From: Spirochaetota bacterium
Lineage (GTDB): Bacteria; Spirochaetota; Brachyspiria; Brachyspirales; JACRPF01
Assembly: GCA_016214035.1 (NCBI GenBank)
Contig: JACRPF010000015.1
Span: forward strand, 248,001-312,000
Reading direction: 5' to 3'
DNA: 64,000 bases
Shown: in pieces, positions 1 through 64,000 of the stretch
How the letters are laid out: each line of letters starts with the position of its first letter
Position numbering within the stretch: the stretch's first letter is position 1
The notes under the pieces: model-generated
The model's database searches: none
Told to the model about the DNA's origin: nothing
What the model saw: only the letters and a program-made list of their open reading frames with translations
Translations under genes and position numbers: made by a program

Positions 1-2589
1 ATATTTCTCGGGGGGCTTGTGCCGCGCGCGCTCCGCGTATGGCTCGATCCGGCGAAGATGGCGGCGAAGGATATAACCGCGCTCGATATCGGTTCGGCGA
101 TTGTGCGTCAGCATGATGAGGTGCCGGGCGGCCCGATGGAAACCCCGCGCAGTCAGCATAATGTGCGCACGCTGGGAGAGATCGGTGATCCAGCGATGTT
201 CGGCGATCTGCTGATCATGCAGCGCGGAGCACAGCGCATCTCGGTGCCGATAGCGCTGTCTTCCGTCGCCCGCATCGAGGACGGCCTGTCCGATCTGCAG
301 CGCATATCGCGCGCCGACGGTCATCGCGCCGTCGGTTTCGGCATACGCAAACAGCGCGGTGCGAACACCGTTGCGGTCGCCGACGGCATCAAAGCCCGTG
401 TGGCGCAGCTGCGCAAAGGACTTCCCGCCGGCATGATGCTCGACGTCGTGTTCGATTCGTCGGCATACGTGAAACAGGCTACCGCGGAACTGCGCAACAA
501 TCTCGTCATATCGGCGCTGCTTACGGGCATCGTCTGCTGGCTTTTCCTGGGGACGTTCACCTCAACGCTCAACGTGCTGCTCGCCATGCCTACCTCGGTG
601 CTCGGTACGTTCATCGTGCTCTATTTTTCGGGGATGACGCTGAACACGTTCACACTGCTCGGTCTCACGCTCGCCATCGGCATCATCGTAGACGATGCGA
701 TCATGATGCTCGAGAACATCGTTCGTCATCGTGAGCGGGGGGCGAACAGGCTTACCGCGGCCGTCGTGGGGGCGCGTGAGATCACGTTCGCGGCCGTCGC
801 TGCAACGCTCGCCATTCTGGCGATATTCATCCCCGTTGTTTTCATGCAGGGGATAATCGGTAAGTTTTTCCTTCATTACGGGATCACGGTTTCGGTCGCC
901 GTTGGTTTTTCGCTGCTCGAAGCGCTCACCCTCACGCCGATGCGCACGTCGCAATTCCTCAGGACGTCGGGTAACAATATCATCGTTCGCGCAAGTGACG
1001 CCGCATTCCATGTGCTCGCCCGGGCATACACCGGGGCTCTTGAGTTCTGCCTCAGGCATCGCCGGGTCGTCATCGGGATTGCATTTGCGGTGTTCGCCAT
1101 ATCGCTCTTCACGGTGCCGGCGCTGCGCAAGGAATACGTGCCCGCACAGGACCAGTCAAGATTTACGGTCCGGTTCTACACGCCGCCGGATTCCTCGCTG
1201 GCGTTCACCGATGAAAAGATCAGGGCCGCGGAAGCGTTCATGACGAATCAGCGGGCGGTGGCGCATATTTTCATCGCTATCGGCGGCTTTCAGGGAGGGC
1301 AGGTGAATCAGGCGACCATGTTCGTTACGATGAAGGACCGCGGCAACCGTCCGCGGGGGAAAGACGGCCGTGAAGTGACGCAGGAACAGTTTATGATGAC
1401 CTGCCGCACGGCGCTGAACCGAATTCCGCAGCTTCGCGCGATCGTGCAGGACCCGTCGACGCAGGGTTTTTCCGCCACCCGGGGATTTCACGTGGAATAT
1501 TCTGTGCGCGGTCCCCATTGGCATACCCTGGTGTCCAATTCACTTTTGTTGAAATCAATCATGCAGGAGTCGGGACTCGTGCTTGATGTCGATTCGGATT
1601 ATCAGGCCGGAGCGCCCGAGATCAATGTCATCCCGGACCGGATCAAGGCGCAATCATACGGTTTATCCATCGACGATATCGGCAATACGGTGCAGGCTGT
1701 CATCGGCGGGTATCGTGTCGCGCAATTCACGGAGAACGGGCACCGGTATGATATCATCATTCGGGCCGAAAGCCGGTATCGTACGGTGGCCGCGGATATC
1801 GCGCGGTCATATGTGCGAAACAACAGCGGTGAAACGATACCGCTCATCGATGTGGTGAGTATAACACAGCGGCCGGCGCTTCTGCAGATCACGCGCGATA
1901 ATCGCGAACGCGCCATCGGTCTTTTCGCGAATATCGCGCCGGGAGAGTCACAGTCGGATGTGCTGGATCGCCTTGATGCTCTCTTTGCCGCACGACTTCC
2001 GCCCGGATATCGCGCCGTACGCAGCGGATCGTCCCAGGGTTTCGGCGAGGCGATGTCCGGACTGGTCGCCGCGCTGCTCCTCGGTATTCTCATCTCCTAT
2101 ATGGTGCTCGGTTCGCAGTTCGTGAGCTTCATCCACCCGCTCACGGTACTGCTCGCGCTGCCGTTCTCAGCGATGGGTGCTTTCACGGCGCTGTTCATCA
2201 CGAATAACAGTCTTAATATCTATTCTATGATAGGCCTTATATTGCTCATGGGGATCGTGAAGAAAAATTCAATACTGCTCGTCGATTTCACCAATAAGCG
2301 GCGTCAGGCCGGTGCGGCGCCGCGTGAAGCGCTCCTGGAAGCCTGTCCCGTCAGGCTTCGTCCGATCCTGATGACATCGGTGGCCACGATAGCTGCGGCA
2401 TTGCCGCCGGCGCTCGGTATCGGAGCCGGCTCGGAGCTGCGCATTCCCATGGCGGTTACGGTGATCGGCGGTGTTTTTCTTTCAACACTGTTGACGCTCT
2501 TCGTCGTTCCCTGCGCATACAGTCTCGCAACGTGGTTCGAACGATATCATTTTCTCGATCCGGGGCGGAATATTAAATTACCCGAATGA
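1..2589 (+). CDS. RND-family efflux permease, 5'-truncated by window edge
   Basis: This is an inner-membrane proton-driven exporter of the AcrB/HAE1 type; the visible part is about 862 residues against about 1030 for the family. The frame is open from base 1. The GTG at 19 is probably internal, because the following residues (PRALRVWLDPAKMAA) match the end of the first porter domain, so roughly 170 residues lie outside the window. The transmembrane acidic pair is present (GIIVDDAIMM, Asp codons at 691-696). The distal transmembrane lysine of the proton relay is also present (GIVKKNSILLVDF). The usual post-TM6 'LTLTPALCA' region is diverged here. No membrane-fusion or TolC partner is visible; they would lie upstream. 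The family exports drugs, bile salts or lipids; the substrate cannot be predicted. Confidence 0.93.
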   Translation: MFLGGLVPRALRVWLDPAKMAAKDITALDIGSAIVRQHDEVPGGPMETPRSQHNVRTLGEIGDPAMFGDLLIMQRGAQRISVPIALSSVARIEDGLSDLQRISRADGHRAVGFGIRKQRGANTVAVADGIKARVAQLRKGLPAGMMLDVVFDSSAYVKQATAELRNNLVISALLTGIVCWLFLGTFTSTLNVLLAMPTSVLGTFIVLYFSGMTLNTFTLLGLTLAIGIIVDDAIMMLENIVRHRERGANRLTAAVVGAREITFAAVAATLAILAIFIPVVFMQGIIGKFFLHYGITVSVAVGFSLLEALTLTPMRTSQFLRTSGNNIIVRASDAAFHVLARAYTGALEFCLRHRRVVIGIAFAVFAISLFTVPALRKEYVPAQDQSRFTVRFYTPPDSSLAFTDEKIRAAEAFMTNQRAVAHIFIAIGGFQGGQVNQATMFVTMKDRGNRPRGKDGREVTQEQFMMTCRTALNRIPQLRAIVQDPSTQGFSATRGFHVEYSVRGPHWHTLVSNSLLLKSIMQESGLVLDVDSDYQAGAPEINVIPDRIKAQSYGLSIDDIGNTVQAVIGGYRVAQFTENGHRYDIIIRAESRYRTVAADIARSYVRNNSGETIPLIDVVSITQRPALLQITRDNRERAIGLFANIAPGESQSDVLDRLDALFAARLPPGYRAVRSGSSQGFGEAMSGLVAALLLGILISYMVLGSQFVSFIHPLTVLLALPFSAMGAFTALFITNNSLNIYSMIGLILLMGIVKKNSILLVDFTNKRRQAGAAPREALLEACPVRLRPILMTSVATIAAALPPALGIGAGSELRIPMAVTVIGGVFLSTLLTLFVVPCAYSLATWFERYHFLDPGRNIKLPE

Positions 2590-2617
2590 AATATCGTACA
2601 CCTGAATCCAGGATACA

Positions 2618-3241
2618 TCAGGTCGGCAACTCAAGCTGGAATGAACCCGTTTTAAGCGCGCCCGCCGGTTCGTAGGTCGCGATAATGACGCCGGTCGTGG
2701 AGGATTTGGAATCGATGAGTTTCAATCCCTCGGCCTGTGTTCCGTCCATAAAGAGCCGTTTGCCGATACCCGTTGTTACGGGGAATGTCCAGATGTGCAT
2801 ACGGTCGATCAGATGATGTTCGAGCAGAGTCTGGATGAGATTTCCGCTGCCGTGCACCCAAAGGTCCGGTCCCGGCCCTCGTTTGAGCATGGTGATCCGC
2901 TCCACGACATCGCCGGAGATCTGTACTGAGTTCTGCCACGAGAGCGTCATGGGCGCATGCGCCACAACATATTTTTTCGTGCCGTTGAACCGCTCGGCCA
3001 CAACGGGGTCGTCTTTTGTCTTCGGCCAATGGGCGGCAAAGATCTCGTACGTGCGTCTGCCGAGAAGCAGTTCGAAGGGGATATCCATGAATCCATTCAT
3101 GACGATACCCATCAGCTCATCCCAGTAATTGACCGACCAGCCGCCATGCAGAAATCCGCCGGTCATATCTTCCGTAGGCCCCCCGGGAGCCTGCACGACG
3201 CCGTCCAAGGTGACAAAAGTGGTGGTGATTATTTTCCGCAT
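2618..3241 (-). CDS. RibD C-terminal/dihydrofolate reductase-like protein
   Basis: A 207-residue cytoplasmic protein of the RibD_C (YyaP/YwjB-like) fold. It opens with MRKIITTTFVTLDGVVQAPG, the typical N-terminal strand of this family, and has the later GSGNLIQTLLEHHLIDRMHI segment that corresponds to the NADPH-binding part. Members are annotated as dihydrofolate-reductase-like because of the fold, but most have no proven folate activity. A GGAGAG ribosome site lies just upstream of the ATG at 3241. It is a separate unit from the cytochrome/hydrolase pair upstream, with an inverted repeat in its leader. The specific substrate is unknown. Confidence 0.85.
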   Translation of the reverse strand: MRKIITTTFVTLDGVVQAPGGPTEDMTGGFLHGGWSVNYWDELMGIVMNGFMDIPFELLLGRRTYEIFAAHWPKTKDDPVVAERFNGTKKYVVAHAPMTLSWQNSVQISGDVVERITMLKRGPGPDLWVHGSGNLIQTLLEHHLIDRMHIWTFPVTTGIGKRLFMDGTQAEGLKLIDSKSSTTGVIIATYEPAGALKTGSFQLELPT

Positions 3242-3253
3242 CGATACGCTCTC

Positions 3254-3280
3254 CGCGGTGGTGTCACCGCGCGATTTTTA
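3254..3280 (+). terminator. Hairpin followed by a T-rich tract
   Basis: Seven-base-pair arms CGCGGTG (3254-3260) and CACCGCG (3265-3271) around a four-base loop are followed by a T-rich run on the plus strand. It resembles an intrinsic terminator in plus orientation, but both adjacent genes are on the minus strand. It could instead separate the dienelactone hydrolase transcript from the RibD-like gene, or act in the leader of the latter. Confidence 0.35.
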
Positions 3281-4084
3281 TTTTTTGAGTACATCGTTTA
3301 GAAAGTCCATGAAGGCGCGCCAGGAGCGTTTATCCGCGCGTTCATCATACGCGGCGCCCTTTGACGGATCATTGCCCGCCGACACATCGGTGAACGAATG
3401 CACGGCGCCGCCATACGCTATGAACTGCCAATCAACGGATGTATGCCGCAGTTCGTCGAGGAACTCGTTGAGGTCTTTCTGCGAGATGTTGGGGTCGTTG
3501 CCGCCGTGGAGCACCAGCACACGTCCCGTAATCGCCGCGGCATCAGCGGGATTTTTCGAATCGAGTCCGCCGTGAAAGCTCACGACACCGGCGCAATCGT
3601 AACCACTTCGCGCGAGTTCAAGAACCGCAGTGCCCCCGAAACAATACCCGATGGCAACCATTTGATTCCGGTCGACGCCGGGAGTCGATCGAAGCGCATC
3701 CATGCCGGCCGCAACGCGTTTTCTTAGGAGCGCGCGATCGGCCTTGTACTTACCCGCCAGCGCTCCGGCCGCCGCCGAATCCGCGGGGCGCACGCCTTTG
3801 CCGTAAACGTCAACGGCAAAAGCTATGTATCCGAGCGTCGCGAGTCGCCGTGCGACCGAGCGCTCATGGTCGCCGACTCCTTTCCATTGATGGACAATGG
3901 CGATCGCGGGCGATACTTTTTTTACGGATGCCGGCCGGGTGAGATAACCTTCACACACCACACCGTTCACCGTATATTCCAGGGTTCTGGCATCGATGGA
4001 CTCTGCCGCGAACAATGCAGACGCGAACAGCGTTCCGGCAACCGCAAAAACCAGGACAATTCCGCGGGAATTTTTTCGAAACAT
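3278..4084 (-). CDS. Exported dienelactone hydrolase family protein
   Basis: An alpha/beta hydrolase of 268 residues. The start at 4084 was chosen because a GGAG site precedes it and because the first 27 residues then form a clean signal peptide (basic N-end, hydrophobic core, ASALFAAES). The dienelactone hydrolase signature GYCFGG carries the cysteine nucleophile; a later Asp (HGGNDPN) and His (GGAVHSFT) complete the triad. The family hydrolyses lactones or esters, and the signal peptide places it in the periplasm or outside. It lies 31 bp downstream of a cytochrome c gene on the same strand, so the two probably share a transcript. A longer in-frame start at 4198 would overlap the cytochrome gene and hide the signal peptide. 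Confidence 0.88.
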   Translation of the reverse strand: MFRKNSRGIVLVFAVAGTLFASALFAAESIDARTLEYTVNGVVCEGYLTRPASVKKVSPAIAIVHQWKGVGDHERSVARRLATLGYIAFAVDVYGKGVRPADSAAAGALAGKYKADRALLRKRVAAGMDALRSTPGVDRNQMVAIGYCFGGTAVLELARSGYDCAGVVSFHGGLDSKNPADAAAITGRVLVLHGGNDPNISQKDLNEFLDELRHTSVDWQFIAYGGAVHSFTDVSAGNDPSKGAAYDERADKRSWRAFMDFLNDVLKK

Positions 4085-4115
4085 GGTATACTCCGTATTG
4101 TGTATTCGTACGACA

Positions 4116-4670
4116 TCACATCGCTTGCCTTCCAATAACATATTTTCCTGCGGGTGCATCCTTGCCGAAAGTATTTTTCCAGTACGTGCGAACTTCATCG
4201 GGCAGTTTTTCCATTCCGAGAAGAAACGCGGTGATCTTCCATCGTTCCGTATCGGTTAGCAGTGTATTCCACGCCGGCATTCCGGTAAGCCGCAAACCTC
4301 GTTGTATCATGTAGAACACCATCCAATCCGGTTCATCCAGCGGCTCGGTTATGAGGTTGGGTGCGGGAGGATATAACGCCAGTCCAAGTTCGCATTCTTT
4401 CATGTCAAAACCGCCATGGCACGCCGAGCAATTCATCGCGTAAAGCTTCATCCCCTCGATCATGTTCGCGGGGGATGACGTCAGCGGACTTTTTATTTTC
4501 GGTGCATGTCTGTGTATCGAGGCGTCCATCGTGAATGAGGCCATCCATGATTCCATGGCGGATGGTCTCGTGTCGGCATTGGTCGGGATCAGTCCCATCG
4601 CCGCGACGCCGGCGCCGACGAGCATCAAAACGACCAGGGCGGTGAGCGCTCCCGTAAAAAACAGACGCAT
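4116..4670 (-). CDS. Membrane-anchored or exported class I cytochrome c
   Basis: A 184-residue protein with an N-terminal hydrophobic segment (FFTGALTALVVLMLVGAGVAAMG) and a single haem-binding CSACH motif near residue 81. A later TGMPAW sequence offers the likely axial methionine. It is therefore a mono-haem c-type cytochrome carrying electrons in the periplasm. An uncleaved hydrophobic segment would tether it to the membrane. It is followed by the exported dienelactone hydrolase gene. No oxidase, cbb3 subunit or cytochrome c maturation gene is visible, so the electron donor and acceptor are unknown. Confidence 0.88.
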   Translation of the reverse strand: MRLFFTGALTALVVLMLVGAGVAAMGLIPTNADTRPSAMESWMASFTMDASIHRHAPKIKSPLTSSPANMIEGMKLYAMNCSACHGGFDMKECELGLALYPPAPNLITEPLDEPDWMVFYMIQRGLRLTGMPAWNTLLTDTERWKITAFLLGMEKLPDEVRTYWKNTFGKDAPAGKYVIGRQAM

Positions 4671-4733
4671 GTGCTCCTCCTTTCGGTTCAGATGTCCGGA
4701 TATTGGATCGCATATGATTGCGGTTCCCGGCGC

Positions 4734-6257
4734 CTATGTATATACGGTTTCACTCGTGGCGATCCGCCGGTCGTCATTTGACATCCCTGCCAAACGTTCG
4801 ACCTGCTTCAGGTCCAAGCCGAGCGCGGCCGCAACTCGTTCTCCATACCCCCTGTCCGCCTTGAAGAACAGTGCTGTCTGCCGCAGCTGGATGCGCTTGT
4901 GCGCCCCGCCGAGGTGGCTTGCGATATTTCCCACCAGGTTAGCTCTGTCCTTCTCGTTCATGACCTTACGGTATAAATTTCCCGCCTGAATAAAATCATC
5001 GTTCGGGAATTGAAACGGGAAACGGCCCGCATCACCAGTCACATCGAATGACGGTTCTATGGCGGATGCATCGGGCGCGGGGCCGCCGAAGCTGTTCGGC
5101 CAGTAATTCGGCCCCGATCCGCCGTTCGCATCGGTGCGCATGAATCCGTCGCGTTGATAACTGTGCTCGGGTGCGTGTTTCGGGGTATTGACGGGAATAA
5201 GATGATAATTCGGCCCCAGACGGTGTATGTGCGTGTCGTGATAGGAAAATAAACGCGCCTGGAGCATTTTATCGGGTGACGCTGCGATACCGGGGACCAG
5301 ATTTCCCGGACAGAACGCGGCCTGTTCCACCTCGGCGAAATAATTTTCCGGATTGCGGTTCAAAACGAGCCTGCCGACCGTGACCGGAGGAACCTCGCTG
5401 TGCGGCCATATCTTGGTGATATCGAATATATCCCATTTGAAACCCTTCGCCTGCTCCGGCGTCAGTATCTGCATCTCGAGCGTCCAGGACGGGAATTCGC
5501 CTTTCGCGATGGATTGAAACAGATCACGGGTGGCGTGATCCGGGTCTTTACTGCGCATCGCTTCCGCTTCCTCACGCGTGATGTTTTTTATTTTCTGATC
5601 GGTCTTGAAATGGTACTGCACCCAGCAGTGCTTGCCGGCCTCGTTGTACCATTTGAAGGTATGGCTGCCGTAGCCGTTCATATGCCGGTAACTCGCCGGA
5701 GTGCCGCGGTCGGAGAACAGTATCGTGACCTGATGTATGGATTCGGGGGTGAGCGATAGAAAGTCCCAGAACATATCCGGGTCTTTGCAGTTCGTCGCGG
5801 GATTCCGTTTCTGTGTATGTATGAAGTCCGGGAATTTCAGCGGGTCGCGTATGAAGAAGACGGGAGTATTATTGCCGACCAGATCGTAATTCCCGTCTTC
5901 GGTATAAAACTTTACGGCAAAACCCCGCGGGTCCCGTTCCGCATCCGCCGAACCTTTTTCTCCGCCGACGGTCGAGAACCGGACGAAAACATCCGTTTTT
6001 TTTCCAACCGTTGACAGGAACTTCGCTTTGGTGAAGCGGGTGACATCCGCCGTCACCTCGAAATATCCCCCCGCACCCGCACCCTTGGCATGCACTACCC
6101 GTTCCGGGATGCGCTCACGGTCGAAGTGGCCGAGTTTTTCCAGCAGGTGAACGTCCTGTATGAGCACGGGGCCCCGTTCCCCGGCGGTCATACTGTTCTG
6201 ATCGTCACCGACGGGAATGCCGAATGCCGTTGAAAAAGGATCTGCTTTATCCGCCAT
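4734..6257 (-). CDS. katA: Monofunctional haem catalase
   Basis: A 507-residue typical (small-subunit) catalase, which dismutates hydrogen peroxide to water and oxygen in the cytoplasm. The catalytic His lies in RVVHAKGAGAGGYFEV, the catalytic Asn in LVGNNTPVFF and the proximal haem-ligand Tyr in RLFSYHDTHIHRLGPN. Length and motifs fit the widespread KatA clade. The start at 6257 is preceded by AGGAG. The gene is divergent from a YceI-family gene across 330 bp that contains similar GATA/TATC dyads on both sides, suggesting shared stress control. No KatG-type peroxidase features are present. Confidence 0.96.
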   Translation of the reverse strand: MADKADPFSTAFGIPVGDDQNSMTAGERGPVLIQDVHLLEKLGHFDRERIPERVVHAKGAGAGGYFEVTADVTRFTKAKFLSTVGKKTDVFVRFSTVGGEKGSADAERDPRGFAVKFYTEDGNYDLVGNNTPVFFIRDPLKFPDFIHTQKRNPATNCKDPDMFWDFLSLTPESIHQVTILFSDRGTPASYRHMNGYGSHTFKWYNEAGKHCWVQYHFKTDQKIKNITREEAEAMRSKDPDHATRDLFQSIAKGEFPSWTLEMQILTPEQAKGFKWDIFDITKIWPHSEVPPVTVGRLVLNRNPENYFAEVEQAAFCPGNLVPGIAASPDKMLQARLFSYHDTHIHRLGPNYHLIPVNTPKHAPEHSYQRDGFMRTDANGGSGPNYWPNSFGGPAPDASAIEPSFDVTGDAGRFPFQFPNDDFIQAGNLYRKVMNEKDRANLVGNIASHLGGAHKRIQLRQTALFFKADRGYGERVAAALGLDLKQVERLAGMSNDDRRIATSETVYT

Positions 6258-6587
6258 GTTCGTTCTCCTGTTTTGCCGAACGTTATCGATACCGCTTTGA
6301 TACAGTTCTTATTCAGCAGTATCTTTTACAAATGGAATCCTTACATGTATACTTCAATAAGCAACAAGCGTACCAAATAATATCAGCCGAACGCATTTGT
6401 CGGAATAGCACATTTATTATAACGGAAATCAGGAAGGTCCGTTCCGGTCGACGAAGCGTGAGATATTCTGCCTATGCAAACCCCTGTTTGATTAATGAAC
6501 AGGCTACTATGATATTTTTCAATCTTTGCTTTCCCGATGGAATGGAAATTGATATATTATTAGAATATTGTATCAAAGGAGTCTCGT
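6258..6587. promoter_or_regulatory. Divergent control region between katA and the YceI gene
   Basis: This AT-rich 330-bp gap contains no gene that I can support. Two dyads flank it. At 6297-6325, TTGATA and TATCTT are separated by 17 bases, 40 bp upstream of katA. At 6549-6576, TTGATA and TATCAA are separated by 16 bases whose middle is also symmetrical (TATT/AATA). The second dyad runs into the AAAGGAG ribosome site of the YceI gene (6575-6581). Either could be an operator for a peroxide or metal regulator; neither is a convincing match to the PerR or Fur consensus. Confidence 0.5.
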
Positions 6588-7148
6588 ATGAAAACCATCG
6601 CAACGATCATCATGGCTGTACTTGTGTCCGTAACGCTGTCCGCAAAAACGTATATCGCAGATCCCATGCACACGAGCATCGGGTTTGCCGTGAAGCATCT
6701 GGGCCTCAGTACAGTTCGCGGTATATTTAAAACGTTCACGACGACATTCACCACCGACGAAGACAAAGGGATCATCACCGCGCTGTCGGCCGATATCGAT
6801 ACGGCGAGCATCGATACCCGTGTTGATATGCGCGACAACGATCTGCGCAGCGCAAATTTTTTCGACGTGAAGCAGTTTCCCCGCGCAACGTATGTCATGA
6901 AGTCGTATAAGGGCACGAAAGCCGGCGGGAAGGTCATCGGCGAACTGACGCTGCACGGCGTGACGAAGCCCGTCACACTCAATCTTGTCATCAACGGCAC
7001 CATGGCGGATAAGAACGGCAAGGTCCGCATCGCCGGAATAGCAACGGCGGAGATCAATCGGTCCGATTTCGGCATCGGGAAAAAGGGCGATATGCCGGTC
7101 AGTGAAAAGGTTACGCTCACGATCGATATCGAAGCGATATCGCAGTGA
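6588..7148 (+). CDS. Exported YceI-family lipid-binding protein
   Basis: A 186-residue protein with a short signal peptide (MKTIATIIMAVLVSVTLSAK). The mature part begins with the YceI hallmark (TYIADPMHTSIGFAVKHLGL) and contains the family's conserved FDVKQFPRATY and GELTLHGVTKPV segments. YceI proteins form a lipocalin-like barrel that binds isoprenoids such as polyprenyl chains in the periplasm; several are induced by stress or base. An AAAGGAG site lies 6 nt before the start. The gene is divergent from catalase, which fits a stress role. Confidence 0.93.
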   Translation: MKTIATIIMAVLVSVTLSAKTYIADPMHTSIGFAVKHLGLSTVRGIFKTFTTTFTTDEDKGIITALSADIDTASIDTRVDMRDNDLRSANFFDVKQFPRATYVMKSYKGTKAGGKVIGELTLHGVTKPVTLNLVINGTMADKNGKVRIAGIATAEINRSDFGIGKKGDMPVSEKVTLTIDIEAISQ

Positions 7149-7228
7149 CTCGTTTATTATCAAGAGCTCTCGTCGCATACGAAACGCATGATGTCGCCTG
7201 AAGGCATGAGGAAAAGGAACGGCGATCC

Positions 7229-7855
7229 ATGACCATCGACCGCCGCACCGACGCGTTCATCGTTATCGATATCCAGAGGGATTTCTGCCGGGGCGGCGCG
7301 CTCGCCGTGCCCGGCGGTGATGACGTCGTGCCGCTCATCAATCGGCTGTTTCCACGCTTTACGTTGTCTATTTTTACGCAGGACTGGCACACCGCCGGTC
7401 ATGTGTCGTTCGCTTCGGCACATCCGGGGAAAAACAACTACGAAACGATAGCCCTTACCTACGGGGAACAGACGCTGTGGCCCGACCACTGCGTACAGGG
7501 TACCGACGGAGCCGACTTTCATCCGTTGCTCGATCAGATGAATGCCGCGGCGATCATACGCAAAGGATATCATGCAGCTGTCGATTCATATTCCGCCTTT
7601 TTTGAGAACGACCGCAGTACACCGACCGGGCTGGCCGGATTTCTATCCACGCTCGGCGTACAACGCGTGTTCATCGCCGGACTTGCAACCGATTTCTGTG
7701 TGTTGTATTCCGCGCTCGATGCCCGCGCACTCGGTCTTGACGTTGTCGTCATCGACGATGCCTCGCGGGGTATCGATATCAACGGTTCGCTTGCCGCCGC
7801 GCACGAGGCAATGATACGCGCCGGGATCATTCTTGTGACGGCGGACACACTGTAG
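7229..7855 (+). CDS. pncA: Nicotinamidase
   Basis: A 208-residue cysteine hydrolase of the isochorismatase-like superfamily that converts nicotinamide to nicotinate for NAD salvage. The catalytic triad is visible: Asp14 in IVIDIQRDFC, the Lys in IIRKGYH and Cys157 in GLATDFCVLY. The metal site is in TQDWHTAGHVSF. These motifs are specific enough to prefer nicotinamidase over other members of the superfamily. It lies 80 bp after the YceI gene. An AAGGA site sits 10 nt before the ATG. No other NAD genes are adjacent. Confidence 0.93.
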   Translation: MTIDRRTDAFIVIDIQRDFCRGGALAVPGGDDVVPLINRLFPRFTLSIFTQDWHTAGHVSFASAHPGKNNYETIALTYGEQTLWPDHCVQGTDGADFHPLLDQMNAAAIIRKGYHAAVDSYSAFFENDRSTPTGLAGFLSTLGVQRVFIAGLATDFCVLYSALDARALGLDVVVIDDASRGIDINGSLAAAHEAMIRAGIILVTADTL

Positions 7856-7896
7856 CGGCGCCAATGGTTCGCTACGTCGTGAAATAAGGGAACTGT

Positions 7897-9315
7897 ATGC
7901 GCATTCTTCTACTCGCGATGCCGGACACGGTAAGCGCGCTCGACGCGGTCACCACGATGCCGAATCTCGGGCTTGCGTCCATCGCCGGCAGTGTTGCCGG
8001 TCATGATGTTTCAATCGCCGATCTTGCGTTCTTCCGGCGGAATCTTACCGCGAAGATCACGTCGATCATCCGTCGTGTACGGCCCGACGTCATCGGTCTG
8101 AGTGCAATGAGTTTTCAATATGCGAGCGCCTGCCGCGTTGCGCGCATCGTCCGGACAGCGGCTCCCGGAACACCAGTCGTTCTCGGCGGATATCATGCGA
8201 CGCTCATGTATGAAGAGATCGCATCGGGTAATGACCGCGATATATTCGATTTTCTGATACGCGGCGAAGGCGAGACATCCTTTGCCGCGCTGATCCGCGC
8301 CATCGGGTCCGGACAGCGATATACGAATATTCCCGGTCTTTCCTACCGGAGCAACGGGGTCTTTCATCATAACCGGCCTTCGATGCTGATGGATCTGGTG
8401 AAGCTTCCGCTGCCTGACCGTGGCGCGCGGATTCTCGACCGGTCACGTTTTCTCGGGATGCGTTTCGATTGCGTGGAGACCTCACGGGGCTGCACGATGG
8501 GCTGCCGCTTCTGCAGCATCACCGAGATGTACGGCAGGCGCATACGGTATTTTCCGATACCGCGCATCATCGAGGAGCTTACGCAGCTTAAGCGCAGGGG
8601 TGTCGGCGGCGTTTTTTTCGTCGACGACAATATCACGCTCGATGTACGGCGTCTCGGTACGCTCTGCGAAGCCATCATAGACGCAAGGCTCGATACGCTC
8701 ATGTATGTGACGCAGGCGAGTGTGCGTGGTATATGCGCCGATTCGTCCCTGCCGCAGCTTCTCGCCCGGGCGGGATTCCGCTGGGTGTTCCTCGGGATCG
8801 AGAACCAGAGCGCACGCAATTTGAGTTCGCTGGGAAAGGCGCATGAGCCGGGGGATGCGGTCCGGGCCGTGTCGGTGCTTCGTAGGAACGGTATCGGGGT
8901 ATTCGGCGGTTTCATCGTCGGCAATCCTGACGATACGCGGGATGATATCGCCGCTGCGTTCAGGGACGCGCTCGAGTCCGGTGTGGATCATCCCATCATG
9001 CAGTGTCTTACGCCGTATCCGAAGACGGGGACACGCGACGACCTGACCCGGGCGGGTCTTATAACGAACGGTGACGATTTCAGCAGATACAACGGATTTA
9101 TCGCCAACGTCCGCACGAAGTCATTATCCAACAGCGAGCTGGCGAAAGCGATACTCGTTGAGGGCGTGAAGCTTTACTTTAATCCGAAGCTCATCATCAG
9201 AAGCCGCTTCTGGCGTTTCCATCCGTCGCTCTGGCTGCCGCTGCTCGCCAATAATATCCGGTTCATTATCGGCGCACTCGGGGGGAAGTTATTCGCTTCG
9301 CGTCATTCATGGTAA
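7897..9315 (+). CDS. B12-binding radical SAM protein
   Basis: A 472-residue cytoplasmic enzyme. The first ~150 residues form a cobalamin-binding-like Rossmann domain (MRILLLAMPDTVSALDAV..., IGLSAMSFQYASA, VVLGGYHATLM). The classical DxHxxG cobalamin motif is not obvious. The radical SAM core follows, with the cluster cysteines Cys199, Cys203 and Cys206 (CTMGCRFC). The C-terminal part (FGGFIVGNPDDTRDDI, HPIMQCLTPYPKTGT) resembles uncharacterised BchE/HpnJ-like enzymes. Such proteins perform methylations, cyclisations or rearrangements, and the substrate cannot be inferred here. AAGGG precedes the start, which lies 41 bp after pncA. Confidence 0.9.
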   Translation: MRILLLAMPDTVSALDAVTTMPNLGLASIAGSVAGHDVSIADLAFFRRNLTAKITSIIRRVRPDVIGLSAMSFQYASACRVARIVRTAAPGTPVVLGGYHATLMYEEIASGNDRDIFDFLIRGEGETSFAALIRAIGSGQRYTNIPGLSYRSNGVFHHNRPSMLMDLVKLPLPDRGARILDRSRFLGMRFDCVETSRGCTMGCRFCSITEMYGRRIRYFPIPRIIEELTQLKRRGVGGVFFVDDNITLDVRRLGTLCEAIIDARLDTLMYVTQASVRGICADSSLPQLLARAGFRWVFLGIENQSARNLSSLGKAHEPGDAVRAVSVLRRNGIGVFGGFIVGNPDDTRDDIAAAFRDALESGVDHPIMQCLTPYPKTGTRDDLTRAGLITNGDDFSRYNGFIANVRTKSLSNSELAKAILVEGVKLYFNPKLIIRSRFWRFHPSLWLPLLANNIRFIIGALGGKLFASRHSW

Positions 9316-9423
9316 CCGCCGCATGAAGCGAAATCCGGACCATCGTCTTTTTTCATATCGCTCACCGGATTCTGCATCGGCCGGGGAAATGTCGCAAAAG
9401 TATAGCCGCGGCGTAAAAGTGCA

Positions 9424-9452
9424 TTGTCGATAGTCCGTTTCATGTCTATCTT
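9424..9452 (+). promoter_or_regulatory. Putative promoter of the GH32 gene
   Basis: TTGTCG (9424-9429) and TATCTT (9447-9452) are separated by 17 bp, about 30 bp upstream of the GH32-like start. The remaining gap after the radical SAM gene shows nothing else. Confidence 0.45.
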
Positions 9453-9481
9453 GTATCCAATCACCGTGACAGGATACCGAC

Positions 9482-11062
9482 ATGACAACAGATGATAAAG
9501 AAATCGATGCGAAGATCGGCCGCGAGGGACTCACGCAGGCGGATCGGGAACGCGGTACGCGCGAATTCCGCGATGCGCTCAGGAATGATCCGGCACGTCC
9601 GAAGTGGCATTTGTTACCGCCGGAGGGTTTCTGGAACGACATTAACGGCACCATATTCTGGAAAGGCAGATATCATGTTTTTTTTCTCGGACGCCGATCG
9701 CCGGACCGTGAGGCAATAGTCTCGGGAAAGGACAGCATCAATGCCCGCGAGGTGTGGCTTCACGCGTCGAGCCGCGACCTCGTACACTGGGTTCATCATC
9801 CGATAGCGCTCATACCGGCATGGGACGGCTCAATGCCCAACGGCATCTACAGCGGCGATATGATCGCTGATGCACCGCAGCCTACGATAATTGTGCATAT
9901 CCCGAAACAGGGCACGTGCATCTACACCGCCGATGACGATATGCTCGATAATTGGAAATGGCACCCCGCGAACCCGGTGATTACGCAGGAAAAGGCACCG
10001 AAGGAAGTGACGGTGTTCGACCCGACGGGGTGGTATGACAAAGAAGAGAAGACGTATTATGCGCTCATCGGCAATAAAAATCGCACACCGGGATTCGAAG
10101 GCGACACATCGAGCCTATTTAAATCAACAGATCTCGCAACGTGGGAATATGTCGGCCCGTTCTACAAATCCGAAAGGAAATGGACGGAGGAGGCGTGCGA
10201 TTGCGCCTGTCCCGATTTCTATCCGCTCGGCGATAAAAAGATGCTCCTTATGCATTCCCACAAGCCGTACTACATGGCGCAGTATTACCTCGGGCATCTC
10301 GACGGGGAGCGCTTCATTCCCGAGCTGCACGGCCGCATGACATGGCCCGGCGGTTCGCTCTGCGCGCCTGAAACACTGCTCGATGACAAAGGGCGGCGGG
10401 TATTCTGGGGGTGGGTGTATGAGCAGGGACCGGTCACGCCGGGCTGGGGCTCGGTGGCTACACTCCCGCGCGTGTTCGATCTAGATGTCAAGGGACGTCT
10501 GAAGATAACTCCGGCACCGGAACTTGAAACGCTCCGGATGAATCCGCGCCGCTTTGACGGAATCGCGCTTGCCGACGGCGGAGAACATGTTCTTGATGTG
10601 CGGGGTGATTCGCTTGAGATCGATATCGATGCGGAATATTCTGCCGCGGATCTCATCGTAACGGTGCGCCGTTCGCCCGATGCGCAGGAAGCGACAGCCG
10701 TCATCATATCGCCGGCGAAAGGGACGATGACGGTGGATTTTTCAAAGTCACGGCAGGGGCAGGCAGTCAAATTTCCGCGTTTCAGAAAGGAATACAACGA
10801 CAGCGAAAAGATACCCGAATCGGAATGGTATACATCACAACAGGCAGCCTCGTTCAAACTAGAACAGGATGAGCCGCTGCGATTGCGGATATTCCTCGAC
10901 CGTTCGATACTTGAAGTGTTCGCCAACGAGCGGCAGTGCATCACGCAGCGGATTTATCCGTCACGTACCGACAGTCTCGGTGTATCGCTTGCAGCCCGCG
11001 GCGGAAAAGTTAACGTGCGATCATTCACGGTGTATGAGATGGAGCGGGTGAACAGCTGGTGA
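9482..11062 (+). CDS. GH32-like glycoside hydrolase
   Basis: A 526-residue protein with a five-bladed propeller and C-terminal beta-sandwich, as in fructan-cleaving GH32 enzymes. The nucleophile motif is present as FWNDINGTIFW (Asp53), and a TVFDPTGW segment replaces the usual RDP motif. The C-terminal module carries LRIFLDRSILEVFANERQCIT, a strong GH32 hallmark. The acid/base motif normally reads ECP; here it reads DCACPDF, with Ala242 in the glutamate position. Activity on beta-fructosides is therefore uncertain. No signal peptide is seen, so it acts in the cytoplasm. AGGA lies 7 nt before the ATG. Confidence 0.88.
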   Translation: MTTDDKEIDAKIGREGLTQADRERGTREFRDALRNDPARPKWHLLPPEGFWNDINGTIFWKGRYHVFFLGRRSPDREAIVSGKDSINAREVWLHASSRDLVHWVHHPIALIPAWDGSMPNGIYSGDMIADAPQPTIIVHIPKQGTCIYTADDDMLDNWKWHPANPVITQEKAPKEVTVFDPTGWYDKEEKTYYALIGNKNRTPGFEGDTSSLFKSTDLATWEYVGPFYKSERKWTEEACDCACPDFYPLGDKKMLLMHSHKPYYMAQYYLGHLDGERFIPELHGRMTWPGGSLCAPETLLDDKGRRVFWGWVYEQGPVTPGWGSVATLPRVFDLDVKGRLKITPAPELETLRMNPRRFDGIALADGGEHVLDVRGDSLEIDIDAEYSAADLIVTVRRSPDAQEATAVIISPAKGTMTVDFSKSRQGQAVKFPRFRKEYNDSEKIPESEWYTSQQAASFKLEQDEPLRLRIFLDRSILEVFANERQCITQRIYPSRTDSLGVSLAARGGKVNVRSFTVYEMERVNSW

Positions 11063-11093
11063 GGCCGATGAAATCCGGCGTTCGCAGTACTGA

Positions 11094-11121
11094 TTGACGG
11101 AATATCAGCGGATAGTATACT
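11094..11121 (+). promoter_or_regulatory. Promoter of the CE7-like esterase gene
   Basis: TTGACG (11094-11099), 16 bp, TATACT (11116-11121). The implied start site gives a leader of about 30 nt containing a GAGG ribosome site. Confidence 0.65.
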
Positions 11122-11158
11122 GATGCAACGTCACATCGTTTGATAGAGCGAGGCCGAC

Positions 11159-12406
11159 ATGAAGCTGCTGCCGTCCGTGGAATTCACCGTCGATCATAAA
11201 GATGCGCTGTACCGCTGCGGCGAGACCGCCGTGTTCACGATCCGGGTACTCGGGGCGGACCGCGCGCCGCTCACCGGGGGGACGATTGATGTGCGTCTTG
11301 ATAATTACGGACCGAAGGCGGTCACTGCCGCCCGTTTCGACCTTGCAGCCGGAAATCCGGTGACCGTTTGCGGAACGCTTGCCGAGCCGGGATTCATGAG
11401 ATGTACCGTCACGATGGCGGCCGATAATGGACTTCGCGCCGTATACAGCGCGGGATTCGAACCCGGACGCATAACAGCAGGATCGGCGCGTCCCGCCGAT
11501 TTTGACGCATTCTGGGATGCGGCTGCGGGAAAACTTGATAACGAGGTGCCGCTCGATCCGCGCATCGAACGGATAGATGCGATGTGCAATGTGGATCATG
11601 AATGTTTCCGGGTAAGTTTCGCCACGTTCGACGGACTGCGCGTCTGGGGATTTCTCTCCGTGCCGAAAAAAGGAACGGGTCCGTATCCCGCCGAGGTCAA
11701 CGTGCCCGGTGCCGGTCCCGGTGTCGACGGTCCCGATCCCGGTCTTGCCGACCGCGGCATCATATCGCTTGTCATGAACGTGCATCCGTTCGAACCGGGC
11801 CCCGATGCTGCCGGGCAGAAAAAGAAATATGAGGATCAGGACAGGGCGCTGCAGGCGCAATACGGAGTGCCGCGTTATTGTCAATCCGGCGCCGCGGAGC
11901 GCGAGACGTATTTCTACTACCGCATCATACTCGGTATCAACCGGGCGGTGAACTGGCTCGCACGGCGGTCTGATGTCGATACGTCGCGTTTTCATTACAG
12001 CGGTACCAGCCAGGGCGGCGGTTTCGGGCTCATCCTTTGCGGGCTGAACACCAACTTCACCAAAGGCGTCATGCATGTTCCGGCGATAACCGATCTTCTC
12101 GGTTTTCAGGCGGGACGCGAATCGGGGTGGCCGAAGCTCATTGAGAACATCAGACCCGGGGACAAGGAAGCCGCCGTGAAAGTTGCTCCGTATTTCGACG
12201 GTGCTCATTTCGCCGCCCGCATAACATGTCCGGTCCGTCTCTCGGTCGGTTTTATTGACGAGTCCTGTCCCCCGGCTGCGGTATATGCCGGATATAACGC
12301 GATAGCCGCTGCGGACAAGGCCATACTGAACGGCATCGGCATGCCGCATCAGGTGTTCCCGCAGTTCTACGACCAGAACGACAATAAGTGGCTGCGCGGT
12401 TTCTGA
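11159..12406 (+). CDS. Acetylxylan esterase/CE7-type alpha/beta hydrolase
   Basis: A 415-residue protein. Residues 1-~105 form an Ig-like beta domain, followed by an acetyl-xylan esterase (CE7/cephalosporin-C deacetylase) fold introduced by SARPADFDAFWDAAAGKL. The nucleophile is Ser284 in GTSQGGG; Asp (VGFIDESCPP) and His (IGMPHQVFP) follow in the expected order. CE7 enzymes remove acetyl groups from short xylo-oligosaccharides and other acetylated sugars. No signal peptide is apparent, consistent with cytoplasmic de-acetylation of imported oligosaccharides. It lies directly downstream of the GH32-like gene but has its own promoter. Confidence 0.88.
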   Translation: MKLLPSVEFTVDHKDALYRCGETAVFTIRVLGADRAPLTGGTIDVRLDNYGPKAVTAARFDLAAGNPVTVCGTLAEPGFMRCTVTMAADNGLRAVYSAGFEPGRITAGSARPADFDAFWDAAAGKLDNEVPLDPRIERIDAMCNVDHECFRVSFATFDGLRVWGFLSVPKKGTGPYPAEVNVPGAGPGVDGPDPGLADRGIISLVMNVHPFEPGPDAAGQKKKYEDQDRALQAQYGVPRYCQSGAAERETYFYYRIILGINRAVNWLARRSDVDTSRFHYSGTSQGGGFGLILCGLNTNFTKGVMHVPAITDLLGFQAGRESGWPKLIENIRPGDKEAAVKVAPYFDGAHFAARITCPVRLSVGFIDESCPPAAVYAGYNAIAAADKAILNGIGMPHQVFPQFYDQNDNKWLRGF

Positions 12407-12672
12407 TCGTTTTTCTGCGCGATTGCAGCACAGCATGGCGGTGCATGTATCGTATTTTGTTCATGCAGTACCGTTTGTTAAATTAATTAACAAGGATTTG
12501 CAGCGACGTAAAAAATTGCCGAACACGGTGTTGTACGTTCACTATAAGAAATTCCCCTCTTTTTTTACAGGATAATATCCGGCACAGCATCGATGTCGTC
12601 TATTGGCATATATTTTGCGAAGATTCTAACACTGCGATGATATCGCGGAATCGGTATCCCGGAGGATCATAT
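12407..12672. other. Intergenic region with an AT-rich dyad
   Basis: No gene is supported here. A 19-bp inverted repeat, TTGTTAA (12475-12481) and TTAACAA (12487-12493) with a 5-base spacer, is the only marked structure. It has no T-run, so it is more like an operator than a terminator. A GGAGG ribosome site for the next gene is at 12661-12665. Confidence 0.4.
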
Positions 12673-12963
12673 ATGCATATACCAATGACGTTGATCAAAA
12701 GCTGTGATTTTGAAGTATGCGCATTCAACTGGGGAAGCACCTGCCATGCGTTGGCGATCACCGTCGGGGACGGGATATGCCCGATGTGCGACACGACGCT
12801 CAAGTCGTTCGGGAAAGGCGGCATCCTGGAAAAGCACGGCGGTGTGGGTGCATGCAAGGTCACACACTGCAGGTACAACAGGTCATTGGAGTGTTCGGCG
12901 GACAGCATTCATGTCAAAATACAATCCGGACATGCCGAGTGTGATACATTTGCTGCGTGGTAG
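12673..12963 (+). CDS. Small protein with two DUF1540-like cysteine modules
   Basis: A 96-residue protein. The start at 12673 is set by a GGAGG site 7 nt upstream. It contains two cysteine modules of similar plan. The second (CKVTHCRYNRSLECSADSI... ECDTF) fits DUF1540, a short domain with four conserved cysteines that probably binds a metal. The first (KSCDFEVCAFNWGSTCHAL... ICPMCDT) is a more diverged copy. DUF1540 proteins are widespread in Firmicutes and other anaerobes and have no known function. The stop lies 12 bp from the convergent sulfatase gene. Confidence 0.75.
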   Translation: MHIPMTLIKSCDFEVCAFNWGSTCHALAITVGDGICPMCDTTLKSFGKGGILEKHGGVGACKVTHCRYNRSLECSADSIHVKIQSGHAECDTFAAW

Positions 12964-12975
12964 CGGCGGCTTTTT

Positions 12976-14322
12976 TCAGAATCCGAGTTCTTTCCGCCGC
13001 GCACGGAACAGCTTCATGACCGGCGCATATCCGGGATCGTCAGCGAAGTTGACCGTTTCGCCGGGATTTTTCACAAGGTCGAACAGCACCTCGGGCATAT
13101 CATTCCCGTAGGAATGGTACTTCAGATTATCGCGTTTTATCATGATGTTTTTTCCGCCGAACTGTGAGACGGACTCATTGTCCCATGACGCGGTATTCCC
13201 CTCAAGCAGCGGCAGGAGTGACCGTGAATCAAGCCCCGGCGGTACCGGAAGCCCCGCGGCATCGCAGAACGTGGCGAACAGATCGCAGAGGTTCGCATTC
13301 TCATGCACCGTTCGGCCCCCGGCAAAGCGCGCCGGCCAGCGTACGATGAGCGGCACCCTTACGCTGGCCTCGAAGAATTTCTGTTTTTCCCAGAGACAGT
13401 GCTCGCCGAGCATCTCGCCGTGATCGGACGTATAGATGATGAGCCAGTCGTCGAGGTTTTCGCCGGCGAGTGTGAGTGCATCAAGTATGCGGCGGTATCG
13501 GTCGTCGTTCGATTCTATATTTCCATAATAGGCGGCCATGGCGCGGCGTATCTCGCGTTCGCTTAAATCTTTTCCCATCACGAGCGGTTTTTTATCGTTG
13601 GGGCAGTTGCCGAGGAACGGATGGTCGAATGGCTTCTGGTCTTCGAACGGGCGGACGCGCGGGAGATAGTATTCGAATTTCTTCTCGTCGGTGAAGTACG
13701 GATAATGCGGATTGTTGAGTCCCACGTAGAGGAGTTTCGGACGCGCATTGAGGTCTTTGTCGTAATACGGGCTTACCAGCGACTCGCGGCAGAAATATTC
13801 AAATCCGAGTGTCGCGTAGTCGTCCCAGTCGGAGTACGGCGATCTCCCGACACCGGCGCGGAGCACCTCCTTCGAGTCTGTCCACTTTCGCGACGGGTCC
13901 TTCGGAAATGCGGCGAACGCTTCTTCATTCCGTCCCTCTAAATTCCCTTCGACCATCTGCATGTCGTCCATGCCTATTCTGCGGCGCCATCCATGCATCT
14001 GATCATATCCCTGATGATGCAGTTTCCCGAATGCGATGCTGAGATAGGCGTACTGTGAAAAGAGCCGCGCGAATGTCATGTGGCCGCTTTTCAGGTCCTG
14101 GCCGTAACGCTCGGCACCGCAGGTACGCGGCAGCTGCCCCGACGCCATACACTGACGCGCCGGAACGCAGATGGGCGACGGCGTGTAGGCGTTCCTGAAC
14201 TGCACACCGGTCTCAGCAAGCCAGTCGAGCGTAGGCGTTTTCACCACGGTGTTGCCTTCATAGCCGGCGACATCGGCGCGGTGTTCGTCGCTCATGAGTA
14301 TCAGGATGTTCGGACGCTTCAT
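12976..14322 (-). CDS. Formylglycine-dependent sulfatase
   Basis: A 448-residue type I sulfatase that removes sulfate esters, probably from glycans. Metal-binding MSDEHRAD opens the protein. Cys52 in ICVPARQ is the CxPxR site converted to formylglycine by a maturase, which is not in this window. The YTSDHGEMLGEH motif supplies the remaining metal ligands. The start at 14322 follows GAGGA and was preferred over an upstream in-frame Met at 14355. There is no signal peptide, so a cytoplasmic site is likely unless export occurs otherwise. It lies 42 bp downstream of an aldo/keto-reductase-like gene and probably shares its transcript. Confidence 0.93.
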   Translation of the reverse strand: MKRPNILILMSDEHRADVAGYEGNTVVKTPTLDWLAETGVQFRNAYTPSPICVPARQCMASGQLPRTCGAERYGQDLKSGHMTFARLFSQYAYLSIAFGKLHHQGYDQMHGWRRRIGMDDMQMVEGNLEGRNEEAFAAFPKDPSRKWTDSKEVLRAGVGRSPYSDWDDYATLGFEYFCRESLVSPYYDKDLNARPKLLYVGLNNPHYPYFTDEKKFEYYLPRVRPFEDQKPFDHPFLGNCPNDKKPLVMGKDLSEREIRRAMAAYYGNIESNDDRYRRILDALTLAGENLDDWLIIYTSDHGEMLGEHCLWEKQKFFEASVRVPLIVRWPARFAGGRTVHENANLCDLFATFCDAAGLPVPPGLDSRSLLPLLEGNTASWDNESVSQFGGKNIMIKRDNLKYHSYGNDMPEVLFDLVKNPGETVNFADDPGYAPVMKLFRARRKELGF

Positions 14323-14364
14323 ACGTTTTCCTCGGGTGTACGGTATTCGGTGCAAGTAGATGGT

Positions 14365-15213
14365 CTATTTCATTATCGCGGTCTTGTTGGGACTGCTGCG
14401 TCCCTGAAGCTCGGGCGCGCGGTGTTCGAATGCGGCAAGCGATATCTCGATATCTTCCGCCGCTTCGTCCGGCGTCATGCATCCGACGGTTACCATATCG
14501 CAGGGGCGTATGGTGCTCCACGAAAAGTTGAGGCCCACGAACGGTGTTACGCGCCCGGCGGCCATGGGCTTTATCGTCATCACCGGCTTTTTCGCGTTCC
14601 AGATGACCCTGTTGATGTACTCCACTTCCACCTGCATGAGAAAGCCCGCGCAGTTGTATATCTGAATATATGTCTCCACATCATAGCTGTTCTTGTCGGA
14701 ATAGATGACGAGTTCGGGCATATGCGCCGAGAGCCCCGGCTCCATACCGTGGTCGCGTATCATCTTGAGGTAATCGGGGAGGCGGTCGATGGTTTGTTTG
14801 TTCTTATTGACGAGTTGTTCTGCCGACGAATGATGCGGGAAGCAGAACGTGGATCCGAGCCGTTTGCTTTCGGCGATGACCGCTTCGGCCTCGGCGCGGG
14901 CTTTCGCATTGTCGTCGACATTGATTATCGGCGTGTCGACGAGTATCATCTTACGCCCGACACGGTCCTCGGCCATCTTTACGGCCGCCATGAACGATTC
15001 CCTGCCGACGAACGGTCCCATGAGTGTATCAACGCCGGCGCGAAGGAATACTTCGAGAAGCGACGCCACCGCTTCCGGGGTGGAGTGATGACGCCGGATC
15101 ATCGCGTCGGCCGCGGAACCGGTATGGCTCCAGCCGAGTATCCAGTTCGTTCCGATTATCATGCGTGAGAGCGATACGCCGCCGACGGTGGTGCGGGGGA
15201 AAAGTTCAGACAT
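14365..15213 (-). CDS. Aldo/keto-reductase-like TIM-barrel protein
   Basis: A 282-residue cytoplasmic protein. It begins LFPRTTVGGVSLSRMIIGTN, resembling the first strand of aldo/keto reductases (G...SR..IGTN). It lacks the classical Asp-Tyr-Lys-His tetrad that I would expect. It is clearly related to the gene at 30404 in this window (shared 'G..L.R.IIG.N', barrel layout and late 'KP...K.MAAGR/GAGR' segment). Function is unknown; the neighbouring sulfatase suggests sugar metabolism. The start at 15213 has AGGAG 8 nt upstream and a clear promoter at 15256-15283. Confidence 0.7.
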   Translation of the reverse strand: MSELFPRTTVGGVSLSRMIIGTNWILGWSHTGSAADAMIRRHHSTPEAVASLLEVFLRAGVDTLMGPFVGRESFMAAVKMAEDRVGRKMILVDTPIINVDDNAKARAEAEAVIAESKRLGSTFCFPHHSSAEQLVNKNKQTIDRLPDYLKMIRDHGMEPGLSAHMPELVIYSDKNSYDVETYIQIYNCAGFLMQVEVEYINRVIWNAKKPVMTIKPMAAGRVTPFVGLNFSWSTIRPCDMVTVGCMTPDEAAEDIEISLAAFEHRAPELQGRSSPNKTAIMK

Positions 15214-15255
15214 GGCAGACTCCTGTGGTAGTGCAGACATAGATGATGTCTCTAC

Positions 15256-15283
15256 AGTATAAACGTTCCATTCGGTTCGTCAA
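15256..15283 (-). promoter_or_regulatory. Promoter for the TIM-barrel/sulfatase unit
   Basis: On the minus strand TTGACG (15283-15278), 16 bp, TATACT (15261-15256). The leader to the ATG at 15213 would be about 36 nt. Confidence 0.7.
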
Positions 15284-15290
15284 ATAGAAA

Positions 15291-15330
15291 ATTCCGCATG
15301 CAGAAATTAAATTTCTGCATGCCGCGGAAT
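15291..15330. repeat. Strong inverted repeat (40 bp)
   Basis: Arms CATGCAGAAAT (15297-15307) and ATTTCTGCATG (15311-15321) surround TAA, with an outer ATTCCG (15291-15296)/CGGAAT (15325-15330) pairing. There is no T-run. The right arm is also the first unit of the 21-bp array that follows, so the left arm is an inverted copy of a unit. It lies immediately upstream of the promoter of the 14365-15213 gene. Confidence 0.85.
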
Positions 15331-15608
15331 TGTTTCTGTACTCGCCGCAGAACGTTCTGAGGGTGACGGATTGGTTTCCATGCGCAGAAGACCGTGCGCT
15401 CAACTCATCGGATAAGGTTCTGCATGCTGCGGTCATTCCTCTGCACTCAGCGGTTTTCCCGGTGCATTCAGATGATTCGCCGCTGCACGTGGGGAGAGGG
15501 CCGATACATTCGGAATATAATACGCTGCATGCGGCATGTATTCCGGCATATGCGGCATATCATGTCCGGTGTGCGGGAATGCCCCGGAACGCAGGGTATG
15601 CTTATCCG
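15315..15608. repeat. Degenerate 21-bp tandem array (up to 14 units)
   Basis: Cutting the sequence every 21 bp from 15315 lines up recurrent CTGCAT/CTGCAC unit starts. The clearest are at 15420, 15441, 15462, 15483 and 15525; weaker copies lie on both sides. The approximate unit is CTGCAYKCNGCGG followed by a T/C-rich end. Because 21 is a multiple of three, a plus-strand frame stays open from 15288 to 15752 and reads as a seven-residue pattern (LHAAVIP, LHSAVFP, VHSDDSP, ...). That frame has no ribosome site and runs into the kinase gene on the other strand, so a DNA-level role is as likely as a coding one. Confidence 0.75.
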
Positions 15609-16378
15609 GTCAGTCCGGCTATCAGTCTACAGAGTTCCAATCGCTCATCATCGATGTCCTTCCTGCCGTACGCGTCAAGGAAAATATCCCGATATGCATC
15701 GGTCTTCAGATTATACTGGAGCGTCCATGTCCCCCAGAAAATATCGTTGTGACGGTCGCCGAAACCGCCGTAGCCGAGATCGATGAATCCGGTCAGGGAG
15801 AAAGAGTTCATGATGATATTGGGAAGACAGTAATCACCGTGAAATACAACATCGTCGACGGCGCGGTGTTTCAGTTTCTCAAAGCGTTCCATCGCTTTGC
15901 TTTCGCCCTCGGGGATGATATACAGATCCACGCTGCCGGATTTGGCGTTCTCGTATACCTCGCCTATCATCTCTGCTGTTCTGTTTTTGTGGGGGCAGCG
16001 GTCCGGCGGCAGTGCGTGAATCAATCCTAGGCTTTCACCGAATACCGCGGCCAGACGTTCAGGATTGTCGAGATGACCGCCGGATATGCCGTCTTCGCCG
16101 GGCAGCGCTTCGGTGAGGAGGTAATCGTGCTTGCTGTCGTTCTCATATACGACAACAGCGGGTGCCAGTCCATACGAATGCAGGAAAGCAGTCATTGCAT
16201 TTTCACGGAGCAGATAACCGCGCTTGTTTATCTTAAGGTAGTATTTATCCTTTCCGTCGATCAAAAGCGTCTTTGCTTTTACGGAACAGCTGCTGTTGTA
16301 GATGGTGGAACCGGTGATGACCTTCTGTATGGATTCCGGCAGTGTTCTGACATCGAAATCGATCCTGGTCCTGATCAT
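15602..16378 (-). CDS. Aminoglycoside phosphotransferase-like kinase
   Basis: A 258-residue protein of the APH(3')/choline kinase fold. The Brenner motif HGDYCLPNII supplies the catalytic Asp and metal-binding Asn. The second motif FIDLGYGGFGDRHNDI supplies the metal-binding Asp. The DRHND ending is characteristic of the APH(3') branch, but clinical resistance cannot be inferred. The start at 16378 overlaps the preceding stop by ATGA, so translation is coupled to the cyclophilin-like gene. It is the third gene of a three-gene unit with a membrane methyl-accepting protein, which is unusual company for such a kinase. Confidence 0.85.
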   Translation of the reverse strand: MIRTRIDFDVRTLPESIQKVITGSTIYNSSCSVKAKTLLIDGKDKYYLKINKRGYLLRENAMTAFLHSYGLAPAVVVYENDSKHDYLLTEALPGEDGISGGHLDNPERLAAVFGESLGLIHALPPDRCPHKNRTAEMIGEVYENAKSGSVDLYIIPEGESKAMERFEKLKHRAVDDVVFHGDYCLPNIIMNSFSLTGFIDLGYGGFGDRHNDIFWGTWTLQYNLKTDAYRDIFLDAYGRKDIDDERLELCRLIAGLTG

Positions 16379-16716
16379 GTTATGCTGACGCGGGTGATCG
16401 TTCTGTTGCCGACGAGTTTTTTCCAATCGCCCGACATCGTGCCGATATACTCGACGGGCCACGCCGGCTGCTGCCCGAAAAATATGCAGAAATAATTTCC
16501 CTGCCGTGTATACGCGAGTCCGCCCGGCGGTATCGTGGGTATCGGATGTTCCTCGCCGAGGTCGGCGCCGATGGGGCCGTACGCCTCATTGCCCCAGAGC
16601 GTGAGGTCAATGGAGTAGGGAAGGTTCTTATGGAATGCCTTCGCTACTTTTGTGTCGAACAGTTCGGCGGATAATTGCAGCGTGCCGAAATCGAGCGTTA
16701 TATTGTTCATTTTCAT
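16375..16716 (-). CDS. Cyclophilin-like (TM1367-type) small protein
   Basis: A 113-residue protein matching the cyclophilin-like DUF369 family: FDTKVAKAFHKNLPYSIDLTLWGNEAYGPI, then the G.LAY...GNYFCIFFG block. Structural members have the cyclophilin barrel but lack the usual peptidyl-prolyl isomerase active site; their role is unknown. It is joined by ATGA overlaps to the methyl-accepting gene upstream and to the kinase gene downstream, so all three are probably made from one message. Confidence 0.8.
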   Translation of the reverse strand: MKMNNITLDFGTLQLSAELFDTKVAKAFHKNLPYSIDLTLWGNEAYGPIGADLGEEHPIPTIPPGGLAYTRQGNYFCIFFGQQPAWPVEYIGTMSGDWKKLVGNRTITRVSIT

Positions 16717-18653
16717 GCGGTAACTTCCGTGCCGGCGGCATCGACAGCTATGGTCATGATGGTTTTATCGATGGCGTCAAATTCGGCATGCAGTTCGGCG
16801 CTGAGCTTTTTAATATCGGATGCGACACCGTCGAGCGCCTCTGCCGTTTCGCGTACCAGATGTATGTCGGATGATACCCGCGCGCATTCCTTCGTCTGAA
16901 CATCGAGCGCGAGCGATATGTTTCCTGTTTCGCGGACAAGCGCATCCATCTTTTCACTTATCGTCTTGGTGTCAGCATTCTGCGCGCCGATGGCCGCGAC
17001 GATCTCCTCGGTGATGCCTTTGAGTTTCATGGTGTTCCGGAGGATGTCCTCGTTGCCCGCGCTCTGCATGGCCACCGCTTCGGCCGTCTCCGTGACGCGT
17101 GCATGCGTGTCGGCGATATGCGACGAGATCCCTTCGAACGACGATTCAACACGCGTTCGTACCGCCGCTATCTCGCCGATGCTTCTGACAATCGTCGACA
17201 GGAGCGTTTCAATGTCCTCGGCGCCCTTGAGGCTGCTTGCGGCAAGGGTTGATATCTCATGCGCCACCACGCCGAAGCTTCTGCCGTAGACACCGGCTTT
17301 GGTCGCCTGAATCGATGCGTTGATGGAGAGTATGTTCGTTTTGTCGGCGATGCTTTTTACGAGCGATGCCGCCTCGGATATGCGTGTGGATAATTCCTGA
17401 ATGCCCTGAAGCCCCGCGAACGATGATGATACGCTGTTTTTGGCCTCAGCCGCGGCGTTCGTGAGCTGTGACGAGATGTCGAGGAGGTTCTGCATATTGG
17501 CACGTATCGATTCAATGGAGCGCGTAACCTCTTCGACGGATGCCGATGTCTCAAGCACCGACGCGCGCTGTTCCTCAACGCTTTTCGAAAGCACGGCGAA
17601 GGAAGCGAACAGCTGCTCCACCGCCGTTTTGCTCACATGCATAGCCTCGCGCTGGGCCACCGCCGCCGATTCGAGATTCCCGATGAGTTCGCGAAAGCGT
17701 GTACTGCCGTCCTCGGCTCCTTCAGACGCCTTCGCGGAATCAACCGCGTTTGCGGTGAGGTTGCCGCTCGCCTCGCGCATGCGTTTTTCAACTTCGGCGA
17801 GCCGCATGATGAGGTCGCGCAGTTTTACGATGACGTTGCGGTTGCGTCCGTAGACCTCGCGCATCTCCCGTTCCTGTTTCTCGGACTTCATGGCCGCGTC
17901 GATGAAATCGCGCAGCAGCGACGCCATGAAAAAGACGATGAGAAAGGTTATGCCCACGGTGAATCGCGAGAACGGTATGTGGTTCAGGGGGTCGATATTG
18001 TTTCCGTTCAGATAACCGAACATCATGTCGTCGAGCGCTCCGTAGATGGCGATGGCGAGTCCCGTGACGATGAATGCGAGCGAGCGGAACCGTTTATTGC
18101 GCACCATGTCGATGATGCACATCACGAGTCCGTAGATGATGAGCGGCCCGAGGAGGAGGTCGCGTATGGTGTAGAGCGGTCCCTTCATGCCGCGTCCGTG
18201 GTCCGATTCGCGCAGCATCCACGACGGGTGGCCTGTCGTCATCGACACGAAACTGTCCGGCACGGCGAATGCGGCGATGATATAGACGAACGCGACAGCG
18301 GCGCCGACGGTAGCCATGATGCGGTGTGTCCGCTTCCAGCCGGGTACGGGTGAGAGCACCACGCTCAGGAAGAACGGAAGCGCGAAGAGAAAACACGCGC
18401 CGGCGATCTGCTCGATGCGCTCGGCCTGTCTGCCCCATGACGCCTGGTGCAGCCATCCGCCAAACGTAAGGATGAGGCATTCACTGGCGACAAAAAGAAA
18501 TCCGAACAGAACGATGAAGACCATTGACAGATAGACGATGTTCCTGGTCCGTATGTAGATGTAAATAAACAGAAAGAGCCCCGTGAGCAGCGTGCCGCTG
18601 GCCACCGCAGGGTTGATGAACTCGAATGCATGCAGCGTGTTCGTGAATGTCAT
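16713..18653 (-). CDS. Membrane methyl-accepting chemotaxis-type signalling protein
   Basis: A 646-residue protein. Residues 1-~245 hold about seven hydrophobic segments; there is no large periplasmic sensor domain. A long coiled-coil signalling domain follows. The conserved hairpin tip is recognisable but altered: IADKTNILSINASIQATKAG then GRSFGVVAHEISTLA, where most receptors have AAIEAARAGE and VVADEVR. It should signal to a CheA/CheW-type complex if these contacts still work. No che genes are nearby. The start follows AAGGA, with a TTGACG/TATACT promoter at 18724-18751. It is first in the operon with the cyclophilin-like and kinase genes. Confidence 0.85.
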   Translation of the reverse strand: MTFTNTLHAFEFINPAVASGTLLTGLFLFIYIYIRTRNIVYLSMVFIVLFGFLFVASECLILTFGGWLHQASWGRQAERIEQIAGACFLFALPFFLSVVLSPVPGWKRTHRIMATVGAAVAFVYIIAAFAVPDSFVSMTTGHPSWMLRESDHGRGMKGPLYTIRDLLLGPLIIYGLVMCIIDMVRNKRFRSLAFIVTGLAIAIYGALDDMMFGYLNGNNIDPLNHIPFSRFTVGITFLIVFFMASLLRDFIDAAMKSEKQEREMREVYGRNRNVIVKLRDLIMRLAEVEKRMREASGNLTANAVDSAKASEGAEDGSTRFRELIGNLESAAVAQREAMHVSKTAVEQLFASFAVLSKSVEEQRASVLETSASVEEVTRSIESIRANMQNLLDISSQLTNAAAEAKNSVSSSFAGLQGIQELSTRISEAASLVKSIADKTNILSINASIQATKAGVYGRSFGVVAHEISTLAASSLKGAEDIETLLSTIVRSIGEIAAVRTRVESSFEGISSHIADTHARVTETAEAVAMQSAGNEDILRNTMKLKGITEEIVAAIGAQNADTKTISEKMDALVRETGNISLALDVQTKECARVSSDIHLVRETAEALDGVASDIKKLSAELHAEFDAIDKTIMTIAVDAAGTEVTA

Positions 18654-18723
18654 TGCGTTTTCCTTGAAGGATCACCGTGGTACGGGAGCGGCCCACCCGG
18701 CGGTCAATGCCCATCGGGTGAGG

Positions 18724-18751
18724 AGTATACCACGCCGCCGCACACCGTCAA
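18724..18751 (-). promoter_or_regulatory. Promoter of the methyl-accepting protein operon
   Basis: Minus-strand TTGACG (18751-18746), 16 bp, TATACT (18729-18724), about 70 nt upstream of the start at 18653. Confidence 0.7.
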
Positions 18752-18768
18752 GCGGAATACGCGCGATG

Positions 18769-19509
18769 CTATATGGTAAGGATGCGCTTCGCGTTATTGT
18801 AAAAGATATTCGCCTTATCCGCATCGCCGATACGCGAATATTCGACGCAGCCGATCATGTATCCGGGATCGAACCACGGAATATCGGTGCCGAACAGAAC
18901 TTTTTCGGAGCCCGCGATTCGTACCATGGTCTCGATGGACCCGCACAGGCTGCCGACGGCGCAGGTGTCGAGATACACGTTCGCATGATCGCGCGCCAGG
19001 CATGCAAACCGCTCATAATCGTGATAGCCGCTGTGTCCCAGGATGAAGGTGATGTCGGGATACTGTTTTGCAATTTTTTCACATTGCATGAAACCGCATA
19101 TGTTACCGCCCCAGGTGTGCGACAGGAGAACGAGACCGTATTTGTTGAGGTATTCTAGATACGGCGAATAGTTTTCTCCGTCGAGCGGATAGTCATGTAT
19201 CGACGGATGGAATTTGAATCCGATGAATCCGCGGTTTCTTACCTTCTCGAACCCGGCGATGTCGTTCTTGAAATCATCGGCGTAGTTCGGGTTGACCGCC
19301 CAGTAGCCGGCGAACCGTTTATCGGATTCATCGACCGCCCGCACGGTGCTGTCGTTCGCATGCGGCATATACAGCGCCTGATGTGAGGATATCGCCACCA
19401 GTTCAATCGCATGACGGTCCATCTCCGCAATCATGTCATTCGTGGTGCCGCGGAACATCGTGAATGAATTGACGGTGCCGTGATGCCCGTGCATGTCGAT
19501 TATTCTCAT
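18769..19509 (-). CDS. Amidohydrolase family TIM-barrel protein (second of pair)
   Basis: A 246-residue metal-dependent hydrolase of the amidohydrolase-2 type. It opens MRIIDMHGHHG, the first-strand HxH metal site, and carries IGFKFHPSIHDYPLDG, ITFILGHSGYHD (metal His) and VLFGTDIPWFDP (catalytic Asp). The family includes decarboxylases and lactonases; the substrate is unknown. The start at 19509 gives an ATGA overlap with the preceding amidohydrolase, and the longer in-frame extension has no features of a real N-terminus. It is last in the ROK-led operon. Confidence 0.85.
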   Translation of the reverse strand: MRIIDMHGHHGTVNSFTMFRGTTNDMIAEMDRHAIELVAISSHQALYMPHANDSTVRAVDESDKRFAGYWAVNPNYADDFKNDIAGFEKVRNRGFIGFKFHPSIHDYPLDGENYSPYLEYLNKYGLVLLSHTWGGNICGFMQCEKIAKQYPDITFILGHSGYHDYERFACLARDHANVYLDTCAVGSLCGSIETMVRIAGSEKVLFGTDIPWFDPGYMIGCVEYSRIGDADKANIFYNNAKRILTI

Positions 19510-20255
19510 AAACGCACCTCGCTGAGAATGCGATCGAGCGTTCCGTGTGCGATTTGCTCTTTCGATGCGTCGTCGATATCGAGTCTCCGTATCAGTTCGC
19601 AGGCGCCGCCGGGGGTTACGGCGGGATAATTGCTCCCGAACAGCAGGCGTGACGCGCCGAACCGTTTCGCCGTTTCCTGTATGGAGCCGCTTACACGGTT
19701 CTGACCGAGACAGAGGTTGAAGCGTTCGTAGCGTTCGAAGAGCGGCCATGTATACCGCTCAAGTCCCCACGAATTACCGTTACATGCTATGAACGTGAGC
19801 TGCGGAAAATCAGAAAGTAATTCGTCGGCTTTCTCATATGCGGGATAATTCGGGCACGGTATGAAAACCGGAATGCGGTTATCTTCACACGCCGACAGCG
19901 TGTCGCCGATGAATGTTTTGCGTATCGAATATGTCTTTGACGGGTCGATGTATATTCCCGCGATATTAGACCGCTTCATCGCGCCGGCAAGCTCCGCCGG
20001 TTTCGGGAATTCCCCGGTAGTATGCGGCAGATAATACCAAAGCGCGCGCAGACGGCTTTGCCCCGCCGCGAACGATGCAGCCGCACTATTACCGGTTTCG
20101 CTCAATCCCTCCTGTTCGGTGAGCCGCACCAGCGCCTTCGCAATGCCGAAATGGTCGAGCATTGCACGTGCCGCATCCGGTGTCGCCGTGTTGAACGGTG
20201 CCGGTTTCAGCGGTTCACCGAACATGATAGATGCGTCGTGGAACTGCAGTTTCAT
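19506..20255 (-). CDS. Amidohydrolase family TIM-barrel protein (first of pair)
   Basis: A 249-residue protein of the same superfamily as the following gene. It has KLQFHDASIMFG at the start, a central IAGIYIDPSKTY, LTFIACNGNSWGLERY where the paralogue has ILGHSGYHD, and RLLFGSNYPAVTPGGA near the end. The usual metal-binding histidines are largely replaced here (first-strand HDA instead of HxH), so it may be inactive or use a different chemistry. ATGA overlaps join it to the ROK gene upstream and the second amidohydrolase downstream. The two could form a heteromer. Confidence 0.75.
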   Translation of the reverse strand: MKLQFHDASIMFGEPLKPAPFNTATPDAARAMLDHFGIAKALVRLTEQEGLSETGNSAAASFAAGQSRLRALWYYLPHTTGEFPKPAELAGAMKRSNIAGIYIDPSKTYSIRKTFIGDTLSACEDNRIPVFIPCPNYPAYEKADELLSDFPQLTFIACNGNSWGLERYTWPLFERYERFNLCLGQNRVSGSIQETAKRFGASRLLFGSNYPAVTPGGACELIRRLDIDDASKEQIAHGTLDRILSEVRL

Positions 20256-21397
20256 GTAGTGCCTCCGAATGTGTTGATGCGATGCTCCATCGGAATGAGC
20301 GCGGCGCCGATGCATGCGGCGAGCAACGGCTCCTTGCCGGCGGCGATGGTGAGATGTTTGCTGTTTGATTCAAGTACCGTGAGGCGCACCGCCTGCTGCA
20401 GATCGTTCACCAGTCCCGGGTATACATCAATCATTCTCCCGCCGAAGCTCACCGCCTCGGGGTTCAGCACGTTCACGATGCCCGACAATGCCGCGGCTAT
20501 CGCTTCTGTCACCCGTTTGAAATCCGCCATTACCTGCGGATCGTTTTCGGCGATAGATCGTTTCAATATATCAATCGTCATTTTGGAAGGATCGTTGCCG
20601 CAGAGCATCGCGAGCGTTCCGCGCAGATTGCCGTCGCGCATCTGCTTTTCAAGTCTGCGCTGTACCATGGAAATCGTCGCGATGTTTTCAAGACAGCCCA
20701 CCTTGCCGCAGGTGCACGGACCCGCTTCCGCGGTGGAGAATACATGCCCGAATTCGCCGGCGGCGTGATTGGCGCCCTCGACCAGTGTGTTGTTGATGAA
20801 CAGCCCCGCCTGTATACCGGTGCCGATCATCACATGCATGCAGTTCTCATATGGTTTGAGCGTGCCGAAACGTTTTTCATATCCGGCGGCGGCATTTCCC
20901 GAGGTCGTGAGAAAGACCGGTTTTGAGATGCCCGCGGTACGGAATGAAAAGCCGTCCCAGGTGCGCTGATTGGCAAATATGAATATACGCTGCTCCGCCG
21001 CGTCGACAACCGCCGTGACGGCGATACCGACGGTGTCGGCATTGCGTTCGTATTTTTGTATCAGCGGCATGAGCTCGCGCGGATCACCCGGGGTGCGGAC
21101 TTCATCCAGTTTGGTGAATGAGCCGTCAGCGTAGAACATGCCGATGCGTGTCTGATATCCGCCGATATCAACGCCGAGCGCGGCATACCAGTCTTTCGTA
21201 AGCGTCAGCGCGACCTTTCTGCCTTTGTGATTGTCCGCTTCGCGTATGATTCCATCGCGTATCATCATTTCGACATATTTTGTCACCGTTGCCGAGGACA
21301 TATCGAGACGTTCGCTCATCTCGTAGCGCATGATACCGGGATTCAGAAATATTTCTTTTAAGAGTGCAAGATAATTGCTTCGAGCAAAGTTTCTCAT
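20252..21397 (-). CDS. ROK-family transcriptional repressor
   Basis: A 381-residue protein. Residues 1-~75 form a winged helix (GIMRYEMSERLDMSSATVTKYVEMMIRDGII). The rest is a sugar-kinase-like ROK domain with ALGVDIGGYQTRIG, GANHAAGEFGHV and the zinc motif GPCTCGKVGCLENIATI. It probably represses a sugar pathway and is released by a sugar or sugar phosphate. The start at 21397 (MRNFARSNYLALLKEIF) is typical of the family. It has no ribosome site but lies 8 nt after a TATATT -10 box, so the message is probably leaderless. An alternative ATG at 21424 lies inside the operator. Confidence 0.9.
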   Translation of the reverse strand: MRNFARSNYLALLKEIFLNPGIMRYEMSERLDMSSATVTKYVEMMIRDGIIREADNHKGRKVALTLTKDWYAALGVDIGGYQTRIGMFYADGSFTKLDEVRTPGDPRELMPLIQKYERNADTVGIAVTAVVDAAEQRIFIFANQRTWDGFSFRTAGISKPVFLTTSGNAAAGYEKRFGTLKPYENCMHVMIGTGIQAGLFINNTLVEGANHAAGEFGHVFSTAEAGPCTCGKVGCLENIATISMVQRRLEKQMRDGNLRGTLAMLCGNDPSKMTIDILKRSIAENDPQVMADFKRVTEAIAAALSGIVNVLNPEAVSFGGRMIDVYPGLVNDLQQAVRLTVLESNSKHLTIAAGKEPLLAACIGAALIPMEHRINTFGGTT

Positions 21398-21404
21398 GGA
21401 GATT

Positions 21405-21432
21405 AATATATAAAAAAAATGCATTAAGTCAA
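21405..21432 (-). promoter_or_regulatory. Promoter of the ROK operon (leaderless)
   Basis: Minus-strand TTGACT (21432-21427), 16 bp, TATATT (21410-21405). The start codon at 21397 is 8 nt beyond the -10 box. Confidence 0.65.
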
Positions 21433-21441
21433 CTTGACTAA
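21424..21441. promoter_or_regulatory. Palindromic operator between ROK and DegT genes
   Basis: AGTCAA (21427-21432), a central C, and TTGACT (21434-21439) form a perfect 13-bp inverted repeat, extended by TTA on the left and AA on the right. TTA...TAA half-sites of this type are used by ROK repressors such as XylR and NagC. Each half contains the -35 box of one of the two divergent promoters, so one bound repressor would block both. Confidence 0.7.
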
Positions 21442-21461
21442 CTAAAAATATGTATTATATT
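21434..21461 (+). promoter_or_regulatory. Promoter of the DegT aminotransferase gene
   Basis: TTGACT (21434-21439), 16 bp, TATATT (21456-21461). The leader is about 30 nt and contains AAGGAG before the ATG at 21499. Confidence 0.65.
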
Positions 21462-21498
21462 AAATTAACTTCGCAATGCAAACCAAAAGGAGCTATTT

Positions 21499-22692
21499 AT
21501 GTTTAAAATCGATGAAAAAGAGGTCGATGCCGTGGCGAATATCATCAAATCAGGAAAAATATTCAGGTATAATCCCGGCAGCTGCACCGAATTCCTTGAA
21601 AAGGAGTGGGCGGAAAAAATCGGTACCAAATACAGTCTGGCGACATCAAGCGGGACGGCATCGTTGATCTGTGCACTGGCGGCTCTGGGTATAGGGCCGG
21701 GCGATGAAGTCATCGTTCCGGGGTATACGTTTATCGCAACGGCTGCCGCGGTGCTTGCGGTTGGCGCGATTCCCATTCTCGCGGATGTGGACGAGACGCT
21801 CACGCTCGACGCCGCCGATGTGGAACGAAAGATATCGCCGTTCACGAAAGCGGTTATTCCCGTACACATGCAGGGTTTCCCGTGTAATATGGATGCGATA
21901 ATAGCTGTCGCAAAAAAGCATTCCCTGTCCGTTGTTGAAGACGCATGTCAGGCCGACGGAGGATCGTATAAAGGTAAACGTCTCGGGTCGATAGGCGATG
22001 CGGGCGCGAACTCGTTCAATTTTTTCAAGATCATCGGCGCGGGAGAGGGCGGGGCATTGGTAACGAACAATAAGGCTGTCTACGAACGCGCGGTGATTCA
22101 GCACGACTGCGGCAATACGTTTTTCACCGGTCGCGATATGAGCGTGAACCTTTTCATGGGCTGGAATTTCAGGATGAGCGATATACTCGCCGCCGTCATG
22201 CGCGTACAGGTTACGCGGCTTGACGGAATACTGTCATCACTGCGGAAGGAAAAGGCGTTCTTACGGGAATCGCTTGCGGCCGCGTCGTCGTTCCGCGTGA
22301 GTCCGTCGCATGATGAAGCCGGAGACTGCGGCACCACGCTCGCGCTCCTGTTCCCGTCCGGAACAGCGGCAGCGTCGTTCATCGATACGGTCAAGGCTGA
22401 TGGTGTCGGCGGAGCTCATTCACCCATCAACACCGGCAAACATGTCTACTCGAACTGGCAGGCTATCCTTGAGAAACAGGGTGCGCATCATCCCGACCGC
22501 AATCCCTATAAATTCGCACAACGCGAGATAACTTATACAAAGGATATGCTGCCGAATACACTCGATATACTCGCGCGTACGGTGTATGTACCGATGCATA
22601 TCGATCATTCGCTGGAGCAGCAGAACATCATGCTCAAGGCGATGCTTGCGGCGGATGGACAAGCACTGAACGCGGTCCGGAAAAGCGCCTAA
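21499..22692 (+). CDS. DegT/DnrJ/EryC1/StrS sugar aminotransferase
   Basis: A 397-residue PLP enzyme of the class that aminates keto-sugars. The PLP-binding lysine is Lys177 in NSFNFFKIIGAGEGGALVT. The ATSSGTASLICALAALGIGPGDEVIVPGYTF block and VVEDACQADGG (PLP-ring Asp) are standard. Some relatives act as dehydratases or regulators, but retention of the lysine argues for transamination. It is transcribed away from the ROK repressor across a shared operator. Together with the two amidohydrolases it suggests a sugar or inositol-like pathway with an amination step. The 57-bp gap to the convergent lyase gene shows no clear terminator. Confidence 0.92.
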   Translation: MFKIDEKEVDAVANIIKSGKIFRYNPGSCTEFLEKEWAEKIGTKYSLATSSGTASLICALAALGIGPGDEVIVPGYTFIATAAAVLAVGAIPILADVDETLTLDAADVERKISPFTKAVIPVHMQGFPCNMDAIIAVAKKHSLSVVEDACQADGGSYKGKRLGSIGDAGANSFNFFKIIGAGEGGALVTNNKAVYERAVIQHDCGNTFFTGRDMSVNLFMGWNFRMSDILAAVMRVQVTRLDGILSSLRKEKAFLRESLAAASSFRVSPSHDEAGDCGTTLALLFPSGTAAASFIDTVKADGVGGAHSPINTGKHVYSNWQAILEKQGAHHPDRNPYKFAQREITYTKDMLPNTLDILARTVYVPMHIDHSLEQQNIMLKAMLAADGQALNAVRKSA

Positions 22693-22750
22693 GGTGCAGC
22701 CTTCACTGAGTGCTGCGATATCGATTATATGCTGCTGAGCCGAAGCCCGC

Positions 22751-23494
22751 TTACCATTTACGCATCTTGATGTTTCGTATGCGCACCCGGTTCTCGGAGG
22801 CGATATCCTTATTGCGGTACATGCCCGTCTTGAAGTAATGCTGGAAGGCATTGTACATGTTGGGGCCGTTCGTGGTGATGCTGACGTTCCCCGGTGAAAC
22901 AGTGAGCGTTATAGAGCCGGTATTGTCCTGCGACCAGGTGATCTTTGCGGAGAATGAATACCATTGTTCCGTGGACACAGGGAAATGTCCCGCGGGTCCC
23001 TGCACGGTGCCGTACGTGAGCGCAATGGCACGGCTGCCGTTCGTCTGTCCGAAACCGAGCGATATGGGCGGACTGTGTGAAGGGAAATTGTCCCATGTCT
23101 GATTGAGATTTCTGTCGGGCTGGTCGTGCCATTGCGCGATAAGCCACCAGCGGTTCTGCGCGTCGGTCGGGAACGGATCGACCAGTTTCATATCCCAGGT
23201 GTATTCAATAGTATCGTGCGCAACGTAAGGATAATCGACGGCTATCTCGGCGCGTATGCCGTTGTTCTTGAGCGGCTGCGACGGGAGTATCCTGAACTCG
23301 ACCGCTTGCATACCGCCGTCAGTAACGAGTGCTATATTATCCTTAAGCGGCACTTCGATGCCCGCATACGGCACCGCCGCCGGATCAACAATGGCGGTGA
23401 TATATTCCGACGATGTGTTCGGATCGAACGGTGCCGGTCCGCAGGAAAGCATGCTGACGGCAGCGCAGACGATTGCTGTGATTCGTAGTACCAT
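22751..23494 (-). CDS. Putative polysaccharide lyase lipoprotein (heparin-lyase-I-like fold)
   Basis: A 247-residue protein with a lipoprotein signal (VCAAVSMLSC, lipobox Cys near residue 18 of the chosen start). The body has the jelly-roll layout of the Polysacc_lyase family (PF14099): IRAEIAVDYPY, YTWDMKLVDPF, WWLIAQWHDQPD, W.SFSAKITWS, and the terminal HYFKTGMYRNKD. It would cleave an acidic polysaccharide at the cell surface; the subsite residues cannot be judged here. The start at 23494 has no ribosome site but lies 7 nt after a perfect -10 box, pointing to a leaderless message. An upstream Met at 23518 lies inside the promoter. Confidence 0.75.
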   Translation of the reverse strand: MVLRITAIVCAAVSMLSCGPAPFDPNTSSEYITAIVDPAAVPYAGIEVPLKDNIALVTDGGMQAVEFRILPSQPLKNNGIRAEIAVDYPYVAHDTIEYTWDMKLVDPFPTDAQNRWWLIAQWHDQPDRNLNQTWDNFPSHSPPISLGFGQTNGSRAIALTYGTVQGPAGHFPVSTEQWYSFSAKITWSQDNTGSITLTVSPGNVSITTNGPNMYNAFQHYFKTGMYRNKDIASENRVRIRNIKMRKW

Positions 23495-23500
23495 GTTCTG

Positions 23501-23529
23501 ATTATATAATCGATGCATCAGTAGGTCAA
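23501..23529 (-). promoter_or_regulatory. Consensus promoter of the lyase gene (leaderless)
   Basis: Minus-strand TTGACC (23529-23524), 17 bp, TATAAT (23506-23501). The expected start site coincides with the A of the ATG at 23494. Confidence 0.75.
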
Positions 23530-23542
23530 TCGCGAGGTGCCG

Positions 23543-24304
23543 CTACACAACTTCGCTTGTCTCAAACGCCCAGGCCGCCGCGAGTACAAGCACCGCAGCA
23601 CTTATCGTACAGACGAGTACGCATATTCCGAGCGGAACCGATGATGAACCGATGATGAGCGCACGCATGCCCTCGATGCCGTACATGAGCGGGTCGGCGT
23701 ATGTCACCGCGCGTACCCATGCCGGCAGATTGGCTATCGGTGCGAAGGCGCCGGAGAGGAAGAGCAGCGGCATGATGAGAAAGTTCATGACGAGGCCGAA
23801 CCCCTGTTCGTCCTTCATGCGCGAAGCGAAGATGAGACCGATGGCGGTGAAGATGAACGATATGAGCATCATGAAACCCACGGCAGCCGGTATCACCCAG
23901 AGTGAAAAACGGAAGCCGAGAAATTGCGATGCGACAAGTATCATGAGCGCCTGAAACACGCCTATGGTCGCGCCGCTCACGATGCGCCCGATGACGATGG
24001 CCACACGCGAGACGGGAGCCACCATTATCTCTTTGAGGAAACCGAACTGCCTGTCCCAGAGCACTGAAAGTCCCGAGAACATGCCGCTGAAGAGCATGGT
24101 CATGCCGAGCATGCCGGGCACCAGAAACCCGAGATACGTAGTTCCCGCGGCGATGCCGGGTATCATCGCTCGTCCGAATCCGGCGCCGATGGACACAAGC
24201 AGAAAGAACGGTATGACGATATTGCCGATGATGCGCGACGGCGAGCGGAAGAACCGCTTCATGTCGCGGAGCCACATGACCGCTATTGCCTTAATGGTTC
24301 GCAT
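23543..24304 (-). CDS. ABC-2 type transporter permease
   Basis: A 253-residue membrane protein with six hydrophobic segments and the ABC-2 signature ending (FGLVMNFLIMPLLFLSGAFAPIANLPAWVRAVTYADPLMYGIEGMRAL). It pairs with the ATPase encoded just upstream. Family members export drugs or polymers or act in resistance; the substrate is unknown. The start at 24304 overlaps the ATPase stop by 14 nt and has an AAAGGA site inside that gene, which favours it over the longer in-frame start at 24340. Confidence 0.9.
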   Translation of the reverse strand: MRTIKAIAVMWLRDMKRFFRSPSRIIGNIVIPFFLLVSIGAGFGRAMIPGIAAGTTYLGFLVPGMLGMTMLFSGMFSGLSVLWDRQFGFLKEIMVAPVSRVAIVIGRIVSGATIGVFQALMILVASQFLGFRFSLWVIPAAVGFMMLISFIFTAIGLIFASRMKDEQGFGLVMNFLIMPLLFLSGAFAPIANLPAWVRAVTYADPLMYGIEGMRALIIGSSSVPLGICVLVCTISAAVLVLAAAWAFETSEVV

Positions 24305-25268
24305 CTTTCTTTCCTTTGCCAACGGCTGCGTCCGCTTCACGGATCGCCTTGCCGGTGAAATGCATGAACACGTCGTCGAGACTGGGTTTATGCATGGTTA
24401 CCGAGGAGACCGTTGCACCGGCCGCGGTCGCAAGCTTCATGATGTCGGGTATCCGCTTCTCGGCCGTCTGCATGGTGAGACGCACCGTATCCTCATGCTT
24501 CGACGACGAACGTATCCATTTCGTCACTTTGCAGCATGCGAGGAGTTTATCGGCTTTGTCTTCGACCAGAAGTTCCACTACGTCGCCGCCGAGCACATCC
24601 TTGAGCGCTTTCGGCGTGTCGAGCGCCACTATCTTCCCATGATCGATGATGAGTATGCGGTGTGCGAGAAAATCCGCTTCTTCCATATAATGAGTGGTGA
24701 GCATCATCGTGATGCCCGTTTCCGCGTTAAGCTTCTTCACATATTCCCAGATATGCCGCCGTGTCTGCGCGTCAAGACCGATGGTAGGCTCGTCGAGGAA
24801 AAGCACCTCGGGATGATGCATGAGTCCGCGCGCTATCTCCAGTCGGCGTTTCATGCCGCCGGAATACGCGTCCACTTTCTTATTCGCCTGATCGGTGAGT
24901 TCCACAAGCTCAAGTACTTCCTTCATCCGCGCTTTGCGTTCGGCGCTTTTCATGCCGTACATCATCGCGTGGAATGAGAGGTTCTCCGCACCGGTAAGCC
25001 GTCCGTCGAGCGCCGGCTCCTGGAACACTACGCCGATGGAGCGGCGCACCTGGTCGCGTTCTTTGCGTATGTCGTGACCCATGATGCTTGCTTTGCCGGA
25101 TGTGGGTTTGAGGAGTGTTGAGAGCACGTTTATCGTAGTGGTCTTTCCGGCTCCGTTGGGGCCGAGAAACCCGAATATCTCGCCTTTGGCAACGCTGAAC
25201 GATATCCCGTCCACCGCCACGGCTTTGCCGAATTTCCGTGTCAGTGTGTCTACTTCAATTGCATTCAT
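24291..25268 (-). CDS. ABC transporter ATP-binding protein (DrrA type)
   Basis: A 325-residue ATPase with Walker A GPNGAGKTTT, signature YSGGMKRRLEIA, Walker B VLFLDEPTIGLD and switch HYMEEADFLAHR. The extra C-terminal ~90 residues are usual for the daunorubicin-exporter (DrrA) branch. It energises the ABC-2 permease downstream. No ribosome site precedes the ATG at 25268, but TATATT lies 7 nt upstream, so it may also be leaderless; the -35 box is weak. Confidence 0.93.
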   Translation of the reverse strand: MNAIEVDTLTRKFGKAVAVDGISFSVAKGEIFGFLGPNGAGKTTTINVLSTLLKPTSGKASIMGHDIRKERDQVRRSIGVVFQEPALDGRLTGAENLSFHAMMYGMKSAERKARMKEVLELVELTDQANKKVDAYSGGMKRRLEIARGLMHHPEVLFLDEPTIGLDAQTRRHIWEYVKKLNAETGITMMLTTHYMEEADFLAHRILIIDHGKIVALDTPKALKDVLGGDVVELLVEDKADKLLACCKVTKWIRSSSKHEDTVRLTMQTAEKRIPDIMKLATAAGATVSSVTMHKPSLDDVFMHFTGKAIREADAAVGKGKKDANH

Positions 25269-25336
25269 AGATATAATATAACGTTTATTTTCATATAATA
25301 TTGCACGTAAGTCAGATCAGGGATACAGTCAACAAC

Positions 25337-25364
25337 GCAGGCGCGAATATATATTCGCGCCTGC
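25337..25364. repeat. Perfect 28-bp palindrome
   Basis: GCAGGCGCGAATAT followed directly by its exact reverse complement, with no spacer. G+C-rich outer arms surround an AT-rich centre. It could be a dimeric protein-binding site or a cruciform. It lies about 70 bp upstream of the ABC ATPase gene. Confidence 0.9.
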
Positions 25365-25386
25365 ACGCAAGGGCAGGATGCTCAAT

Positions 25387-25424
25387 AACTCATAGAGTCT
25401 ATAGTGGAAACTCTATGAGTTTTT
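25387..25424 (+). terminator. 12-bp stem with T-run
   Basis: AACTCATAGAGT (25387-25398) and ACTCTATGAGTT (25410-25421) enclose an 11-base loop and are followed by T residues on the plus strand. It looks like an intrinsic terminator in plus orientation, although no plus-strand gene ends here; it may be a relic or act on antisense transcription. Confidence 0.45.
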
Positions 25425-25456
25425 GGCATGAACTCAGTGAGTTTTGCTCACTATGA

Positions 25457-25506
25457 CAGCGTTTTACGGGACAGCGGGGCATGCCCCACTGTCCCGTAAA
25501 ACGCTG
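25457..25506. repeat. 50-bp near-perfect inverted repeat
   Basis: Two 24-base arms (25457-25480 and 25483-25506) differ at one position and are separated only by AT. The core is GGGGCATGCCCC with GCGTTTTACGGGACAG outside it. It lies 57 bp beyond the stop of the beta-barrel gene on its downstream side and has no T-run, so it is more like a mobile or protein-binding repeat than a simple terminator. Confidence 0.85.
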
Positions 25507-25563
25507 CGTTGCGGAATATTATTTCCCGCCAAGCCCTGAGAAATAGTTCGATATCGTTTTTGG

Positions 25564-26076
25564 TTAATATGAAAAGCCGATCCCTAATGAGCCGACAATT
25601 CCAAAGCTAAATTCATATTTGTCCGATAGATAGTTTTTAAAATAGTATAATGCCGGTCCAAAACCTATTCGAAAACACAATACTTCTCTGAACTCATATC
25701 CGACTTCTATACCCAACCCATGGGAAAATGTATGCTGATTATATTTAGTGTTGATGATATCATAACTTAGACTATATACTGGGGATAATAGAAATGATGC
25801 ATTATTCCAATCACAGAAGTAATAATTTATTCGCAAAGGTATTCCAACAGAAATTTCATAGTTCGTTTCATTCCCCATCCACGAGGCGCCGCCGCTTACA
25901 ATGCCGAAAAATGTGCCGACGCTGATATATTTTGATAGCGAATAAGCATAGCTGATGCCAGAAGAAAACAATATTACAGATTTTCTTGTTTCTCGATAGT
26001 TTTCATTTGATGCAGGGTAGAGCAATAATGATAAAAAAACAAAGGTGACTAAAAAGAGACTGATTTTAATTTTCAC
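25564..26076 (-). CDS. Hypothetical exported beta-barrel-like protein, AT-rich
   Basis: A 170-residue protein with a signal peptide (KIKISLFLVTFVFLSLLLYPAS) and a body of alternating short amphipathic strands (SVILFSSGISYAYSLSKYISVGTFFGIVSGG ...) ending in aromatic Tyr after GSLGIGFSY. This is the pattern of a small outer-membrane barrel of about eight strands. The GTG start at 26076 has AAGGAG upstream and a strong promoter. Base composition is visibly more AT-rich than its neighbours, with many ATA and TTT codons, and large inverted repeats lie just downstream, so recent acquisition is plausible. I do not recognise the family. Confidence 0.7.
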   Translation of the reverse strand: MKIKISLFLVTFVFLSLLLYPASNENYRETRKSVILFSSGISYAYSLSKYISVGTFFGIVSGGASWMGNETNYEISVGIPLRINYYFCDWNNASFLLSPVYSLSYDIINTKYNQHTFSHGLGIEVGYEFREVLCFRIGFGPALYYFKNYLSDKYEFSFGIVGSLGIGFSY

Positions 26077-26104
26077 GGGATTCTCCTTTATTGCCGATGC
26101 GGTG

Positions 26105-26132
26105 ATTATAAAACAATTACGGTCATTGTCAA
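26105..26132 (-). promoter_or_regulatory. Promoter of the AT-rich beta-barrel gene
   Basis: Minus-strand TTGACA (26132-26127), 16 bp, TATAAT (26110-26105), about 28 nt upstream of the GTG start. It is back to back with the selU promoter. Confidence 0.75.
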
Positions 26133-26148
26133 TAAATATACACGGGCA

Positions 26149-26176
26149 TTGCGTGACGGTGCTGTCGTGATATACT
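26149..26176 (+). promoter_or_regulatory. Promoter of selU-selD (leaderless)
   Basis: TTGCGT (26149-26154), 16 bp, TATACT (26171-26176). The ATG at 26185 is 8 nt after the -10 box and has no ribosome site. Confidence 0.6.
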
Positions 26177-26184
26177 GAAAACGC

Positions 26185-27240
26185 ATGGCAAACACATTTT
26201 CACCCTTACCCATAGACGACTTCCTGTCACGCATGAAGACGGCGCCGGCATTTGACGTCCGTACACCCGCGGAATACATCCATGGCCATATTCCCGGTGC
26301 GCATAATCTTCCATTGTTCACCGATGAAGAGCGCGCTGTCATCGGCACGGCATACACGCGCGAGAGCAGGGCGGTTGCGATACGCAAAGGTCTGTCGTTC
26401 ATCGGACCACGCATGGGTACGATGATTGAATCGGTTGACCGTATTGCGAACGGTTCAAAGGAAGTGCTGGTGCATTGCTGGCGCGGCGGTATGCGCAGTG
26501 AAAGTGTCGCGTGGCTGCTGTCATTTGCCGGATATACGGTGTTTACACTCGAGGGCGGCTATAAGACATTCCGTCACTGGATGATTGATTCGTTTGCGAT
26601 GGTAAAGTATATCATCATCCTCGGCGGGCGTACCGGTGCCGGAAAGACAAAGATGCTGCACGCGCTCGCGGATGCGGGTGAACAGGTCCTTGACCTCGAA
26701 GCTGCCGCGTCGCATAAGGGTTCGGTGTTCGGCGCTATCGGTGAAGCGCCGCAGCCGACACAGGAACATTTTGAGAATCTCATCGGCATGGCGCTGCGCT
26801 CGTTCGATGCCGACAGGACGGTGTGGGTTGAGGACGAAAGCCCGAAGGTCGGAAAACTGCACATACCGAAACCGCTGTGGACGATGATGGAAACCGCGCC
26901 GGTCGTCTATCTCGATGTGTCGTCGGAGACACGCGTCCGTAACCTCATCCCCGAATATGTGCGTGTTGAGAAATCGGAGCTGACGGGCTATCTGGAAAAG
27001 ATACGCGAACGTCTCGGCGGCGAGAACACGGCGCATGCAATCGATGCCGTTACCCGGGGCGATTATGCGGATGCTGTGGGCGTGGTGCTCAGATATTATG
27101 ATAAAACGTATGACTATTGTCTTTCACGCCGGACTGAAGCATCGATAATAAAAGTTCCCGCAGGCGAAGGCGATACGGCTCTGCTCGTAAAGCGGTTGCT
27201 CGACGCCCGTGTAAAAGTACAACGCAAGGAGCGTGCATGA
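26185..27240 (+). CDS. selU: tRNA 2-selenouridine synthase
   Basis: A 351-residue two-domain enzyme (also called MnmH/YbbB). The N-terminal rhodanese domain has the catalytic Cys98 in [13 protein letters not shown]. The C-terminal domain carries a P-loop, [12 protein letters not shown], at about residues 146-157. It replaces sulfur by selenium at the wobble uridine of certain tRNAs through a geranylated intermediate, using selenophosphate. The selD gene overlaps its stop by 4 nt, so the enzyme and its selenium donor are made together. Length is normal for the family. Confidence 0.95.
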
Positions 27241-28271
27241 GTTCCATCAGATTGACACAATACAGTCACGGTGCCGGCTGCGGATGCAAGATAGCCCCGT
27301 CGGTATTGTCGGAGATTCTCGCGACGAACGAGGTGTTTCCCGATAATGCAAAGCTCATCGTCGGCAACAACTCCCGCGACGATGCCGCCGTGTACGACCT
27401 CGGCGACGGGCGCGGACTTATCAGCACCACGGACTTCTTCATGCCGATAGTGGACGACCCGTATGAGTTCGGCCGCATCGCGTCGGCCAATGCCATCAGT
27501 GATGTCTATGCGATGGGCGGCACACCGCTTCTTGCCATCGCCATACTCGGCTGGCCGCTTGAGAAACTCCCGCCTGAGGTTGCGCGCGAAGTGGTTTCCG
27601 GTTCACGCTCGATGTGCGCCGAGGCCGGCATTCCGCTTGCGGGAGGCCACAGTATCGACAGCCCGGAACCGATATTCGGTCTTGCGGTGAACGGCACCGT
27701 TGCGCTCAATCATCTGAAGCGAAACGATACGGCCGCGGCCGGCGATGTGCTCTTTCTTACCAAGCCGATAGGCATCGGAATACTCACCACCGCCGAGAAG
27801 AAAGGAATTCTCCGGCCTGAAGACAAGGGTCTTGCCGCGCGCTGGATGATGACGCTCAACCGCGCGGGTGAAAAAGTGAGCGCGCTTGCCGGCGTGCACG
27901 CGATGACCGATGTCACCGGTTTCGGACTGCTCGGACACCTGACCGAGATGTGTGAAGGCAGCAACTGTTCTGCGGTAATCGATGAAGGTGCGGTCATGCT
28001 GCTCGATAATGTCGATGCGTATGTCGCGGAGAAAGCGGTTCCCGGCGGAACGATGCGTAATTTCAAGAGTTACGGCCATCTCGTAGCGCCGATGAACGAC
28101 CGGACGCGCGCGCTTTTCTGTGACCCGCAGACAAGCGGCGGTCTTCTCATCGCCGCCGCACCGGAGGCTGCCGATGCGGTTGCCGGCATACTGCGGGAAT
28201 GCAATACTACGGTCATGCGCATAGGCACTATCGGGAGTCCGGCGGGTGATGTTCGCGTGCGTTTCATCTGA
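27237..28271 (+). CDS. selD: Selenide, water dikinase (selenophosphate synthase)
   Basis: A 344-residue enzyme that makes selenophosphate from selenide and ATP. The N-terminus [13 protein letters not shown] has cysteine, not selenocysteine, at the key position 17, followed by the essential Lys18. Metal-binding and glycine-rich motifs ([35 protein letters not shown]) are intact. AAGGAG lies at the end of selU and the reading frames overlap by ATGA. No selA, selB or tRNA-Sec is seen here, so in this window selenium use is supported only for tRNA modification. Confidence 0.97.
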
Positions 28272-28284
28272 CGCTGCATATTTC

Positions 28285-28313
28285 TTGACAAGAGGGAGAA
28301 ACACTTCTATACT
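28285..28313 (+). promoter_or_regulatory. Promoter of the membrane LuxR gene (leaderless)
   Basis: TTGACA (28285-28290), 17 bp, TATACT (28308-28313). The ATG at 28320 is 6 nt further on and has no ribosome site. Confidence 0.75.
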
Positions 28314-28319
28314 GAAAGC

Positions 28320-30200
28320 ATGCCGTTCTATATAACATACTATTCCGTAGGACATTTCATTGCCGCGCTTGCCTCGGCGGTAATCGGTATCTATATTCTT
28401 ACCTTCAAAAAAAAGTCGGCTGCAACGTATCTGCTTGCCTTTTATACACTGTCGTTTTCACTGACGCGCTGTGCCGGTTTCCTGCTCGATACGATGCTTT
28501 CGGTGAACGTATCTTCGGTCATTTATTTTAACCGTTTTTTCATGCTGGGCGGCATCTTTCTCGCGGCGTTCGCATATCTGTATCACCGGGACGAGTTAAA
28601 TCGCGAGTCGAGGATAGTGCTTTCGCTTACGGCGGTATATCTTTTGATCTCGTATATCATCTATATCGCCCGTACCACAGCGGCGGATATCAATTTCAAT
28701 TTTATGTTCCACTCATACCGCCACGGCGGCAGCGATTATCGCGGCCAGTTCATGGCGCCGGCGCTGCTCGTGATGTATCTATGGATATGCATTGTTTTTG
28801 CGCGTAAAACAATACGCTTATCGACGCTGCGCACCGGTACGGCGAAAAAGATCGCTGCTATGTTTCCGCGTGCGGCAGGCGCGTTCATCGGCGCGTCGGT
28901 TAACGCGGTCGTACGGCTCGTACGTGCATCGGAGAAACCGGCGAAGGCATCCCGATCATTCATGCTGGTGTCGCTCATCCCGCTGGCGATGACATTCTCA
29001 TACTTTCTCGCTATTTTCGGCGGCATCCCGTATGTTTATTATGAGACCTTCATCTCGCTCGGTTCAATATTGTATCTTTTTTTCTATGTCATGGTGTACA
29101 TCAACAACTCACCCGAGCCGACGACGCTGCTTTTCAAAATCACTTTTATTCCGCTTGTTGTGGCACTCGGTGTCGTGGGGGTTTTGTCGATACCGGTGAA
29201 TGCATCAATTGAGAACGTGTATGAAAAAAAAGTGACCAAATCAACCGCGGCCGCGCTCGCGTATGTATCAGGACCGTCGGATCATGTTCCGGCGGATGTG
29301 CTCTATATCGTGCGCCGGCCTGCCAACGAGGGTGACGACTCCACAAATTATGCCGATGTATTTCTGCGCAGGGCTGAAACATCGGTAAGCGCGATGATAA
29401 ATAATGAGTCGCATCATAAGGTGAGTACACCGCGCCGCACCTTCCGCGCGCTTGATATCATGCAGCCGTCGACGTTCTATCTTGTGCGGACGTTCGTTTC
29501 CGGCGGGTTTGTCTTTGAGGTCGGGCTGTCGTACATTGAATACCGCGAATATCTGCATGACGGGCTGTTTCCGTTCATTCTGATAGCGGTTGTCCTTACC
29601 GCGATTATGCTGATACTGTTTCCCATATTTTTTTACCGGAGCCTGCTCACGCCGCTGAACGGCATCATGCATGCGATTGAAGCGTTTGACCGCGGTGAAA
29701 AGAACGTGCGTCTTGCGGTGGCTCATGAGGATGAATTCGGAAGGATAGCGGGCGCGTTCAACCGCATGACCATGAATCTGAAACGGACGATGAGCGAACT
29801 CGTCACGTCGCAGGAGGAAACAGCCGCCTACAGCGGACGGTTGTCGAAAATGGTGGATGAGCGCACCAAGGATCTCATTGCCACCAATAAGCGGCTTATC
29901 GATGAGATCGAGGCGCGTAAACACGCGGAGAATGTCCTTGAGAAGCTTGTGCAGACGGAATTTCTCGATATCGAACAACATGCTGAACTTCTTAAGCAGT
30001 TCGGCCTCACGGGCCGCGAAGTGCAGGTTCTGGTGGATCTCCTGAACGGACTCTCAAACAGGGATATCGCCGACCGGTACGGTATTGCGGAGCCCACCGC
30101 AAAGGTGCACACCATCAATATTTACCGCAAGTTCAAGGTAAATTCACGCGCCAGGCTCATCAAAGCCGTTCTCCAGCTTGTGCAACGGGATAATTCCTAA
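28320..30200 (+). CDS. Membrane-tethered LuxR-type transcription regulator
   Basis: A 626-residue protein. Residues 1-~270 hold about seven hydrophobic segments. A further membrane helix, an extracytoplasmic region (~300-420) and another helix (FPFILIAVVLTAIMLILFPIFFY) follow. Then come a HAMP domain (SLLTPLNGIMHAIEAFDRGEK...EDEFGRIAGAFNRMT), a coiled coil and a C-terminal LuxR helix-turn-helix (LTGREVQVLVDLLNGLSNRDIADRYGI...). There is no kinase or receiver domain, so the sensor appears to control DNA binding directly from the membrane. Similar 7TM-LuxR proteins occur in spirochaetes. Target genes are unknown. A strong terminator-like hairpin follows at 30307-30338. Confidence 0.85.
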   Translation: MPFYITYYSVGHFIAALASAVIGIYILTFKKKSAATYLLAFYTLSFSLTRCAGFLLDTMLSVNVSSVIYFNRFFMLGGIFLAAFAYLYHRDELNRESRIVLSLTAVYLLISYIIYIARTTAADINFNFMFHSYRHGGSDYRGQFMAPALLVMYLWICIVFARKTIRLSTLRTGTAKKIAAMFPRAAGAFIGASVNAVVRLVRASEKPAKASRSFMLVSLIPLAMTFSYFLAIFGGIPYVYYETFISLGSILYLFFYVMVYINNSPEPTTLLFKITFIPLVVALGVVGVLSIPVNASIENVYEKKVTKSTAAALAYVSGPSDHVPADVLYIVRRPANEGDDSTNYADVFLRRAETSVSAMINNESHHKVSTPRRTFRALDIMQPSTFYLVRTFVSGGFVFEVGLSYIEYREYLHDGLFPFILIAVVLTAIMLILFPIFFYRSLLTPLNGIMHAIEAFDRGEKNVRLAVAHEDEFGRIAGAFNRMTMNLKRTMSELVTSQEETAAYSGRLSKMVDERTKDLIATNKRLIDEIEARKHAENVLEKLVQTEFLDIEQHAELLKQFGLTGREVQVLVDLLNGLSNRDIADRYGIAEPTAKVHTINIYRKFKVNSRARLIKAVLQLVQRDNS

Positions 30201-30306
30201 AGCTCTTGTGATTCTACACCTTTCGTACTATACCGCATTTCCCGATTTATGTTTATATTAAAAAGGTAAGCACGCACGCTTACGAATACATACCTCCTAT
30301 GACAGG

Positions 30307-30346
30307 ACTGTGGCGGAAACCTCTCTTTCCGTCACAGTTCTTCCTT
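30307..30346 (+). terminator. Terminator-like hairpin after the LuxR gene
   Basis: A 13-bp stem (30307-30319 with 30326-30338, one G-T pair) and a six-base loop are followed by a pyrimidine-rich TTCTTCCTTTATT tract. It is placed between the LuxR gene and the next gene's promoter. Confidence 0.6.
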
Positions 30347-30403
30347 TATTGGCGGACTATTATATAATTATACGATAGTCTTCATACAACACCGGAGGTA
30401 TCT

Positions 30404-31219
30404 ATGCCGTCATCAACGAGTGTTTCATCCAGCCTTCTGCCGACCGTGGACTTCTGCGGTCTGAAACTCACCCGGCTTATCATCGGCGCCAATCCCTTCG
30501 GCGGATTCAGCCATCAGAACAGGGAACGCGATCAGGCGATGGTTGCCTATAACACGGTGCCCCGCATCCTCGAGACATGGCAGCGCGCCTATGCCGCGGG
30601 TATCAATACCATTATCACCAATAATGAGACGGCGCATGTGATCCAGGCGGTGCGGGAATATCACGCAGCGAAAGGGCCGATGCAGTGGATAGCGCAGATC
30701 AACTGCCGCACCAAGCCGAATATGAACGCGGCAATCGATGAAGCAATCGATATCGGCTGCAAGGCGCTCTATTTTCACGGCGCATTAACCGACGATGCGT
30801 TTGCGGCAAAGGATGAGGCCAAACTCCGTGAATGGTGCGATCATGCCCGTTCGCGCGGCGTACCCGCGGGGCTTGCCGGTCACTCGCCCGACGCACACCG
30901 CTGGGCGTACGATAAAGGCATCGCCGATTTCCACGTGGTCTGCTTTTTCAACTGCGGCAGTCTCCATGCGGGCAAGGGCGAGAAATTCCGCCTCGCCGAT
31001 GTCGCCAAAGCGGTTGCGTGCATCAACTATATCAAAAAGCCGTGTATCGGTTATAAGATCATGGGCGCCGGACGCATCGACGCGAAGATGGCGTTCGAGT
31101 ATGCGTTTGAGAACATCAAACCCAACGATGCGGTCAACGTCGGCATGTTTCGCGGCGATAAGGATAATATCGTCGAAGAAAACGCGGCAATCGTGCGCGA
31201 AATTCTCGGAGCAAAGTGA
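30404..31219 (+). CDS. Aldo/keto-reductase-like TIM-barrel protein
   Basis: A 271-residue cytoplasmic protein related to the gene at 14365-15213. It has FCGLKLTRLIIGANPFGGFS at the first strand, QIALYFHG-type central strands (CKALYFHGALTDDAF) and PCIGYKIMGAGRIDAKMAFEYAF near the end. Like its paralogue it lacks an obvious aldo/keto reductase tetrad, so the reaction is unknown. GGAGG precedes the ATG; a TATAAT at about 30361-30366 may be its -10 box. It is a single-gene unit, facing the convergent flavodoxin-like gene 12 bp beyond its stop. Confidence 0.7.
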   Translation: MPSSTSVSSSLLPTVDFCGLKLTRLIIGANPFGGFSHQNRERDQAMVAYNTVPRILETWQRAYAAGINTIITNNETAHVIQAVREYHAAKGPMQWIAQINCRTKPNMNAAIDEAIDIGCKALYFHGALTDDAFAAKDEAKLREWCDHARSRGVPAGLAGHSPDAHRWAYDKGIADFHVVCFFNCGSLHAGKGEKFRLADVAKAVACINYIKKPCIGYKIMGAGRIDAKMAFEYAFENIKPNDAVNVGMFRGDKDNIVEENAAIVREILGAK

Positions 31220-31231
31220 TTTTCTATTTCC

Positions 31232-31855
31232 TTAATGAATGAAGTTCATCATCTGCTTCTGTTCGCGTTCCGGTTCGCTTACGCTGCCTTTGCCGTGTTC
31301 GATGAGTTTCATCATCCACGCCATATTTCTGCCGAGTACGCGCATGATCTGCACGCCTTCGGTGTCCCCGTGAACCTCTCCCGGTTTCTGGCCGTGTATG
31401 ATATTCCAGTAGTTAGACGCGGGAACGACGGCTTCGGTGATAAGAAAATAACTGTTGATATCCTGGAAGGTTGACATGCCGCCGGAGCGCCGTACGGCGA
31501 CAACGGCAGCCGCCGGTTTGTGGCGGAGCATACGCCTGCCCGCGGAATAGAACAGACGGTCGAGATAGTTTTTCAGTGTTCCTGCTATCGACGCATAGTG
31601 TACTGGAGAACCGATGAGCAGTCCGTCGGCTGTATCAATTTTATCCGCAGTTTCATTCACCGAATCATCGGTGATGATGCATACGCCGGTCTTCGCGCAT
31701 GAGCCGCAGGCCCTGCATCCTTCAGCGGCTTTATTGCCCACGTGAATGATCTCCGATGTGATATCGTTTTTTCCGAGCTCATCGGTGACGAGCTGTAGTG
31801 CCTGATATGTGTTGCCGTGTTCCTTCGGGCTTCCGTTCAATGCGATGACATGCAT
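31232..31855 (-). CDS. Flavodoxin-fold NAD(P)H-dependent FMN reductase
   Basis: A 207-residue flavoprotein. The FMN phosphate loop is ALNGSPKEHGNTYQAL, and LLIGSPVHYASIAGTLKNYLDRLF is the second flavin-binding segment. The cysteine cluster CRACGSCAKTGVC is of the type seen in iron-sulfur flavoproteins. It probably moves electrons from NAD(P)H to quinones or metals. It lies 14 bp downstream of an ABM-domain gene; the pair often appears together in quinone or stress metabolism. Confidence 0.88.
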   Translation of the reverse strand: MHVIALNGSPKEHGNTYQALQLVTDELGKNDITSEIIHVGNKAAEGCRACGSCAKTGVCIITDDSVNETADKIDTADGLLIGSPVHYASIAGTLKNYLDRLFYSAGRRMLRHKPAAAVVAVRRSGGMSTFQDINSYFLITEAVVPASNYWNIIHGQKPGEVHGDTEGVQIMRVLGRNMAWMMKLIEHGKGSVSEPEREQKQMMNFIH

Positions 31856-31869
31856 GGCGCGCTCCGGAT

Positions 31870-32157
31870 TTATATGACTTCTTTATACAAATGAACGGTG
31901 GACGGCGCAACGCGCAATGCGTTGAGCTTCGGTCCTATCGTCTTGAAATGATCGGACTGCATATGCGCGTCGACGGACGCCTGGTCTTTCCACTGCTCGA
32001 TGAACGCGAAATTGTCCGGATTTTTGATGTCCTGATGAAGGACATAGGAGATACATCCGGATTCCCTGCGTGTTGCGGTTATCATCGGCTCTATTTCTTT
32101 CAGTATGGCCTCGGTTTTGCCGGGAAGTGCCGTGAATTGGGCTACGATGGTGATCAT
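31870..32157 (-). CDS. Antibiotic biosynthesis monooxygenase (ABM) domain protein
   Basis: A 95-residue single-domain ferredoxin-like protein: ITIVAQFTALPGKTEAILKEI at the start, ESGCISYVLHQD in the middle and FIEQWKDQASVDAHMQSDHFK with the family's W...H pattern. Stand-alone ABM proteins act as quinol or small-molecule monooxygenases, or are of unknown role (YgiN-like). AGGAG precedes the ATG and a TTGACG/TATTGT promoter is at 32191-32218. It is the first gene of the pair with the flavodoxin-like protein. Confidence 0.88.
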   Translation of the reverse strand: MITIVAQFTALPGKTEAILKEIEPMITATRRESGCISYVLHQDIKNPDNFAFIEQWKDQASVDAHMQSDHFKTIGPKLNALRVAPSTVHLYKEVI

Positions 32158-32190
32158 GTCTTTGCTCCTGATGATAGATCTGACCGCTAC

Positions 32191-32218
32191 ACAATATACC
32201 GGCGGCGCAGAACGTCAA
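32191..32218 (-). promoter_or_regulatory. Promoter of the ABM/flavodoxin pair
   Basis: Minus-strand TTGACG (32218-32213), 16 bp, TATTGT (32196-32191), about 33 nt upstream of the ATG. Confidence 0.55.
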
Positions 32219-32292
32219 GTGTTTTGTTGTGAATGGCCGCAGGCGGCAAAAAGCAGCGGGTGAGGATAGCCCCGGGAAGGGCGGCGTGTCGG

Positions 32293-32436
32293 TCAGAAAT
32301 GGAACGACGGCTTTTGACGCGTGCGATGCTCACAGAACATGTTCGTCACGCGTTCGATGCACTGTTCGTAGTTCTTGCGGTCGAGCAGCCGTGATTGCAG
32401 GTCTTCGGCAAGCATGCGGAGAATGAGATAATACAT
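32293..32436 (-). CDS. Small ORF of 47 codons
   Basis: The ATG at 32436 has an excellent AGGGAGG site 5 nt upstream and reads MYYLILRMLAEDLQSRLLDR, then an acidic/basic helical stretch with two cysteines (EQCIERVTNMFCEH) and a basic tail, stopping at 32293. It is predicted to be mostly helical with no membrane segment. It fills an otherwise empty gap of about 370 bp. It lies 92 bp after the NUDIX-kinase gene on the same strand and may belong to that operon. I do not recognise a family. Confidence 0.5.
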   Translation of the reverse strand: MYYLILRMLAEDLQSRLLDRKNYEQCIERVTNMFCEHRTRQKPSFHF

Positions 32437-32487
32437 ACATACCTCCCTGGCGGTCGCTAGGCAAGCAGCACACGCGGGTTACCATCA

Positions 32488-32527
32488 TTATCGACGCGGC
32501 ATGATGCGCCGATAAGCGTTTTTTTAT
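32488..32527 (+). terminator. Hairpin with T-run, plus orientation
   Basis: TTATCG (32488-32493) and CGATAA (32510-32515), with further pairing inside, are followed by GCG and a run of T. Both flanking genes are on the minus strand, so its role is unclear. Confidence 0.35.
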
Positions 32528-32528
32528 T

Positions 32529-34049
32529 TCAGGATGTTCTGCCGAGCGGCAGTCGTACCGTCACCGAAGTGCCTTTCTTCTCTTCGCTTGCGATCGAAAT
32601 GGTTCCCTGCATGACGTCGACGATGTTTTTTGCGATGTATAATCCGAGACCCATGCCGCCGAAGGCGCGGTCGAAACCGGCATCGAGCTGGATGAAAGGT
32701 TTGAACACGTCGCGGATGCGTTTGTGCGGGATGCCGATACCGGTGTCGCGTACGGCAAGTTCCGCTTCGAAGAGCCGTATGTCGCCGAGATGATGGTAGT
32801 TGAACAGGTCGGGTGAGAAATCGACGCGTCCTTCTTCACGCTTCGATACTTCGCGGAGCACTATCTCCACGCTGCCGCTCGGCGTGAATTTCAACGCATT
32901 AGAGATGACCGCTTCGGCGATGAGATGGAACCGCTCGCGAATACCGACGATCTGCGCCACCTCGGGTTCTATCTTCACCGAGACCTGAACCGAGGCCGGA
33001 TCGTACAGGAACGCGGTGGCCGCGATGATGGCGGCTATCTCGTCTGCCGGAGAGAACACGACGTTTTCAAGCGCTGTCTCGCCGTCACCGAGCGCCGCGT
33101 TGATGAGACCGCTGCTTACCTGCGAAATGCGGGCGATGTTGTCGCTGATGACCGTGAATGCCTTCTCGCGTGCTGCTTCGGGAATATCCTTTTTCTTGAG
33201 GAGGTTTACATAGCCCATGATGTTTGCCACGGGGTGTTTAAGCTCGTGTGTCACGCGGGCGCGGAATTCGCGGATGAGCCTCGCGTAATATTCCTGTTCG
33301 CGTTTGAGCCGCGCGGATTCCTGGATGAGCTTCTGGAATCTGCGCTCGATGACGTCGGTGACGATGGTCTCGGTCTGCGGATGGAGCGCCGCGGCAAGAC
33401 GCCGTAACGCCAGCTCCGTTGCGCCGTTTTCAATACGCCCGTCGTCGCACATGGCAAGCGCTTCGGTGAGATCGACGGTAAATGCCTCCTGCATCTCTTC
33501 CATCACCGACCCGTCGCCGCCCGGCTGTACCGGAGTCTGGCCGGTGACGTCCGCCGCGGTGATGTGAACCTTTTCGGTGAACATCCCCGGTGATGAAAAG
33601 AACGGCGCCCCGATGACCATGATCGAACCGGGCGCGGCGCTGTATCCGGTTTCCTCAAGGATTTCGCGGGAGGCGCACTGCCGTACCGCCGCCATTCCTT
33701 CGCCGTCTTCGGGTTCGATGATGCCCGCCGCTATCTCGATGAACGGGACGGCTGCCGAGGCCCGTTTTTCAATCACCGTTTCACGGTAGCGCACCACAGG
33801 TCTGAACGAACGGCGGAGCACCACATGCACCGCATGTCCGGCCCTGATGAACGGCAGGATGACCACCGCATCGGGATGGTTGCGCGTGATGATGTCGCAG
33901 TTATACGGATCCGATACACTGCCGTCGGTGTAGCTGTTGCGTACACGCACGCGCCGCACCGTGACGAAACCGGTGGCCAGCTCCACGGGCGGCACCAGCG
34001 GCGAGAATTGCGCCTCGGTGACGCTTTTGCTTTTCTTATTTACCGCCAT
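32529..34049 (-). CDS. NUDIX-histidine kinase fusion protein
   Basis: A 506-residue soluble protein. Residues ~40-215 are an ADP-ribose-pyrophosphatase-like NUDIX domain with the core REILEETGY; the stretch from the motif's first glycine is about five residues longer than usual. A coiled coil (~220-255) leads to a histidine kinase: His268 in RVTHELKHPVANI, N-box EAVISNALKFTP, G1 VRDTGIGIP, F-box FKPFIQLD and G2 GGMGLGLYIAKNI. No transmembrane segment or response regulator is present. A nucleotide-sugar or ADP-ribose signal sensed by the NUDIX part is a reasonable guess. Its start overlaps the preceding lipoprotein gene by 10 nt. Confidence 0.9.
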   Translation of the reverse strand: MAVNKKSKSVTEAQFSPLVPPVELATGFVTVRRVRVRNSYTDGSVSDPYNCDIITRNHPDAVVILPFIRAGHAVHVVLRRSFRPVVRYRETVIEKRASAAVPFIEIAAGIIEPEDGEGMAAVRQCASREILEETGYSAAPGSIMVIGAPFFSSPGMFTEKVHITAADVTGQTPVQPGGDGSVMEEMQEAFTVDLTEALAMCDDGRIENGATELALRRLAAALHPQTETIVTDVIERRFQKLIQESARLKREQEYYARLIREFRARVTHELKHPVANIMGYVNLLKKKDIPEAAREKAFTVISDNIARISQVSSGLINAALGDGETALENVVFSPADEIAAIIAATAFLYDPASVQVSVKIEPEVAQIVGIRERFHLIAEAVISNALKFTPSGSVEIVLREVSKREEGRVDFSPDLFNYHHLGDIRLFEAELAVRDTGIGIPHKRIRDVFKPFIQLDAGFDRAFGGMGLGLYIAKNIVDVMQGTISIASEEKKGTSVTVRLPLGRTS

Positions 34050-34465
34050 CGTAATGCCTCGATCTTCCCTTGCTCTACGATGTGTTTCAGCCCGGGGAAA
34101 ACAAGCTCAATCACGATATCGCAGCGGCCGTTGTCGCTGTGCGCGGCGCGGATGACGGCATATTTTTTTTCGATGAATTCTTTTACGGCGGTGTTGAGCG
34201 CGTCATTGGTACGCGGCGTGTACCGCATCAATTCGGTTTCCGTCTGCGAACGGGCGATGAGTACGGCCGCATTGGATGCGCTGGTATTCCGTGCCGCAGC
34301 TGAGGAGTCGAACGGGTTCGGATAGCCGATGCCCGATGCGCGGAAGGTATTGTCGTCAACAAAGCCGTCGGTAATCGCGGCCGCTGCCGGAGCTTCGGTG
34401 CGCAGTGCCGCGGGCTGCGTACAGCCGATGAGGAAAAGCAGAGCAAAAGCAGGCATGAGACGCAT
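34040..34465 (-). CDS. LPP20-like lipoprotein
   Basis: A 141-residue lipoprotein with signal and lipobox (MRLMPAFALLFLIGC, lipidated Cys15). The mature part, DDNTFRASGIGYPNPF followed by an alanine-rich helix (RNTSASNAAVLIARSQ), resembles the LPP20/FlgT-N-like family in which a variable strand precedes an 'A..AA...A' helix. Function of these lipoproteins is generally unknown. The start at 34465 was chosen for the lipoprotein signal. It sits between the Rossmann-type protein and the NUDIX-kinase, with tight spacing on both sides. Confidence 0.65.
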   Translation of the reverse strand: MRLMPAFALLFLIGCTQPAALRTEAPAAAAITDGFVDDNTFRASGIGYPNPFDSSAAARNTSASNAAVLIARSQTETELMRYTPRTNDALNTAVKEFIEKKYAVIRAAHSDNGRCDIVIELVFPGLKHIVEQGKIEALRWR

Positions 34466-34473
34466 ATCCGGTC

Positions 34474-35382
34474 CTACAACGTACAGTCGCCCGATGACGA
34501 AATGCCTTTGATGCATTGAAAGACGGGATAGAGGTCTTCAAGCGGCGCGTGCACGAACGATGTCTTTCTGGCGATGTAACTGAAGAACGCGCTCCATACG
34601 CGGACACCGCGTTCTTCATCACTTTCAGTGTAGGTGTAATGCTCTTTGAACCCGTTGCGGTGGGTGACGATGAGCTCGCGCTCACTCCATACCGCATCGG
34701 CGTCCGACGCCATGATGCTGATCGATGCGATATCGCCTTCCATGAGCGTTATCGACGGCCCGGAGACGGGTGTGAATACCGATGCAGCGGGGTTTTTTGT
34801 CTCTGCGGCTGATGCGATCCTGAACTCGAGCTTGTTGTCCACGTTCGCGAGCAGAAGCGCCGCGGGCAGGAGTTTTTCCAGAAGTATCGGTGTCTCCCGC
34901 AGCGCTTTCAAAGGTGTGCGCACAATAACGCGGCTCACATCGCCGAAACGTTTTGCGGTGATCATTTTTTTGATGATGCCGATTTTGGAGTCGGCGAGAA
35001 GCGGCGTGTATGCGGCGCAGAGCAGACGCCGTTTTATGTATTCATGCTCCCAGTACGCGGCGTACATCTGCGTATACTGCCCGGGGGTGAGCGCGGTCAC
35101 GTCGGATAAAAAGATATGCATGCCTTTTATCACAGCTGCATCGACTACCGCCGGAGCGATGACGCTGCCGAAGACGATAGCGTCGGCGACGGTGTCCGAC
35201 AGCATTGCAGTGCCGTCGGTGCGTGCGAGCGATGCGTCCGCGGCCGAAGGATTTCCGCTGTCGGTGAAATTGAGTCCCACAAGATCGATGACATTATTGT
35301 CCGCAAGCAGCGACAGTACACCGATTACCCGGTGATAATAATCTTTTGAATCGCCTGAAAAGACGACGCGTATCGGTTTCAT
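34474..35382 (-). CDS. Divergent Gfo/Idh/MocA-like Rossmann protein
   Basis: A 302-residue protein. It opens with KPIRVVFSGDSKDYYHRVIGVLSLLADN, a dinucleotide-binding-like first strand in which the usual GxGxxG is degraded to SGDSKDYYHR. Later sequence (ADAIVFGSVIAPAVVDAAVIKGMHIFLSD) matches the strand-helix pattern of the Gfo/Idh family, and the end (YIARKTSFVHAPLEDLYPVFQCIKGI) resembles that family's terminal helix. Cofactor binding is doubtful. GGAGAG precedes the start at 35382. It is the first gene of the operon with the lipoprotein and NUDIX-kinase. Confidence in the family is moderate. Confidence 0.5.
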   Translation of the reverse strand: MKPIRVVFSGDSKDYYHRVIGVLSLLADNNVIDLVGLNFTDSGNPSAADASLARTDGTAMLSDTVADAIVFGSVIAPAVVDAAVIKGMHIFLSDVTALTPGQYTQMYAAYWEHEYIKRRLLCAAYTPLLADSKIGIIKKMITAKRFGDVSRVIVRTPLKALRETPILLEKLLPAALLLANVDNKLEFRIASAAETKNPAASVFTPVSGPSITLMEGDIASISIMASDADAVWSERELIVTHRNGFKEHYTYTESDEERGVRVWSAFFSYIARKTSFVHAPLEDLYPVFQCIKGISSSGDCTL

Positions 35383-35472
35383 AGCTCTCTCCGCAACATG
35401 CGTGAACATCCGTCACGAATGTGCATCAACAGGAGGCTCACCGTTCTGACGGCTGATATTATGATAACCTGA

Positions 35473-35500
35473 AGTATAATGGAAGGATATATTTTGTCAA
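35473..35500 (-). promoter_or_regulatory. Promoter of the NUDIX-kinase operon
   Basis: Minus-strand TTGACA (35500-35495), 16 bp, TATACT (35478-35473), giving a leader of about 85 nt before the start at 35382. Confidence 0.7.
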
Positions 35501-35515
35501 ATAGAATAGAGCGCG

Positions 35516-37720
35516 TTACGGCCTTCGAATGGTATATACCGATGACGTGTTTTCCGGTACAGCAAGCTCGACAGCTCCGCCGGCAACAGGATATTCGATG
35601 CCGGTCGATAGCTCGATAAGAACGGCTGCATCGGCGATGCGCAGGCTGCATCGTTCCTGTGTGCCGAAGTTCGCTATGAACATATAGCCGATACCGTCGG
35701 TTCCATCGGTGCTGACGGCGCGAAAACCCTGCGTGCCGCAGTGCAGTGAATGAACATTGTCTTTCAACCGTTGTGCGTCGTTTGATGAAACAGTGCTGAT
35801 TGAAAAACCATCATCGATGAGAACCGCACCTTCGGAATAACATGCGGTGCCGATGGTGCAGCGCAGACAAAGCTCATCCGCGTATAAACTGCCGAGGAGC
35901 GGCTGTGTGGGCCGGCATATCGCGATGCGCCGTTCGTCGGGTCTGAAAATAGAGAACTGTTCACTGCCGTAGATGCGTGTCAGCGTGAGCGCATCATCGA
36001 TACATAACCACGATGAATCTAGTGGAATAATCTCATTCTGCTGTGGAATACCGCCGATAGTTCTGTCACCCTGTTCACTCCGGTATCGGCGCGTACCTCC
36101 GTTGAAAACATCATTGGGCATTTTCAGTCTGAGGCTTTTCACTTCTTTCAGCATGCAATCCTTTGCGGAAAATGCATACTGAAGCACGACCATCGTGCGG
36201 TCATCGGGAAGTGCAGCCGCCGCGACATGGTGATGCGCGAGCGTGTAATTGCCTTCGCCTTCGCCCATCGGAAGCATTTCTTTCCATTCAAGTTCACCGC
36301 AGGCGGAAAAACCGCCGTCGAACAAGCGGTAATTGCATCCGAGCTGCTTCGGTGCCAGTTTGCCGGTCGACCGCAATTCACCGCAGAGACTGTTCTGCCA
36401 TTCGGCCATATCGCTACGGCCGGCCGGCACGCACATTATCGCCGGACCGTCCGCGCCTTTCCATACCCACGACGCCGCGCGGTGTGCCGAGCGATGCACC
36501 GCCGCGCCGTGATACGGCTCATTCCAGGATACAGTCTCATGCCGCTCACGCCGGGATGCGTTGAACGGGAAATACCGCCGCCAGAACGCCGCCTGCGACA
36601 GAGTGACCGCGCGGTCGGATTCAAGACGGGCATAATAGAACAGGGAATTATCGCGCACCGATGCGAGACGCGATGAGAGGAATGCTCCGTCGGTGTTCTG
36701 TTCCATCTCCTTCGATACCGTTTGCAGCCAACCGGATTCAAACGACGATGCATCATCTCCGAAACAGTCCATCGCGAACATCCACATCGGCAGCGCATAA
36801 TCCTGGCAGTAGCAGTATCGCGCGCGTGTGTCGCCGCCGATTCGATAGAGCCGTCCGTCGGAGAACGTGAATCCCCGGACGATGCGCCACAGGTCTTCCG
36901 CATGATGATACACTTCAGCCGGCACCGCATACCCGCGGCGTTTAAAATCGAAATGAAGCATGGCGATATTTGAAAGGCATATCACCATGTAGCCCACGTT
37001 GAGATAATTATGGTGGTTGAGCGAATAGTTCTCGGTGAAATTAGGACCCACATGCCATTCTTTGAGCGGCTTGCCGTTGAACATCAGTGTGGATGCAGCA
37101 TCCGTCGGAATGGATATGCCGTTGAGAAGAAACGATGTTGCCTTCGTGAGATACTCGTTTCGTCGCGGAGTTTCCGGATAGCGCATTGCCGTGCGCAGCA
37201 GGAATGTGCCGTTCCAGATATTCGATTCGGGTTTGTTGATGGAATGTTCGATACCCGCGATTACCGGATGATTATCGATTATCCAATTCGCTTCAGAGAT
37301 GAGTACTCGTTCGAGCAATGAGTTGTCGTCATCGGTCAGATGTTCCTGAATTGCGTCAACACCGTGCATCATGCGCTCAAGCCCGAGCATGCTTATCCAG
37401 AAATGACCCCATTGACCGCCGTCGGTGCATGTTTCTGTTCCGCTGCGATGCGTGGAAAGACCGTACCGCATGAGCTCGCGCGCCAGCGTTATGATATCCG
37501 CGCGCTTCATGCCCGCGTGTTTTTCGTCAAGTTCCGGCGCCGTGCCGAGAACGGCAAGTGAAGCGAATACATTGAAATTGCTCTGTATCGGCCAGTGGGC
37601 GCTTTCGCCGGTGCCGTAATACGTATACGCGGGATTTTTCGGCGATGTGCGGATTAATCTCCGTGCCGCAGGCAGCCATTGTTCAAGCAGCCTGATATAG
37701 TCATTCGATGTGACGTTCAT
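35516..37720 (-). CDS. Large alpha/alpha-barrel protein, probable carbohydrate-active enzyme
   Basis: A 734-residue protein without a signal peptide. The N-terminal ~400 residues are helix-rich (AYTYYGTGESAHWPIQSNFNVFASLAVLG, TDGGQWGHFWISMLGLERMM, NFTENYSLNHHNYLNVGYMV), as in (alpha/alpha) toroids. The C-terminal half is rich in beta-strands, the layout of heparinase- or chondroitinase-like lyases. Conserved-looking His/Tyr/Asn clusters (SLNHHNYLNV, YCYCQDYALPMWMFAMD) might be catalytic. I cannot assign a family. The start at 37720 follows GGAGG. Its neighbour, the divergent PocR-AraC regulator, may control it. Confidence 0.65.
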   Translation of the reverse strand: MNVTSNDYIRLLEQWLPAARRLIRTSPKNPAYTYYGTGESAHWPIQSNFNVFASLAVLGTAPELDEKHAGMKRADIITLARELMRYGLSTHRSGTETCTDGGQWGHFWISMLGLERMMHGVDAIQEHLTDDDNSLLERVLISEANWIIDNHPVIAGIEHSINKPESNIWNGTFLLRTAMRYPETPRRNEYLTKATSFLLNGISIPTDAASTLMFNGKPLKEWHVGPNFTENYSLNHHNYLNVGYMVICLSNIAMLHFDFKRRGYAVPAEVYHHAEDLWRIVRGFTFSDGRLYRIGGDTRARYCYCQDYALPMWMFAMDCFGDDASSFESGWLQTVSKEMEQNTDGAFLSSRLASVRDNSLFYYARLESDRAVTLSQAAFWRRYFPFNASRRERHETVSWNEPYHGAAVHRSAHRAASWVWKGADGPAIMCVPAGRSDMAEWQNSLCGELRSTGKLAPKQLGCNYRLFDGGFSACGELEWKEMLPMGEGEGNYTLAHHHVAAAALPDDRTMVVLQYAFSAKDCMLKEVKSLRLKMPNDVFNGGTRRYRSEQGDRTIGGIPQQNEIIPLDSSWLCIDDALTLTRIYGSEQFSIFRPDERRIAICRPTQPLLGSLYADELCLRCTIGTACYSEGAVLIDDGFSISTVSSNDAQRLKDNVHSLHCGTQGFRAVSTDGTDGIGYMFIANFGTQERCSLRIADAAVLIELSTGIEYPVAGGAVELAVPENTSSVYTIRRP

Positions 37721-37848
37721 ATCGCCTCCATGCGCGTTCGTATTATCCATAATATACTGTCACATCTGCATGCGGTGAATGGACATTCATGTCATATTCT
37801 TGTATATTATTACTGCTATCACGATACGCTGCACATCTGGAGTTGACC

Positions 37849-38682
37849 GTGCCGGGAGTTACGCTTGAAGAGAGTATATGCGCGCTTGAAGCTGCACTCG
37901 GCGTTTCCATAACCGTAGTCGATAACGCCGGTATATTTCACACGCCGCAGGGTGTTTCGATATTCAACCGCGAGCGGCAGTCGCATCGGAAGAATGCTGT
38001 CTGTGCCGCCGGTTTCAGTGACGCCTGCGTCGAACATTGCCGCTATGAGATGAACAGTAAATGCCAGAGGCTGCGCTCACCGTTCGCGGAAACCTGCTGG
38101 AAAGGTGTTACGGAGATTGTCATACCGCTCGCGTACGAGGGTATTCATTACGGCATGCTGTATGCCGGCTCATGGCGGAGCAGCACCGTTCAGCCGCCGA
38201 AACTGCCGGCGGCATTCACGAAGGCATATGCAAAACTTCCCCGGCAAAGCGACACGTGCAGGGATATCATGAATATACTGGCGGTTTTTTCCGACGGTAT
38301 CATGCTCCGGCTTAAAGAGATGCATACGCTCGATGTTCATCCTGATTCACGCGGCAGCAGAGTAATGGCATATATCGGTGCGCATGCGGCGGAGGAGATA
38401 CAGCTTGCAGATATTGCGGCGGAGCTTCGGCTGTCCAAAACACGCACCAGCGTTCTGATACACCGGATATTCGGGACATCACTGCCGGCGCTGGTGGCGG
38501 GCGAACGCATCAAGCGTGTTCAGGCGCTTCTGGCGACAACGGACAGTACGCTGGCGCGCATCGCCGCGGCAACCGGGTTCTGCGATGAATATCACCTGAG
38601 CAGGATATTCAGAAAAAATACCGGTCTCACGCCGGGTGTGTACCGCAAACGGCATCGTATCGATATCATCGCACCGCGGTGA
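37849..38682 (+). CDS. PocR-AraC transcriptional regulator
   Basis: About 277 residues. The N-terminal half is a PocR-type ligand-binding domain with its cysteine cluster (ACVEHCRYEMNSKC ... ETCWKG), and IVIPLAYEGIHYGMLYAGSW is typical. The C-terminal ~100 residues are two AraC helix-turn-helix motifs (IQLADIAAELRLSKTRTSVLIHRIFG; LARIAAATGFCDEYHLSRIFRKNTGLTPGVYRK). PocR domains bind small ligands such as diols or sugars. I chose the GTG at 37849 because GGAG lies 6 nt upstream; an in-frame ATG at 37789 would add 20 unconserved residues. The 3' end overlaps the convergent GH20 gene by 17 bp. Confidence 0.87.
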   Translation: MPGVTLEESICALEAALGVSITVVDNAGIFHTPQGVSIFNRERQSHRKNAVCAAGFSDACVEHCRYEMNSKCQRLRSPFAETCWKGVTEIVIPLAYEGIHYGMLYAGSWRSSTVQPPKLPAAFTKAYAKLPRQSDTCRDIMNILAVFSDGIMLRLKEMHTLDVHPDSRGSRVMAYIGAHAAEEIQLADIAAELRLSKTRTSVLIHRIFGTSLPALVAGERIKRVQALLATTDSTLARIAAATGFCDEYHLSRIFRKNTGLTPGVYRKRHRIDIIAPR

Positions 38683-41581
38683 GTGCCGCAAGGCCTATCA
38701 TGAGCCCCGGGATGTTCTGCTGCGCGCGCATCTCAACCGACGAAATGACCGCGTCCGGCTTCGGATTTATCCACTCATACGCCTGCAGATTCACCGCTTC
38801 TCCGGCGGGCGTACAGCCTTCCCATGCGAGCGCCGCATTCCAGGTATGCGCATAATCCCACGCCTGCCACGGGTTTTTTCTCGACGAATCCGTCAGCCAG
38901 TGCGTTATGTTTTTACCGTCGATTGATATGTTCGTCGTTTCGCCGTTCGCATAGGTGATGCGGTAGATGCCGTACGTCTGCAGTTTCACCTCGGGCTGTT
39001 CAACGTGCATCGCCTGCAGGAACACGAGACTTTTTGCCGTCATGTTCACCGGCAGTGCGGGTGCCGATGCACGTGTCGCTCCGTTTGCTTTTCCGACGAC
39101 GATGCATGTTTCGCCGATCTGATAATCAATACCGAACAGGCGCACATTGCCGCCGGGCAGGAATGACAGATCGCGGCGCATACCGAGACCGAACCACGAT
39201 GACGCATCACCCATGCGTTTGTGCGTTGCGACGCCGTCAAGAGCTATGGGGGTAAAGCGGGCAAAGGACATACGCGAGGGGCTGTCACACCGGTGAATCG
39301 CCGCGGCGAACACCGCAGCGGGAGACCAGGGAAGTGCCGACGGAGCCGTCATGCCGGTGTTCCATGCTGCGGCGACACCCATCATCGAATTCGCGCCCGG
39401 CTGCCGCGTGCCGAGGAATCCCCAGTCGGTGGTGAGCACGCCCATAGCGCCGATGGCCGCTATCTCACGGGCGGTGTAATAATTGTTCTCGGTTTTGAAC
39501 CAGGGACAGCCGATGACGCGGTATCCGTTTTCCGCAAAGTGTCTGAACGTCGGATAATTCGTGAGCACATTATTCACGTAATTGTAATGCCAGTCGGTGA
39601 TGATGACATCCTTGCGTATCTTTCCCACCGCGGGATGGACGATATGCCCGCCGTAATGGCTTGAGCCGCTGTTCGCTTCAACGGCGCCGAGCGGAGTCCA
39701 GCGTTTCTGTTCAAGAAGAAAATCGCCCCAGATCATCGTCTCCACATTCCGGTCTGCGAGCCATCCGGCGATTTTGTTGACGTCGTCCGCAAAAAGATAG
39801 GCCGCATCCATATTCGTGCAGATGCCGCAGAGCTTCATCCCGGCAATCTCGTCATGGCCGATATGCATGCGGCGGCATTTGGTGACGTCCGCGAGCTCCT
39901 GCATGATGTCAAAGATAAGCGTATAGGTCTCCGGCTTGTTCGGGCAGTATGCTTTGCCGTGTCCTTCTTTTTTCCAGTCGGGGTCTTCGGCGATCTCCGG
40001 ATGCGAGCTCAGGAGGTTCTGCATCTTTCCGTAGGTGAACACCGCGGGTATCACTTCGAGGTTGTACCTTCGCGCATAGTCGGCAAGTTCTGCGAACTCG
40101 GCAAGCGTCAGCGCATTTTTCGCGGCGGCTTCGGGGTGCGACTTCCACTGCAGTGCGTCCCAGCGTATTTCCAGCATGACGGCATTCGCCTTGAAATAGG
40201 AGAAGGTGTCGCGGATGAGCCGTTTCGTCTCTTCGTTAGCGCCTATCTTTGCGCCGCCCTCGACATAGAATCCGCGGAATTTGATGTCGGGTACGTCGAT
40301 GATGACTGCTTCTCCGAGTTCGGCTCCGCGTACACCGCGCCTGATGAGCTGGCGGAACGTTTGCGCGCCGTAGATGACTCCGGCGTCGTCACTCCCGGCG
40401 ATGAGTACACCGTTCGTCGTGACGCTGAGCGCATACCCTTCCGCCCCGGGTGTTTTCTCGTTCACGGTAACACCGAAGCGCCGGCAGGCGTTTGCAATGG
40501 ATGTATCTTTCGGCGGTACGCCGATGATTATTGCCGCATTCAGCGCAGCATCAGGCGTTGACGATTCGACGCGTGCTGCGGTAACGCCGAAACGTGCACA
40601 TGCAAGCGCGATGAGTTCAAACGCCGCGTCATGCTGTGCATCGCATGCTACGGTGACCTTATTCGGCAGTGAAAATATGCCGCTGCCGCGACGATATGAT
40701 TTCGGTTCGGGGATGACCGTGCCGCTTTTGCGGTCAATGCCGCCGTCATCCAGATTCGCAGACGCCGCACACACGTCCTTGGTAAGCCGCATAAGCCGTT
40801 CCTTTGCGCTGCCGGTCAACGGCTCCATCGGACGCCCATACCGGGTGAGCAATTTTTGGAGATATGCCGATGAACGTTCCGTGAACCTGGTTTCCATCGC
40901 GGCGATGTATCCGGGTTTCGGTACGCAGCGCGCTTCTATGGAAGCTTTAATGGTTGTGCCGTTTGCGGGAATATTTTCATATTGATACAGGAAGGTGAAT
41001 GTCTTGCGGTCCTCCGGTCCCCAGGGTCTGTCGCAGACCGACCTGAGTTTCCAGGTGACGTTCGGCCTGTCGGAGGAAAACGTGAAGACCCAATCGGCAT
41101 CCTTGAGCGCGAGCGTGACATTGGTGACGTCTATCGTCGTCCAGTTCGAAGGATCGAGCGCGATGTCGTTCATGCCGTCGCGCTTGACGGCGGCATTGGC
41201 GAAAATATCCTTCGGGAGATAACAGTCGATGACGGCATACGCAGCCCCGGAATTCGGCAGTATCTCCGCGGCAACATCTATTCTCACACCGTCGGGCGTT
41301 GCCGTGTGACGCATCTCGGAACGAATCATCTTGTTGTTGCGCGGTTTGATGGACACGGTTCCGTCACCGACGACAGTCTCATGCGCATCATCAGCTTTCG
41401 GATAGAGTGTTCCCCATCCCTTATGTGCCAGATAGAATTCGCCTTGCATTATCCGGTAGGGACCGTACATGCAGACCGCAGATTCAGCGCTTACATCGAG
41501 CGCCGTATTGCCCGATTCCACGTGTAGTGCGTACAGGGATGCCGCAAGAAAGATGGTGCATATTATTGAAAGATATTTCAT
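38666..41581 (-). CDS. Secreted GH20 beta-N-acetylhexosaminidase-like protein
   Basis: A 971-residue exported protein with signal peptide MKYLSIICTIFLAASLYAL. Residues ~25-290 form a beta-rich domain of unknown type. A GH20b domain follows (GTVIPEPKSYRRGSGIF...), then the GH20 TIM barrel (DVPDIKFRGFYVEGGAK). The catalytic pair is Asp577-Glu578 in MHIGHDEIAG. GH20 enzymes release N-acetylhexosamines by substrate-assisted catalysis. A C-terminal domain of ~200 residues is unassigned. AAGGAG precedes the ATG and TATACT lies upstream. It converges on the PocR-AraC gene, which may regulate it. Confidence 0.88.
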   Translation of the reverse strand: MKYLSIICTIFLAASLYALHVESGNTALDVSAESAVCMYGPYRIMQGEFYLAHKGWGTLYPKADDAHETVVGDGTVSIKPRNNKMIRSEMRHTATPDGVRIDVAAEILPNSGAAYAVIDCYLPKDIFANAAVKRDGMNDIALDPSNWTTIDVTNVTLALKDADWVFTFSSDRPNVTWKLRSVCDRPWGPEDRKTFTFLYQYENIPANGTTIKASIEARCVPKPGYIAAMETRFTERSSAYLQKLLTRYGRPMEPLTGSAKERLMRLTKDVCAASANLDDGGIDRKSGTVIPEPKSYRRGSGIFSLPNKVTVACDAQHDAAFELIALACARFGVTAARVESSTPDAALNAAIIIGVPPKDTSIANACRRFGVTVNEKTPGAEGYALSVTTNGVLIAGSDDAGVIYGAQTFRQLIRRGVRGAELGEAVIIDVPDIKFRGFYVEGGAKIGANEETKRLIRDTFSYFKANAVMLEIRWDALQWKSHPEAAAKNALTLAEFAELADYARRYNLEVIPAVFTYGKMQNLLSSHPEIAEDPDWKKEGHGKAYCPNKPETYTLIFDIMQELADVTKCRRMHIGHDEIAGMKLCGICTNMDAAYLFADDVNKIAGWLADRNVETMIWGDFLLEQKRWTPLGAVEANSGSSHYGGHIVHPAVGKIRKDVIITDWHYNYVNNVLTNYPTFRHFAENGYRVIGCPWFKTENNYYTAREIAAIGAMGVLTTDWGFLGTRQPGANSMMGVAAAWNTGMTAPSALPWSPAAVFAAAIHRCDSPSRMSFARFTPIALDGVATHKRMGDASSWFGLGMRRDLSFLPGGNVRLFGIDYQIGETCIVVGKANGATRASAPALPVNMTAKSLVFLQAMHVEQPEVKLQTYGIYRITYANGETTNISIDGKNITHWLTDSSRKNPWQAWDYAHTWNAALAWEGCTPAGEAVNLQAYEWINPKPDAVISSVEMRAQQNIPGLMIGLAALTAVR

Positions 41582-41704
41582 ACTGAAGCGCTCCTTGTTT
41601 TCATACTGCCGGCTGTCGAGTATAGTATACCATATCGGCGGTATTTCAGGTTTGCTGGGATTTCTATACAGTTTGCTGGGATTTCACGATGATGTACTGC
41701 CATG

Positions 41705-43078
41705 CTACGGGACAACGGTCAGTGTCGCAATGCGATAGCATTCCTTGTGTAATTTATGAATGATACGTGATTGAAACGGCAGCATCAGCGGTCTGTCACC
41801 ATCCGCCATCGAGATATACACGCCGCATGCGCCTTTCGGGAAATCGGCCGGCAATGAGAATTCGCAGGATTCCACGGACAATGCACGTGGCATCCATCGC
41901 CGATTATCCATGGTATCCGGTGTGATCACATGCTCAATGCCCGAGTCGTTGTGGATGATTCGTATCGTCGCCGGATACCGGTGATATGCCGGTGCAACAC
42001 CGCGGTTCTCCCAGACGAGGCGCAACTTCCCGCGTATTCCGGCGCGGCACTCCTGCGGATATTCGATGCTGCGGATGAAATACCAGTAACCTGCTTTGTT
42101 CGCGATGCGTTCCGCATAGGAGCGGTTTTCGGCAAGCCATTCACGGGGATATCCGTGAAATCCCACATAGGTGGCGTGCGCCTCTTCGATGGCTTTTTCA
42201 TACGGGACGCCGTTCTTCCAGGTGCCTTTATCGACGGTGGTCTGATAATGCTCGAGTTCAAGGTCAACGGGGCGTTCACGCCAGAAGTGTTCGAAGAACT
42301 CGGGGCTCCGCAGCGTACTCAGACCGAAGTTCTCGGCGAAGAACACCACGCAGACGCCGTCATCGCGCATGCTCACGCCTTTCTTTTTTATGTACGCGAG
42401 AATATCCTGCTTTGTCTCATCATCGTCCTTGCGGCTTCCCACAACGTCGTCGCTTATCATGAGCTGCGTTTTCCGGTACTGCCGACAGTGTATGTCGATA
42501 TGCCGCTTGATGACGTCCGCGGGCCAGTCGCGCTTACTTGATGACGCGGTATGCGCCTCGCCCCAGTCGCCGTAACTCCCGATGTCCACATATTCAAGCC
42601 ACGGTTTTCCGTCATAGCGCTGTGCAAATGCGCGGTGAAAGTGTTCGAGCTTTTTCATGAACAGCGGATGGCCGTAGTCCGGCTCCCAGGTGAATCCACC
42701 GGCGGCACAGGGGATTTCTGTGCCCGGCACGCCCTCATTGCGCACCCACTCCGGCGTCGCATATGCCTGGTCGGCGGATGTCTCCTTGCAGGTGATGCGG
42801 ACGGAAAAACGATATCCTGCCGGTTCCCATTTTTTCACGAAGTCGTCGATGAATTCCCAGCGGAAGTCGCCTTCCTCCGGTTCAAGATACGACCAGCCCA
42901 CGCGTATGTACAGGTGATTGAGCCCCGGAAAATCCTCAAGAAGATCGCCGGGCGCAAGCGTCGCGCCGTATTTTTTCAGCCCGTTGTCGTAGTAGTGGAT
43001 GTACCAGCCTTTGTGGGGGTTGCGACAGACCATCGTTTCGTCCCAGAATTGTTCAAGGTTTTTCTTTGCCAGGAGCAT
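41705..43078 (-). CDS. DUF4832-type putative glycoside hydrolase
   Basis: A 457-residue protein. It begins VCRNPHKGWYIHYYDN, then HLYIRVGWSYLEPEEGDFRWEFIDDFVKKW, a (beta/alpha)8 barrel resembling GH42-like families. Candidate acid residues include the Glu in LEPEEGDF and in VDIGSYGDWGEAH. The C-terminal ~130 residues (KLRLVWENRGVAPAYHRYP...) are the DUF4832 beta-sandwich. Proteins of this architecture are common in glycan degraders but no activity is established here. GGAGG lies 4 nt before the ATG. No signal peptide is visible. It follows the GNAT and YitJ-type genes on the same strand by 26 bp. Confidence 0.8.
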   Translation of the reverse strand: MLLAKKNLEQFWDETMVCRNPHKGWYIHYYDNGLKKYGATLAPGDLLEDFPGLNHLYIRVGWSYLEPEEGDFRWEFIDDFVKKWEPAGYRFSVRITCKETSADQAYATPEWVRNEGVPGTEIPCAAGGFTWEPDYGHPLFMKKLEHFHRAFAQRYDGKPWLEYVDIGSYGDWGEAHTASSSKRDWPADVIKRHIDIHCRQYRKTQLMISDDVVGSRKDDDETKQDILAYIKKKGVSMRDDGVCVVFFAENFGLSTLRSPEFFEHFWRERPVDLELEHYQTTVDKGTWKNGVPYEKAIEEAHATYVGFHGYPREWLAENRSYAERIANKAGYWYFIRSIEYPQECRAGIRGKLRLVWENRGVAPAYHRYPATIRIIHNDSGIEHVITPDTMDNRRWMPRALSVESCEFSLPADFPKGACGVYISMADGDRPLMLPFQSRIIHKLHKECYRIATLTVVP

Positions 43079-43104
43079 TGGTCCTCCGATACATGGTCGG
43101 GAAA

Positions 43105-43845
43105 TTACAGTGAGCTCATCACGCCGAGTTCATTAAATCCTATGTGAAGCGCTATTCTGCGCGACGCCTCATTGCTGTACGCGCATGACCAGAGCGGTGT
43201 CTTTCCCTGCCGTACGATTCCGGCAGCGGCTGCAGCGGAGACCATGGTGGCGAATCCGTGTCCGCGGTATGCGGGGAGCGTGTTCACGCCTATCTCGACG
43301 ACCGGATCGTCGAACGGGGTATCCGGCGCGTCGGTCGTACACACCAGCATGCCGTCGCGGAATATACCGTAGATTGATGCCCGTTCCATCATCGAGCGGT
43401 AATAATCGGAAAGCCATTCCTCCTGATGCGCATTCGGGAACAACGTGCGATGGAATGTCTCATATGCCGGATAATCCGCAGGTGTAAGTCTTTTTGTACC
43501 TTCAGCCGCCGCATCGGGAGTCTTTGCCAGAAAGAATTTACGCGATGCATGGAACTTTTTTGCGAACACTTTTTCAAACGCGCCATGTATCGCTTCAAGC
43601 GTGGCGCATTCCGAACGGATCGTGTCGATAACACACTCGTCTATCGAAGGGCTGTACGAGACGATGCCGGCACAGGACGGGCTGTTATAGGTGCACAGTT
43701 GTACCGGTGACGAATAACCGCGCAGATGCTCATCGCGGACAGCAGCAGGGATGAATGCCAATGAATCGCAGTGTGAGACAATACACGGCACAGCCCCGAG
43801 TAATTTTGCATAATAGGCTTCGGTAATGTGTTTCCAGCCAGGCAT
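43105..43845 (-). CDS. GNAT-family N-acetyltransferase
   Basis: A 246-residue protein; the C-terminal ~110 residues are the acetyl-CoA-binding GNAT domain with VNTLPAYRGHGFATMVSAAAAAGI as motif A and CAYSNEASRRIALHIGF as motif B. The N-terminal half is the divergent extension seen in the GNAT_acetyltran family. The acceptor is unknown. Its ATG overlaps the stop of the methyltransferase/MTHFR gene as TAATG, so translation is coupled. Confidence 0.85.
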   Translation of the reverse strand: MPGWKHITEAYYAKLLGAVPCIVSHCDSLAFIPAAVRDEHLRGYSSPVQLCTYNSPSCAGIVSYSPSIDECVIDTIRSECATLEAIHGAFEKVFAKKFHASRKFFLAKTPDAAAEGTKRLTPADYPAYETFHRTLFPNAHQEEWLSDYYRSMMERASIYGIFRDGMLVCTTDAPDTPFDDPVVEIGVNTLPAYRGHGFATMVSAAAAAGIVRQGKTPLWSCAYSNEASRRIALHIGFNELGVMSSL

Positions 43846-45671
43846 TACGAAAGCACGGCGAGCGCAGTCTGCACATTTCCCATTGGCGCAGAGACCTGCA
43901 CACCGGCGATACGGTCCTTGATTTTGCCGATGATGGCGCGCGATATTTCAATTCCCGCTTCGCGGCTGTCTTCCTTCGTTTTGCATTTCGAGAGGAGACT
44001 CATGACGACATCGGGTATCACCACGCCGGGCACTTCATTGCGCATGAACTCGGCGTTTTTGTAGCTCGCGAGCGGCCAGATGCCGGCGATGACCGGGATG
44101 CGTTTTTCATGCTTTTCAACGTTGTCGAGGAAACGCAGGAGGAGTTCCGCGTCGAATACCGGCTGTGTTATAGCATACTCGGCACCAGCTTCGATCTTTT
44201 TGAAATAGCGCGACAGTTCGCGTTCGCCGTCAACCGCACAGGGGTTCGCGCCGACACCGATGAGTATTGACGACGGCGGATCAACGAAGTTGCCGCCGAA
44301 ATCCCTGCCGTGATTGAGATTGGTGACAAGCTGCGTAAGTCCGATGGAATCCACATCGAACACGCCGGTGACGTCGGGGTAATCGCCGGTCTTCGGCGGA
44401 TCGCCGGTGATGATGAGCATGTTGGTAAGCCCCGCGGCCTGAGCCCCGAGAATATCCGACTGCATGCCGAGGAGATTGCGGTCGCGGCAGCAGTAATGCG
44501 GGATGGGCTCGATGCCGATGGTGTTTTTGATGAGGATGGCGGTCACCATCGGTGAAACACGGGAGCTCGCGCGCGGACCGTCGGGAATGTTGATGGCGTC
44601 GATGCCTGCGAAGTGGCAGTCGCGGACCTTGTCATACAGTGCGTTCATGTTTGCCGATTTCGGCGGAAGAATTTCAATGCTTGTCACCCATTCACCGCGC
44701 GAAAGTTTGGCGCCGAAGCGCGATTTCTTTCCTGTGGGAACAACCGTTACCGGTTTTTCGGCAGTCACCGTCGCGGCTTTTATCGCGATCTGTTTACGCG
44801 CACCGCTCACGCCGCGAAGCGCCTTCGCCGCCTCACGGATATGCGCCGGTGTGGTGCCGCAGCAGCCGCCCACGCCGCGGGCGCCGAGTTCGACGAAACG
44901 TTTTGCATATTCGGTGAAGTATTCAGGGCTTGTCATGTAGAGCATGCGGCCGTTCACTTCGCGCGGCATGCCGGCGTTGGGTTTTACGACAAACGGCTTT
45001 GTCGTGTTCTTGATGATGCGTTCCAGTATGTCGAACACACCGGCGGGTCCGATTGAGCAGTTGAGCCCCACGGTGTCCACGTTCGCATCCGCTTCAAGAG
45101 CGGTGACGAACTTTTCCGCGGTAAATCCCACGGCGGACTCGCCGTTATCGTTGACGGTGAACGACGCATGCACGGTGAGTCCGAGACTTTTGGCGACCTT
45201 TGCGGCAAGCGCGAGTTCGGCAAGATCGGAAAAGGTTTCAAGGAAGATGAAATCAACGCCGCCGGTTTTCAGTATGCGCATCTGTTCTTCAAACGCCGCC
45301 TCGAATTCCTTCGCGGCGGAGTCGACGAGCGGCTGGGCAAAACGGGAACAGGGACCCACATCTCCTGCGATGAGCGCGTCAGGGGCGGCCTCCCGGGCGA
45401 GTTTTACCGCAGCGGCATTAACCGCCTCTACGCGTTCGGCAAGACCGTATTCGCGGAGTTTTATCCGGTTCGCGCCGAAGGTGTTGGTGAGGATGATATC
45501 GGCTCCCGCCTCGGCGTATTCACGATGGACCTCGCGTACCAGATCGGGCCGGGTGAGCGAGAGCTCGTCATAGCAGGCGTTGACGAACACGCCTTTCTGA
45601 TACAGCATGGTCCCCATGGCGCCGTCAAACATGGTGATGCGCTCGCGAATTCGTGCAAGATATGATGACAT
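43845..45671 (-). CDS. Bifunctional homocysteine methyltransferase/methylenetetrahydrofolate reductase
   Basis: A 608-residue YitJ-type fusion. Residues 1-~300 are a homocysteine S-methyltransferase (TMFDGAMGTMLYQKG; zinc-binding Cys in GLNCSIGP and the GGCCGTTPAHI pair). Residues ~310-600 are a flavin-dependent methylenetetrahydrofolate reductase (VTSIEILPPKSANM, NMLIITGDPPKTGDYP, ITQPVFD). It would link folate one-carbon units to methionine formation, possibly with S-methylmethionine or methyl-folate as donor. GAGGAG precedes the start. No SAM riboswitch-like structure is evident in the short leader. GNAT and DUF4832 genes follow in the same direction. Confidence 0.93.
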   Translation of the reverse strand: MSSYLARIRERITMFDGAMGTMLYQKGVFVNACYDELSLTRPDLVREVHREYAEAGADIILTNTFGANRIKLREYGLAERVEAVNAAAVKLAREAAPDALIAGDVGPCSRFAQPLVDSAAKEFEAAFEEQMRILKTGGVDFIFLETFSDLAELALAAKVAKSLGLTVHASFTVNDNGESAVGFTAEKFVTALEADANVDTVGLNCSIGPAGVFDILERIIKNTTKPFVVKPNAGMPREVNGRMLYMTSPEYFTEYAKRFVELGARGVGGCCGTTPAHIREAAKALRGVSGARKQIAIKAATVTAEKPVTVVPTGKKSRFGAKLSRGEWVTSIEILPPKSANMNALYDKVRDCHFAGIDAINIPDGPRASSRVSPMVTAILIKNTIGIEPIPHYCCRDRNLLGMQSDILGAQAAGLTNMLIITGDPPKTGDYPDVTGVFDVDSIGLTQLVTNLNHGRDFGGNFVDPPSSILIGVGANPCAVDGERELSRYFKKIEAGAEYAITQPVFDAELLLRFLDNVEKHEKRIPVIAGIWPLASYKNAEFMRNEVPGVVIPDVVMSLLSKCKTKEDSREAGIEISRAIIGKIKDRIAGVQVSAPMGNVQTALAVLS

Positions 45672-45790
45672 AGTAATCTCCTCGATGCGCTATTAAATGT
45701 CGAAAATCCCGTTCCGTCAACTGAATTCCCCGGAAATATAAAGTCATCAGGGGTGGATTTTTGACATGGCGGAGATATAGTACATCGATA

Positions 45791-46558
45791 ATGATCAATA
45801 AACCGGAAACGAAAAAGCGAACATCGTTCAATCTCATCCGCACCTGGCAGACCGGACTCATGTCATCATATCCGTCTCATGCGCACGAGGTGTGGGAGGC
45901 GGTTTTCTATGTGGAGGGCGAAGGCACGGTGACCGCGGGAAACCGCATCATGGAATTCCGGCGGGGCACACTGCTCGTCACGCCGCCGGGCATGAACCAC
46001 CGTGAACGGGCGAAGAATACCTATGCTAATCTGGGCCTCATGTTCCGCCGCGCTGATCTGCCGCACGAACCATTGCTCCTCAATGATATGAATGGCTCAG
46101 CGGTTGAGTCCGTGCTCAGGCTCATCTATCACGATTACCATCAGAACGGGCAGCGTCCCACCGAGGTATGCGATCTCCTGCTCGCGGTTTTTCTCGCGCA
46201 GATAACACGTACAAATCACGGCGATCACGGCATCATCGCCCGCATTGAGCATCTGCTCATCGATAATATCCATAATCATGCATTCACCATACGCGACGCG
46301 GCCCGCATCGCGAGGATACCGTACCGGAAACTGCTCACCGATTTCCGCGCCGCAACGGGACGGACGCCGCTGCAGTATCTCATCGATCTTCGTCTCAACG
46401 AAAGCAGGACGATTCTTGAAACGACAACGATACCCGTGGCGGAGCTTGCTCAGATGATCGGATTCACCGACCCGTATTATTTTTCACGGCTGTTCAGGAA
46501 CAAGACCGGTCTTACGCCGCGCACCTATCGAGCCCGGCATGCAGTCAGACCGCGATGA
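45791..46558 (+). CDS. AraC-family regulator with cupin-like sensor
   Basis: A 255-residue protein. The N-terminal AraC-binding cupin domain (SYPSHAHEVWEAVFYVEGEGTVTAGNRIMEFRRGTLLVTPPGMNHRE) probably senses a sugar. The C-terminal double helix-turn-helix (FTIRDAARIARIPYRKLLTDFRAATG; VAELAQMIGFTDPYYFSRLFRNKTGLTPRTYR) binds DNA. It precedes a MATE exporter and a GH2 enzyme, which are its likely targets. The start is uncertain: 45791 (MINKPETK) is preferred, and TTG at 45761 would extend it by ten residues. GGAG is 16 nt from the chosen ATG. Confidence 0.87.
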   Translation: MINKPETKKRTSFNLIRTWQTGLMSSYPSHAHEVWEAVFYVEGEGTVTAGNRIMEFRRGTLLVTPPGMNHRERAKNTYANLGLMFRRADLPHEPLLLNDMNGSAVESVLRLIYHDYHQNGQRPTEVCDLLLAVFLAQITRTNHGDHGIIARIEHLLIDNIHNHAFTIRDAARIARIPYRKLLTDFRAATGRTPLQYLIDLRLNESRTILETTTIPVAELAQMIGFTDPYYFSRLFRNKTGLTPRTYRARHAVRPR

Positions 46559-46639
46559 AATTTTGTCCATTTCCATGAACTTTTCTCCATTTACTTCACC
46601 GCCGCAGGTATTATCTTACAAGCGCGGAGAATATCCGCA

Positions 46640-48052
46640 GTGCATATGAAAAAGAACATCGTACTACCACGGCCCGGCATCGAGGCGAAAACGCTCATCG
46701 CGATAGGACTTCCGGTGAGTATTGCGCAGTCCGTCGGCATGATGACCGGCCTTATCGATACCGCCATGCTCGGCTCGTACAGCACGGTGAGTCTTGCCGC
46801 CGCCGGTGCCGCGATAACGATTCGTCAGTACTTTCTTCTCATCGCCGCGGGGGCGTCCGTCGGGATGCAGGCGGCCATTGCGCAGTCGCGCGGGCGTAAT
46901 GAGCGGAGCGCTGTTGCCGCCATCGCCGGTGTCGGCTGCATCGTGCTTCTGGCGGCGTCGCTGATAGCGTTTGTCGCACTCGGATTCTCGCAGACGCATC
47001 TCCTTCGTTTCATCGGCGCTCGCGGCGCTGTATTCGATGAAGCGCAGGTATATCTTTCGATCACGCTTTTTACACTTCTGCCCATGTTTGCCGACGCGGG
47101 TTTCCGCGGCATCGCCACCGCACACGAACGCACGCGTCTCATGCTCTACGCCGCCATCGCGATGTTCACGGTGAAGGTCTCCGTCAATTATGCGCTCATC
47201 TACGGCAATTTCGGATTTCCCCGGCTCGGCATACGCGGCGCGGCGATAGCCGAGGTCGCGGCATCGTTCACGGAGTTTTTCGTGCTTGCCGCAGGCGTAT
47301 TCATCATCAACCGGCGCATGCCGGTCATCGCGTTCACGCTACGCCGCTGGCGCGCACATGCGGCGTCAGTATTTCATCTCTCATCGTCAACGGTGATAGA
47401 ATGGCTGCTCTGGTCAACCGGTGCGTTCTTCATCACCAAGTTTCTTCTGTCGTATGACCCGATACATCCGGCATTGTACAATATTACCATGCGGATACAG
47501 GGGATATTTCTCATCGTCGCTTCGGGATTCGCGCGGGCAGTGCTGTCGCTCACCGCGCGCGACTTCGGCGCCGGGAACATGGCGGCCGTCCGCAGATGGT
47601 TCAGCGCATCGTTGCGGTTATCCATAGGCGTTATGGCGGTATGCGCCGTTGTCATCATCATCGCGGGACCCTTCGCGCTCGGACTTATGGCGGACCCCGC
47701 TGCCGCGCACAAGGCGGTACCGGTGACACTGCTTTTTGTACTCTCAGGGATTCTCATCATATCGCGCTCGGTCAATATCGTCACCGGCAGCGCCATACGC
47801 AGCATGGGGCACGCGCTCTACTTCTCGATTATGATGCTCATCGCGACCATCCTTGTGGCGGGGAGCGCTTTTTTTCTGACGGAATATTTCCGTTTCGGCG
47901 TTATCGGCGTGCTTATCGCCATGACGATAGACGAACTCTCGCGTAACGCAGTGAACATCGGCTACTTCAGGATGGTCACCGCTGCGCGGAAAATACCGGC
48001 CGCATCTCGAACACTGCAAAGGATATCCGCCTATGGCAAGAACATGCATTGA
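46640..48052 (+). CDS. MATE-family multidrug or sugar exporter
   Basis: A 470-residue protein with twelve predicted membrane helices in two halves. The first half opens with the MATE pattern (IAIGLPVSIAQSVGMMTGLIDTAMLG), and the second half repeats it (FHLSSSTVIEWLLWSTGAFFITKFL). It exports organic compounds against proton or sodium. The start is GTG at 46640 or ATG at 46646; no strong ribosome site is present. Its 3' end overlaps the GH2 gene by 20 nt, so the two are coupled. Pairing of a MATE protein with a glycoside hydrolase is uncommon. Confidence 0.9.
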   Translation: MHMKKNIVLPRPGIEAKTLIAIGLPVSIAQSVGMMTGLIDTAMLGSYSTVSLAAAGAAITIRQYFLLIAAGASVGMQAAIAQSRGRNERSAVAAIAGVGCIVLLAASLIAFVALGFSQTHLLRFIGARGAVFDEAQVYLSITLFTLLPMFADAGFRGIATAHERTRLMLYAAIAMFTVKVSVNYALIYGNFGFPRLGIRGAAIAEVAASFTEFFVLAAGVFIINRRMPVIAFTLRRWRAHAASVFHLSSSTVIEWLLWSTGAFFITKFLLSYDPIHPALYNITMRIQGIFLIVASGFARAVLSLTARDFGAGNMAAVRRWFSASLRLSIGVMAVCAVVIIIAGPFALGLMADPAAAHKAVPVTLLFVLSGILIISRSVNIVTGSAIRSMGHALYFSIMMLIATILVAGSAFFLTEYFRFGVIGVLIAMTIDELSRNAVNIGYFRMVTAARKIPAASRTLQRISAYGKNMH

Positions 48053-50330
48053 CAAAGACTGGCGTGTGCGTCCGGTCAGGAATCCGTTCGGCGCCAATGT
48101 CGAGGGTGTACCGCAGGGTGCAGATATACCGGCATACCCCGATGAGGACTGGCGGCGCATCGATGTACCGCACGACATGTCAATCGAATCACGCATCGGT
48201 CAGGAACCGCCGCTTGCCGGTGCGAACCCGAACAACGGATATCACGCGTGGCTTCCCGGCAATCTGCTCTGGTACAGAAAACATCTGACGATAACGAATA
48301 CGCGCGGCAGAATATTTCTCCTCGAGTTCGGCGGCAGTTACCGCAATACCGATGTCTGGGTCAACGGCCATCATGCCGGAAATGAGCCGAACGGTTATTT
48401 TACGTTCACGTTTGATATTACACGTTTTGTACAGGAAGGCGAGAACATAATCGCCGTGCGTGTCAATAATCTTGATACGCCAAATTGCCGATGGTATACG
48501 GGTACCGGCATCTACCGTCATGTGTGGCTGTGGGATTGTGATGAAACACACATCGCGCATCGGGGCGTCTGTGTAACTACTCCCGAGGTGCATGAAAAAG
48601 AAGCCGTCGTGCGCGTTGCAACCGAAATAGAGGGAAAGGGAAGGGTGCGTCTTGCGAGCCGCATTGTCGATGCCGATGGAACCATCGTTGCAGAGACCGG
48701 CGGTGAATTCGGATGCGGACAGACTGCGCTGCAGGAAATTCGCGTTCTGAATCCGAAACGCTGGCACGTTGACAGCCCGTCGATGTATACGCTGGTATCG
48801 GTGCTGTCCCGTGATAACAAAACAATCGATGAACAGCGTACGCCGTTCGGTATTCGTTCGATAGAATACCGCAAGCGCAAAGGTTTTTTTCTGAACGGCA
48901 CATCAATGAAGATGAAAGGAGTGTGTCTGCATCACGACGCGGGACCGCTCGGTGCAGCGGTGCCGGAAAGCGTGTGGGCGTATCGTCTCGCCGAACTGAA
49001 GAAGATCGGCTGTAACGCCATCCGCACCAGTCATAATCCGCCGGCGGAGGAATTCCTCGGCCTGTGCGACACAATGGGCTTTCTCGTGATGGACGAACTG
49101 TGCGATAAATGGGAGCCGCCGCATTATCTTGACTTCGACCGGCGCTGGGAGAACGATATCACTTCCTGGATACGACGCGACAGAAATCATCCGTCGATTG
49201 TGCTCTGGAGCGTGGGCAATGAGAACGACGGCCCCGGCACGCTGTATCTCGAAAAACGTCTGCCGATGCTCTGCAATAAAGTGCGTTCCATCGACACTAC
49301 CCGACCCGTCATCGCCGCGCTCGAACGCGGGCCGGACGGTGTCAATCGTGCGGCGCTGGTGAGAAGATCTGCTGCGCACATGGACCTTATCGGCGTCAAT
49401 TACGGCGAGCAGTGGTACGATGAAATGTTCACGCAGGATCCGGATGCGCTTATCGTCGGAACTGAGAACTACACCTATTTCAGCAGTCTGCCGGAGAAAC
49501 GCGAGGCGATGCTTGAGAAAAACCCGTGGCTGTATGCGGCTGCCGACGAACGTGTCATCGGACTGTTCTACTGGGTGGGCATCGATTATCTCGGTGAGGC
49601 GTACCGTGCATGGCCGCGCATCGGTTCGTCCTCGGGGCTGTTCGACATGACGGGACATCCGAAACCGCGGGCGGCGCTCATCGAAAGTTTCTGGTCTGAG
49701 CGTCCGACGGTAACCATCATTGCAGTCAATGAAGAACCAAAACCGGCGTCGATGTGGAGTTTTCCGGCGGTAGACCGGAGCTGGGACCGCCCGGACGGCG
49801 GTGCAGTGAAACTTGCCGTATATTCGAACTGCGAATCGGTGGAGCTTTCACTGAACGGAAAAAGTATCGGCAGAAAGCGTATGTCCGATCATCCGAACCG
49901 CATCATGTCGTGGGAAGTTCCGTTCGAAAAAGGCGCGCTTACCGCGATTGGTTATAACGGCGCGTCAGAAGCGGCGCGATGCATACTGATGACGCCGCTG
50001 AAGCCGGTGGCGATACGCCTGAGCGCATTATGCGATAGACTGTCTGCCGACGGGCGGGACATCGGCCTTGTTGAAGCGCAGCTTGTCGATGAGAACGGAA
50101 CACACTGCAGGGACAGCGGCACGATAACCTTCGCGGTTAACGGGAATGCTTCAATCGCCTGCGTCGGGAACGGGGATCTTACGTGGCACGGGCCGTTCAA
50201 CGCGGATAATCTTCCGCTTTTTCGCGGGCGCGCGGTGGTGTATGTCCGCACAGGGAATACGGGCGGTACCGTCAGCATAGCTGCGAGGTCCGGCGGTCTG
50301 GCGGCGTCTATCGAAATGGTTATTGGTTGA
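48033..50330 (+). CDS. GH2 beta-galactosidase/beta-glucuronidase family enzyme
   Basis: A 765-residue enzyme. The jelly-roll sugar-binding domain (WRRIDVPHDMSIESRIG, WYRKHLTI) and an Ig-like domain precede the TIM barrel, introduced by KRKGFFLNGTSMKMKGVCLHHD and IRTSHNPPAEEFLGLCDTMGFLVMDE. The acid/base is Glu397 (WSVGNEND) and the nucleophile Glu478 (IVGTENYTYF). A C-terminal domain (~575-765) includes a DUF4982-like region (VELSLNGKSIGRKRM). Typical substrates are beta-galactosides, glucuronides or mannosides. There is no signal peptide. It starts within the MATE gene with AAAGGA upstream. Confidence 0.93.
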   Translation: MARTCIDKDWRVRPVRNPFGANVEGVPQGADIPAYPDEDWRRIDVPHDMSIESRIGQEPPLAGANPNNGYHAWLPGNLLWYRKHLTITNTRGRIFLLEFGGSYRNTDVWVNGHHAGNEPNGYFTFTFDITRFVQEGENIIAVRVNNLDTPNCRWYTGTGIYRHVWLWDCDETHIAHRGVCVTTPEVHEKEAVVRVATEIEGKGRVRLASRIVDADGTIVAETGGEFGCGQTALQEIRVLNPKRWHVDSPSMYTLVSVLSRDNKTIDEQRTPFGIRSIEYRKRKGFFLNGTSMKMKGVCLHHDAGPLGAAVPESVWAYRLAELKKIGCNAIRTSHNPPAEEFLGLCDTMGFLVMDELCDKWEPPHYLDFDRRWENDITSWIRRDRNHPSIVLWSVGNENDGPGTLYLEKRLPMLCNKVRSIDTTRPVIAALERGPDGVNRAALVRRSAAHMDLIGVNYGEQWYDEMFTQDPDALIVGTENYTYFSSLPEKREAMLEKNPWLYAAADERVIGLFYWVGIDYLGEAYRAWPRIGSSSGLFDMTGHPKPRAALIESFWSERPTVTIIAVNEEPKPASMWSFPAVDRSWDRPDGGAVKLAVYSNCESVELSLNGKSIGRKRMSDHPNRIMSWEVPFEKGALTAIGYNGASEAARCILMTPLKPVAIRLSALCDRLSADGRDIGLVEAQLVDENGTHCRDSGTITFAVNGNASIACVGNGDLTWHGPFNADNLPLFRGRAVVYVRTGNTGGTVSIAARSGGLAASIEMVIG

Positions 50331-50354
50331 TCACATACCCCGGATATGCCCGCG

Positions 50355-51920
50355 CTATTCTCCCGCCATTCCCACGCTGCCGTGTATCTTCCGGCTGAGG
50401 ACTACCGCCGCCGCAAGCGCGCCGATGATGAATGCCGCCGATATGGCCGCCGCCGCGGGGAACGGTAGGGACAGGTTTTCTATACGAAGCGCATTCATCT
50501 TTGCGAAGAACGAGTTGAGCCTGAGAAAGATATCGGTGACGAGTGTGAGCGATGCGGCGTACCAGTCGGAGATGAACGGCAGCGGAGAGAACACGATGAT
50601 GAGGAACGAGAGCGAAAGCATGATGAACGACAGCGGCACCGCGGTGAAATTGGAAATGATGGATGTGAAGTTCGCCGTGCCGAAGTAATGAATGGTGAAC
50701 GGCAGTGTGGCGAGCGATGCGAAGAATGAGGCGCCGAGCGCGGATACCGCATAGCGCACCGTTTTGTGTTTCATGAACGGCAGACGCGTGAGGAGTGTAT
50801 CAACGGGGCCTACCAGCGACGCGAGCGCGAACGTTGCGAGGAATGAGAGCTGGAAGCTTATATCCATGATGTCGTTGGGTGATATGAGGAGCAGGATGAA
50901 TATGGTGAGAAAGAGAATGTTCGTGAGATTGCGCGTGCGGTCGAACAGCGCCACCGGTACGAGGAGGAGCGCCATCACCGCGGAACGCATCACCGGCGGC
51001 ACGGCAAGCGTGAGCGGCGTGTATACGGCGACCGTGAGCACAACGGCGAGTGCGAGCCGTACAAAATGATTGAGCGGCAGGAGCGCGGTTATCGTCATCA
51101 CGATGAGGATAATCATCCCGAAGTGAAGACCGGACACCGAGAGTATATGCATCGTCCCCGCTTTGGAGAAGTCGGTGACCAGTGACTGCGCGATGGGCGA
51201 TTTATCGCCGAGGATGAAGCACTCGTTTATGGCGTAGGCGTTGCCGGAGAGATGCGTTCCGAGCGCTTTTTTGATATACGTACGCATCGAGAATGCGGTA
51301 TCCTGGAACCATGTTGAGAAGGGATGCGCCGCACGGATGACATGATAGCCGCTTCTGTTCATGATGGTTGCGACGCCGTTGATGCGTTTCTTTTCCATGA
51401 TGCTGAGTATGCGCGGCTCCTCCTCGGCGAACATGGTGCGGTACATGCGTATCGGCGCGCGCACCATGAGCATGGTCCCCGGCGCGAACGCATTCTCGGT
51501 GTAGCTGTATACCCGCACGGTGCCATACGCTTCATGCCAGTTCGTCCCCGTATGGACGCGCGTCACCATAGCCAGATGCGAATGTTTATTGCGGTTGAGC
51601 CCTTCGTACTTTGTTATTTTTGCTGAGAAGTATTCTATGGGGGCGGATATATTTTTCAGCGGGCGCTGGAACTCATTGTAAAAATGGGCGGTGGTATACA
51701 GCCATCCGCAGAGTGTGAGTGAAATGATGAGCGCAATGAATCGTATTGCCTGTATACGTATTGCCAGAAATGCGGCGAACACGAGTATGAGCGCGATGCC
51801 GAGCGGGATGATGAATGCCGCGGTCGCGAGGTTGAGCGAAAGCACGACGCCTGCGGCAAATGCCGATGCGCCGATGACGGGCAGTGTGAGCGGAAAGGGG
51901 AGCGCCGGTAATGCCCGCAC
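50355..51920 (-). CDS. comEC: ComEC/Rec2 competence membrane protein, lacking the C-terminal hydrolase domain
   Basis: A 521-residue membrane protein. An N-terminal helical pair is followed by the extracytoplasmic DUF4131-like region (YFSAKITKYEGLNRNKHSHLAMVTRVH) and then the competence domain with the diagnostic block MHILSVSGLHFGMII and PPVMRSAVMALLL. It should form the inner-membrane channel for DNA uptake. Many ComEC proteins end with a metallo-beta-lactamase domain; here the frame stops after the membrane domain. The start is GTG at 51920, 2 nt after the stop of the SIS gene, so translation is probably coupled. Confidence 0.92.
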   Translation of the reverse strand: MRALPALPFPLTLPVIGASAFAAGVVLSLNLATAAFIIPLGIALILVFAAFLAIRIQAIRFIALIISLTLCGWLYTTAHFYNEFQRPLKNISAPIEYFSAKITKYEGLNRNKHSHLAMVTRVHTGTNWHEAYGTVRVYSYTENAFAPGTMLMVRAPIRMYRTMFAEEEPRILSIMEKKRINGVATIMNRSGYHVIRAAHPFSTWFQDTAFSMRTYIKKALGTHLSGNAYAINECFILGDKSPIAQSLVTDFSKAGTMHILSVSGLHFGMIILIVMTITALLPLNHFVRLALAVVLTVAVYTPLTLAVPPVMRSAVMALLLVPVALFDRTRNLTNILFLTIFILLLISPNDIMDISFQLSFLATFALASLVGPVDTLLTRLPFMKHKTVRYAVSALGASFFASLATLPFTIHYFGTANFTSIISNFTAVPLSFIMLSLSFLIIVFSPLPFISDWYAASLTLVTDIFLRLNSFFAKMNALRIENLSLPFPAAAAISAAFIIGALAAAVVLSRKIHGSVGMAGE

Positions 51921-51922
51921 GG

Positions 51923-52558
51923 TCAGAAGAATTCCTCTTCAAGCATGAGCGCGAGCGTGTGATAGACGGGGAGGTGGAACTCCTGTATCTTGTACGTCTC
52001 GGTGGCCGGTACGATGATGCAGACGTCGGCGAGCCGTTTCAGGTCGCCCCCGTCGCGTCCGCTGATACCGAGCGTGTGTATGTCGAGCGCTTTCGCCAGT
52101 TCCATGGCGGCGAGTACGTTTTTCGCGTTGCCCGATGTGCTGAAACCCACGAGCGTGTCGCCCGCACGGCCCATGCCGAGGAGTGCCTGCGCGTAGACGA
52201 ACTCGGGATTCGCGTCATTGAGATAGGCGCTTGCGAAGGCGTTGTTGCCGGGGAGCGGCAGCGCGCAGAGCGCCGCTTCGAGCTGCTGTGACATGCGGGC
52301 GCCGCGTTCGCCGCGCGCGTGGAGTTTTTCAACGAGCGACGCCGCGAGCGGACGTTTTTTGATGAACGATTTCATGAGCTCACCGGCGAAATGTGCGCTG
52401 TCGGAATAGCTTCCGCCGTTGCCGCAGAGGAGCACCTTACTGCCGCGCGTATAGGTATCGCGGAGGAGTTCAAACGCTTTTTGAAAGTCGGGTTTGATGA
52501 CGGCTAACGCGGGATAATCGGCGAAGAGTTTGTCGGCGTATACCTGTACGTTTTTCAT
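51923..52558 (-). CDS. SIS-domain sugar phosphate isomerase (GmhA/DiaA-like)
   Basis: A 211-residue protein. The SIS fold is marked by LLCGNGGSYSDSAHFAGELMKSF and DTLVGFSTSGNAKNVLAAMELAKAL; the ending TYKIQEFHLPVYHTLALMLE resembles the active-site helix of sedoheptulose-7-phosphate isomerase. It may start ADP-heptose synthesis for lipopolysaccharide, or be a DiaA-like replication factor. The start at 52558 was preferred over a longer frame because a GAGAGGA site precedes it. The ComEC gene follows almost without gap. Confidence 0.85.
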   Translation of the reverse strand: MKNVQVYADKLFADYPALAVIKPDFQKAFELLRDTYTRGSKVLLCGNGGSYSDSAHFAGELMKSFIKKRPLAASLVEKLHARGERGARMSQQLEAALCALPLPGNNAFASAYLNDANPEFVYAQALLGMGRAGDTLVGFSTSGNAKNVLAAMELAKALDIHTLGISGRDGGDLKRLADVCIIVPATETYKIQEFHLPVYHTLALMLEEEFF

Positions 52559-52591
52559 ATTGCTATCCTCTCTAAAATATTTGTCGCTTTC

Positions 52592-52724
52592 GCGATCCAT
52601 CCGGGATCGCTCGCTATGCGCCGTCCATGGCGCCGCTCGCCTGGGGGCATCCAAGCCCCACGGCTTGCGCTAGCTTACGCGGGTAATATCTTTTCCCAGT
52701 TACTGCCGCGCATCCAGCGCGTGG
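52592..52724. repeat. Cluster of four small hairpins with ATCC-containing loops
   Basis: Stems at 52592-52610 (loop ATCCG), 52618-52633 (GTCCAT), 52644-52659 (ATCCAA) and about 52707-52721 (ATCCA) share a TCC loop core although their stems differ. They occupy the 198-bp gap between the SIS gene and larA. Mirror-image hairpins with TGGA loops lie at the other end of larA. Confidence 0.6.
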
Positions 52725-52756
52725 CATATTCTATTCCTCCAACAATACTGCCTTAC

Positions 52757-54004
52757 TTAACCCGCGTATCGATACAGCATCTCTCCCGCTTTTTCAACGA
52801 AGAGCACGCCTTCCTGCTCGCGGTTCTTGTATGAGTCCGCGTTCACCGTTGCGGGATTGCGGTAGCCGAGGTTCACTTTCGTGCAGCGTTCCTCGGGGAT
52901 GCCGGTGGCGAGCACCACGTTCACCCGCGGCTTTTCAACGCCGTTGACGAATGTTCCGCCGCCGCGTACGTGCGTTGAATGCGCGATGACGCCGAGCGGA
53001 ACATCCTTGAATTTGTCCATCTGTGCGAGAAAATAATCGCGTACATGGTAGCCGATGCGGTCAATGTTCGCGCCGTGTGTGTACGATATCTCGGTGATGT
53101 GCGGCGCGTAGATGACAAGTTCACCGCCGTCCTCGATGACCGGTTCGAGTTTGTACATGACTTTGCCCGCCGTCCAGATGTCGTCGTACATCTTCGGGGC
53201 GATACCGAGTACGCGGGAGAATTTTCTGTTCTTGAAGATGATGTGAAGCTGCGATGAAAGATCGGCCGCTTTGCGCCAGGCCTCGCGCGCTTCGCCGAAA
53301 AAAAGGCCCTTGAGCTTGCCGTAGTGGACCACCATGTCGAAGTTGAAGTACGGCATGCCGATGAAACTCGCCGCACGGTCGATTGCCGCGCGCACGGGCG
53401 TATCGATGACGCCGTTGATGTTGACGTTGGTGATGAGCGCGCCCAGCCAGTGGAACAGATTGAGGAACTCTGCGCCGCAGATGCCGGGGAACATGTATTT
53501 GTTGCCGCCCGAGAAGCCGACAACTTCATGCGGGAACGTGGGGCCGAGTATGATGAACATATCGTAATCATAGATGAGCTTGTTTATCTCGATGGATATC
53601 TCGCGTTTGAGAAGACCGCCGGAGATGTCGGTCATCTCTTTCGCGGTTATCGTTCCCACTTTCCGGAAGCTCGCCGGGTTGTCCCAGACGTGATTGAATA
53701 CCTTGATGTTCGGGTAATGCTGCCAGTCACGCGCCGTGAGCTCGAGACGGGCGTTGATCTCGTCCTGCGTCATCGCCCGGTGCGTGCCGAGCGCGATGAG
53801 ATAATCCATCCGCTTAACGCGTTTGCCGATGACTTTGTGAAAGAGCCTGAAGAACAATCCCACGGGCGCACTGCGTGTTCCGTCGGGGATGATGAAGAGT
53901 ACGCGCTTGCCCTCCACTTTGACAGTGTCGAACGCCTTTACGACGACATCTTCTGCCTCGCGTTCCGTGAGTTCACGATCGGTAAAACCGCAGCCGATGA
54001 CCAT
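52757..54004 (-). CDS. larA: Nickel-dependent lactate racemase family protein (LarA-like)
   Basis: A 415-residue member of the LarA (DUF2088) family, which uses a nickel-pincer cofactor to racemise or epimerise 2-hydroxy acids. The N-domain motif is FIIPDGTRSAP with GTHR around residue 75. The cofactor-binding lysine is Lys169 in HEVVGFSGGNKYMFPG; His159 and His185 have the spacing of the known nickel ligand and neighbour. The substrate may be lactate or another hydroxy acid. The larB, larC and larE cofactor genes are not in this window. GAGGAA precedes the start. Hairpin clusters flank the gene on both sides. Confidence 0.87.
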   Translation of the reverse strand: MVIGCGFTDRELTEREAEDVVVKAFDTVKVEGKRVLFIIPDGTRSAPVGLFFRLFHKVIGKRVKRMDYLIALGTHRAMTQDEINARLELTARDWQHYPNIKVFNHVWDNPASFRKVGTITAKEMTDISGGLLKREISIEINKLIYDYDMFIILGPTFPHEVVGFSGGNKYMFPGICGAEFLNLFHWLGALITNVNINGVIDTPVRAAIDRAASFIGMPYFNFDMVVHYGKLKGLFFGEAREAWRKAADLSSQLHIIFKNRKFSRVLGIAPKMYDDIWTAGKVMYKLEPVIEDGGELVIYAPHITEISYTHGANIDRIGYHVRDYFLAQMDKFKDVPLGVIAHSTHVRGGGTFVNGVEKPRVNVVLATGIPEERCTKVNLGYRNPATVNADSYKNREQEGVLFVEKAGEMLYRYAG

Positions 54005-54020
54005 AGTGTTCCTCGCTCAT

Positions 54021-54095
54021 AGCGCGGGCTGGAACCCGCAACCAGTACAAAATAAATGTCTTATCACAGCGCGCATGGATGCGCGACGACGATCT
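54021..54095. repeat. Pair of small hairpins with TGGA loops
   Basis: A hairpin with stem GCGGGC/ACCCGC-type pairing around TGGA (about 54027-54042), and CGCGCA/TGCGCG around TGGA (about 54069-54084), lie between larA and the GNAT gene. Their loops are the reverse complement of the TCC loops on the other side of larA. Confidence 0.5.
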
Positions 54096-54155
54096 TTGTA
54101 GTCAGTAACGTGCGATTCGATTATATAAAAAACATCAAAAAAGTAAACGGGAAAA

Positions 54156-54617
54156 TCACTTTTTCATGCGGATGTACGGCAGCGGCGTTCCGTCGGGCAG
54201 CTGAAGGTCATACCGGCGTTCGGTGCGGTAGCCGTGGTTCGCGTAGAACGAGACCGCGTTCAGCGATGCGTTCACGGTGATCGTTTTCACGCCGGCACGT
54301 GCGATGACCGTCTCAAGGCGTTTGAGGAGCCTTGCGCCGATGCCCCGCCCGTTATACGGGGGAATCACGTACAGCGCGGTGATGAACCTCCTGTCATTGC
54401 TCGCGGCGCCGAATCCGCGCACTATCCCGCGTTCATGCGCAACTGCAAAATATCCCTCGCGATACGTGCGGTCATAGAACTCATACGTCAGTGAATCGAG
54501 CCAGGCACGGATCTCATCGCGAGTGTAGCGGGTTTTGCACAGCGTTTTAACGCAGGCACGGTGTATCTTCCGGATGCCGGGAATGTCGTTATGGTTCGCT
54601 TTTCTTATACTGAGCAT
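54156..54617 (-). CDS. GNAT-family N-acetyltransferase
   Basis: A 153-residue single-domain acetyltransferase: LSIRKANHNDIPGIRKIHRA at the first strand, then FITALYVIPPYNGRGIGARLLKRLE (acetyl-CoA-binding motif A) and NASLNAVSFYANHGYRTERR (motif B). The acceptor is unknown. It is separated from larA by 151 bp that contain the two TGGA hairpins, so they are probably independent units. Confidence 0.9.
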   Translation of the reverse strand: MLSIRKANHNDIPGIRKIHRACVKTLCKTRYTRDEIRAWLDSLTYEFYDRTYREGYFAVAHERGIVRGFGAASNDRRFITALYVIPPYNGRGIGARLLKRLETVIARAGVKTITVNASLNAVSFYANHGYRTERRYDLQLPDGTPLPYIRMKK

Positions 54618-54706
54618 GCGTGCCCGCCGATGCGAAGTAAACTTCCATTACTATAGGTGTTTATGAAAAATACTCAAGAGCTGCCCGGGGATGATGCCGA
54701 TTTTTT

Positions 54707-55657
54707 TTATCTCGTAGAGCGCTTGAAGAATTCCCAGATGACATCGGTGGCGTTCAGCTTGTCGGTCGTTGGACCCACCGTGCTCACGGGCAGAATACTT
54801 TTGCCGCCCGGCCAGGTGTGTCCGCAACCTTCGATGAAATAGCTTTCTATTGCAGTCCCGTTCAATCCTCCGGCATATGTTCTTTTCGTGACACCGTTCG
54901 ATATTGTCGTCGATACCGGTTCTTTTGCGCAGCCGATGAGCGATATCCACGTGTCGATATTCGCCTGTACCGGCGGTTTCGGGACTCCCTCGCCAAGGGC
55001 CACGCCGCCCGTGAATGTTTTGGGAATTCCTCCCGCAAGCGGATTGAGCGTATCGGCGGTGCCGGTGATGTAGCAGAGCGGGAGCGGTCTGTCGGGGACG
55101 GCGTTCGTGATCCAGAGCGCTCCGGCCACCGGCGCGATTGCCGCAACACGCGAAGAGAGCGCAAGCCCCGTGCGGAATGTCATCGATGCACCGTTCGAGA
55201 AACCCGTTGCATAGACGCGCTTCGCATCCGCCCTGCAGGCCGCGATTATCTCGTCGATCATCGCCGCGATGAAACCGATATCGTCGATGCCGCTCTGGTT
55301 TTTGGCGAATCTTCCCGAACCATCGTTCCACGTCGGCGGATTGGTGCGGAAGTTCCCCGGCTTCGACGGATCTTTGCCCAGACCGTCCGGCGCCGCGACG
55401 ATGAAACCTTCGGCCTCGGCCTTACGGTCCCATCCGGTCTCGAAGAGCGCACCTTTCGATGTTCCGCCGCCACCGTGTATCATGATTACTACGGGAAGGG
55501 GCTTATCGCCGTCGTACGATTTCGGCAGATACAGGATATAATGGCGCTCATGCTCGCCGACGATTATGGTGCGGCTGTTGATCCCCGGAACAGGTTTGTC
55601 GGCGGCACAGAGCGATCCCGCGACGAGAACGACTGCGAGAAAAGTTTTCATGTGCAT
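54707..55657 (-). CDS. Secreted LpqC/feruloyl esterase-type hydrolase
   Basis: A 316-residue exported protein with signal peptide (MHMKTFLAVVLVAGSLCAA). It matches the PHB-depolymerase/LpqC esterase family: VVIMIHGGGGTSKGALFETG, nucleophile Ser in ATGFSNGASMT, Asp in YITGTADTLNP and His in EGCGHTWPGG. Members cleave aryl or short-chain esters such as ferulate on plant polysaccharides. The start at 55657 has GGAG 7 nt upstream. It lies 78 bp from the quinone reductase gene, on the same strand. Confidence 0.9.
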   Translation of the reverse strand: MHMKTFLAVVLVAGSLCAADKPVPGINSRTIIVGEHERHYILYLPKSYDGDKPLPVVIMIHGGGGTSKGALFETGWDRKAEAEGFIVAAPDGLGKDPSKPGNFRTNPPTWNDGSGRFAKNQSGIDDIGFIAAMIDEIIAACRADAKRVYATGFSNGASMTFRTGLALSSRVAAIAPVAGALWITNAVPDRPLPLCYITGTADTLNPLAGGIPKTFTGGVALGEGVPKPPVQANIDTWISLIGCAKEPVSTTISNGVTKRTYAGGLNGTAIESYFIEGCGHTWPGGKSILPVSTVGPTTDKLNATDVIWEFFKRSTR

Positions 55658-55735
55658 CAAAATCTCCACGGTTGTAAGCTCGCTCTGTTTGACGGAGATA
55701 CGATCCGATCAGTTCCGCGGCGATGCGTTCTACGG

Positions 55736-56698
55736 CTACGGTATGAGCACGATCTTGCCGTAGGCGCGCTGTGCCATGACCTGCCGGTGAGCGGCGGCCG
55801 CATCCGACAGCGGGAGTTCGCTGCCGACGACGGGACGGAGCGTTCCGTTTTCCAGGCCCGCCGCGAGCGCGGGGTCTATCTCCGCCGCCTCGCTCTCCGT
55901 GACGCCCCAGAGGGTGAATGCGAGCACGCTTCCGCGGCGCGACATCAGTTCACGCGGCGTAACGGTTACGTCCCCGCGGCTGCCGATGATGACGATGCGT
56001 CCGTCGCGCGCTATCAGTTTCATATCGCCCGCAAGGTTGACGTTGGCGAGCATCTCAAGTACCACGTCCACGCCGCGCCCGCCGGTGGCCGCGAGTATCG
56101 CCTCCTGATATCCGTGTTTCGTGTGATCGAATGCATGATGCGCGCCCTCCCGCATGACGAGCTCGAATCCCTCGGGGCTTCCCGCCGTTCCCAGAACGGT
56201 CATCCCCATCGCGCGGCCCATCTGCACCGCGGCAATGCCCACGCCGCCGCTCGCGCCGTGTACGAGGAGCGTCTCTCCCCCGCGCGCTTTCGCCCGGTCA
56301 TGGAGCGCATAGTACGCCGTCGCATACGGCACATACACCCCGGCGCCCTGCGCGTACGAGACCGCTTCCGGCAGCCGGTGCACCTGTGTTTCAAGCGTGA
56401 GCGCGAATTCCGCGTACGTGCCGGTGACGGACCGCCCGATGTACACGCGGTCACCCGGTTTGTACTTCGAGACACCGCGTCCGATCATTTCAACCGTGCC
56501 GGCGCCGTCAGTGCCGGGTGTGAATGGAAGCTCCGGTTTTATCGGGTAGTTGCCCGAGCGCACATATGTGTCTGCCGGATTTACACCCGCGGCGTACACG
56601 CGCACGAGCAACTGTCCTTCGGCGGGCTCCGGCCGCTGCGTTTCTTCAAGTTTGAGGACTTCGGGACCGCCGAATTCATGGATACGGATGGCTCTCAT
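55736..56698 (-). CDS. NADPH:quinone reductase-like zinc-independent MDR enzyme
   Basis: A 320-residue medium-chain dehydrogenase/reductase. The start at 56698 (MRAIRIHEFGGPEVLKLEE) is typical of quinone oxidoreductases and has GGGAG upstream. The NADPH site is LLVHGASGGVGIAAVQMGRAMG, and the catalytic-zinc ligands of alcohol dehydrogenases are absent (ELPFTPGTDGAGTVEMIG region only). It reduces quinones or enals, probably in detoxification. No obvious link with its neighbours is visible. Confidence 0.92.
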   Translation of the reverse strand: MRAIRIHEFGGPEVLKLEETQRPEPAEGQLLVRVYAAGVNPADTYVRSGNYPIKPELPFTPGTDGAGTVEMIGRGVSKYKPGDRVYIGRSVTGTYAEFALTLETQVHRLPEAVSYAQGAGVYVPYATAYYALHDRAKARGGETLLVHGASGGVGIAAVQMGRAMGMTVLGTAGSPEGFELVMREGAHHAFDHTKHGYQEAILAATGGRGVDVVLEMLANVNLAGDMKLIARDGRIVIIGSRGDVTVTPRELMSRRGSVLAFTLWGVTESEAAEIDPALAAGLENGTLRPVVGSELPLSDAAAAHRQVMAQRAYGKIVLIP

Positions 56699-56804
56699 CT
56701 GATTCTCCCTGCGGTCGTTTTCGCCTTCTGCAGTATCGGACCGCATGGTACTAATATAATTTCAGATGGAGATGGCGTCAAGAAATGGATGGTTTACTCC
56801 CGTG

Positions 56805-59800
56805 TCATTTCACCGGACGCTGCTCGATGACGCGTATCACCACCGGTCCGATGAGTCCCGACGTGAGGAGGTCGGCATCCTTTTTCCAGTGCTTCCATGT
56901 GGTGAATGTAAGCCGTCCGCTCGTGCGGGGACTTCCGTTCGTAAGCCATTCGGGCCACGCCTTGAGACTTCCGTCGCCGTTCCACGTGCAGTCGTCGGGA
57001 AGCTGTTCGTCGCCGATGAGCCGGTTCGGCCAGAGATTGGCTGCCTTCACCGTGAGTGTGTTCACACCGGGTTTCAGCGCATCGCTCACGTCAACGCGGT
57101 AGGGCGCTTTCCACAGGATGCCGAGCTTTTTGCCGTTGAGTATGGCCGCGGCGCTCACTTCCACACGGCCGAGGTCGAGCACGAGCCGCCGTCCGGCGCG
57201 GAGCAATTCAGCCGGCACGGTGAACGAAACGGTATATGTCCCCACACCAGAGAAATATCGTACGCCCGCATCCGGATGTTCGCTCCACGAGATGAGTTTA
57301 TCAAGACGTATCTGTTCCGGTGCACCGCGCCCTTCCTGGAACGCGAGATCCCACGGTCCTGATATTGCGAGCGGTTCCGGGATCGCATCGACGTTCACCG
57401 TTGCTGTTCTGCCGTTAGCCGCGGCAAGCGTATAGGTCCCCGTTTCCCAGGCGTTGATGACAGCACCCTCCGCGGCGGATGTGATCTCAAATGACGGCAG
57501 CGCTCCCGCATCGGGAGCGTCATCGGGGAGCGTGAGTGTTTCGTTCTCGCGTATGGTCTTCTTTTTACGTACGCCGTTCACGCTGAACTCCACGCGAAGC
57601 TCCTTCACCGTCATCGGCGCGGGATCATTTCCGGCAAGTGCGTTGTTCACCTGAGCGGTGAGCGCTCCGTCCTTTACGAGCGCCGCAAGCTTTTCGGTGA
57701 TGTCCATCGTGGTAGTCGTCGTCGGCGTCTCCTTTTCTTCTGTGAGAAGACCGTAGCGCGCACGCACGATGACGATAGCTCCTTCGTCCTTGATCGTGAG
57801 CATGGCGTTTTCGCCGACAGTCTTTGTTTTTTTCACGCCGTCCGCCGTGTATTCCACGCGAAGTTCTTTCACCACGCCGCTCGCAGGGTCGCCCGCGAGA
57901 TCGTTGCCCGATTTCACCGACAGCGCATTGTCCTTCACCATCGCGGCGAGTTTTGCGGTAACATCAACCCATGGCGCGGCAGTTTGTTCCGTCTGCGGAA
58001 ACGCGCCGTATACCGCCTTGATGACGGCGATATCCGCTTTTGGTTTCACGCGTACACTGCCGCCGCTGCGGGTGACGGAAACGAGATTGTCGCCGGCGCC
58101 TTTCTCACGGAAGACGACGAAGACAGCGCCTGCCGTATCAAACCGGATGGGGATGACAGTGCGTCCGTTCGTCTCCTGATACACCGCGCAGCGTTCTATC
58201 ATTCCCGTGTCAGGGCGCCAGAATTCGGGGCGCATGCCCTTCACGCGGAATGTGCAGACGGTTTCCTCATATCGGTAGTTCTGGTTGGCGACGAAATATA
58301 TTTCCGCGCCGCCCGCCCGCCGATGGATGTAATTGAGCTTTGTCGATTTCTCGGCGGTGTATTCGAAATCCGGCGGCAGATTCGCCGCTGCGAATATCTC
58401 CTCGAACGTTTTGCCTGAAATTATTTTCCCTTTGCCGAAGGCGCGTTCCTTTATCTTTACGCCGTCGCAGTCGCCCCACAGTTCGTCGGCAATACGGCTC
58501 AACGCCGTATCGCAGGCCGGATAGTTCACGAGGCTCGGTGACATCGACGGCCGCGGACCTATCACGACGGCGCCCGCGCTCACGAGATCGCGTATCTTCA
58601 TCGCGACCTCCGGCGTCATCACGTCGGTCTGCGGGAGCAGCATGTACCGGTACGACATTCCGTCCGGTAGTACGATGCGTCCGTCCTTCACCGTCATTCG
58701 GGTGAGGAGCACCTTCCTGTCGAAACCGTCGTAGTCGTATCCGCGCGGGAGTTCCGGCTTCAGCCGGACGAAATTGCCGGGGGCCTCTTCTCCCGCGAAC
58801 ACGCAGACGTCGGCGGCGAACAGTCCCTGCTGATGGATGAACTGCGTGCGCGCGAGATAGCGGAACCAGCCGTTCGCCTGATCCCACCAGGTGGCGGTGC
58901 GGCTGAAATGCGTTCCCCAGGGTCCCATCGTCATGCCGGGGATAACGTTCGTCCACGGTTGATGGGCATAGCAATGAAAAATAAAACGATTGATGCCGGC
59001 GCATTGCTGATAATCACCGAGTGCCTTGAGATTGAACGGATGCTGCATCCAGCGTCCTTCCTCGGGGGTCGCGGTGAACGACTCGGCGCCGACATATGTT
59101 TTTCCATAGGTATGCGCTATCGACGACGCGAGTTTGCCGCCGGCGGCGCTGAAGCCCCACGGCGTCCAGAACTCGGTCATCGGCATGTCGCCGTAACCGC
59201 CGGATTCGAGTTCGTTGAAATTGCCGTTGCCGTAGGGTTCGTTGTAGTTCTCAAGATTGTTCTTCGCGCAGAGCTCGGCGAAATGGCCGTAGTAATAATC
59301 GTCGAACAGTTCGGCGATGGTGCGCCGGAAATCCCAGAGAAAGCGTTCGGTTTCCTTTGCGTTATCGACCACGCGTCCGGTGATCGTGGGCAGATACGGC
59401 AACGGGTCGTAGCCGCGGCGTTTTACGAACTCCTCGCGGAACTTCGGTGTCCAGTTCTGGCAGCCCACTTCATAGCTGTCGATGAGCGCACCGACGAGTG
59501 TCTTTCCCGCGGCGCCGGGGGAATCATCAACGACTTTCTGCATCATCCCCTGCCAGTGCGCATCGAGCGCTTCCTTTGAAAGCTTGTCGCATTCGAGTCC
59601 GGTGCCTTCCTTCGGCGCGGGATGGTTGCCGCGCATGTTGGCAGTATGTCCGAAACGTATTATCGTCCAGCTGCCCGCGGGAATATCCCAGGCAAGCGAT
59701 CCGTCGGGTTTCATGGAGCCGGTGAGGTCGACGGTGGTGCCTTTTGCCGCAATCGTTCCGAGGTCGGCGGGGGCGCCTTTGCCGAAATCGGTTGCCGAGG

Positions 59801-60752
59801 AGCGCGTGTAGCCCGCCTTGGCGCGGAAGTTTTCAATGCGGTAATCGCCGCTCAGCACGATTTCCGAGAGTGTGATCTGCCGGTCCTTGGCGCCGACGCG
59901 CGTGAAGAGCATGCGGTAGAAGCGTGACGGCTTTGCGTTGAATCCGATGCCGAGCAGCGTGCCCGATGCGCCGAAGGTCCGCACCGTGGTGAAGGTTACG
60001 CCGTCGTCGGATATCTGCAGTTCACCGCCCAGATGCGAGCGTTCGCCGATCGCCGGATGCACGGTGAGCGAGCGGGCGGCAAACGGTTCGGCATATTCAA
60101 ACGTCACCGACTGCGGTTTCTTCGCCGCGGGGGCGGGGAGAAAACTGTAGCTGCCCTGATTGCCGTCAACAATTTTCGCGCCGCTGAACTTCGGGTCGCT
60201 GCCGGTGATCTTCACCGCCGCCGGATCGGGCGATCCTGCACGTACCGCGAGCACGGCTATGTCGCGATAATAATTGGTACGAGTCGGCGGCTGCGCGAGT
60301 GTGCCGGCCCACTTCGCGGGTCCCGTCACGTTCGTCTCGCTTGTCACGACGATCTGCATCCCGTGTTCCGGCGTGTTCCACGGTCCGCCGCTTGACGACC
60401 AGCCGGCGCAGTTGTGGAATGTCACCGTGAGCCCGAGCCGGCCCGCTTCGGCGATTGCATGTTTCGCCATGGCGCGCCATTCGTCGCCCATGAAGTTCAC
60501 CGGCCCCGCGGGAAAATAACCGGCGTTGAATATCTGCACGCCGCCGATGCCCGCTTTTTTCATCGCCTCAAGATCGGCGGTGATGCCTGCTTTCGTTATC
60601 GTGCCGTTCATCCAGTGCCACCACGTGTGCGGTTTCGCCGAATCCGGCGGCTCGGTAAACCCTTTTGCGAGAGCGTCATCGGCCCCCGTGAGCATGCCCG
60701 TAAGTGCCAGCAGCGCCGCGAGTGTTACCATCCATTGCGTCATCGTTTTCAT
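56805..60752 (-). CDS. Secreted GH106 alpha-L-rhamnosidase with two DUF3395-like repeats
   Basis: A 1315-residue exported enzyme with signal peptide MKTMTQWMVTLAALLALTGMLTGA. The start at 60752 has GAGGAG upstream. The catalytic part matches GH106: PDSAKPHTWWHWMNGTITKAGITADLEAMKKAGIGG, WSSSGGPWNTPEHGMQ, and GALIDSYEVGCQNWTPKFREEF with the candidate acidic residues. Two similar modules of ~85 residues follow at about 907-990 and 991-1076 (V.V.A.YG..., D(V/I)T.KLAA.VKD.AL, KELRVE...GV.KKT); they resemble DUF3395. A C-terminal galactose-binding-like domain ends the protein. It lies 45 bp after the RhaS-like gene, so rhamnose release and uptake are co-expressed. Confidence 0.92.
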   Translation of the reverse strand: MKTMTQWMVTLAALLALTGMLTGADDALAKGFTEPPDSAKPHTWWHWMNGTITKAGITADLEAMKKAGIGGVQIFNAGYFPAGPVNFMGDEWRAMAKHAIAEAGRLGLTVTFHNCAGWSSSGGPWNTPEHGMQIVVTSETNVTGPAKWAGTLAQPPTRTNYYRDIAVLAVRAGSPDPAAVKITGSDPKFSGAKIVDGNQGSYSFLPAPAAKKPQSVTFEYAEPFAARSLTVHPAIGERSHLGGELQISDDGVTFTTVRTFGASGTLLGIGFNAKPSRFYRMLFTRVGAKDRQITLSEIVLSGDYRIENFRAKAGYTRSSATDFGKGAPADLGTIAAKGTTVDLTGSMKPDGSLAWDIPAGSWTIIRFGHTANMRGNHPAPKEGTGLECDKLSKEALDAHWQGMMQKVVDDSPGAAGKTLVGALIDSYEVGCQNWTPKFREEFVKRRGYDPLPYLPTITGRVVDNAKETERFLWDFRRTIAELFDDYYYGHFAELCAKNNLENYNEPYGNGNFNELESGGYGDMPMTEFWTPWGFSAAGGKLASSIAHTYGKTYVGAESFTATPEEGRWMQHPFNLKALGDYQQCAGINRFIFHCYAHQPWTNVIPGMTMGPWGTHFSRTATWWDQANGWFRYLARTQFIHQQGLFAADVCVFAGEEAPGNFVRLKPELPRGYDYDGFDRKVLLTRMTVKDGRIVLPDGMSYRYMLLPQTDVMTPEVAMKIRDLVSAGAVVIGPRPSMSPSLVNYPACDTALSRIADELWGDCDGVKIKERAFGKGKIISGKTFEEIFAAANLPPDFEYTAEKSTKLNYIHRRAGGAEIYFVANQNYRYEETVCTFRVKGMRPEFWRPDTGMIERCAVYQETNGRTVIPIRFDTAGAVFVVFREKGAGDNLVSVTRSGGSVRVKPKADIAVIKAVYGAFPQTEQTAAPWVDVTAKLAAMVKDNALSVKSGNDLAGDPASGVVKELRVEYTADGVKKTKTVGENAMLTIKDEGAIVIVRARYGLLTEEKETPTTTTTMDITEKLAALVKDGALTAQVNNALAGNDPAPMTVKELRVEFSVNGVRKKKTIRENETLTLPDDAPDAGALPSFEITSAAEGAVINAWETGTYTLAAANGRTATVNVDAIPEPLAISGPWDLAFQEGRGAPEQIRLDKLISWSEHPDAGVRYFSGVGTYTVSFTVPAELLRAGRRLVLDLGRVEVSAAAILNGKKLGILWKAPYRVDVSDALKPGVNTLTVKAANLWPNRLIGDEQLPDDCTWNGDGSLKAWPEWLTNGSPRTSGRLTFTTWKHWKKDADLLTSGLIGPVVIRVIEQRPVK

Positions 60753-60797
60753 CGTCCGTTCTCCTCGATTCATTTTCATCAGCTTCGTTGCTTTGAA

Positions 60798-61775
60798 CTA
60801 AAAATTATACTTCGCGATATTATCTTTCGTGAAGACGAGAATGCCGCCGAGAAGCACATTGTCGCCGTCAATTTTCTTTTCGCCGAGACGCCCGGCTTTT
60901 ATGGAGGCTGTTCCCGGTTTCAGCGAGCCGTTTGCCGCCATCTGCGCAGCATATACCGTGAGATACCCGAGATCGACCGTGTTCCAGAGCACCACCGATT
61001 TCACCGTGCCCCGCGTGACATACTCGCGCATGCCGTTTGGCGTTGACAGTCCCGTCACCTGAACGACGCCTTTTTTGCCGGACTGCTCTACCGCTTCCGC
61101 CGCTCCGGGAAACGCCACCGAGGTGATGGCGAATATTCCCTTGAGGTTCGGATACGCCTTCATGAGATCCTTTGAAACGGTGAACGAGAGCTTCTGGTCC
61201 TCTTCCGACGGCTTTACCGTTACGAGGTTGAGATGCGGATACGCGGGGAGACGTTCCTTCATCGCGGCGATCCACGCGTTCTGATTCGCCGCGGTAAGCC
61301 GCGCGGTAATGACGGCGACGTCGGCCTTTTCCTTCCCGCCGATGTCCTTCGCGAGCGTGTCGACGAGCGCGTATCCGATGTCTTTTGCCGTCGCCTGGTT
61401 GACGAACCAGTCGCGCGCATCTTTTGCGCCGTCGGCATCCCAGGTGATGACGGCGATACCGGCTGCTCTGGCCTTCCGCATCGCTTTCGCAAGCACCTCG
61501 GGGTCGTTGGGCGAAACGGCGATGACGTTCACGCGCTTCAAGGTCCACTGCTCGATCATTGCGGCCTGTTTTTCCGGCGAGCCGTCCGTGGGGCCGTCGT
61601 AGATGAGTGTGATGCCGAGCTCCTTCGCCGCCTCCTCGGCACCCTTTGCGCACGAGGTGAAGTACGGTACGCCTTTCTTTTTCGGGAGCATGCAGACGGT
61701 GATCCCTTTGCCCGCCGCCCACGCGCCGGCGCCGAATATCATGATGAACCCGAGAGCGATAATTGAACGTTTCAT
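60798..61775 (-). CDS. rhaS: Rhamnose-type sugar ABC transporter substrate-binding protein
   Basis: A 325-residue periplasmic binding protein with signal peptide MKRSIIALGFIMIFGAGAWA. The type I binding fold is clear (ITVCMLPKKKGVPYFTSCAKGAEEAAKEL, IEQWTLKRVNVIAVSPNDPEVL, AVITWDADGAKDARDWFVNQA). The segment VVLWNTVDLGYLTVYAAQ is close to RhaS/LsrB proteins, which bind rhamnose or AI-2. The adjacent rhamnosidase favours rhamnose. AAGGAG lies before the ATG. It is preceded by two permeases and an ATPase in the same operon. Confidence 0.9.
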   Translation of the reverse strand: MKRSIIALGFIMIFGAGAWAAGKGITVCMLPKKKGVPYFTSCAKGAEEAAKELGITLIYDGPTDGSPEKQAAMIEQWTLKRVNVIAVSPNDPEVLAKAMRKARAAGIAVITWDADGAKDARDWFVNQATAKDIGYALVDTLAKDIGGKEKADVAVITARLTAANQNAWIAAMKERLPAYPHLNLVTVKPSEEDQKLSFTVSKDLMKAYPNLKGIFAITSVAFPGAAEAVEQSGKKGVVQVTGLSTPNGMREYVTRGTVKSVVLWNTVDLGYLTVYAAQMAANGSLKPGTASIKAGRLGEKKIDGDNVLLGGILVFTKDNIAKYNF

Positions 61776-61814
61776 AAAAAGACTCCTTGTATATAGTGCA
61801 CGGGATATCCCGTT

Positions 61815-62780
61815 TCATGCCTCTGTTTTGCCGTCCTTCTTTCCGGAAGCGATCCGGTTCACGAGCACGAGCACGATGAGTATCGCGCCGGTGACGATAT
61901 AGTTGAGCTCGTTCCTGTTGAACTGCCAGCTCAGGAATTCCCGGAGTTCATGGATGACGACGATACCGATGAGCGTTCCCGCGATGCTTCCTTTTCCGCC
62001 GTTGATGCTCGTGCCGCCGAGTACCACCGCGGTGATGGCCTCAAGCTCGAGCCCGTCGCCGATATCCGCTTTTGCCGTATTCCGCCGGGCCACATACATG
62101 ACTGCGGCAAGCGATGCGAAGGCACCCATCGCCGTGTAGAGAAAAAGCTTCAGCCGTTCGACGGTGATGCCGGAGAATTTTGACGCGGTCTCGTTATAGC
62201 CTACCGCATGCACCCACACACCGTATTTCGTCTTCGCCATGACGAAGAGTATTATAAGGAAAAGTACGATGAAAATAACGCCGGCGGTCGGAAAGCCCAG
62301 TATCGTCCCGCTGCCGAATGCGAGGAACGCATCGGGATATCCGGACATCGGGCGTCCGTTCGATATGCCGACGGCGATACCGCGGTATGCGGCGAGCGAG
62401 GCGAGTGTTACGATAAGCGGATGCACACGCACCGACGCGATGAAAACGCCGTTGAAGAATCCCGCAGCAAGACCGGTGATGAGCGCCCCGGCCACAGCTC
62501 CCGCCATCGGGACTTTCACCTCGTGAAGGAGTCCGAGGACAACCGCGGCAAGTGCCATCGTCGACCCCACCGAAAGATCAATGCCGCCGCTCACGATGAT
62601 GAGTGTCATCATGAGTGCGAGTAGTCCCATTTCCCACATGTGGCTTGACAGCGAGAGCTGCGTTTCGGGCTTCATAAAGTCGGGTGCAACGACAGCGAAC
62701 ACGACAAACATGAGCACGGCGACAATGGCGAGGAATGTTTCGAACCGCAATAAGAGTGCTTTATATTTCGACATTGTCAC
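61815..62780 (-). CDS. rhaQ: Sugar ABC transporter permease (second)
   Basis: A 321-residue integral membrane protein of the BPD_transp_2 (RbsC) family with about ten helices. The conserved loop is MMTLIIVSGGIDLSVGSTMALAAVVLG, and TAVVLGGTSINGGKGSIAGTLIG marks the late coupling region. It pairs with the other permease; assignment as RhaQ versus RhaP is by order only. Its start overlaps the stop of the upstream permease by ATGA. Next downstream is the binding protein, 39 bp away. Confidence 0.9.
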   Translation of the reverse strand: MTMSKYKALLLRFETFLAIVAVLMFVVFAVVAPDFMKPETQLSLSSHMWEMGLLALMMTLIIVSGGIDLSVGSTMALAAVVLGLLHEVKVPMAGAVAGALITGLAAGFFNGVFIASVRVHPLIVTLASLAAYRGIAVGISNGRPMSGYPDAFLAFGSGTILGFPTAGVIFIVLFLIILFVMAKTKYGVWVHAVGYNETASKFSGITVERLKLFLYTAMGAFASLAAVMYVARRNTAKADIGDGLELEAITAVVLGGTSINGGKGSIAGTLIGIVVIHELREFLSWQFNRNELNYIVTGAILIVLVLVNRIASGKKDGKTEA

Positions 62781-63745
62781 GCCCCCTTCCGGCGGCGTTC
62801 CGCAATGTGGTCAAAAAGCACCGCGGCGAGTATGCACGCGCCCTGTATCGCCTTTTCCCAGTAGACGGTCATCTCGCCGAGCCGGAGAAAAATGAGTACC
62901 GATCCGATCATGCTCATGAGGAGTACTCCGAGCGCCGCACCGACGATGCTGCCGCGTCCTCCGGCCACCTTAACGCCGCCCACCACCGCGCAGGTGATGA
63001 CGAAGAGTTCAGCGCCGTTCCCGACATCCGTTTCGATGACGGAGAGCTGCGGCACACTCACCACCGCCGCGAGCGCGGTGAGAAATCCGGTGACAGTGAA
63101 CGCAAGCACCTTCACCGCACTGACGGGAAGGCCTACAAGCCGCGCCGCATCGGGATTGCTGCCGACGGCGTACACCCAGCGGCCGGGTATGACGCGGCGG
63201 GTGAAAAAGATGAAGCACGCGACCACCGCGAGCGCGGTGAGAACCGAGAACGGCACGCCGAGGAATGATCCCGTACCGAATGTACGGAGTTCCGGCGGCA
63301 GCTCGCCGATCCATTCTCCGCCCATGACGAATATGGTGATGCCGCGGAGTACGGTAAGCATGCCGAGTGTCACGATAATAGACGGCACACGTCCGCGGGT
63401 GACCAGAATACCGTTGAGCGCACCGATAAGCGTGCCGGCAAGGAGCGTGAGCGCCACGCCGGCGGCCACGGGGAGATGGAGCCGCGAGAGCGAGGTGAAG
63501 ATGCCGAGCAGCGCCGCACAGAAACCCATGAGCGAACCCACGGAGATGTCTATCTCCCGCGTGACGATGACAAGCGTCATCCCGCACACCATTATCATGA
63601 ACGGGGCGCTCTTGACGAACAGATCGGAGATGTTCGCCGCGGAAAGGAACGACGGGTTGGCGATGCCGACGGTGATGCCGACGACGGCGATGATGATGAA
63701 AAGAACACCTTCTCTCCGCATCAGTGAACGTACGACCATATTCAT
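62777..63745 (-). CDS. rhaP: Sugar ABC transporter permease (first)
   Basis: A 322-residue RbsC-type permease with the EAA-like loops [26 protein letters not shown] and [22 protein letters not shown]. It forms the membrane channel together with the second permease. Its start overlaps the ATPase stop by ATGA. RhaP is a positional assignment based on the rhamnose locus of other bacteria. Confidence 0.9.
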
Positions 63746-64000
63746 TCCGCAACTCCGGCGGTTTCCCGCGGTAATGCAAGCGACATGATCGCCTCTTCAG
63801 TCGCATCCCGCCGTTCCAGTTCTCCCGCGATGCGTCCGTCGCACATCACGATGATGCGGTCCGCGACGGCGAGCACTTCAGGCAGGTCCGACGATACGAT
63901 GAGTACCGCCATTCCGTTCTCTGCATGGTCGCGGAGTATGCGGTATATCTCGGCCTTTGCGCCCACGTCGACGCCGCGTGTGGGTTCGTCGAGCATGAGC
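63742..64000 (-). CDS. rhaT: Sugar ABC transporter ATP-binding protein, partial
   Basis: Only the last 86 residues are inside the window. [19 protein letters not shown] is the Walker B/D-loop of the second ATPase domain in RbsA-type double ATPases, and [22 protein letters not shown] contains the switch region. It powers the two permeases that follow with ATGA-type overlaps. The N-terminal part and any regulator (for example a DeoR-family RhaR) lie beyond the right edge. Confidence 0.9.

Follow-up and report, generated by a model that had tools for sequence, protein, structure and literature searches.

The window analyzed here is a 64,000-nucleotide stretch of contig JACRPF010000015.1 (positions 248,001 to 312,000 of the forward strand) from a Spirochaetota bacterium of the order Brachyspirales. 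At 32529..34049 on its minus strand lies a coding sequence that begins with ATG and encodes 506 amino acids, in which an ADPRase-family Nudix domain is fused to a complete histidine kinase. Residues 20 to 222 (33384..33992, minus) form a Nudix domain of the ADPRase/NudK (TIGR00052) type with an N-terminal beta sheet, as evidenced by TIGR00052, AF2, and Foldseek. A helical linker, or coiled coil, follows (residues 223 to 255; 33285..33383, minus), with only 3% invariant columns, and leads into a DHp (HisKA) domain (residues 256 to 325; 33075..33284, minus) recognized by Pfam HisKA and by AF2 helices at residues 224 to 284 and 291 to 320. The C-terminal portion is a CA (HATPase_c) domain (residues 326 to 503; 32541..33074, minus) identified by Pfam and by alignment.

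The original prediction described this protein well: the coordinates, the strand, and the single intact frame were correct, as were the ADPRase-like Nudix domain, the coiled-coil joint, and the complete kinase core. It also called for no transmembrane segment and no receiver domain, and indeed the highest mean hydropathy over 19 residues is 1.68, which is not suggestive of a membrane span, and Pfam detects no receiver. The protein is apparently a cytosolic histidine kinase. An assembly join or frameshift, which the prediction had itself raised as a danger, is excluded as the source of the fusion by collinear full-length orthologues in all 31 genomes of the order. In the window protein, Pfam matches HATPase_c at residues 371 to 503 (E 2e-21), HisKA at 260 to 311 (E 1e-5, slightly below the cut-off), and NUDIX at 105 to 195 (E 9e-4; 19.6 bits versus a cut-off of 21.1). 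Because the latter two matches fall below the Pfam cut-offs, routine annotation may overlook the Nudix part. Across 19 family members at E <= 0.01, HisKA is matched in every one and PF00293 in 18, the window protein included.

Orthologues of this Nudix kinase, with 38 to 56% identity, occur in a single copy in each of the 31 Brachyspirales genomes. Brachyspira murdochii (G018) is among the carriers, and the larger of the families represented is the Brachyspiraceae. Searches with the Nudix profile A2 (E 1e-10) found no Nudix kinase in 362 other Spirochaetota genomes, and the same profile found no such fusion in 398 genomes of the phylum around a Clostridia metagenome-assembled genome (MAG). In those 398 genomes, profile A2 did find 33 ADPRases that stand alone, their open frames 178 to 242 amino acids long, and so it is able to detect relatives. 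Among plasmids, no record covered 80% of the query. Querying named genome contigs with the window protein alone returned one unrelated kinase and missed the Brachyspira orthologues too; its silence therefore shows little. A widespread fusion is not borne out by the plasmids or by either genome set, and restriction to the order holds within the 362 Spirochaetota genomes and the 398 genomes around the Clostridia MAG, a sample outside which other phyla largely lie. Each Brachyspirales genome contains exactly one TIGR00052 match (E <= 1e-8), which is the fusion itself.

The expectation that no characterized protein shares this architecture agrees with the literature searched, which describes none; nor did a host of similarly built proteins with known functions emerge. 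For instance, a review of the Nudix clan contains neither the word "kinase" nor the word "histidine" (PMC5389931). The Nudix kinase is a real, conserved, and uncharacterized two-component sensor architecture.

Several lines of evidence identify the Nudix domain. The NCBIfam model TIGR00052 (YffH/AdpP) matches residues 26 to 216 of the window protein with an E value of 7e-14. The score is 51.9 bits against a curated cut-off of 79.55, and orthologues reach 69.4, so the domain is a divergent relative of this family and not filed as a member. Solved NudK/ADPRase chains are matched by phmmer (E 2e-6). The original prediction had also proposed a structure prediction of the N-terminal part; an AF2 model of residues 1 to 235 has a pLDDT of 86.8 and adopts a Nudix fold, for which the best Foldseek matches in the PDB are Escherichia coli NudK, a GDP-mannose hydrolase (3o61/3o69; TM 0.83 to 0.84 by target, and 0.82 to 0.86 for NudK overall), with Klebsiella and E. 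coli ADP-ribose diphosphatases (9drf/1g0s) also among the top matches. Together, the phmmer, TIGR00052, and Foldseek results exclude a chance Nudix match.

The Nudix box spans G109 to Y136 (33642..33725, minus). Relative to the signature G-x5-E-x7-REUxEExGU, both G109 and REILEETGY are present, with 5 additional residues between the glycine and RExxEE in the window protein and 8 in Brachyspira. The stretch of about 5 residues had been noticed in the original prediction, and the count agrees: G109 to R128 is 19 steps, compared with 14 in the consensus. This insertion of 5 to 8 residues falls within the loop that precedes the catalytic helix, and no catalytic residue is lost to it. G109, E112, R128, E129, E132, E133, and G135 of the box are invariant in the 19 family members. 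Moreover, in an alignment of fusions with stand-alone ADPRases (A3), the invariant positions are V62, R83, E105, A108, G109, R128, E129, E132, E133, G135, G155, and E185.

Structural work on Bd-NDPSase offers a guide to these residues. In that enzyme, the box glutamates and Glu140 of loop L9 are positioned to coordinate Mg, an E140Q variant has no activity, and the beta-phosphate is held by Arg64 (PMC4629899). By alignment, R83 of the Nudix kinase is the counterpart of Arg64, and Glu185 (33495..33497, minus), which is invariant and sits in the catalytic loop (L9), is the likely counterpart of Glu140. A D-x-K motif has been proposed for NDP-sugar hydrolases (PMC4629899); it is absent from the Nudix kinase, which has N208-G-A210, and likewise from Klebsiella ADPRase, which has N-A-A. 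One position in the pocket differs. An arginine of strand beta3 in ADPRase-type enzymes stacks on the base (PMC4629899), and counting along the phmmer alignment places it at residue 51 of E. coli ADPRase. In the phmmer alignment to Klebsiella ADPRase, Cys51 of strand beta3 (33897..33899, minus) takes this place, and it is invariant in alignments A1 and A2. The aromatic residue of loop L1 is retained as F28. The exchange of Arg51 for Cys51 suggests altered ligand recognition, and the domain, judged by its conserved residues, looks like one whose chemistry is intact and whose base recognition has changed. Cys51 and Cys125 (33675..33677) of the Nudix domain are both invariant in all 19 aligned members, and redox sensing through this pair is a possible alternative input.

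On the kinase side, 19 aligned family members share the phospho-acceptor His268 (33246..33248, minus), N384 of the N box, D435, G437, and G439 of the G1 box, F452 of the F box, and G465, G467, and G469 of the G2 box without exception. His268 lies in the motif H-E-L-K-H272-P, and His272, at the H+4 position, is also invariant in the family (HELKH or HELRH). HisKA kinases usually carry threonine or asparagine at H+4, which is a feature of those with phosphatase activity and not of the whole family. The histidine at this position may thus indicate weak or unusual phosphatase activity, and it does not lower the expectation of kinase activity. Between the N and G1 boxes, a lineage-specific motif, D-x-S-P-D-L-F-N-Y-H (residues 410 to 419; 32793..32822, minus), is invariant except at x. 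In the full-length AF2 model, which is of medium confidence (pLDDT 69, pTM 0.39), residues 224 to 284 form one helix that connects the Nudix domain with the DHp bundle, and Foldseek matches this model to GacS, DivL, and HK853.

The neighborhood of the kinase gene differs between families. In the window, a small protein with a lipobox (LIGC) is encoded at 34040..34516 (minus) and overlaps the start of the kinase gene by 10 bases, an arrangement repeated with an overlap of 4 bases in a sister genome (G001). Upstream, a 311-amino-acid protein (34474..35409, minus) opens a row of three genes that is conserved in that genome as well. For the two proteins (34040 to 35409), no family was matched in the searches made, Pfam included, and their conservation beside the kinase is limited to the window's family. 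Immediately upstream of the kinase gene and in the same orientation, 28 of 29 Brachyspiraceae carry a gene for an RsbW-like HATPase_c_2 protein of the RsbW/SpoIIAB type, about 160 amino acids long, at a median gap of 32 bases (e.g., L033:6853-7332). Neither G002 nor the window's family has this neighbor, which makes its place in an ancestral unit uncertain. The window's genome encodes only a distant RsbW-like homologue, a domain that follows a membrane and PAS-like region within one long protein (L042:1-1950). No locus read contains a cognate response regulator adjoining the Nudix kinase, and no ADP-ribose or NAD gene neighborhood was seen around these loci; only two Brachyspira loci, L033 and L041, have apparent nucleoside-catabolism genes downstream.

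Taken as a whole, the protein is best explained, with better than even confidence, as a ligand-gated, cytosolic, dimeric sensor kinase that probably still hydrolyzes its ligand. We infer the gating through the dimer, the ligand class, the catalysis, and the output partner as follows. The input module would be an ADPRase/NudK-family Nudix dimer within a homodimeric sensor kinase, and binding, and probably hydrolysis, of a nucleoside diphosphate derivative (ADP-ribose or an NDP-sugar, for example) would reshape the geometry of that dimer. The change would pass along the helical linker to the DHp bundle and set the autophosphorylation of His268. Histidine kinases signal as dimers. Since Nudix enzymes of this type are dimeric too, ligand occupancy could act on the DHp helices directly, and the domain-swapped, homodimeric form of the nearest solved Nudix relatives is in keeping with a helical connection to a dimeric kinase. 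In dimeric enzymes of the family, the N-terminal domains are swapped and the active sites are shared between subunits (PMC4629899).

The main competitor is a Nudix domain that has lost hydrolysis and serves purely as a ligand-binding sensor, as in TRPM2 (NUDT9H) and NrtR, and we regard it as possible, at well below even likelihood. Noncatalytic Nudix domains usually belong to multidomain proteins (PMC5389931), and both the loop insertion in the box and the replacement of Arg51 would fit such a loss. The original prediction had leaned this way, taking the stretched motif as a possible sign of binding without cutting. That part of it fares poorly, as the metal ligands E129, E132, and E133, together with R128, R83, and E185, are invariant across the order and common to the stand-alone enzymes. 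The Nudix box of TRPM2 itself does not support hydrolysis (PMC4974056), whereas every catalytic glutamate is kept in the Nudix kinase.

A bolder version of the hydrolyzing sensor, which we regard as tentative, is a self-terminating kinase whose Nudix head would both sense and destroy a nucleoside diphosphate-derivative signal. This signal could resemble ADP-ribose or be a new ligand recognized through Cys51, and the kinase output would then report its flux, or a timed pulse of it, and feed a partner switch. If true, this would define a new class of two-component sensor, fixed in one bacterial order.

The reverse logic, in which control passes from the kinase part to the Nudix enzyme and phosphorylation toggles nucleotide hydrolysis in what is in effect a regulated metabolic enzyme, seems improbable. 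As the sole TIGR00052 enzyme of these genomes, the protein may have to fill a metabolic role, and the missing adjoining response regulator would suit this arrangement. Nevertheless, the His, N, G1, F, and G2 boxes are retained in full, an RsbW-like regulator gene adjoins the kinase in Brachyspiraceae, and the usual direction of control in kinases runs from the N-terminal accessory domain to the kinase.

For the favored ligand-gated sensor kinase, the phosphate of His268 would be passed to a response regulator encoded elsewhere. In B. murdochii, there are 13 receiver-domain matches and, by our count, four histidine kinases outside chemotaxis, which makes the Nudix kinase a large share of this organism's signaling. 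Its NtrB-like and PhoR-like kinases adjoin their regulators, while the Nudix kinase has none and the HAMP kinase (L108) has only a 118-amino-acid protein alongside. The unlinked regulators include REC-SpoIIE, REC-LpxC, REC-GGDEF, and HTH-REC proteins as well as single receivers. At L095:3184-3804, an HTH_17 domain precedes the receiver, the reverse of the usual order in response regulators, and similar proteins are found in L102 and L103. In Brachyspiraceae, the output would most likely meet the upstream RsbW-like partner-switch protein, for instance, via an unlinked REC-SpoIIE phosphatase. Our hypothesis that REC-SpoIIE would be a natural bridge from the Nudix kinase to the RsbW-like protein draws on an analogy with RsfS-RsfR of Mycobacterium smegmatis, in which a kinase signals to an RsbW network by way of a REC-phosphatase (PMC10950880). 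G018, G010, and G006 contain REC-SpoIIE, and it was not identified among the regulators read in the window's genome.

Least probable among the alternatives is a variant of the favored reading with REC-LpxC as the output, by which the kinase would tune lipid A synthesis to nucleotide-sugar supply: this unlinked receiver-bearing protein occurs in the same 31 of 31 genomes, but its co-distribution as a unique partner is weakened by three Spirochaetota genomes (G040, G052, and G062) that have REC-LpxC but yielded no Nudix kinase, and a second B. murdochii kinase also lacks a classical paired regulator.

Among known systems, the nearest to the Nudix part are E. coli NudF/AdpP and NudK, which have the same fold, N-terminal sheet, box glutamates, R83, and catalytic-loop glutamate; ADPRase also resembles it in a last helix without D-x-K. 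The present domain differs from NudF/AdpP and NudK in its fusion to a kinase, the box insertion of 5 to 8 residues, Cys51 in place of arginine, and a score below the family cut-off. Similarly, the soluble cores of the HK853, GacS, and PhoR class share its DHp and CA domains and the full set of boxes, whereas the Nudix kinase has a Nudix input instead of PAS, GAF, or HAMP, a histidine at H+4, and the DxSPDLFNYH motif. TRPM2 likewise uses a Nudix domain as the ligand-sensing part of a larger signaling protein; it is, however, a eukaryotic channel with a box that does not support hydrolysis (PMC4974056), in contrast to the conserved catalytic residues here. NrtR is a bacterial regulator whose Nudix domain senses ADP-ribose, but it joins that domain to a C-terminal winged helix, with no His-Asp relay, where the Nudix kinase has kinase domains. 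Finally, the proposed wiring resembles RsfS-RsfR and RsbK-RsbY of SigF/SigB partner switching, which run from kinase to REC-phosphatase to RsbW network. The sensor of RsfS is CHASE3 and not Nudix, and the RsbW link proposed here comes from gene neighborhood only.

The range of sensor domains that feed histidine kinases is limited. As an order-wide kinase input, a catalytic-looking Nudix dimer would link nucleotide/NAD(+) turnover directly to His-Asp signaling. Brachyspira includes swine and human gut pathogens, and what they might sense by way of ADP-ribose-type molecules becomes testable with one soluble protein.

Other observations extend beyond the Nudix kinase. LpxC is the committed enzyme of lipid A synthesis, and its fusion to a receiver (PF00072 plus PF03331, E 4e-69; L085:2628-3947, plus strand) recurs at L110:3989-5311, L112:166-1467, L113:1155-2450, and L115:1297-2601; one of the 31 Brachyspirales copies is truncated at a contig end. 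No paper on REC-LpxC was found in the literature searched, and the fusion may merit separate study. In the window itself, the gene at 28320-30200 encodes a HAMP domain with a LuxR-type HTH (GerE) behind it, that is, a HAMP-coupled one-component regulator. At 26185-28271, a rhodanese-like tRNA 2-selenouridine synthase, as read from its sequence, adjoins a selenophosphate synthase gene.
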